The position numbers were made by a program, and so were the translations under genes. A stretch of DNA of 26,017 nt, taken from positions 1 to 26,017 of IMG/VR virus record IMGVR_UViG_3300031507_000025; one strand, 5' to 3'. Under the pieces are notes generated by a model that was not told where the DNA came from, made no database searches, and saw nothing but the letters and a program-made list of their open reading frames with translations. Origin of the DNA: a virus. This document shows, piece by piece, positions 1 to 26,017 of the stretch. Within the stretch, counting starts at the first letter, position 1. The number at the start of each line of letters is the position of its first letter.

Positions 1-2
1 GA

Positions 3-146
3 TATCGCCGGCGGCGCCGCCCGGGCGCGTGCGACGTGCCCCTGCTCCCGCACGACCTGACCTACGCCCGCCTGTACCCGTGCGGCTGGCGGTGTGACCG
101 GCACAGCCCGGCAGCGCTGCCCGCCCTGCTTCTGACTGCTCAGTGA
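3..146 (+). CDS. 3' end of a small unidentified protein (partial)
   Basis: This reading frame is open from the window edge and ends at TGA 144-146, giving about 47 residues with no start in view. The tail has Cys and His residues in a pattern (a GACDVPLL segment, then PCGWRCDRH) that suggests a small metal-binding protein of the sort common in Streptomyces phages and integrative elements. It abuts the next gene: its stop overlaps a possible GTG start at 143. The function is unknown. The call rests on the non-random composition of the C-terminus and the tight junction; a chance open frame in GC-rich DNA is possible. Confidence 0.45.
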   Translation, partial: YRRRRRPGACDVPLLPHDLTYARLYPCGWRCDRHSPAALPALLLTAQ

Positions 147-154
147 GGAACCGA

Positions 155-553
155 ATGCAGACGAGAACCGAGACGCTTGCCACGCCGCCCGCCGCCCTTC
201 CCCGGCCCGCTGGCTACGACCGCCACCGGTGGGAGCAGGCCGTCATCATCAGCGACCTGCACCGCAACACACGGATCGCGGCGTTCGTGCTGGCCCATCA
301 CGCCGACCTGTACGGCGTTCTGCGCGCGGGCGGGGTGCAGTCCGCCGGCCGACTGGCGCACCTGGCCAGCATCACGCCCAAGCAGGCACGCCTCGCGCTC
401 CAGCAGCTGGAGAACTGGCACTACATCGAGCGGCCGGACATCCGCGACTGGCCGCCGAACAATCCCGTGCGGCCGGTGACCCTGACCCTGCCGCCCCTGC
501 CCGCCCGTACGGAGCCTCCGCATACCGGCGAGGTGCCAAGTGAGCGCGGCTGA
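155..553 (+). CDS. Small winged-helix DNA-binding protein
   Basis: This encodes 132 residues from ATG 155, chosen because GAGGAA lies 4 nt upstream. A GTG at 143 would overlap the preceding stop as GTGA and is a credible alternative. Residues about 25-95 look like a MarR-type winged helix: a helical segment (HRNTRIAAFVLAHHADLYGVL), a helix-turn-helix with SAGRLAHLASITPKQARLAL, and a wing ending in YIERPDI. The C-terminus is Pro-rich and probably disordered. It overlaps the next gene by 14 nt. Its place before a replication-initiator-like gene suggests transcriptional control or replication accessory function, which is inference only. No catalytic motif is visible. Confidence 0.75.
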   Translation: MQTRTETLATPPAALPRPAGYDRHRWEQAVIISDLHRNTRIAAFVLAHHADLYGVLRAGGVQSAGRLAHLASITPKQARLALQQLENWHYIERPDIRDWPPNNPVRPVTLTLPPLPARTEPPHTGEVPSERG

Positions 554-794
554 GCGGCAGTTAGCGCTGCTGCCCGACGACCCGCCCGCCTACGGCGGCC
601 CCGCGGCCGCCGCCGTCGAGCCGATCCGCACCCAGGGCCGCACCGAGTACGCCATCCACTGCGACGGCCCGAGCGGCTGCGGCAGCGTCCACCGCCACAT
701 CTTCCCCGGCGTGCGCCGGGGCCCGTGCGGCGCCGAGTACACCGTGCCCGGCGCTGCCGACGACGACACCGAGACCACCGACGACACCAGCTAG
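540..794 (+). CDS. Small Cys-containing hypothetical protein with a TTA codon
   Basis: This encodes 84 residues from GTG 540, preceded by GAGGTG with 5-nt spacing, and overlaps the upstream gene by 14 nt. The middle holds three Cys and two His residues (CDGPSGCGSVHRHIFPG, then RGPCGAEYTV), compatible with one small zinc site. The C-terminus is acidic and Thr/Asp-rich, and likely disordered. I do not recognise the family. Codon 8 (561-563) is TTA, the rarest leucine codon in Streptomyces, which normally needs the developmentally controlled bldA tRNA. I saw no other in-frame TTA in the genes called here. Confidence 0.7.
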   Translation: MSAAERQLALLPDDPPAYGGPAAAAVEPIRTQGRTEYAIHCDGPSGCGSVHRHIFPGVRRGPCGAEYTVPGAADDDTETTDDTS

Positions 795-800
795 GACCCG

Positions 801-2153
801 ATGGACCAGGCCCGCGCGCTCCCCGCCGAGCCCCGCCGCAGCAGCGGCGGGGCCGGTGGTGCTGCCCGGGCCGACCTCCCGCCCTGGCACGGCCAGAGGG
901 TCAAGATCCCCGCGAGGCTGTGGACGTCGGGCCACTACTCGCACGGCGCCGTCCGCTACTGGGGACAGCTCGCCGCGCTCGACCGGCCCGCCGAGGGATG
1001 CCGCGCCGGCGTCGCCACCCTCGCCCGGTACCTCGGCGACAGCACCAGGACGACCGAGCGCTACCTCGCCGAGCTCGCCGAGCCCGGCCCCGACGGCGTG
1101 CCCGAGATGACGACCGTCCGCCACACCCACCCGGGCGGTACCGGCACGACCGCCGAGCGCCGCATGCGGCCCGTCGCGCGCATCGAGCACTTCGCGTACG
1201 TACCCGTCACCGCGATCAAGGCCCTGCGTCCGACGCTGGTCCTCGCCTACTGCGTCCTGGCCTGGGCCGTCGCCGTCGGCGCCCCGCACACGGCCGCCGA
1301 GCTCGGCGCGGCACTCGGTGTCACCGTGCGGACCGCGCGCCGCCTCGTCGACGAGCTGGAGGCCCTCGGCTGGGCCGTCGTCGAGCGCCGCGCGGGACAC
1401 CAGGGACGCCACCTCGTCACCGTCCACGACCACCCGCTCCACCTCGTCCCCGCACTGGTCACAGATGGCGGATCGGGTGCGGACACAGATGGCGGATCCC
1501 TCGCGTCTAAGGAAGACCCTGGACTGACTGACGAGAGAACCACGCAGGTCGGTGGGGCTTTCCGCCGTAGGCGAGCTGACCGTAAGTGGGCCGGGGAGCC
1601 TGTGGAAAACCCGGTCGCTCCGGTCGCTGCGACGTTCCGGCCCGCGCCCTCTGCGCGCCCCCTGGAGCGCCCCGCGTACGCCGGACCCCAGCTGACCCTC
1701 AGCCGCGATGCCTGGGCGCTCGTGAAGCCCGTCCTAACCCCTGTGAGTGATCTCCTGCCGCGCTGCTCGCCGTACATGACCCGGCGCATCGTCCGCGAGA
1801 TCCTCCGCCAGATCCGCGAGGACGGGATCTGGCCCGACGAGATCCGCGACCAGGTCGCCCGCCTGCGCCGCTGGACCCCCGACGAGGAGATCACCGACCC
1901 CGGCCGCTGGCTCCTCGGCGCCGTCCTGCCCGTCCGCTCCCGCTGCGGCATGACCGGCTGCCACTGGGGATTCCTCGCCCACACCGGCATGCCCTGCAAG
2001 ACCTGCACCGAACTCGACCACGCCCGGGCCGCCGGCATCACCGCCGACCACCCACCCCATACGAGCACCTGGCACGAGTGCGCCGACTGCCGACAACCCA
2101 GCCGCATCCCCCTCACCGCAGGCCTCTGCCACACCTGCAGACCCACCGCCTGA
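801..2153 (+). CDS. Replication initiator-like protein: two HTH segments plus Cys-rich C-terminus
   Basis: This encodes 450 residues from ATG 801, preceded by AGGA at 5-nt spacing. Residues about 33-95 (PARLWTSGHYSHGAVRYWGQL, then GVATLARYLGDSTRTTERYL) look like a winged helix. Residues about 160-215 carry a second helix-turn-helix (AAELGAALGVTVRTARRLVDEL with a wing). Residues about 220-295 form a Gly/Pro/Arg-rich linker. The C-terminal half has a helical domain and a series of Cys pairs (RCGMTGCHW, PCKTCTEL, HECADC, LCHTC) that probably bind zinc. Two DNA-binding domains, a long linker and repeats within the linker DNA recall lambdoid O-type initiators. Initiation of phage DNA replication is therefore the best guess, but no specific Rep family was confirmed. 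A transcription factor is the alternative. Confidence 0.7.
   Translation: MDQARALPAEPRRSSGGAGGAARADLPPWHGQRVKIPARLWTSGHYSHGAVRYWGQLAALDRPAEGCRAGVATLARYLGDSTRTTERYLAELAEPGPDGVPEMTTVRHTHPGGTGTTAERRMRPVARIEHFAYVPVTAIKALRPTLVLAYCVLAWAVAVGAPHTAAELGAALGVTVRTARRLVDELEALGWAVVERRAGHQGRHLVTVHDHPLHLVPALVTDGGSGADTDGGSLASKEDPGLTDERTTQVGGAFRRRRADRKWAGEPVENPVAPVAATFRPAPSARPLERPAYAGPQLTLSRDAWALVKPVLTPVSDLLPRCSPYMTRRIVREILRQIREDGIWPDEIRDQVARLRRWTPDEEITDPGRWLLGAVLPVRSRCGMTGCHWGFLAHTGMPCKTCTELDHARAAGITADHPPHTSTWHECADCRQPSRIPLTAGLCHTCRPTA
1460..1498 (+). repeat. Two 15-bp direct repeats (iteron-like) inside the initiator gene
   Basis: CACAGATGGCGGATC occurs exactly twice, at 1460-1474 and 1484-1498, with a 24-bp period. 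In protein the repeats read TDGGSGADTDGGS in the linker. The following 110 bp are less GC-rich than the surroundings and contain the DnaA-box-like TGTGGAAAA at 1601-1609. The placement parallels lambdoid phages, whose origin iterons lie inside the initiator gene. Two copies is few for iterons, so this could also be a coding duplication. Confidence 0.5.
1601..1609 (-). promoter_or_regulatory. Possible DnaA box
   Basis: TGTGGAAAA on the + strand reads TTTTCCACA on the other strand, one base from the Streptomyces DnaA-box consensus TTGTCCACA. It lies about 100 bp after the paired direct repeats in the linker of the initiator gene. A single nine-base match is weak alone; its position is what makes it worth recording. 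Confidence 0.35.
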
Positions 2154-2175
2154 CCCGGAAGGACACCGACCTGCC

Positions 2176-2523
2176 ATGTACGAGAGCCCCACCCGCCGGA
2201 CCACCACCGGCTACGGCACCTGCGACGACTGCAGCCGACGCGTCCTCTACGCCCTCACCACCACACACCGCAAGATCATCGCCATAGACCCGCGCGAGGA
2301 CCCCACCGGCAACCAGGCCATCTCGGTGCGGGAGTCGATCTACTGGACGCGCCAGCTCAGCAAGGACCGGCCCGCCGCCGAGGAACGCGAAGTCCTGCGG
2401 CGGCCGCACTTCTCCTCCTGCCCCGTCGCCCGCGCCCGGGCACGCAAGCGCGCGGCCGCCGCACGGCGCACCGCAGGCCGCGCCCTCACCGGCGTACGCC
2501 CCGCACCGTGGCGGCCGCGATGA
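2176..2523 (+). CDS. Small CxxC protein, probable zinc-binding
   Basis: This encodes 115 residues from ATG 2176. The nearest Shine-Dalgarno-like stretch (GGAAGGAC, 2157-2164) is rather distant at about 11 nt. The N-terminus has a CDDC pair at about residues 16-19, followed by a beta-rich segment (RKIIAIDPREDPTGN), and residues about 76-84 have PHFSSCP. A CxxC knuckle, a DPxxDPTGN-like strand and a terminal HxxxCP match my recollection of small zinc-ribbon-like proteins in actinophage early regions. The C-terminal 35 residues are Arg/Ala-rich and basic, suggesting nucleic-acid contact. It ends in an ATGA overlap with the next gene. The function is unknown. Confidence 0.65.
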   Translation: MYESPTRRTTTGYGTCDDCSRRVLYALTTTHRKIIAIDPREDPTGNQAISVRESIYWTRQLSKDRPAAEEREVLRRPHFSSCPVARARARKRAAAARRTAGRALTGVRPAPWRPR

Positions 2524-2948
2524 ACCGACACGACCAGCTCGACGACGCGATCTTCCACCCCCGGAGCCACACCATGACCCACCACGCCCCGCTGCCCTCC
2601 ACACCCCAGGACGCGATCGCCGCCGCCCTCGACCACTACTGGATCACCAGCGACCCCGCCGGCACCTTCCACACCACCGAGGCCGCCCAGCACATCGACG
2701 CCAGCCTCACCGGCTACGGCTACACCATCACCACCGCGGCCGCCGCAGCCGCGCCCCGCTGCACATGCCCGACCCCGAGCCGCGCGGCCGTCGCCTTCAC
2801 CGCCCTGCTCGCCCTCGTCTGCCTCCTCGGATGCCTCTACTGCCTCATACGCGGCGAGCAGGGCTGGGCGTTCGCCGCCCTCGTCGGCGCCGGCGCCCTC
2901 ACCAACGAGACCGCCGCCAACCTCCGCACCCGCCGGGCCCACAGATGA
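2520..2948 (+). CDS. Small membrane protein with two predicted helices
   Basis: This encodes 142 residues from ATG 2520, which overlaps the previous stop as ATGA. ATG 2574 has a better ribosome site (GGAG with about 7-nt spacing) and would give 124 residues. Residues about 91-113 (AVAFTALLALVCLLGCLYCLI) form a clear membrane helix, and a second weaker one follows (GWAFAALVGAGAL). The soluble N-terminus has an Ala-rich stretch and a CTCP motif just before the membrane. It overlaps the next gene, also membrane-anchored, by 4 nt, so the two may work together at the host membrane. Exclusion of other phages is one possibility, but nothing in the sequence proves it. Confidence 0.6.
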   Translation: MNRHDQLDDAIFHPRSHTMTHHAPLPSTPQDAIAAALDHYWITSDPAGTFHTTEAAQHIDASLTGYGYTITTAAAAAAPRCTCPTPSRAAVAFTALLALVCLLGCLYCLIRGEQGWAFAALVGAGALTNETAANLRTRRAHR

Positions 2949-3616
2949 GCAACGCCGAACTCCTCGCCGAGGCGATCGCCGCCGTGGCCGTCCTCATCCG
3001 CGCCTACCTCGGCTGGTACCTCGCCCTCGTCGCCGCCCTCACCGTCCTCCTCCTCGCCCTCGTCGGCGCCCTCAACACCCTCTACGACCACTACCGCCGC
3101 CCCGGCAAGGACCCAGCGATGACCGTCACCGAGCACACCGGCCCCTACGGCACCGCGCACCGCGTCCCCGAGACGAACTACGAGGCCGTCAGCCCCGCAG
3201 CCCTCGACAGCTGGATCATCACCGCGCCCTGCTGGCACCCCCACTGGACGCAGTACGCCCTCGCCCTCGTCTCCCTCGCCCACATCCCCGACGTCCCCCA
3301 GGCCCAGCTCCACCGGCCCGGCATGACCCACGAAATCAACGTCGTCGCCCTCGACCCCGAGCACGGCCCCTACGACGCCCACACCCTCAGCCCCGGCCGC
3401 CTCCGCTACCTCCTGCCCGTCAACATCGCCGAGCAGGTCGCCACCACCGACGAGACAGCCCGCGACCTCACCCAGCAGTGCGCCCACGCCGTCGTCCACG
3501 GAGCCCTCTGCCCCGAGACCGCCGACGCCCCCGACCGCATCCGCACCTACTGGCGCCAGACCATCCGCGACATCCTCGGCCACACCAACGACCCCCACCA
3601 CGGACACCTCACCTAG
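2945..3616 (+). CDS. Membrane-anchored hypothetical with soluble C-terminal domain
   Basis: This encodes 223 residues from ATG 2945, coupled to the upstream stop by ATGA. The first 50 residues are very hydrophobic (AYLGWYLALVAALTVLLLALVGAL) and form one or two membrane helices. Residues about 59-223 form a soluble domain with RVPETNYEAVSPA, APCWHPHWTQY and ALDPEHGPY segments, resembling proteins I recall from Streptomyces phages as unnamed hypotheticals. An in-frame ATG at 3119 has AAGGA 7 nt upstream and would make the soluble domain alone. That may be the true start, or the locus may make both forms. The strand composition is extremely C-rich here. Confidence 0.65.
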   Translation: MSNAELLAEAIAAVAVLIRAYLGWYLALVAALTVLLLALVGALNTLYDHYRRPGKDPAMTVTEHTGPYGTAHRVPETNYEAVSPAALDSWIITAPCWHPHWTQYALALVSLAHIPDVPQAQLHRPGMTHEINVVALDPEHGPYDAHTLSPGRLRYLLPVNIAEQVATTDETARDLTQQCAHAVVHGALCPETADAPDRIRTYWRQTIRDILGHTNDPHHGHLT

Positions 3617-3624
3617 CCACTCCA

Positions 3625-3662
3625 CGCGCACGCGCCTGCGATAACGCAGGCGCGCGTGCGCG
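3625..3662 (+). terminator. Strong GC hairpin, probable terminator or attenuator
   Basis: The arms CGCGCACGCGCCTGCG (3625-3640) and CGCAGGCGCGCGTGCGCG (3645-3662) pair fully apart from a 2-nt bulge, around the tetraloop ATAA. It starts 8 bp after the stop at 3616. There is no T-run, which is normal for actinobacterial terminators. A more AT-rich stretch follows before the next gene, so it probably separates two transcription units. Confidence 0.6.
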
Positions 3663-3723
3663 CGAAGACTGTCATTACTATCCAGTAGCCATGGCCGGTC
3701 ACCCCCGGCCGGAAAGAATGATC

Positions 3724-4149
3724 ATGAGTATGAGTCAGCCCAGCACCGAGGACCTCCAGGAGCTGCTCGGCCAGCTCCGCACCGAGATCAGCGAGGCCCG
3801 CGGAACCCTCAAGGACCTCCGCTACGAGATCAAGACCGCCCGCGACCTCACCGCCACCACCCGCCAGCTCGTCACCGAACTCGCCAAGACCCAAGTCCGC
3901 GACCTCCTGGCGGACGAAGTCACCCGCCAGGTCACCGCCCTCGGCAAGGAGACCGAGCGGCAGATGGGCATGGCCGCCGCCAAGGTCATGGCCGAGTTCG
4001 ACAAGCTCCGCGACCTCCTCCTCGGCCGCGAACACGTCGCCGACGGCCGCGAGGAACGCTCCATCCCCGAACTCCTCGAAGACCCCGCCATCCTCGCCCG
4101 CGCCCAGCACGCAGCACGCCGCAACGCCGCCGAGGCCGACCGTGAGTAG
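3724..4149 (+). CDS. Coiled-coil hypothetical protein
   Basis: This encodes 141 residues from ATG 3724, chosen because GGAAAG (3711-3716) lies 7 nt upstream. In-frame ATGs at 3691, 3718 and 3730 are alternatives. Residues about 8-105 are almost entirely heptad-like helix (DLQELLGQLRTEISEARGTL, then continuing charged repeats to EFDKLRDLLLG), so the protein is probably an elongated coiled-coil oligomer. It is the first gene after the 3625-3662 hairpin and overlaps the next gene by 8 nt. I do not recognise a family. A structural or scaffolding partner role in DNA metabolism is possible but is a guess. Confidence 0.7.
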   Translation: MSMSQPSTEDLQELLGQLRTEISEARGTLKDLRYEIKTARDLTATTRQLVTELAKTQVRDLLADEVTRQVTALGKETERQMGMAAAKVMAEFDKLRDLLLGREHVADGREERSIPELLEDPAILARAQHAARRNAAEADRE

Positions 4150-4870
4150 CTGCCCCCTCTGCCCCCGCACCGCCCCCGACGGCCAGCACCTGTGCCAGCT
4201 GCACGCCGGCGAACTCCGCGGCTGGCTCACCGAACTCCCACGCCAGGCCCTGCTCCTCGAACAGTTCGTCGCCGCCGGCGGACAGCCCCCCGAGGGCCGC
4301 CTCGGCGGCAGCGGCCGCGCCCACGCCCCACTGCCCGTCGACCTCCGCGTCCTGGTCCTCCTCGGCCCCGGCCGCCACGACCCCGTACTCGGCACCGACG
4401 ACGACGGCGAGGCGCCGATCGCCGCCGTCCTCGGCGCCTGGGCCGGACACATCGCCTACCACCACCCCGCCGCCCACCGCGACCCGCACGGCACCGCCCG
4501 CACCCAGCCCTGCGACCAGGCCTGGCCCACGCACGGCGAGACCATCCCCGGCTGGTGCACGTGGCTCCTCGCCTACCTCCCGTACGCCCTCACACTCCCG
4601 CTCGCCGCCGAGCTCCACCGCCAGATCGGCGACCTCGTCCGCCGCATCCGCAACCTCACCCACACCACACCCCAACAGCACCCCCGCGCCGCGCCCTGCC
4701 CCGCCTGCGGCCTTTGCCCCCTCGTCCGCACCGACGGCCGATGGCACATCCACTGCCTCAACTGCGGCCACCAGATGACCCCCGAGCAGTACGACCAGCA
4801 CGCCGCACGCTTCGTTCAGGCCGTTCAGGACGAGCAGGCCTCCAGCTCAGCTGACGGCCACGCCGCATAA
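4142..4870 (+). CDS. Double zinc-finger-type hypothetical protein
   Basis: This encodes 242 residues from GTG 4142, preceded by GAGG at 6-nt spacing. The N-terminus has CPLC followed by CQLH (residues 4-21), a likely zinc site. The C-terminus has PCPACGLC and then HCLNCGH, a zinc-ribbon pattern at about residues 182-212. Between them is a helical domain with a hydrophobic helix (WCTWLLAYLPYALTLPLA) and a run of His/Pro. Proteins of this layout recur in Streptomyces phage and integrative-element genomes without assigned function. Regulation of transcription or recruitment to nucleic acid is plausible from the zinc sites alone. Confidence 0.75.
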   Translation: MSSCPLCPRTAPDGQHLCQLHAGELRGWLTELPRQALLLEQFVAAGGQPPEGRLGGSGRAHAPLPVDLRVLVLLGPGRHDPVLGTDDDGEAPIAAVLGAWAGHIAYHHPAAHRDPHGTARTQPCDQAWPTHGETIPGWCTWLLAYLPYALTLPLAAELHRQIGDLVRRIRNLTHTTPQQHPRAAPCPACGLCPLVRTDGRWHIHCLNCGHQMTPEQYDQHAARFVQAVQDEQASSSADGHAA

Positions 4871-4975
4871 CCCCTTATGCGAACACGCGTTCCCATCGGA
4901 CACTCGCTGAACAGTGCACCGACTTGCTCGCCACCCCCAGTGGCGCACGCGACCCGCACCGAGAAGAGGCCCACC

Positions 4976-5692
4976 ATGCCCACCTGGACCCTGCACCGAG
5001 GAGACGCCCTCACTCTCCTGCGCACCCTGCCCACCGGCGCGGTCAGCGCGACGATCACCGACCCGCCCTACAACTCCGGCGGCATGACCACCGCCCAGCG
5101 CACCGGCAGCACCGCCCGCGGCAAGTACGTCAGCGGCGACGCCCAGCACCAACTGCCCGACTTCGACGGCGACACCCGCGACCAGCGCAGCTACACCCTC
5201 TGGCTCACCCTGATCCTCACCGAGTGCTACCGCATCACCCGGCACGCCGGACCGCTCCTCGTCTTCACCGACTTCCGCCAGCTGCCCGCCACCTCCGACG
5301 CCCTTCAGGCGGCCGGATGGACCTGGCGAGGCATCGTCCCCTGGCACAAACCGATCTCCCGCCCATGCAAAGGCGGCTTCAACCGCGCCTGCGAATACGT
5401 CCTGTGGGCCACCAAAGGCCCCGTCGACGCCGCACGCAATCCCGTCTACCTCCCCGGCCTGTACTCGGCCAGCCAGCCCCGCGGCAAAGGCCGCGTCCAC
5501 ATCACTCAGAAACCCGACAACCTCATGGCCGAACTGATCAAGATCTGCGCACCCGAGGGCACCGTCCTGGACCCCTTCACCGGCTCCGGCTCCACCGGCG
5601 TCGCCGCCCTCACCTCCGGCCGCGACTTCATCGGCATCGAGCAGTCCGAACGAATAGCGGACACCGCACACACGAGACTCGCCGCCGCATAA
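4976..5692 (+). CDS. Solitary DNA methyltransferase (DPPY, beta-class motif order)
   Basis: This encodes 238 residues from ATG 4976, with GAGAAGAGG upstream. It transfers a methyl group from S-adenosylmethionine to an amino base in DNA. The catalytic motif IV is TDPPYN near residue 27, and the AdoMet-binding motif I is DPFTGSGST near residue 200. That order, with the target-recognition segment between, is the beta-class arrangement; DPPY favours N6-adenine over N4-cytosine. The N-terminal RGDALTLLRTLP is the usual lead-in. No restriction endonuclease lies alongside, so a role in protecting phage DNA from host restriction or in marking DNA is more likely than a restriction-modification pair. 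It is followed by a large hairpin. Confidence 0.93.
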   Translation: MPTWTLHRGDALTLLRTLPTGAVSATITDPPYNSGGMTTAQRTGSTARGKYVSGDAQHQLPDFDGDTRDQRSYTLWLTLILTECYRITRHAGPLLVFTDFRQLPATSDALQAAGWTWRGIVPWHKPISRPCKGGFNRACEYVLWATKGPVDAARNPVYLPGLYSASQPRGKGRVHITQKPDNLMAELIKICAPEGTVLDPFTGSGSTGVAALTSGRDFIGIEQSERIADTAHTRLAAA

Positions 5693-5747
5693 CCACATCC
5701 CACGCCTATGCCACACTGAGGCCCTGCGCGTTATCGGCGCTTCACAA

Positions 5748-5799
5748 GGAACAGCACGCGGCCCGCCTCACCCCCTGTTGAGGCGGGTCGGCGTGTTCC
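5748..5799 (+). terminator. Large hairpin terminator after the methyltransferase gene
   Basis: The inner stem CCCGCCTCA (5762-5770) pairs perfectly with TGAGGCGGG (5779-5787) around an 8-nt loop. The outer ends GGAACA (5748-5753) and TGTTCC (5794-5799) also pair, with an imperfect GC segment between. It lies 55 bp downstream of the stop codon, suitable for terminating the early operon. Confidence 0.7.
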
Positions 5800-5842
5800 T
5801 GCTGGACAAAGATCGTCGCTTAGCGTCACACTCCTGACAGCA

Positions 5843-5854
5843 GCACACGTGTGC
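5843..5854. promoter_or_regulatory. Perfect 12-bp palindrome, possible operator
   Basis: GCACACGTGTGC is fully self-complementary and sits in an otherwise uncommitted stretch about 150 bp before the MerR-like gene. Dimeric regulators often bind such sites. No second copy was noticed in the window, so the role is unproven. Confidence 0.35.
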
Positions 5855-5946
5855 CCACCTGGAATTTACGGACGCGGGAAACCGCCGAGCGCAGCAACAG
5901 CCGGGCTCGCGCCCCGGCAACCGCGGGCCGAAACCACCCGCCCGCA

Positions 5947-5981
5947 CCGCAGCCCCGGACCACCCAGGCCCGGGGCTGCGG
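5947..5981. repeat. Perfect 12-bp inverted repeat upstream of the MerR-like gene
   Basis: CCGCAGCCCCGG (5947-5958) and CCGGGGCTGCGG (5970-5981) are exact reverse complements separated by 11 nt. The repeat ends about 10 bp before the GGGGGAGG ribosome site of the next gene. In RNA this would be a strong stem just upstream of translation initiation; in DNA it could be a dimer-binding site. Confidence 0.55.
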
Positions 5982-6003
5982 CACACCCCGGGGGAGGCGA
6001 GCC

Positions 6004-6240
6004 GTGCTCTACACCACCGCCCAGGCAGCCGACCACGCCACCAAATGGCGCCAGTTCGGCACCGGCACCCCCGCCACCGTCACCCCCGCCGCCATCCGCA
6101 AATGGGCCTCCCGAGGCCACCTCGACCCCGCAGGCCTCGACGACCAGGGCCACCCCCTCTACGCCCTCACCGACATCGCACGCGCCGAGAAAGCCACCCG
6201 CGACCGTGCCCTGCGCCTCGTCGGCACCGGCGCCACATGA
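6004..6240 (+). CDS. MerR-like helix-turn-helix DNA-binding protein
   Basis: This encodes 78 residues from GTG 6004, with GGGGGAGG about 6 nt upstream. It is a minimal DNA-binding domain: TPAAIRKWASRGHL (about residues 31-44) is the helix-turn-helix, and the next segment (DPAGLDDQGHPLYALTDI) is the MerR-type wing. A short basic helix finishes the protein. There is no effector domain, so it resembles the small MerR/excisionase-like proteins found before phage packaging genes. Control of late genes or of DNA recombination are the two natural roles, and the sequence does not decide between them. A longer in-frame reading from GTG 5851 is possible but has poor coding character. Confidence 0.8.
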   Translation: MLYTTAQAADHATKWRQFGTGTPATVTPAAIRKWASRGHLDPAGLDDQGHPLYALTDIARAEKATRDRALRLVGTGAT

Positions 6241-6241
6241 C

Positions 6242-6321
6242 TCCCGCTGCCCGGTGGGGCGACCGGAGCTCCCGCAGGCGCCCCGACGCGCGCGGTACGA
6301 GCCCGGCACCGGGCAGCGGGA
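6242..6321. repeat. 15-bp perfect inverted repeat with 50-bp spacer
   Basis: TCCCGCTGCCCGGTG (6242-6256) and CACCGGGCAGCGGGA (6307-6321) are exact reverse complements. The spacer can form a further 5-bp stem (GGGCG 6257-6261 with CGCCC 6279-6283) and contains the palindrome GGAGCTCC (6265-6272). It begins right after the MerR-like gene stop and is followed by about 90 bp without a gene. It may be a branched RNA hairpin, a terminator, or a DNA site for recombination or packaging. Confidence 0.65.
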
Positions 6322-6409
6322 CAGACGTCACGGAACGGCCACACCCCCACCACACCGCACGTACGCCACGGCATGATGCCCCTCCAGCCGATCGTCCTTG
6401 GGGGGACAC

Positions 6410-6664
6410 ATGAGCGACTACCTCGCCGTCCAGTCAGCCGCACGCACCGAGAAACTCCGCACCTGGTGCGCCTGGGCCGCTGGAAACGTGATCATGTTCA
6501 TCATCGCCCGGGCCACTCGGCACGTCCCCGTCGTCAGCGTCTGCACGCAGGTCCTGGCCGCCGTCGCGTTCCTGCTCCTCACCTTCACCGCCCTGCGGAT
6601 GAACAGCGCCCTCAACCGCAAGATCACCGCCGCCCGCCGCGAGGTCCTCGGCGACGACCTGTAG
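6410..6664 (+). CDS. Small membrane protein
   Basis: This encodes 84 residues from ATG 6410, with a GGGGGGA ribosome site a few bases upstream. Residues about 24-37 (AGNVIMFIIARAT) and 42-62 (VVSVCTQVLAAVAFLLLTFTAL) form two hydrophobic segments. The C-terminal tail is basic. The family is not recognised. It lies between the inverted repeat at 6242-6321 and the HNH endonuclease gene. Small size and two helices are compatible with a holin, but it is far from the lysin gene and in a different module, so that is not claimed. Confidence 0.6.
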   Translation: MSDYLAVQSAARTEKLRTWCAWAAGNVIMFIIARATRHVPVVSVCTQVLAAVAFLLLTFTALRMNSALNRKITAARREVLGDDL

Positions 6665-6678
6665 CCGGAGGGGGCGCT

Positions 6679-6963
6679 GTGGCCGGCAACCCCCGCAACG
6701 GGCGCCCCTACCGCACACTCTGCGTCCAGCAGCGCGCCCTCGGCCTGCCCTGCTGGTGGTGCGGCCACGAGATCGACTACACCCTCACCGGCTACGCAGC
6801 ACAGCGCAGCCGCTGGGCCTTCACCCTCGACCACGCCATCCCGCTCACACGCGGCGGCGACCTCCTCGACCCCGCCAACGCCCGCTCAGCGCACCGCAAG
6901 TGCAACAGCGCCCGGGGCAACCGCATCGTCCAGCCCCAGCCCCGAGCGTCGAGGAGATGGTGA
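6679..6963 (+). CDS. HNH endonuclease
   Basis: This encodes 94 residues from GTG 6679, with GGAGGGGG just upstream. It is a metal-dependent nuclease: CWWC (residues 25-28) begins a zinc-stabilised beta-beta-alpha fold, followed by the catalytic LDHAIPLTRGGD (D51, H52), then NARSAHRKCN (N68, H72, C75). The length is normal for a free-standing phage HNH protein. Such enzymes beside terminase genes are known in HK97-type cos phages (HK97 gp74) to assist terminase in specific cutting and head assembly. Here it lies about 1.1 kb before the small terminase gene, consistent with that role. A homing endonuclease is less likely because no intron or insertion is seen. Confidence 0.92.
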   Translation: MAGNPRNGRPYRTLCVQQRALGLPCWWCGHEIDYTLTGYAAQRSRWAFTLDHAIPLTRGGDLLDPANARSAHRKCNSARGNRIVQPQPRASRRW

Positions 6964-6965
6964 CC

Positions 6966-7346
6966 ATGAGCGACAGCGAGCAGAGCCACGAAGAGCAGCG
7001 CACCGGGCGGCTGCGCGAGGCCCAGGACCGCGCATTCTTCTGGGCCTGGAAGGCGAACGACGAGTACGTGGAGGCAATCGACTACGAGAACCGCTCGCGC
7101 GCCCCCTACGACTCCGCCGTCGCCCGGCAGAGCGACCGCATGGCCATGGAACGCCGCCTCGCTGACTTCCACGGCGTACGGTCCACCGAGGCGCTCAAGC
7201 TCGCCGAGATGTGGGCCCACGTCGCCGAGGCTCTCGCCGGTGGCGAGCAGCCCGTCACCAACCTGCTGACGGCCCGCCCGCCCCACAGTGGCAGCCTCAC
7301 CGACAGCCTCGCGAACCCCGCCCTCGTCGGCCGCGGTCACCCGTAG
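6966..7346 (+). CDS. Hypothetical helical protein
   Basis: This encodes 126 residues from ATG 6966, preceded by GAGGAG at 9-nt spacing. An ATG at 6957 and a GTG at 6960 in the same frame are too close to that site. Residues about 12-88 look mainly helical, with alternating charge (REAQDRAFFWAWKANDEYVEA, then RQSDRMAMERRLADF and EMWAHVAEALAG). The last 35 residues are Pro/Ser/Leu-rich and loose. No motif or family is recognised. It sits in an apparent operon with the HNH nuclease (2-bp gap) and the kinase-like gene (27-bp gap), so a packaging-accessory role is possible. Confidence 0.65.
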   Translation: MSDSEQSHEEQRTGRLREAQDRAFFWAWKANDEYVEAIDYENRSRAPYDSAVARQSDRMAMERRLADFHGVRSTEALKLAEMWAHVAEALAGGEQPVTNLLTARPPHSGSLTDSLANPALVGRGHP

Positions 7347-7373
7347 CCACCACCCCCGGGGAGGTGACGCCGC

Positions 7374-7814
7374 GTGTTGTACGTCATCACGGGCCCGCCC
7401 GCCTCGGGCAAGAGCACGTGGATCCAGGCACACGCCAAGGCCGCCGACGTCGTGATCGACCTGGACCGGATCACCATGGCGCTCACTGGCCCGGGTGCGC
7501 CGCAGTGGTCGCAGGACCGCGTGCACGTACGCGTCGCCCAGCGCGCCCGGTACGCGGCCATCGACGAGGCGCTCCAGCACCTCGACGACGTCGACGTCTA
7601 CCTGATCCACACCATGCCCAGCCCCAAGGCCCGCGCCCGCTACCGGCGCCTGGGCGCCGAGATCGTCACCGTCGACCCAGGCGAAGACGTCGTGCGCGAG
7701 CGCGTCGCCGCGATGCGCTCGCCCGCCATGGACGGTGTGGTCACCAAGTGGTACCGGGACTACCGCAAGGGTGGCTCACGCCCCGTCACTGCCCAGACAT
7801 CCCGCGCCTGGTGA
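7374..7814 (+). CDS. P-loop kinase-like ATP-binding protein
   Basis: This encodes 146 residues from GTG 7374, with GGGGAGGTGA upstream. The N-terminus is a textbook Walker A loop, TGPPASGKST (residues 6-15), followed by VVIDLDRITMAL with a DxD-like pair (D29, D31). These are features of the polynucleotide kinase/zeta-toxin-like P-loop group, which phosphorylate nucleic-acid ends or small substrates. A later VDPGEDVVRERVAAM segment could be the lid helix with its arginines. The substrate cannot be read from sequence. Its position between HNH and terminase genes suggests a DNA-end or nucleotide-related job, as inference only. Confidence 0.8.
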   Translation: MLYVITGPPASGKSTWIQAHAKAADVVIDLDRITMALTGPGAPQWSQDRVHVRVAQRARYAAIDEALQHLDDVDVYLIHTMPSPKARARYRRLGAEIVTVDPGEDVVRERVAAMRSPAMDGVVTKWYRDYRKGGSRPVTAQTSRAW

Positions 7815-7944
7815 CTCGGCTCGGTCCGTGTCGGACGCGGTCGGAGTCGTCGAGTGATCAGCGTTCGTGTCCGATTCGCACCGCTTGCCGAGGCGATCGA
7901 GTGCAGAGGGGAGGGGGGCCGTGGGCCGACGTGAATCGAAGGGG

Positions 7945-7975
7945 CGGGCGACCCAAAAGCCCTTGTCGCCCGTTT
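7945..7975 (+). terminator. Intrinsic terminator-like hairpin with T tail
   Basis: CGGGCGAC (7945-7952) and GTCGCCCG (7965-7972) are perfect reverse complements with a 12-nt loop, followed by TTTCTCTC. This is the most typical Rho-independent-like structure in the window. It would end transcripts from the HNH/kinase operon before the terminase genes. Confidence 0.65.
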
Positions 7976-8024
7976 CTCTCCCCGCGCGGCGCGCACTAAT
8001 CCGCTGGCCTGCACTCCAGCGATT

Positions 8025-8043
8025 TAGTGACGCTACGTCACTA
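8025..8043. promoter_or_regulatory. 8-bp palindrome within a cluster of GTKAC motifs
   Basis: TAGTGACG and CGTCACTA are perfect arms around CTA. GTGAC/GTTAC motifs occur at 8027, 8037 (reverse strand), 8062, 8076, 8086 and 8101, six in 79 bp, ending 15 bp before the small terminase start. Repeated short motifs plus a dyad fit a binding array for small terminase or for a late-gene activator. Confidence 0.5.
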
Positions 8044-8120
8044 TATGGGAAGTAGCTTAGAGTTACTGATCTCTTGTTACCTTCCGTGACTATCTGTCTG
8101 GTTACGGGGGGGGATGCCCG

Positions 8121-8426
8121 ATGGGTGATGCTCCGAAGCGCCGACTGCGCCGCGGTGCCATCGCGGCAGCGACTACCGCCCAGCTGCAGGACCTCGGAGT
8201 CGACCCCGCCTCGCACGCGCTGGCCGCGGCCGCGCTCCGCCTGGCGGCAGAGATCGACTCCGCCTCCGATCCCAAGGCCGCCGCGACCGCAGCCCGCGAA
8301 CTGCGTTACGCGATGGCCGTCGTCGTCGCGGCCGCGCCCCCGAAGGAACGCGGCGACCGGGCCGACGAGATCGCCGCACGGCGGCAGAGACGGCTCTCCC
8401 CTCCGGCCGCCAAGAGTGCCCGGTGA
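8121..8426 (+). CDS. Putative terminase small subunit
   Basis: This encodes 101 residues from ATG 8121, preceded by a G8 run at 7-nt spacing that serves as ribosome site. It starts with a basic segment (KRRLRRG), then two Ala-rich helices (SHALAAAALRLAAEI and AAATAARELRYAMAVVVAA), and ends with another basic stretch. Small terminases are small, mostly helical oligomers that bind the packaging site. The assignment rests mainly on position: its stop overlaps the start of the large terminase (GTGA), and the probable cos region lies directly upstream. No classical helix-turn-helix is obvious, so the DNA-binding mode is unclear. Confidence 0.65.
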   Translation: MGDAPKRRLRRGAIAAATTAQLQDLGVDPASHALAAAALRLAAEIDSASDPKAAATAARELRYAMAVVVAAAPPKERGDRADEIAARRQRRLSPPAAKSAR

Positions 8427-9988
8427 TCGGCAGCCAGACGCCCCGGATCCTGTCCGTCCCGTGGCGTCGCCGTATCGGCACCGGACGGTGGGACGGCATC
8501 GAGGACCAGGAGGCGCTCGACTTCCGCTCGCCCTCGGGCCAGGAGTGCATCGACCTCGTCGAGGACGCCGGCCTGCACCTGGACCCGTGGCAGCAACTCG
8601 CCCTGCATCACAGCCTCGTCGAGGACGACGAAGGCCGGTGGGCGTCCCTGGACGTCGTCCTCAACGTCGCCCGCCAGAACGGCAAGGGCGGGTTCCTGGA
8701 AGCCCGTCAACTCGGCGAGGTCATCCTGTTCGGCGGGCGGCTGGTCATCCACACCGCCCACCAGTTCAACACTGCCCAGGAGTCGTTCCTCCGCCTCGAC
8801 CAGGTCATCGAGGGCTCGTACGCACTCAGCCGGCGCGTGAGGACCGTGAAGCGCTCGCACGGCGAGGAGGGGTTCACCTTCTTCAACGGGGCGCGCATCC
8901 GTTTCCTGGCCCGCGGAGGGGACAGCGGCCGAGGCTTCTCGGGCGACCTGGTCCTCATGGACGAGGCCATGAAACTACGGGCCGCCCCCATCGGCGCCCT
9001 CATGCCCGTTCTCTCCGCCCGCCCCAATCCACAGCTGGTGTTCACCGGCAGCGCGGGCCTGGGGGCCGAGAGCGAGCAACTGGCGCTGCTGCGCGCCCGG
9101 GCCCTGGGCGAGGGCGAGTTCGACCCGTCGCTGACGTACCTCGAATACTCGATCGACCAGCACACGAAGGACTGCCCGACCGACACCGAGGGCCGCATCG
9201 TGTGCGAGTCGCACGACGACCGCGGCGAGGAGGCCTCGTTCGCCCGGGCCAACCCGGCGCTGGGCATCCGCATCCGGACGGCGTACGTGCTGCAGGAGAT
9301 GCGCAGCATGCGGCCGGACCTGTTCGACCGCGAGCGCCTGGGCGTAGGCGACTACCCCCAGGTCTCCGACGAGACCTGGCAGGTCATCCCCAAGGCCACA
9401 TGGGAGAACCTGACCGATACCTCGTCGCAGCCCGGGGATCCGGTGGCGTTCGCCATCGACACGAACCCCGAGCGCACCTGGACGGCGATCAGCGTCGCCG
9501 GCGCCTCGGGTGAGTCCGTGCACGTCGAGGTCGTCGAGCACCGGCCCGGCACGGACTGGGTCGTCGACTGGGTCGTCGAGCGCGACCAGCGGTGGAATCC
9601 GTGCGCCTGGGTCATCGATGAGGGCGGCCCGGCCGGATCCCTCGTCGAGGCCCTGCGCAAGGCCCTGCGGTACGAGGACGACGAGGACCTTGAAGACCGC
9701 TCGGAGAAGGTCGTGTGCCCGAAGGTCCGCCAACTGGCGCAGGCCTGCGGCCAGTTCTATGACCGCGTCACCGACACCGGGTCGATCGCGCACCTCGGGC
9801 AGGCGCCGCTGGCAGCCGCGCTCGCCGGCGCGCAGAAACGCGACCTCGGCGACGCCTGGGCCTGGACACGCAAGAGCGACGGCGTCGACGTGAGCCCCCT
9901 GGTGGCCACGACGTACGCGGTGTGGGGGTGGGAGATGTACCACGACGTCGAGCAAGAGGAGGCGGAGCCGTGGGGCGCCTACGTGTGA
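8423..9988 (+). CDS. terL: Terminase large subunit
   Basis: This encodes 521 residues from GTG 8423, coupled to the preceding gene. It is the DNA-packaging motor and headful or cos nuclease. The ATPase half has an adenine-type motif LDPWQQLA (about 53-60), a Walker A variant VARQNGKG (82-89), Walker B LVLMDEA (176-182, with D180/E181), and a coupling motif FTGS (207-210). The C-terminal RNase-H-like nuclease half begins around AFAIDTNPERT (about 342-352), with a further acidic strand VIDEGGPAG (about 397-405). Length and order are typical of HK97-type terminases. It acts at the portal vertex with the small subunit and probably the HNH protein. Confidence 0.96.
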   Translation: MIGSQTPRILSVPWRRRIGTGRWDGIEDQEALDFRSPSGQECIDLVEDAGLHLDPWQQLALHHSLVEDDEGRWASLDVVLNVARQNGKGGFLEARQLGEVILFGGRLVIHTAHQFNTAQESFLRLDQVIEGSYALSRRVRTVKRSHGEEGFTFFNGARIRFLARGGDSGRGFSGDLVLMDEAMKLRAAPIGALMPVLSARPNPQLVFTGSAGLGAESEQLALLRARALGEGEFDPSLTYLEYSIDQHTKDCPTDTEGRIVCESHDDRGEEASFARANPALGIRIRTAYVLQEMRSMRPDLFDRERLGVGDYPQVSDETWQVIPKATWENLTDTSSQPGDPVAFAIDTNPERTWTAISVAGASGESVHVEVVEHRPGTDWVVDWVVERDQRWNPCAWVIDEGGPAGSLVEALRKALRYEDDEDLEDRSEKVVCPKVRQLAQACGQFYDRVTDTGSIAHLGQAPLAAALAGAQKRDLGDAWAWTRKSDGVDVSPLVATTYAVWGWEMYHDVEQEEAEPWGAYV

Positions 9989-10167
9989 CCGAGTGGTCGC
10001 AGCTGGCCCGGGCGCGGCTCGGCTACTGGACAGGGTGTGCAGTCCTCTCCGTGGGTGCGGCAGTGCAGTTCGGGCCCGGATACGGGCTGATGGCCGGCGG
10101 GGCGCTGACGGCCGCCTCGTTCCTGCTGCTGGTCGACGTCGAGGGCGAAGGAGAGAGCGATGAGTGA
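9970..10167 (+). CDS. Small membrane protein between terminase and portal
   Basis: This encodes 65 residues from GTG 9970, chosen for the strong AGGAGG 7 nt upstream. GTG 9985, which overlaps the terminase stop as GTGA, is the alternative and gives 60 residues. Two hydrophobic helices are evident (YWTGCAVLSVGAAVQF and GLMAGGALTAASFLLLV), followed by an acidic tail. Small two-helix proteins occur at this position in many actinophages, with unknown purpose. It overlaps the next gene by 8 nt. A holin-like role cannot be excluded but has no direct support. Confidence 0.65.
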   Translation: MGRLRVTEWSQLARARLGYWTGCAVLSVGAAVQFGPGYGLMAGGALTAASFLLLVDVEGEGESDE

Positions 10168-10405
10168 CGAGCTGACCCTGCGCCGCGTGCCCGGCGGGAT
10201 CGAGATCCTTGAGGCCCCGCGCAGCGCGTGCATCTCGCTGGAGGTGCTGCACGAGGCGTGCGGCCACGAACTCCGGGTGAACGGCGACAAGATCACGCTT
10301 GCCGACCAGGTCGTCTACCAGGTCACGGCCTGGCAGGCATCCCCGCCTGGCCTGCGGTGCTTCCTGATCGAGGACCGGCGGCCGCGGCCCGAGGGGGAGC
10401 GTTGA
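10160..10405 (+). CDS. Small hypothetical protein preceding portal
   Basis: This encodes 81 residues from ATG 10160, with GAAGGAGAGAG upstream. It appears beta-rich (TLRRVPGGIEIL, ELRVNGDKITLADQVVYQV, RCFLIEDRR) with three cysteines, and probably folds as one small domain. The family is not recognised. It is coupled on both sides: it overlaps the preceding gene by 8 nt, and its stop TGA overlaps the portal's TTG start. Production together with the packaging machinery suggests a structural or assembly role, but nothing in the sequence shows it. Confidence 0.65.
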   Translation: MSDELTLRRVPGGIEILEAPRSACISLEVLHEACGHELRVNGDKITLADQVVYQVTAWQASPPGLRCFLIEDRRPRPEGER

Positions 10406-11730
10406 CGAGCCTGTGGCAGCACGCGCGGCGGCAGGCCGCACGGGACGACGACTCATGGTCGGTGGGCGGCAACGTCTACTACGGCACCGGCCGGCCGATC
10501 GACGGCAAGGAACGGCCGCTCCCGATCGAGTTCGAGGCCAAGGTCCGCCACGCCTACAAGAGCAACGGGCCCGTCTTTGCGCTGATGATGGTGCGCCAAC
10601 TGCTGTTCAGCGAGGCGCGTTTCCAGTTCCGGCAGATGCGCAACGGCCGGCCCGGTGAACTGTTCGGCACGCCCGATCTCGCACTGCTGGAAACGCCGTG
10701 GTCCGGGGGGACCACGGGCAATCTGCTGTCGCGGTACATCCAGAACGCCGACCTTGAGGGCAACGGGTACGTCACGAACTACAACCCGGGGCGGCTGAAG
10801 ATCCTGCGCCCGGACTGGGTGACGATCATCACCGGCTCTGAGGAGGAGCCCAGCCTCGCGAGCGAGGCGATCGACTCCGAGCTGCTTGGCTACATGTACG
10901 ACCCGCCCACCGGCAGCCAGCCGTGGTTCCTCCTGCCCGAGCAGGTGGGCCACTTCGCGCCGATCCCCGACCCCGAGTTCCAGTTCCGCGGCATGTCCTG
11001 GCTGACCCCGGTGATCCGGGAGATCGTCGGGGACACCGCGGCGACCCAGCACAAGCTGAAGTTCTTCGAGAACGGGGCGACGCCGCAGGTCGTCGTGTCC
11101 CTGGACCCGTCCGTGACCCCTGAGAAGGTCAAGAAGTTCCAGGCGCTCATGGACTCCGACCACCGCGGCGTCGACACCGCCTACAAAACGCTCTATCTGG
11201 GCGGCGGTGCGGACGTCACGGTCGTCGGCAAGGACCTGCACCAGCTCGACTTCAAGGCCACCCAGGGCGCCGGCGAAACCAGGCTCGCGGCCGCGGCCGG
11301 CGTCCCCTCCGTGATCGTCGGGTTCTCCGAGGGACTGGCGGGCTCGTCGCTGAACGCGGGCAACTACTCCAGCTCCAGGCGCCGTCTGGCGGACGGCACG
11401 ATGCGGCCGCTGTGGCGCGAGGCCGCCGGATCGCTCGCCCCGCTGATCAACGTCCCCGCCGGGGCCGAACTCACCTACGACGACCGCGACATCGCGTGGC
11501 TGCGCGAGGACAGACGCGACGCGGCTGACATCCAGGGCGTACAGGCGCGCACGATCCGTTCGCTCGTCGACGCCGGTTACGAGCCCAAGACCGTGACGGC
11601 CGCGGTGGCGGCCGAGGACTACAGCCTCCTGCAGCACACCGGCCTGTACTCGGTCCAGCTGCAGAAGCCCGGCACCGGCCCGAGTGCCCCTTCCCCGACT
11701 TCCCCGACGACGGACCCGGAGGTGCCCTGA
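10402..11730 (+). CDS. Portal protein
   Basis: This encodes 442 residues from TTG 10402, chosen because GAGGGGGAG lies just upstream and no ATG/GTG start fits in frame before the conserved region. The portal forms the dodecameric ring at one capsid vertex through which DNA enters and to which the tail joins. Segments typical of the HK97-type portal family include NGPVFALMMVRQLLFSEARFQ near the N-terminus, NADLEGNGYVTNY, HFAPIPDPEFQFRGMSWLTP, the long helix region with TAATQHKLKFFENGATPQ, and GVPSVIVGFSEG. The Pro/Ser/Thr-rich C-terminal 25 residues are probably disordered. It overlaps the protease gene by 1 nt, so the two are translationally linked. Confidence 0.93.
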   Translation: MTSLWQHARRQAARDDDSWSVGGNVYYGTGRPIDGKERPLPIEFEAKVRHAYKSNGPVFALMMVRQLLFSEARFQFRQMRNGRPGELFGTPDLALLETPWSGGTTGNLLSRYIQNADLEGNGYVTNYNPGRLKILRPDWVTIITGSEEEPSLASEAIDSELLGYMYDPPTGSQPWFLLPEQVGHFAPIPDPEFQFRGMSWLTPVIREIVGDTAATQHKLKFFENGATPQVVVSLDPSVTPEKVKKFQALMDSDHRGVDTAYKTLYLGGGADVTVVGKDLHQLDFKATQGAGETRLAAAAGVPSVIVGFSEGLAGSSLNAGNYSSSRRRLADGTMRPLWREAAGSLAPLINVPAGAELTYDDRDIAWLREDRRDAADIQGVQARTIRSLVDAGYEPKTVTAAVAAEDYSLLQHTGLYSVQLQKPGTGPSAPSPTSPTTDPEVP

Positions 11731-12542
11731 TGGACGCGTTCCTGCGTTACTTCCCGCTCGAAGACATCCACGTCCGCGCAGGCGGGGACGGCCGTACGGT
11801 CGAGGCCTACGCCTCGGTCTTCGACACCCCCTCGGAGATCCACGACCAGGACGGCCACTACAACGAGGTCATCGACCGCCGCGCGTTCGACCGCACGCTG
11901 ACCCAGCTCGCCCCCGCGGGCAACCGCAGCACATGGCGGGTGGGAGTGCTCTACAACCACGGCAGGACCTTGTTCGGTACGCCCTCGGAGCGCGGGGCGA
12001 TGCCGATCGGTACACCGGTCGAGATCAAGGCGGACACCCGCGGCCTGCTGACCGTCACCCGCTACAACAAGACCGAGCTGGCGGACGAGGTCCTGGAGAA
12101 CATCCGCGAAGGATCGATCAGTGCACAGTCGTTCTCCGGCGGGTTCCTGCGCTCCGACCCCGGCCGCACGCCGCGCGGCGGCTACCGGCCCGACGCCGGC
12201 GGCAAGCTGCGCACCGTACGGCGCCAGGAGATCAAGCTGAGGGAGTACGGGCCCACCCCGTTCCCCGCCTACCCCGACGCCGCGGTGATCGGTGTCCGCG
12301 CCGAGCAGGCCGCGCGCCTGCTGGCCGACCTTCCCCCCGACGAGCGCGAACGGCTCGTCGACATGCTTCGGACCGGCACCCCGCTGGACTCGCCGCAGGG
12401 CGAGACTCCCGCAGGCCCGCCGGCCAACGGCGACCCCGATCCGGGCTCCGCCGCCGAGGACCCGCCCGCAGGGCACTCCGCTCGGCAGAAGATCGCGTGG
12501 GCCAAGGTCCGCGCCGAGATCAAAGCCAGGAGGACCCGGTGA
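11730..12542 (+). CDS. Prohead protease (HK97 family)
   Basis: This encodes 270 residues from ATG 11730, sharing one base with the portal stop. It is the serine protease that trims the capsid delta domain and itself during maturation. Visible features are the start strand (RTVEAYASVFDT), the catalytic histidine in LYNHG (H77), and the serine segment GSISAQSFSGGF (128-139, probably S134), then the characteristic LREYGPTPFPAYPDA strand. The catalytic core ends near residue 195. The remaining 75 residues are Pro/Gly-rich with a basic C-terminal helix and may act as scaffold or be self-cleaved. The next gene is its substrate. Confidence 0.93.
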   Translation: MDAFLRYFPLEDIHVRAGGDGRTVEAYASVFDTPSEIHDQDGHYNEVIDRRAFDRTLTQLAPAGNRSTWRVGVLYNHGRTLFGTPSERGAMPIGTPVEIKADTRGLLTVTRYNKTELADEVLENIREGSISAQSFSGGFLRSDPGRTPRGGYRPDAGGKLRTVRRQEIKLREYGPTPFPAYPDAAVIGVRAEQAARLLADLPPDERERLVDMLRTGTPLDSPQGETPAGPPANGDPDPGSAAEDPPAGHSARQKIAWAKVRAEIKARRTR

Positions 12543-13999
12543 CCACCACCAAGAGGAAGAAGAAGAGCGAGCGGCTCAGGGAGTCGCTCGACGCGATCCG
12601 CTCCGAGCTGTTCGCGCTCGAAGAGGTCGAGGAGCCGTCCGAGGAGCAGGCGACCCGCGCGGGCGAGCTTCTCGGCGAGATCGACACCGCGCAGGAGGCG
12701 TACGACGAGCAGCTGGAGCACGAGCGGCGCGTCGACGCCGTCCGGGCGGCCGCCGCCGTCCCGGGCAGTCAGGAGCGCACCCCGGGCGAGGGCCCGGAGT
12801 TCATGCGCAGCCGCGGCAACCCCTACGAGGAACTGGACCGCGTCCGCGGCGCCAACCTCACGGAGCGCTCCACCGTCGCCGAGCTCCGTACGCGTGCGCT
12901 GTACGCGGTGGAACTCGCCGGGGAGGAGCTGAGCGAGGACCAGCAGGAGCGCGTCGAGAAGCTGGTCCGCGCGGACCGTCGCGGCCGGATCGCGCAGCAC
13001 CTGCTGCTGACCGGCTCCGAGGACTACATGCGCGCCTTTGAGGCGCTGCTCGCCAACGGCGGTAACCCGGCGCTCCTGGAGGACGACGAGGCGTCCGCGT
13101 ACAAGCTGGCCGAGGCACACCGCCGGGCGATGACCCTGACGGACTCGGCGGGTGGCTTCCTCGTCCCGTTCACCCTGGACCCGACGATCATCCTCACGAA
13201 CGCTGGATCGGCGAACCCGTTCCGGCAGGTGTCGACGATCAAGACGATCACCACCGACACGTGGAACGGTGTCTCCAGCGCCGGCGTGACGGCCGAGTGG
13301 CTGGCCGAGTCCAACCAGGCCGCCGACGCGTCGCCCTCGTTCGCGCAACCGTCCATCACGCCCAAGAAGGCAGCGGCGTGGGTGCAGGGCTCATTCGAGG
13401 TCCTGTCCGACTCCGGGTTCGGCGCGGAGGTCGGGCCGCTCCTGGCGGACGCCAAGGACCGCCTGGAAGCAACGGCGTTCGCCCTGGGCAACGGCAGCAC
13501 GCAGCCCAAGGGCGTCATCACCGCGGTGTCCGCAGTGTCCGGCTCCGTCGTCAACTCGGCGAGCACCGACACCTACGCGGTGGCCGACGTGTACGCCGTC
13601 GAGCAGGCCCTGCCGCCGCGCTACCGGCTGACCGCCTCGCCGTCCTGGATGGCGAACAAGACGATCATCAACAAGACCCGGCAGTTCGACACCAGCGGCG
13701 GTTCTAGCTTCTGGGCCAACCTCGGCATGGGCCAGCCCGAGCAGCTGCTCGGCGCCCCCATCTACGAGGCCTCGGCGATGGACGGCGTCATCAACGCCAG
13801 CGCCGAGAACTACTCGCTGCTGCTCGGCGACTTCCGCAACTTCTACATCGTCGACCGGGTCGGAATGACCATGGTCTACGAGCCGCTCGTCAAGGGCTCC
13901 AACGGCCGGCCGACCGGCGAAGCGGGCTGGTTCGCCTACTGGCGCGTCGGCTCCGACGTCGTCAACGCCGACGCGTTCCGGCTGCTCGACATCACCTGA
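12539..13999 (+). CDS. Major capsid protein (HK97 fold) with N-terminal delta domain
   Basis: This encodes 486 residues from GTG 12539, with CCAGGAGGAC as ribosome site and a GTGA overlap with the protease gene. Residues 1 to about 75 are a charged coiled coil (KKKSERLRESLDAIRSELFAL and onwards), and residues to about 190 stay helical and acidic. Together they form the delta-like scaffolding segment expected to be removed by the protease. The shell domain starts near residue 192 (AMTLTDSAGGFLVPFTLDP) and shows family hallmarks: SITPKKAAAWVQGSFEVL, FALGNGSTQPKGV, SWMANKTIINKTRQ, LLGAPIYEASAMD, and the final VVNADAFRLLDI. The delta region is longer than HK97's own (about 100 residues), so maturation cleavage may be more extensive. 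Confidence 0.96.
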   Translation: MTTTKRKKKSERLRESLDAIRSELFALEEVEEPSEEQATRAGELLGEIDTAQEAYDEQLEHERRVDAVRAAAAVPGSQERTPGEGPEFMRSRGNPYEELDRVRGANLTERSTVAELRTRALYAVELAGEELSEDQQERVEKLVRADRRGRIAQHLLLTGSEDYMRAFEALLANGGNPALLEDDEASAYKLAEAHRRAMTLTDSAGGFLVPFTLDPTIILTNAGSANPFRQVSTIKTITTDTWNGVSSAGVTAEWLAESNQAADASPSFAQPSITPKKAAAWVQGSFEVLSDSGFGAEVGPLLADAKDRLEATAFALGNGSTQPKGVITAVSAVSGSVVNSASTDTYAVADVYAVEQALPPRYRLTASPSWMANKTIINKTRQFDTSGGSSFWANLGMGQPEQLLGAPIYEASAMDGVINASAENYSLLLGDFRNFYIVDRVGMTMVYEPLVKGSNGRPTGEAGWFAYWRVGSDVVNADAFRLLDIT

Positions 14000-14015
14000 T
14001 CCCCATCCACCCCCC

Positions 14016-14044
14016 GGGGCGCGGCCATCACCAGGCCGCGCCCC
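14016..14044 (+). terminator. Perfect 11-bp hairpin terminator after the capsid gene
   Basis: GGGGCGCGGCC (14016-14026) and GGCCGCGCCCC (14034-14044) are exact reverse complements around the loop ATCACCA, followed by TTCCC. It starts 16 bp after the capsid stop. Partial termination here would make head gene transcripts more abundant than tail transcripts. Confidence 0.8.
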
Positions 14045-14066
14045 TTCCCGTTGCAGGAGACGAGTG

Positions 14067-14456
14067 ATGTACCGAGCGAAAGAAACGTTCTGGGCGCCGG
14101 ACAACCGGCGCATCGTCAAGGGCGACCTGGTCGCCCCCCACGATCCCGTCGTCGAGGGCCGCGAGGAACTGTTCGAGGCCGTCGTCATCCCGCAGGCCGT
14201 CGACCCCGCACAGGCCGCCGCAGCGCGGCAGGAGGCCGAGCCCGACGCCGACACCACGGCGGCCGCCGACACGGACCCGGGCGACCCGGAGCCAACGCCC
14301 GACACCGGCGACGTCCCCGCCGCGCAGGCCGACGACGCCGGCAGCAACGAAGACACCGGCGCCGCGACCCCGCCGCCCGCGCCGGCAGCCAAGAAGGCCC
14401 CGGCGAGGAAGACCACCGCGGCGTCCTCGAAGCCTGCAGGAGGTGACGCGAAGTGA
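14067..14456 (+). CDS. Low-complexity protein with basic Lys/Ala/Pro tail
   Basis: This encodes 129 residues from ATG 14067, with GGAGA at about 6-nt spacing; GTG 14064 is the alternative. Residues 1 to about 50 form the only folded-looking part (YRAKETFWAPDNRRIVKGDLV, then EELFEAVVIP), similar to short domains found after actinophage capsid genes. Residues about 55-100 are acidic and Ala/Asp/Pro-rich. The final 30 are basic with KKAPARK-type repeats like histone H1 tails. It overlaps the next gene by 4 nt. A capsid or head-tail junction accessory is likely from position, and the charged tails may contact DNA or capsid. No specific function is known. Confidence 0.65.
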   Translation: MYRAKETFWAPDNRRIVKGDLVAPHDPVVEGREELFEAVVIPQAVDPAQAAAARQEAEPDADTTAAADTDPGDPEPTPDTGDVPAAQADDAGSNEDTGAATPPPAPAAKKAPARKTTAASSKPAGGDAK

Positions 14457-14875
14457 AGCGCAGCGTCTACAACCACGTCCGCGCCAAGGCCTCGCTCGCC
14501 ATCGCCGCCCGGACGACCGCCACCAACGGCACCGCCGTCGACCGGATGCTGTCCGGCGCCTCCGGCGCCAACGAATGGCACCAGTCGGTGATGCTGCTGG
14601 TCCACACCGGCACAATCACCGACGGAACCCACGTCATCACCCTGGAAGTCAGCGACGACAACTCGTCCTGGGCGGCGGCCGCGACCGGCGACGTGCAGGG
14701 CACCCTGCCCACCATCGCTGCCACGGACGACGACAAGCTCTACGAGGTCGGCTACACGGGCACCAAGCGCTACCTGCGCGCGGTCACCACACCCTCGGGT
14801 ACCACCAGCGGCGGCGTGTACGGCGCGGTGATCCTCCTCGGCTTCCCCAACACCCTCCCGATCTCCCGGACATGA
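14453..14875 (+). CDS. Probable structural protein (beta-rich)
   Basis: This encodes 140 residues from GTG 14453, coupled to the previous gene by GTGA, with GGAGGTGA upstream. The composition is Thr/Ala/Gly-rich and suggests a beta-sandwich: QSVMLLVHTGTITDGTHVITLEV, DDNSSWAAAATGD, KLYEVGYTGTKRYLRAVTT and a final GAVILLGFPNTLPIS. Proteins with the YxGTKRYLRAV strand and the closing LGFP-like strand are common between capsid and connector genes in actinophages. A capsid decoration or head surface protein is the best inference. The sequence gives no enzymatic motif. Confidence 0.7.
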   Translation: MKRSVYNHVRAKASLAIAARTTATNGTAVDRMLSGASGANEWHQSVMLLVHTGTITDGTHVITLEVSDDNSSWAAAATGDVQGTLPTIAATDDDKLYEVGYTGTKRYLRAVTTPSGTTSGGVYGAVILLGFPNTLPISRT

Positions 14876-14885
14876 GGGGGACGGC

Positions 14886-15443
14886 ATGGCGCTGCTGACC
14901 CTGGACGAGGCCAAGAAGCAGCTCAACATCACCAGCGACACCGACGACGACGAGCTGCAGACGTACGTCGACGCGGTCACCCCCGTGATCGAGGAGTACA
15001 TCGGCCCCGTCGAGCCGCGCGAGGTGACCGAGCGGCTCGACGCGGAATCCGGGCGCCGCTCCCTGGTGCTGCGCACCACCCCGGTCCTGTCCCTGACATC
15101 GGTGGAACCGCTGCTGACGGGCGGCATCACCTACCCAGTCGACGGCCTGGTCCTGGACCCGGACACCGGTGAGGTGCGCCGCAGGGACGGCGGCTGGTTC
15201 CGGGGCCTGCTGCTGTTCACCCTGCAGGCCGGACGCACGGAGGTCACGCCGACGGTCAACCTCGCGGCACGGATGCTCGTCCAGCACCTGTGGCGCACCC
15301 AGCACCCCAGCCGTAGCGGGGGCCTGCCCGGTGGCGGCGAGGACTACAGCGTCGGCCAGCCGATCCCCGGGTTCGGCTACGCGGTGCCCAACCGCGTCCT
15401 CGAACTCCTCGCCCCGTACCGACTCCCCCCAGGAAGTGCGTAG
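14886..15443 (+). CDS. Head-tail connector (gp6-like adaptor)
   Basis: This encodes 185 residues from ATG 14886, with GAGGGGGAC as ribosome site. The N-terminus (LTLDEAKKQLNITSDTDDDE, then LQTYVDAVTPVIEEYIG) is the hallmark of the phage gp6-like connector family, whose ring binds below the portal and forms the channel through which DNA passes. A beta domain (about 65-115) and a helical segment PTVNLAARMLVQHLW follow, the latter also typical. The C-terminus is somewhat longer than the HK97 prototype. Its stop is immediately followed by the next ATG, so the two are probably produced together. Confidence 0.9.
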   Translation: MALLTLDEAKKQLNITSDTDDDELQTYVDAVTPVIEEYIGPVEPREVTERLDAESGRRSLVLRTTPVLSLTSVEPLLTGGITYPVDGLVLDPDTGEVRRRDGGWFRGLLLFTLQAGRTEVTPTVNLAARMLVQHLWRTQHPSRSGGLPGGGEDYSVGQPIPGFGYAVPNRVLELLAPYRLPPGSA

Positions 15444-15923
15444 ATGCCATCCCGGATACCCGAAGTGATCGACGCCCTGGTGGCGTTGGGCAAGACCGAG
15501 CCCGCGTACGAGCCGAACGGCGACGGCACGCGGGGCGTCATCGTGACGGACGGCCCGGAGGTCTCCGACAACTCGGCACCCGACTGGCTGGTCGTCGGCT
15601 TCGACGGCGACGCGAACGGCGACTTCGAGGCTGCGACGTCCGTGGGCGGCTGGTCCGACCTCGGCACCGGCCGCGAGGAGGAGTTCCAGGTCACCGTCGC
15701 GGCGATCGCCGACCGCGGTGACACGGACATCTCCGGCGCCCGCCAGCGTGTGTACGAGATCGCCGCACCGGTCGAGGCGTGGCTGCGCGAAGACCCGAGC
15801 ATCGGCCTGCGCTCCGTCGAGGCGGCCATTGTCGGCACGCGGCTGACGCAGGACCAGACGGACCAGGGCGCCCAGGTCGTACTGCTGCTCTCGGTGGCCG
15901 GCCGCGCCTTCACTCTCTCCTAG
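15444..15923 (+). CDS. Probable tail terminator/neck protein
   Basis: This encodes 159 residues from ATG 15444, directly abutting the connector gene. The N-terminal helix (RIPEVIDALVALGKTEP) is followed by beta strands (DWLVVGFDGD, EEEFQVTVAAIADRGD), a long helix (ARQRVYEIAAPVEAWLRED), and final strands AAIVGTRLTQDQTDQGAQVVLLLSV. This alpha-beta layout and its location match proteins that cap the tail tube or join head and tail in siphoviruses. The family was not confirmed, and a different connector is possible. Confidence 0.6.
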   Translation: MPSRIPEVIDALVALGKTEPAYEPNGDGTRGVIVTDGPEVSDNSAPDWLVVGFDGDANGDFEAATSVGGWSDLGTGREEEFQVTVAAIADRGDTDISGARQRVYEIAAPVEAWLREDPSIGLRSVEAAIVGTRLTQDQTDQGAQVVLLLSVAGRAFTLS

Positions 15924-15937
15924 GAAGGATCGGACGC

Positions 15938-16270
15938 ATGGCTGCACTTGCGACGCAGGTCCCGCCCCTCGCGGGCCTGGCCGTCAACTTCGTCTCGGCG
16001 GCCGGAGGCGGGGACACCTGCCTCACTGGGGCCGGGGTCGTGCTGTTGGTGAAGAACGGGGACGCCTCCAGCCACACGGTGACGCTGGCGACGCCCGGCA
16101 CCGTCAACGGGCTGGCGATCGCCGACCGTGCGGTCCCGGTTGCGGCCGGCGCCACGGAGGCGATCCCCGTCACCGCGGACTACCGCGACCCCTCCACGGG
16201 CCGCGCCGCCATCACCTACGACGCCGTCACCTCCATGCAGGTCGCCGTCCTGCGGGTGAGCGTCGGATGA
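15938..16270 (+). CDS. Probable structural beta-sandwich protein
   Basis: This encodes 110 residues from ATG 15938, preceded by GGAAGGA. It is nearly all beta-strand-like: AGVVLLVKNGDASSHTVTLATP, then GLAIADRAVPVAAGATEAIPV and ISTMQVAVLRV-type closing strands. The core pattern VLLVKN...TVTLATPGTVNGLAIADR...VPAG is one I recall from many actinophage structural regions with no named function. An Ig-like decoration or neck component is likely. It is coupled to the next small gene by ATGA. Confidence 0.65.
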   Translation: MAALATQVPPLAGLAVNFVSAAGGGDTCLTGAGVVLLVKNGDASSHTVTLATPGTVNGLAIADRAVPVAAGATEAIPVTADYRDPSTGRAAITYDAVTSMQVAVLRVSVG

Positions 16271-16446
16271 GCGAGGCCACCGTCACGATGACGCACCCCG
16301 ACTTGCCCGACCAGCCCATCACGGTTCGCGAACAGGCCGTCGCCCCCTACCAGGCCTCGGGCTGGCAGGTCGTCGAGGGCACCCCGACCAAACGCAAGCC
16401 CAGGACGGCGGCAACGCGCCGGCGGCAGACAGGAGATGAGAGCTGA
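16267..16446 (+). CDS. Short hypothetical structural-region protein (59 aa)
   Basis: This 59-residue frame starts at ATG 16267, overlapping the upstream stop as ATGA, and ends at TGA 16444-16446, whose last base is the A of the next ATG. The core HPDLPDQPITVREQAVAPYQASGW resembles a short motif found at the end of actinophage structural proteins. The tail is strongly basic (KRKPRTAATRRRQ). Tight coupling on both sides argues that it is a real gene despite its size. The function is unknown; a head-tail joining peptide is a guess. Confidence 0.65.
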   Translation: MSEATVTMTHPDLPDQPITVREQAVAPYQASGWQVVEGTPTKRKPRTAATRRRQTGDES

Positions 16447-16931
16447 TGGCAGCAACACCGATCAACGCCAGCATCCGCTACTACCGGCGCGGCACGACCA
16501 AGGTCCTGTGGGCCCCGGCGATCGCCAACAAGAACTCCCCGTCCCGCGCGGAGATCAACGCGAGTACGGCGCTGGAGGGCGAGACCGGGGCCATGGGCGG
16601 CTGGCAGACCACGTCTGCCACCGTCGGCACCCCGGCCCTCGGCTCGCGGTTTACGCCGGTGGTGGGCGGTGAGATCACCGCGGCGGACAGCTCGCTGACG
16701 TTCTGGGCGTCGAAGGACGGCGACGACGTCCGGCTGCTGCTGCAGCGCGAGGATGCCGGGTTCGTCATCTGGATGGACGAGGGCGACGTCGAGGGCCAGA
16801 CGATGGACGTCTTCCCGGTCACGGTCACCTCGCAGGCCAAGGTCCGCGAGCTCGACTCGGCGGCGCAGATCATGGCGCAGTTCGCCATCACGTCCGAGCC
16901 GGCCGAGAACGTCGCGATCCCAGCGGCCTGA
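16446..16931 (+). CDS. Major tail (tube) protein
   Basis: This encodes 161 residues from ATG 16446, sharing one base with the previous stop; GGAGATGAG lies upstream. The protein polymerises as hexameric rings around the tape measure to form the tail tube. Beta-strand-rich features of the family are visible: the N-terminal INASIRYYRRGTTKVLWAPAI, the middle TFWASKDGDDVRLLLQREDAGFVIWMDEG, and VFPVTVTSQAKV near the end. The length fits, and it sits 3-4 genes after the connector and two genes before the tail chaperones, as expected. Confidence 0.88.
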   Translation: MAATPINASIRYYRRGTTKVLWAPAIANKNSPSRAEINASTALEGETGAMGGWQTTSATVGTPALGSRFTPVVGGEITAADSSLTFWASKDGDDVRLLLQREDAGFVIWMDEGDVEGQTMDVFPVTVTSQAKVRELDSAAQIMAQFAITSEPAENVAIPAA

Positions 16932-16933
16932 CC

Positions 16934-17443
16934 ATGGCGGGCTCCGTACAGATCCTCGGCACGGGGCAGCTGATCGAGCTGTCCCGGCGGCTGCGTACGG
17001 CGGGCGGTCCGCGGCTGCGGGCCAACACCGCCCGCCGTGTCCGCCGGGCCGCCGAGCCGCTGCAGAGGGACCTGCAGCAGGCGATCCGGTCGGTGGAGCT
17101 GCCCGGCTCGGGCCGCAAGACGCGCGGCGGGCCCTCGCCCACCGACCGCCCTCTGCGGGTGGCACTGGCGGGCGCGGTGCGGATCAGCGTCCGCTCCGGT
17201 GCCAGCCCGGGTGCGCGGGTGTGGCTGGACCACTCCCGGCTGCCGGACGACATCACCGCGGGACTGGCCGCCAGGATCGACGACGGGCGCCTGCGCCACC
17301 CCGTGTTCAGCAACCGGAAGCGCTGGGCGACCCAGTGGGCGCGGCCCTCCGGCTGGTGGACGAAGACGATCCAGGACGGCACACCGCGGATGCGGGACGA
17401 AGTCGCACGGGTCCTCGACGACGTACGCCGGGACCTCCAGTGA
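16934..17443 (+). CDS. Tail-completion/neck protein (HK97 gp10-like)
   Basis: This encodes 169 residues from ATG 16934, only 2 bp after the tail tube stop. The protein is basic and helical at the start (LIELSRRLRTAG, then ANTARRVRRAAEPLQRDLQQAIRSV), with later strands (LRVALAGAVRISVRSG) and a C-terminal PVFSNRKRWATQWARPSGWW segment followed by helix. The HPVF-W...RP-WW signature is common in HK97 gp10-type proteins that join head to tail. The gene lies after the tail tube gene rather than before it as in HK97, so its identity is likely rather than certain. Confidence 0.7.
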   Translation: MAGSVQILGTGQLIELSRRLRTAGGPRLRANTARRVRRAAEPLQRDLQQAIRSVELPGSGRKTRGGPSPTDRPLRVALAGAVRISVRSGASPGARVWLDHSRLPDDITAGLAARIDDGRLRHPVFSNRKRWATQWARPSGWWTKTIQDGTPRMRDEVARVLDDVRRDLQ

Positions 17444-17456
17444 GAAGAGACAACGG

Positions 17457-17897
17457 ATGATCATCACGTACAAGCCGGGTGGCGACCTCCCGGAGGAGCA
17501 GTACACGACCGACGACCTGTCGGCGATCGAGGCGGCCGCCATCGAGGAGGCCACCAACGGCACCGCGTGGCGGCGCATCGAGGACCTGCTGCGCGCGCAG
17601 GACCCCACCTCGTTGCGTGCCGTCTTGTGGGCGTTCCGCCGGCGCACCCAACCCGGGCTGGTGTTCAGCGAGTTCGACGTGCCCGGGTGGAAGCGCCGAC
17701 TGTTCGCGCGGATCGAACGCGTCGAGATCGACGACGTCCTCAACACCCTCGTCACGGAGGCCCTCGCGAACAACGAGGACGCGGCGATCGACTCGATGCT
17801 GCCGCACCTGCGCAGGCTCGCCCACGACCAGGCCGACCTCGACGCGGCGCTCGACGCGCTGGGAAAAGGCCACCTGGTAGCGGGCCCGGAGGCCTGA
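17457..17897 (+). CDS. Tail assembly chaperone, upstream (G-type) product
   Basis: This encodes 146 residues from ATG 17457, with GAGAAGAGA upstream. Siphovirus chaperones of this position bind the tape measure during tail assembly and are absent from the virion. The protein is helical and acidic (DLSAIEAAAIEEATNGTAWRRIEDLL, VLWAFRRRTQPGLVFSEFDVPGW), as in lambda gpG-like proteins. A slippery heptamer lies 28 bp before its stop, so only a fraction of ribosomes end at TGA 17895-17897. The position between tail tube and tape measure supports the call. Confidence 0.88.
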   Translation: MIITYKPGGDLPEEQYTTDDLSAIEAAAIEEATNGTAWRRIEDLLRAQDPTSLRAVLWAFRRRTQPGLVFSEFDVPGWKRRLFARIERVEIDDVLNTLVTEALANNEDAAIDSMLPHLRRLAHDQADLDAALDALGKGHLVAGPEA

Positions 17898-18031
17898 GGG
17901 GCCTCGTCCTGGAGTACGAGCCGCTGTTCCTGCACTACCTGAACATGCAGCCCTCCGAGTACGACCGGCTGTCGGTCGACCGGTTCCTGCGCCTGGTCGT
18001 GTGGATCGACCGGCACGCCGCCACCAGATGA
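17457..18031 (+). CDS. Tail assembly chaperone, -1 frameshift (GT-type) product
   Basis: This product reads 17457-17867, slips back one base, then continues 17867-18031, giving 191 residues. The heptamer G GGA AAA at 17861-17867 is in the correct phase for X-XXY-YYZ slippage. After the shift the frame reads through to TGA 18029-18031, adding 54 residues (GLRGLVLEYEPLFLHYLNMQ, then SEYDRLSVDRFLRLVVWIDRH). The added domain has no good start of its own near the junction. Paired chaperones made by a programmed -1 shift are conserved in long-tailed phages. The exact frequency and any stimulatory structure are not known from sequence. Confidence 0.83.
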
Positions 18032-18045
18032 CGAGGGGGTGAGTC

Positions 18046-20826
18046 GTGGTCGACCGCCTCACCTTCACCCTTGCCGGCCGTGACGAACTGAGCCGGGTTC
18101 TCAACAACACCGCGGATGCGTCCGACCGGCTGCGGCTGCGGATGGCCGGCATCACCGGGGATGCCGACGGCCGGCTGCGCGACCTGCAGGGCAACCTCGT
18201 CTCCACCGCCGATGCGCAGCGCCGCCTGGATGACCGTACGGGCCTGCTCCGCGGCCGGATGGACGAGCTGTCGACGGCGACCGGCAAGCTGGGCGAGAAG
18301 CTCAAGGGAAGCCTGATCAGCCTGGTCCCGGCGGCGATCCCCGCCTCGGCCGCGCTGGCGCAGTCCGCGGGTGTGCTCGCCGGGCAGTTCGGGGCGGTGG
18401 CCGTATCGGCGGCCGCCTACGGGCTGGCGCTCAAGCCGCAGATCGCCGCGCTCGGTGAGGCCGTCGACGCGCAGGCCAAGTACGAGGATGCGGTCCGCAC
18501 CAGCGGCGCCACCTCCGACGAGGCGATCAAGGCGCAGGCCGCCTATCAGCAGTCCCTCGACAAGCTGCCGCCCGCCACCCGTGAGGCCGCGGTCGCGGTG
18601 GGGCTGCTGAAGGACAACTATCAGAAGTGGTCCGACTCCCTCGCGGGCGACGTGATGGCCCCGTTCAACAAGGGCGTGGCGATCGCCAACGACCTGCTGC
18701 CCAAGACCACGGGTCTGGTCAAGGGCGCGTCGACCCAGTTCGACCGGCTGATCACCGAACTCGGCGGTGCCGTCGAGACACCGGGCTTCGACAAGCTCAC
18801 CGGCAAGTTCACCGACTTCGCCGACAAGACGATGGACCACGCCGTCGACGAGCTGAACATCTTCCTCGCCAAGCTCGACGCCGGTGAGATCGGCGGCGAC
18901 TTCGAGAAGTTCCTCGACTACGCGAAGGCCAACGGGCCCGCCGTGTGGGACACCCTGCGCAACGTTGCCGACGCGCTGATCAACGTGCTGCAGGCCGGAT
19001 CCGATGTCGGGGTCGGCATGCTCGACGTGGTCAACGCCCTGTCGGGGATCGTGGCCGCGGTACCGCCCGAGGCGATCGCGGACATGCTGCAACTGGCCAT
19101 CGCCATCAAGGCCGTGAAACTCGCGGCGGCCGGCGCGGGCGCGGCCCGGGCCGCGCTCCTCGCCCTGGGCCTGCAGATCGCGGTCATGAACTCCACGTCC
19201 GCCGCCACGCCCGGTCTCATCGCCGGGGTGCGCGCCGCGATCATGGGCCTGTCCACCACCGCCAAGGTGGCGATCGCCGGGACAGGGCTGGGCCTCCTGC
19301 TGATCGGGCTGAGCGAGTTGTCCAGCCGCAGCCAGAAGGCGCCGCCGGACGTCGACAAGCTGACCACCAGCCTGAAGATCTTCGCCACGACCGGCAAGGT
19401 CTCGGGCGAGGCCGCGCGGTCCTTCGGCAAGGACCTGTCCGGACTCGGCGACAGCCTGGAGAAGATCACCGACCCCAAGGGGATCGACAAAGTCCAGCAG
19501 TCGATCATCTCGTTTTTCGGGACCGACTCGACGCCGATCAAGAACGCGAAGGAGGACGTCGACGCCTTCGACAAGTCGCTGGCCAGCCTGGTCTCCGGCG
19601 GCAACGCCACGATGGCCGCGGCCGCCCTGCAGGACACCATCGACAAACTCGACGCGCAGGGCAAGGACACCAGCAAACTCCGCGGCCAGCTCGACGACTA
19701 CAACGACGCACTGGCAGGGCAGGCCCTCGAACAGCGGCTGGCGGCCGAGTCGATGGGCCTGTTCGGTGAGCAGGCCCAGGCAGTGCAGGCCAAGCTCAAC
19801 GACCAGAAGCAGAGCGCCGACGGCTTGCGCCAGTCGATCCAGGCCCTCAACGACGTCAACCGCCAAGGTCTCTCCGGGATGATCGGGTTCGAGGCCGCCA
19901 TCGACGCGTCGACGAAAGCCGCGCAGGAGAACGCCGGCGTCCTCGACATGCGCAACGGCCAGCTGACGCTGACCACGGACAAGCAGCGCGCCGCCGCCAC
20001 GGCGCTGAACGATCTCGCGGCCAAGACCGACGAGGCCACCGCGTCCGCACGTGAGTCGGGGGCCTCCTGGAAGGAGGTCAACGAGGTCTACGAGCGCGGC
20101 CGCCAGGCGCTGGTCAAGAGTGCCGAGCAGATGGGCCTGACCAGGGCCGAGGCCAAGAAGCTGGCGGACCAGATCCTCAGCACGCCCGACAAGACGGCCA
20201 AGCTCAAGGGCAACATCGAGGACCTGCAGGCGAAACTCGCGGACGCCAAGAAGCGGCTGGCCTCCGTGCCGGACTCCCGTAAGGCGAAGGTCCGCGCGGA
20301 CATCGCCCAGCTGCAGGCGCAGATCGCCGAGGCCAAGCGGCAGCTGGCGATCCTCAACGGCACCACCGTGACCGTGTACATCAACGGCAAGGCGACCGGC
20401 GTCAATGCCTCCGACTACTACTCGCAGGGCCCGCACAAGGCGCGCGGCGGACTCATCGGCCGCGCGTTCGGCGGTCCGATCCCCGGGCTCGCGAGCGGCA
20501 GCGGACTGCTGAGCGGCCCGGGCACCTCGACCTCGGACTCGATCCTGCTGTGGGGCAGCGCCGGCGAGTACATGGTCAAGGCCGCAGCGGTCGACAAGTA
20601 CGGGCTGAAGTTCATGGAGTCCGTCAACGACGGCACCCTGCCCGTCGGCAGAGCGGCGCCAAGGGCAGGGCTGCCCGCGGCGACGACGGCGGCCGCGGCC
20701 GCTGGTAGCGACCGGGCGCAGGTGACGTACAACGTGTACCCGCGTGCGTCCGTGATCGATGTGGAGGACCTGCAGCTGATCCAGCGGCAGGAGGAGGCGC
20801 GTCAGCGTGTGGGGAGGGCGAGGTAA
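18046..20826 (+). CDS. Tape measure protein
   Basis: This encodes 926 residues from GTG 18046, with GAGGGGG upstream; it is the largest gene here. The tape measure fills the tail tube, fixes tail length and is ejected during infection. It is mainly helical, with hydrophobic stretches at about residues 88-131 (VPAAIPASAALAQSAGVLAGQF) and 345-425 (including VAIAGTGLGLLLIGLSEL), and a coiled coil at about 715-775 (LKGNIEDLQAKLADAKKRL, then RADIAQLQAQIAEAKRQLA). The C-terminal STSDSILLWGSAGEYMVKAAAV segment is a conserved ending of actinophage tape measures. At roughly 0.15 nm per residue it predicts a tail near 140 nm. No lysozyme or peptidase motif was recognised inside it. Confidence 0.95.
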   Translation: MVDRLTFTLAGRDELSRVLNNTADASDRLRLRMAGITGDADGRLRDLQGNLVSTADAQRRLDDRTGLLRGRMDELSTATGKLGEKLKGSLISLVPAAIPASAALAQSAGVLAGQFGAVAVSAAAYGLALKPQIAALGEAVDAQAKYEDAVRTSGATSDEAIKAQAAYQQSLDKLPPATREAAVAVGLLKDNYQKWSDSLAGDVMAPFNKGVAIANDLLPKTTGLVKGASTQFDRLITELGGAVETPGFDKLTGKFTDFADKTMDHAVDELNIFLAKLDAGEIGGDFEKFLDYAKANGPAVWDTLRNVADALINVLQAGSDVGVGMLDVVNALSGIVAAVPPEAIADMLQLAIAIKAVKLAAAGAGAARAALLALGLQIAVMNSTSAATPGLIAGVRAAIMGLSTTAKVAIAGTGLGLLLIGLSELSSRSQKAPPDVDKLTTSLKIFATTGKVSGEAARSFGKDLSGLGDSLEKITDPKGIDKVQQSIISFFGTDSTPIKNAKEDVDAFDKSLASLVSGGNATMAAAALQDTIDKLDAQGKDTSKLRGQLDDYNDALAGQALEQRLAAESMGLFGEQAQAVQAKLNDQKQSADGLRQSIQALNDVNRQGLSGMIGFEAAIDASTKAAQENAGVLDMRNGQLTLTTDKQRAAATALNDLAAKTDEATASARESGASWKEVNEVYERGRQALVKSAEQMGLTRAEAKKLADQILSTPDKTAKLKGNIEDLQAKLADAKKRLASVPDSRKAKVRADIAQLQAQIAEAKRQLAILNGTTVTVYINGKATGVNASDYYSQGPHKARGGLIGRAFGGPIPGLASGSGLLSGPGTSTSDSILLWGSAGEYMVKAAAVDKYGLKFMESVNDGTLPVGRAAPRAGLPAATTAAAAAGSDRAQVTYNVYPRASVIDVEDLQLIQRQEEARQRVGRAR

Positions 20827-21801
20827 ATGCCCCTGGTCACAGCACCGGTCACCACCACCCCGACGGAACCCACACCGCCACCGGTCGAGGTGCCCGAGAT
20901 CGGATACGCGGTCATCACGTACATCGACCCGACCGGTACACGGTGGCCGATGACCGACCTGTCCGCCCAGTGGTACACCCTGGCCGAGGGCGTGTCCGGG
21001 CTCGGCGCGAGCCCGTACGTGCTGACGTCGGACGATCACCCCCGGGGTGGTGCGCGGCTGCGGCACGTGCAGCCGCAGGCCCGCACGATCGTGTGGCCGG
21101 TGCTCGTCAAGGGCGCCGACCACACCGGGTTCACCGCGAACTGGCGGGCGCTGGCGCGCGCGTTCACCCGCACGCTGCGCCGCCAGCCGGACGGCTCCTG
21201 GTCGCCGGGCGTCCTGGAGGTGGCGCGCCCGGACGGCACGGTGCGCACGATCAGCGTGTACTACTCCAGCGGCTGGGAGGGGCGCGGCCAGACCGCGACC
21301 GGCATCACGTGGGACTCCGCGGTCCTCACCCTGTGGTGCGAGGACCCGTACTGGGCCGACGCCGACCCGGTGGTCGTGCACCGGGAGACGGCAACACCCG
21401 AGGACTACCTTGACCCGTTCCCCTCGGTCTCCTCCAGCCAGGTCCTCGGCGCGACCACCGTCGACAACCCGGGCGACGTCGACGTATGGCCGACCTGGGT
21501 GATCACCGGCCCGGCCTCGGCGATCGAGTTCACCCGGGAGGACACCGGAGAATCCTTCACCCTCGACATGACAGCCACCGACCACGGCGCCCTCCTGGAC
21601 GGCGAGACGGTGACGATCTCCACCGACCCGCCGCGCGTGCGCTCCGGCACCGGCGAGAACCTCGTCGCCGGACTCAACTGGCCGACGGCCGTCCTGTGGA
21701 GTCTGCCGCCGGGGCCGACGCCGGTCACCTTCCAGCTCGACGGCGCCGCCTCGGGCAGCGCCGTCGACCTCGTCTTCCACCCGAGGTACGAGACGGCATG
21801 A
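20827..21801 (+). CDS. Distal tail protein (Dit-like)
   Basis: This encodes 324 residues from ATG 20827, directly after the tape measure stop. The first 25 residues are Thr/Pro-rich; a beta-rich body follows: GYAVITYIDPTGTRWPMTDL, a helical insertion with TGFTANWRALARAFTRTL, then RPDGTVRTISVYYSSGWEG and WDSAVLTLWCEDPYWADA. The middle DNPGDVDVWPTWVITGPAS segment is characteristic of siphovirus tail components of the Dit family, whose hexamer forms the hub at the tail tip. Order after the tape measure supports this. The C-terminal part may be a galactose-binding-like extension. Confidence 0.85.
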   Translation: MPLVTAPVTTTPTEPTPPPVEVPEIGYAVITYIDPTGTRWPMTDLSAQWYTLAEGVSGLGASPYVLTSDDHPRGGARLRHVQPQARTIVWPVLVKGADHTGFTANWRALARAFTRTLRRQPDGSWSPGVLEVARPDGTVRTISVYYSSGWEGRGQTATGITWDSAVLTLWCEDPYWADADPVVVHRETATPEDYLDPFPSVSSSQVLGATTVDNPGDVDVWPTWVITGPASAIEFTREDTGESFTLDMTATDHGALLDGETVTISTDPPRVRSGTGENLVAGLNWPTAVLWSLPPGPTPVTFQLDGAASGSAVDLVFHPRYETA

Positions 21802-22976
21802 CGATCCAACTCCTGGTCACCGACCGCAACTTGAACTTCCTCGGCGACCCGCTCGACGGGTGGACCAAGCTGGCGTGCGACCTGAATTTCAACGCCCCCG
21901 CGTCCGGGTCCCTCACGCTGCCGGCGCGCCCGCAGTACGTCGAACTCCTGCAGCCCGGCAACCGGCTCGTCATCATCCGCGATGAGGTGATCTGGTGTGC
22001 GGGGCCGCTGGAGGAACCGCAGAATTTCACGTGGGACCTGAGCACGAACGCCGGGTACGGCACGATCACCGCCAACTTCACCGACGACCTCGCGCGGGTG
22101 GCCGGCTACGTCACCTACCCGCAGCCCGACCACGAGTTCACCGACCAGCTCACGGCCGTCAACTGGACGCGGGACATCAACACGACGAACGCCGAGGTGA
22201 TCATTCGCACCCTCGTCGACGAGAACTGTGGCCCGGGCGCCTTGACGGTCCGGCAGATCGAGCGCCTGGTCCTCGACGACGTCGCCGGGGTCGGCGGCAC
22301 GCGGACGATCAGCACGCGGTTCGAGGCGCTGCTCGACGTCTGCCGTACCGCGGCCGCCACGGACGGGCTGGGCTTCCGTACCCGCCAGGTCGGTGCCGAG
22401 ATCCGGTTCGGCGTATACGCGCCCGCCGACCGCACCGGCACAGCACGCTTCTCCGCCGGGCTGGGGAACCTGCGGTCGGTCGGCTTCACGCTGGGCGCCC
22501 CGCTGGCGACGAGCGAACTCGTCATGGGCGGCAACGACCCCGCCGAGGCCGCGACCCCGCCCAACACCCGCGTCTACGTGGAGATCGACGCGGCCGACGC
22601 GACCACCGACTGGTACCGCGTCGAGAAGCTGATCGACATGACCGGCACCGAGGACGACTCCAAGGGCCAGCTCACCATGGCCGGTGTCTTCGCCCAGGGC
22701 GACGACGGCCCGCAGGCCAGCCTCGCCACCGTGACGATCGACACCGCGGACCTCCGGGCCGGCCGCGACTACGGCCTCGGCGACAAGGTCACCGTCGTCC
22801 TGCCCACCGGCCTGGAGGTCGCGGACATCGTCCAGACGATCCGCCTCGAAGCCACCCCCAAGGACGGCGAGGTCGTCACCTCCGTCATCGGCAACTCCGA
22901 CAAGACCACCAGCTCGGCGATGGTGCGCCTGGTGCGCGACCTCGACCGCCGCCTGGGACGACTGGAAGCGAGGTAG
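21798..22976 (+). CDS. Tail tip protein, ReqiPepy6 Gp37-like family
   Basis: This encodes 392 residues from ATG 21798, coupled to the Dit gene by ATGA. The opening (IQLLVTDRNLNFLGDPLDGW, then LACDLNFNAPASGSLTLPA) is typical of the Gp37-like/Tal-N group, which forms the trimeric hub below Dit. Further features are GNRLVIIRDEVIWCAGPLEEP, the region LVDENCGPGALTVRQ, a beta domain with GFRTRQVGAEIRFGVYAP, and a closing GDKVTVVLPTGLEVADIVQ strand set. The final basic helix (VRLVRDLDRRLGRLEA) may contact the next protein. No enzymatic motif is visible. Confidence 0.85.
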   Translation: MTIQLLVTDRNLNFLGDPLDGWTKLACDLNFNAPASGSLTLPARPQYVELLQPGNRLVIIRDEVIWCAGPLEEPQNFTWDLSTNAGYGTITANFTDDLARVAGYVTYPQPDHEFTDQLTAVNWTRDINTTNAEVIIRTLVDENCGPGALTVRQIERLVLDDVAGVGGTRTISTRFEALLDVCRTAAATDGLGFRTRQVGAEIRFGVYAPADRTGTARFSAGLGNLRSVGFTLGAPLATSELVMGGNDPAEAATPPNTRVYVEIDAADATTDWYRVEKLIDMTGTEDDSKGQLTMAGVFAQGDDGPQASLATVTIDTADLRAGRDYGLGDKVTVVLPTGLEVADIVQTIRLEATPKDGEVVTSVIGNSDKTTSSAMVRLVRDLDRRLGRLEAR

Positions 22977-22980
22977 CAGC

Positions 22981-23919
22981 GTGGCCCAAGACAGCTGGCC
23001 AAGCCCGGGCCACAACGACCGGACCGTCACCGATACCGAATACGAACAGATCGCCAGCCGTTTCAGCGACGACGGTGTCGACGGAACCCCCTCCGACACC
23101 CAGGTCGTCACGGCCGGGGGCGGCCTGACGGTGACCGTCCGCTCGGGCGTCCACGCCTCACTGCGCGGGCACGCCTGGTACTCCGGCGCCAGCGCCGTCA
23201 CCCTGTCGATCGCCGCGAACAGCTCGGGCTCGACACGGGTCGACTGGGTGGTGCTGCGCCTGGACCGCTCCGACTGGACGGTCAAGGCCGCCATCCGGCA
23301 GGGCACCGCCGGCAGCGGGGCCCCGGCGCTCGTACAGGATCCCGCCGACACCGGCGTCTACGAGATCCCCCTCGCCCAGGTGACGCTGCTGTCCGGAGCC
23401 TCCTCGGTCACCGTGACCCGGACCGAGCTGTACGCCGGCACCCGCATCCGGCCCTGCACCTCGACGACACGCAACCCCGTGCCCCGCCCCGGCGAGATGG
23501 GCTTCGAGACCAACACCGGCCGCATGGTGCTGTGGACGGGCAGCAGCTGGACCAGAGTGTTCGACAACTCCGGTGTCGTCAGCGTCAACTCCGCCCTCTC
23601 CACGTGGAGCAACGAGACAGAGAGCGTCCTCGAAGCGCGCAACGGCAGCGTCCACCTGCGCATGGGGAGCTTCACCCGGACCGGGGGCGCGTTCACCGGG
23701 GCGTCCACGTCCCGGCTGCCCGTACTCGTCCCGCCCGACTACCGGCATCCCTCCCGGGACCAATACGCCATCTGCTACATCAGCGGCCTGGAGATCGGCC
23801 GCATCACGATCTACTCGTCGACCAGCACCACACCAGGACAGGCCTTCCTCACGCAGCATCCCGACATCCACACGGGCGACTCCGTCCTGGCCGGCGGCAT
23901 CAGTTGGGCGGTGAGCTGA
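22981..23919 (+). CDS. Minor tail protein / putative tail fibre
   Basis: This encodes 312 residues from GTG 22981, 4 bp after the previous stop, with an AGGTAGC ribosome-like site. The N-terminus (residues about 1-150) has beta strands with Ser/Gly/Thr-rich turns (QVVTAGGGLTVTVRSGVHAS, then SSGSTRVDWVVLRLDRSDWT). A short motif GEMGFETNTGRMVLWTGSSW (about 170-189) is the box found in many phage fibre and tail-spike-like proteins. The C-terminus is another beta domain. The pattern fits a virion protein at the tail tip that may bind the cell surface. Receptor specificity cannot be read from sequence. It shares one base with the next gene. Confidence 0.75.
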   Translation: MAQDSWPSPGHNDRTVTDTEYEQIASRFSDDGVDGTPSDTQVVTAGGGLTVTVRSGVHASLRGHAWYSGASAVTLSIAANSSGSTRVDWVVLRLDRSDWTVKAAIRQGTAGSGAPALVQDPADTGVYEIPLAQVTLLSGASSVTVTRTELYAGTRIRPCTSTTRNPVPRPGEMGFETNTGRMVLWTGSSWTRVFDNSGVVSVNSALSTWSNETESVLEARNGSVHLRMGSFTRTGGAFTGASTSRLPVLVPPDYRHPSRDQYAICYISGLEIGRITIYSSTSTTPGQAFLTQHPDIHTGDSVLAGGISWAVS

Positions 23920-25349
23920 TGAGGTACCAGTTCGGTGCTGGCATAGCCGACTTCGTCGTGACACCGTCCGACAGCCTGTGGGCGGTCGGCCAGAACGCGG
24001 CCATCACCTTCTGGTCGGCAGCACACGACGGCACCCAGTACACCGACCTCCTGGACGCCTCGGGCAACCCGGCCACGTCGGTCACATCCGACACCTACGG
24101 CGCCGTGCCCTCCTTCTACGGCCCCGACGAGATCGCCGGCATGTGGGCCGAGGCCGGCGGCGGCAGCACCCGGGCATGGATGACCGCCCGCGACGCCTAC
24201 GCACAGTCCTCCAGCACCGCACTGGAAACCGCCGGCCTCTACGTGCGGCCCGGCTGGGGCCAGTTCTGGCGCGCGGCCCGGGGCTCGGCCGACACCTCCG
24301 CGACCGTGGCCGTCATCGGCGGCAGCAGCACGATCGGCTTCTACGCCTCCGACCTGGTCACGCAGAACTGGCCCGCCCGCCTCGCCACGTCCCTGCAGTC
24401 CATGTACGGAGACGGCGGCAGCGGGTTCCGCTCCGCGCTGTTCTCCGCGAACGGGATCGCCGGGCAGGACGCGGCCGCCATCACGGCCTGGACCGCCACC
24501 GGCAGTCTCGTCGTCCAGTCAGGGACCTGGAGCATGGGCGGCTACGCGGCCGGGCCCGGCTGGGGCTACACCTACAGCAGCACCGCCAACGACTACGTGA
24601 CGTTCACCGTGCGCGGGACATCGGCGGTCATCTACACGCTCGGCTCGGACGGCGGCCGCGCCTCCTGGGCCTACAGCGTCGACGGCGGCAGCGAGACCAC
24701 CGTGACCGACACGGCCACGACCGGCCTGGCCGTACGGACCCGCGCGATCACCGGCCTGTCCGCCGGCAGCCACACCGTAAAGATCCGGCATGCGGGCACG
24801 ACGGGCCAGTACCTGTCCGTCCTCGGCGTGGCCGGCGCCAACGCCGCCGGGGTGGTCCTCAACAACTTCGGCAGGAAGAACGCCGTCGCCTCCGACTACA
24901 ACGTCACCCTGCGGACGGGATGGAACGGCGGCCCCAACTACCCGGCAGATCTGGTGGTGTACGCGGTCAGCCCCGAGGACGTCACCTCCGGCCTGAGCGC
25001 GGACGACTGGGCCGCGCAGACCCGCCAGCACCTGGCCAACATCCGCGACGGCGGCAGCCTCACCGGCGCCACCGACCTCGTCCTGGTCCTCCCGCACATC
25101 GGCACCGCCGACTCGCTCGGCTGGCGCTACCAGGACTACGTCGACCGCGCGCACTCCCTGGCCATCGCGCACGAGGCCGCCCTCGTCAACCTCTGGGCGC
25201 TCGGCCGCAACTCCTGGAACTACTGGCAGTCCCTCGGCTTCTGGGGCGACCCGACGTCCCCGGGTACCGCGGGCACCGATGCCGTCCAGATGTCCGACGC
25301 CGGCCACGCCTACACCGCGTCCGTGATCAGCGCGCTGCTGAAGAGCTAA
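23919..25349 (+). CDS. Tail fibre-like protein with split SGNH/GDSL hydrolase domain
   Basis: This encodes 476 residues from ATG 23919. Residues 1 to about 110 form a beta N-terminal domain that may attach to the tail (FWSAAHDGTQYTDLLDASGN, then STRAWMTARDAYAQSSS). At 132-140 is VIGGSSTIG, a block-I match to the GDSxTxG nucleophile motif (Ser136) with Gly replacing the usual Asp. Residues about 196-292 look like an inserted beta domain (YVTFTVRGTSAVIYTLGSDG, SAGSHTVKIRHA). The hydrolase then resumes (PADLVVYAVSPEDV, LVLVLPHIGT) and ends with MSDAGH, matching the block-V DxxH (D460, H463). Esterase or deacetylase action on surface polysaccharide during adsorption is likely. The Asn of block III appears replaced (SPED), so activity needs proof. 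Confidence 0.85.
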   Translation: MRYQFGAGIADFVVTPSDSLWAVGQNAAITFWSAAHDGTQYTDLLDASGNPATSVTSDTYGAVPSFYGPDEIAGMWAEAGGGSTRAWMTARDAYAQSSSTALETAGLYVRPGWGQFWRAARGSADTSATVAVIGGSSTIGFYASDLVTQNWPARLATSLQSMYGDGGSGFRSALFSANGIAGQDAAAITAWTATGSLVVQSGTWSMGGYAAGPGWGYTYSSTANDYVTFTVRGTSAVIYTLGSDGGRASWAYSVDGGSETTVTDTATTGLAVRTRAITGLSAGSHTVKIRHAGTTGQYLSVLGVAGANAAGVVLNNFGRKNAVASDYNVTLRTGWNGGPNYPADLVVYAVSPEDVTSGLSADDWAAQTRQHLANIRDGGSLTGATDLVLVLPHIGTADSLGWRYQDYVDRAHSLAIAHEAALVNLWALGRNSWNYWQSLGFWGDPTSPGTAGTDAVQMSDAGHAYTASVISALLKS

Positions 25350-25361
25350 GGAGGCCAGCAC

Positions 25362-26017
25362 ATGGCAACAACGCAGGTCGCCCAGGTGATCGCGGTCGCC
25401 CGGTCGCAGGTCGGCTACCGGGAGGGCTACGCCGAGGGCGGCTGGACCAACATCGTGAGGTACGCCCTGGAGGTGCCCGGCCTGTCGGGCTATCAGGGCC
25501 AGTCGTGGTGCATGACCTACACCAGCTGGGTGGCCATGCGCGCCGGCGTGCCGTCCCTGTTCCCGCGCGGCGTGGACTGCAGCGCGGGCGTCGCTTGGTT
25601 CACGGCCGCGTCCCGATGGTCCTACTACCCGGCGCTCGGCGCCCAGGTGTTCTACGGCTCCGGCGGCAGCGAGCACACCGGCATCGTCTACGCCTACGAC
25701 GCCACCTACATCTGGACCATCGAAGCCAACACCAACGACAACGGGTCGTTGGAGGGTGATGGCGTCTACCTGCGGAAACGCAAGCGGACGGACAGCGTCG
25801 TCTACGGGTACGGCTTGCCGGCCTACGCGGAGGGCGTCATCACCGCGGACGTCGCCCTCTCCGGAGTGGCCGGCTACACCTACGCCACCGCCAACACCGG
25901 CCCGGGCCCGGCATCGCTGCTGCGGGCTGCGCTGCTCGCCGGGAACCTCACCGCCGACAGCGTCTCCGTCGGCGGCCCGCTCACCGCGGGCGGAGTTGCC
26001 GTCCAGCAGGACAGCCA
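25362..26017 (+). CDS. CHAP-domain lysin, 3' end outside window
   Basis: At least 218 residues from ATG 25362, with AAGGAGG upstream; the frame is still open at the window end. The domain has the CHAP cysteine-peptidase/amidase pattern: the nucleophile C50 in GQSWCMTYTSW, H105 in SEHTGIVYAYD, and E121 and N123 in TIEANTND. The start VAQVIAVARSQVGYREGYAEGG is also typical of actinophage endolysins. It cleaves peptidoglycan peptide or amide bonds. From about residue 150 the sequence becomes Ala/Gly/Thr-rich, probably a linker to another domain beyond the window. Either the host-lysis endolysin or a tail-associated lysin fits; position after the fibre genes favours the lysis enzyme. Confidence 0.9.
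   Translation, partial: MATTQVAQVIAVARSQVGYREGYAEGGWTNIVRYALEVPGLSGYQGQSWCMTYTSWVAMRAGVPSLFPRGVDCSAGVAWFTAASRWSYYPALGAQVFYGSGGSEHTGIVYAYDATYIWTIEANTNDNGSLEGDGVYLRKRKRTDSVVYGYGLPAYAEGVITADVALSGVAGYTYATANTGPGPASLLRAALLAGNLTADSVSVGGPLTAGGVAVQQDS

Follow-up and report, generated by a model that had tools for sequence, protein, structure and literature searches.

The putative initiator gene and its product

The window analysed here is the whole 26,017-nt stretch of IMG/VR record IMGVR_UViG_3300031507_000025, and its open reading frame 801-2153 encodes a protein predicted to consist of a tandem winged-helix N-terminal half, a disordered linker and a helical, zinc-binding C-terminal domain (Table 1). 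Two Pfam families score above their cut-offs, HTH_36 at residues 54-94 and HTH_11 at residues 162-198. In the AlphaFold model, residues 30-215 align with RepE54 (9yzl_C; VIA-align Z 9.6, 178 residues, rmsd 4.8); single-domain winged-helix matches reach a similar Z, and the RepE54 match counts by spanning both domains. The first-pass annotation had placed the repeat-bearing DNA in a linker between two such parts, and the model agrees: the residues encoded by the element described below, 220-276, are predicted to be disordered (pLDDT <50) and lie between the winged-helix part (~30-215) and the zinc-binding part (~300-410). In the C-terminal domain C382, C387, C399, C402 and W370 are invariant. 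A fold search with this domain returned no confident known fold (best Z 4.7, to unrelated folds), and the lambda P protein in its complex with DnaB, at rank 5 with Z 4.1, was too weak a match to use.

Profile matches within the family point to replication initiation. The PHROG profile phrog_270 (‘replication initiation protein’) is matched by 41 of 70 relatives (best 9.1e-11), while the window protein itself reaches only 0.003 over residues 165-220. Further relatives match ‘replication initiation O-like’ PHROG profiles, and BFVD matches carry the names replication initiator or protein O. Pfam Rep_3 was not matched by the window protein at E 0.1 and is absent among the 25 Pfam families listed for 70 members (E 0.01), and a PDB sequence search gave no match to the family. 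Family members are usually annotated as ‘hypothetical protein’; two of them, H28 (NZ_CP074103.1) and H40 (NZ_CP066832.1), are annotated as ‘SMC-Scp complex subunit ScpB’, a name that was probably assigned in error on account of the winged-helix fold.

The small flanking genes 143-553, 540-794 and 2176-2523 have relatives in ~20-28 ORFs of related loci, and 2176-2523 matches phrog_5984, of unknown function. Further along, in the gap past a gene ending near 3616, lies a GC-rich inverted repeat (3625-3660; 16-nt arms, 4-nt loop, 88% complementary) without a T run.

Table 1. Features of the putative initiator gene and of the conserved element within it (window coordinates).
Feature	Position	Strand	Basis
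Putative replication initiator gene, 450 aa	801-2153	+	Pfam and PHROG profiles, AlphaFold model
Predicted tandem winged-helix DNA-binding half, residues 30-215	888-1445	+	Fold like F-plasmid RepE54
Conserved cis element in linker-coding DNA, putative replication origin	1457-1650	+	Synonymous-codon observed/expected 1.4-2.1
Iteron copy 1, core GATGGCGGATC at 1464-1474	1457-1474	+	Co-varies with copy 2
Iteron copy 2, core at 1488-1498	1481-1498	+	24 bp downstream of copy 1
Conserved block CCTCGCGTCTAAGGAAGA, where the less GC-rich DNA begins, possibly unwound there	1499-1516	+	Codon identity, pattern matches
Conserved block GGACTGACTGAC	1521-1532	+	Codon conservation, alignment
Palindrome CGCCGTAGGCG(A)	1563-1574	+	83/87 relatives, two reading frames
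Conserved block GACCGTAAGTGG, mainly in the phage clade	1578-1589	+	Conservation among relatives
DnaA-box-like site TGTGGAAAA	1601-1609	+	Pattern; counterpart in relatives
C-terminal domain, helices and four-cysteine putative zinc site	1692-2030	+	Invariant residues, model pLDDT 90

Repeats and conserved blocks in the linker-coding DNA

The sequence CACAGATGGCGGATC occurs at 1460-1474 and again at 1484-1498, identical at 15 of 15 positions with a spacing of 24 nt, just as the first-pass annotation had described it. The match can be extended to 1457-1474 and 1481-1498 with 17 of 18 positions identical, and the pair is the only exact repeat of at least 15 nt within 60 nt in the whole 26 kb. Shuffling the codon order of the gene never produced a repeat of 15 nt (0/300), and protein-preserving shuffles of synonymous codons did so in 6 of 300 cases, because the peptide TDGGS itself recurs. 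The repeat in the window is therefore modest evidence when taken alone, and the weight must come from homologues.

The less GC-rich stretch and the DnaA-box-like site that had been reported past the repeats are both present. Stretches of 50 nt from ~1482 drop to 58% G+C against 71% for the window, a modest dip that puts them among the bottom 2.7% for the window, and the DnaA-box-like site is the sole match on both strands of the 26 kb to TGTGGA(A/C/T)(A/T)(A/C). The conserved element (~1457-1650) is longer and richer than previously noted, with four extra blocks between the repeats and this site (1499-1516, 1521-1532, 1563-1574 and 1578-1589 in Table 1), among them an 11-bp palindrome at 1563-1573 absent from the earlier list. 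A second copy of the palindrome on the minus strand at 587-597, within the upstream gene 540-794, is probably due to chance.

Nucleotide-level conservation among relatives

Searches at the protein level retrieved a single annotated phage (Kromp gp50), 71 plasmid records (69 Streptomyces, 2 Embleya), six IMG/VR phages and 76 genome loci. A DNA pattern derived from the linker added further phages, all of which encode the initiator family at the match. Our codon alignment comprises 87 distinct relatives including the window, drawn from Streptomyces prophages, linear plasmids and genomes and mostly 36-66% identical.

The first-pass annotation had asked whether the linker DNA is conserved beyond protein constraint. 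Among pairs <60% identical, synonymous-codon identity is ~1.0-1.3 times expectation over most of the gene, with isolated windows up to 1.45, and rises to 1.4-2.1 times expectation over most of ~1461-1650, the peak starting at the first iteron. Codon identity across the repeats and the following block is 0.7-0.94 against 0.37-0.6 expected; it reaches 95-100% at columns L234, A235, K237 and E238 of block 1499-1516, and columns A235, K237, E238, L242, T243 and D244 are essentially fixed at the codon level.

By the first-pass annotation, close homologues lacking the repeats would have refuted the origin. The outcome favours it: relatives with as little as ~40% protein identity still have both repeats at 24-bp spacing and the DnaA-box-like site. 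The 24-bp spacing is exact in 67 of the 87 relatives, and in the remaining 20 a divergent repeat pair mostly occupies the same position; for example, L030, which does not have the GGATC pair, carries GCTGAAGGCGGGGC twice where the iterons would be. The order of elements in relatives is iteron 1, iteron 2, CTCGCGTnTAAGGAAGA, ACTGACnGAC, palindrome, GACCGTAAGTGG and DnaA-box-like site. The last of these, with the pattern TGTGGA(A/T/C)A(A/C), was found in 44 of the 67 relatives that have the GGATC pair, mostly 131 nt past iteron 1; by pattern this makes 44 of all 87, plus some of the rest. In Kromp and several other phages the site reads TGTGGACAA, a perfect Streptomyces DnaA box and the complement of TTGTCCACA.

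The palindrome is retained in 83 of 87 relatives (one C/T variant allowed), mostly at a distance from iteron 1 of 92 nt in one group of relatives and of 93 nt in a second. It codes for RRRR in 33 relatives and for (P/S)A(V/A)G in 50. Since it is kept despite these differing peptides, selection acts here on the nucleotides, an outcome that protein constraint could not produce, and this conservation across frames is the strongest single fact for DNA-level selection. A DNA element preserved in two reading frames is also an exceptionally clear example of selection on a cis element within coding sequence. Each of 16 related phage records holds the palindrome exactly once, and all 28 IMG/VR stretches that have the palindrome plus a DnaA box have them within this initiator gene family.

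Co-variation of the iterons with the N-terminal half

Iteron copies from the same locus are more alike (12.89 of 17 positions) than copies from different loci (10.45 ± 0.21; 0/5000 shuffles), the pattern that recognition by a single protein would produce. Distances between iterons follow those between N-terminal halves when the C-terminal half is controlled for (partial r 0.42; 0/2000 permutations) and do not follow those between C-terminal halves when the N-terminal half is controlled for (partial r -0.03), in tests that, like the shuffles, ignore the relatedness and shared ancestry of the loci. Linkage may add to this correlation, since the iterons lie close to the N-terminal code on the DNA. 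Binding of the repeats by the 801-2153 protein, as the first-pass annotation had proposed, is thus supported by co-variation and by the RepE-like fold of the model, and we infer it on these grounds.

One locus, L006, carries an apparent recombinant initiator (4923-6347), whose C-terminal half is nearly that of the window and whose N-terminal half and iterons (GGTGACGGATC) group with L007. This half-and-half make-up would therefore put the exchange point at or after the putative origin element.

Neighbouring genes and gene-less copies

A gene of the DciA family, a family of bacterial helicase loaders, lies directly downstream of the initiator in SAP1, L106 and others; under a strict distance rule, at least 8 of the 87 loci have a DciA-like gene immediately after it. 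Other plasmids have ParAB or primase genes near the initiator. Neither a DnaB-type helicase nor DciA (PF05258) was found in the 16 related phage records, some of which may be incomplete. Phages without these genes would therefore rely on the host helicase machinery, in the manner of a lambda-type replicon; lambda replication itself depends on the host helicase.

The element is also present without the gene. On the Streptomyces linear plasmid pFRL1 (L136), positions 3351-3450, ~3.4 kb from the left end, contain the two iterons together with the AAGGAAGAC block and the palindrome, and no initiator domains are encoded there. Three further plasmids have a gene-less element 3.8-5.5 kb from an end, and additional matches near plasmid ends occur among those listed. 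Three of the plasmid records with gene-less copies lack a full-length member of the initiator family, and pFRL1 has a distant C-terminal relative of the initiator, followed by DciA. The two gene-less copies examined closely have flanking toxin-antitoxin-like genes in common, so the gene-less copies may descend from one event. By position, the gene-less elements lie at ~4000 in L137 and L139 and at ~5000 in L138, and those of pFRL1 and L137 come directly after a RelE-like toxin gene.

According to Zhang, Peng and Qin (2010), pFRL1 reportedly has two internal origins, one of them beside a telomere. Tentatively, the iteron pair, the palindrome and an optional DnaA box might form a portable origin cassette common to Streptomyces phages and linear plasmids, an idea that we regard as possible rather than probable. 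We are similarly doubtful whether such a cassette would sit in the initiator linker in whichever frame fits and travel with the N-terminal half on recombination. It is likewise speculative that the gene-less copies ~3-6 kb from telomeres would be fired or titrated in trans by an initiator elsewhere.

A putative replication origin and its alternatives

Comparative sequence evidence makes it very probable that 801-2153 encodes the protein that initiates replication in a Streptomyces phage and that 1457 to ~1650 is its origin. The first-pass annotation had suggested an origin inside the linker of the initiator gene, and nucleotide-level conservation, spacing, frame independence and the co-variation of iterons with the N-terminal half all argue for it. 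The steps from binding of the protein and of DnaA, through opening of the duplex and recruitment of the helicase, to firing are inferred as follows. The tandem winged-helix half would bind both 24-bp-spaced iterons and host DnaA would bind the box at 1601-1609, and with both in place the less GC-rich stretch that separates the iterons from the palindrome would melt. Next, the zinc-binding domain at the C terminus would recruit the host replicative helicase by way of DciA, which phages would obtain from the host and which some plasmids encode in an adjacent gene, and theta replication would begin.

Several observations count against an origin. There are two iterons, fewer than in most iteron origins (four in lambda); the dip to 58% G+C is modest; and the DnaA-box-like site is absent by pattern from a third or more of relatives. 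A GC-skew minimum had been suggested as a further check, and there is no cumulative minimum at ~1500 in the window, which lends the origin no support. The skew turns ~16 kb away from the element on SAP1 and ~2 kb away from it on the NBC_01508 plasmid; these results are equivocal, and the turning points may only reflect gene direction.

Could the repeats merely mirror a repeated peptide (DGGSG..DGGSL) under protein constraint? The GSG and GS residues are strongly conserved, and synonymous shuffling does occasionally reproduce a 15-nt repeat, but the excess codon identity across the repeats and the next block, together with retention of the DNA in gene-less copies, makes this extremely improbable, and for the palindrome, held in two reading frames, it is refuted. 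Synonymous conservation alone cannot tell DNA from RNA, and structure in the initiator mRNA could in principle be what is conserved. We consider this very unlikely, as the region folds no better than shuffled sequence (z -0.53), has no Rfam match and recurs in standalone copies that fall outside annotated genes.

Among DNA-level alternatives, the protein could use the element as an operator, to control its own gene or a partner promoter, with replication beginning elsewhere. Winged-helix proteins often autoregulate, and iteron-like operators are known in F and P1. However, the element lies ~660 nt inside the gene, a sigma-70 scan of 400-2400 found no promoter, and the DnaA-box-like site, the palindrome and the adjoining replication genes suit an origin better, so that an operator is unlikely. 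A partition, transfer or incompatibility site using the same protein would accommodate the standalone telomere-proximal copies on plasmids without a full-length family initiator, and with several such plasmids some other role for the element is possible. We judge a site of this kind to be very improbable: phages have the element too, some of the plasmids encode their own ParAB, and fold and profile matches indicate replication initiation.

Relation to known replicons

In phage lambda, initiator-binding repeats lie inside the O gene at ori-lambda (PMC5043065; PMC3985674), and the window iterons are alike in sitting within the initiator gene. Lambda has four 19-bp repeats, each itself inverted, whereas in the window the repeats are two, direct and 24 bp apart, and are accompanied by a palindrome and a DnaA-box-like site; the helicase-loader gene P comes next in lambda, while DciA comes next in some plasmids with our initiator and in none of the 16 phage records. 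The RepA of mycobacteriophages Miko, Rachaly and Jeeves is an HTH initiator whose origin has been suggested to lie inside repA or immediately before it (PMC7157519); by that description no repeats were identified near repA, in contrast to the iteron pair of the window.

Iteron plasmids (F, R6K, pSC101), with RepE/Rep_3 initiators, share the tandem winged-helix initiator fold with the window. Of the iterons, DnaA box and A+T-rich stretch of their origins, the window has candidates in its two iterons, its DnaA-box-like site and a stretch that drops only to 58% G+C. Their origins lie beside the coding sequence and not inside it, and unlike RepE/Rep_3 initiators, the window protein has an extra C-terminal cysteine-rich domain and no Pfam Rep_3 match. 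By analogy, then, the putative origin is lambda-like in position and iteron-plasmid-like in its parts.

Among Streptomyces linear plasmids, pSLA2 and pSCL1 (rep1/rep2) are reported by Chang, Kim and Cohen (1996) to replicate from a central origin of phage-like type whose iterons lie inside rep1, a layout that resembles the one in the window, and pFRL1 has a standalone copy of the element itself. The first-pass annotation knew of no described origin of this layout in Streptomyces siphophages. Lambda, the similar position suggested for mycobacteriophage RepA and, reportedly, the pSLA2-type plasmids qualify that statement: the layout itself has precedent. What seems novel to us is the composite element, along with its gene-less copies near telomeres. 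The element gives a large, mostly unannotated family in Streptomyces prophages and ~70 plasmid records an exactly placed origin candidate that lends itself to recoding, would tie phage to linear-plasmid replication in Streptomyces and would aid the building of small vectors.

In many large linear plasmids, including pFRL5, pSCL3 and others (H19-H21, H23, H38, H41), the initiator with its internal element lies ~14 kb from one end and is not central. A GntR/WhiB/DUF2637 neighbourhood is common to pFRL5, pSCL3 and pSITFR-21a.
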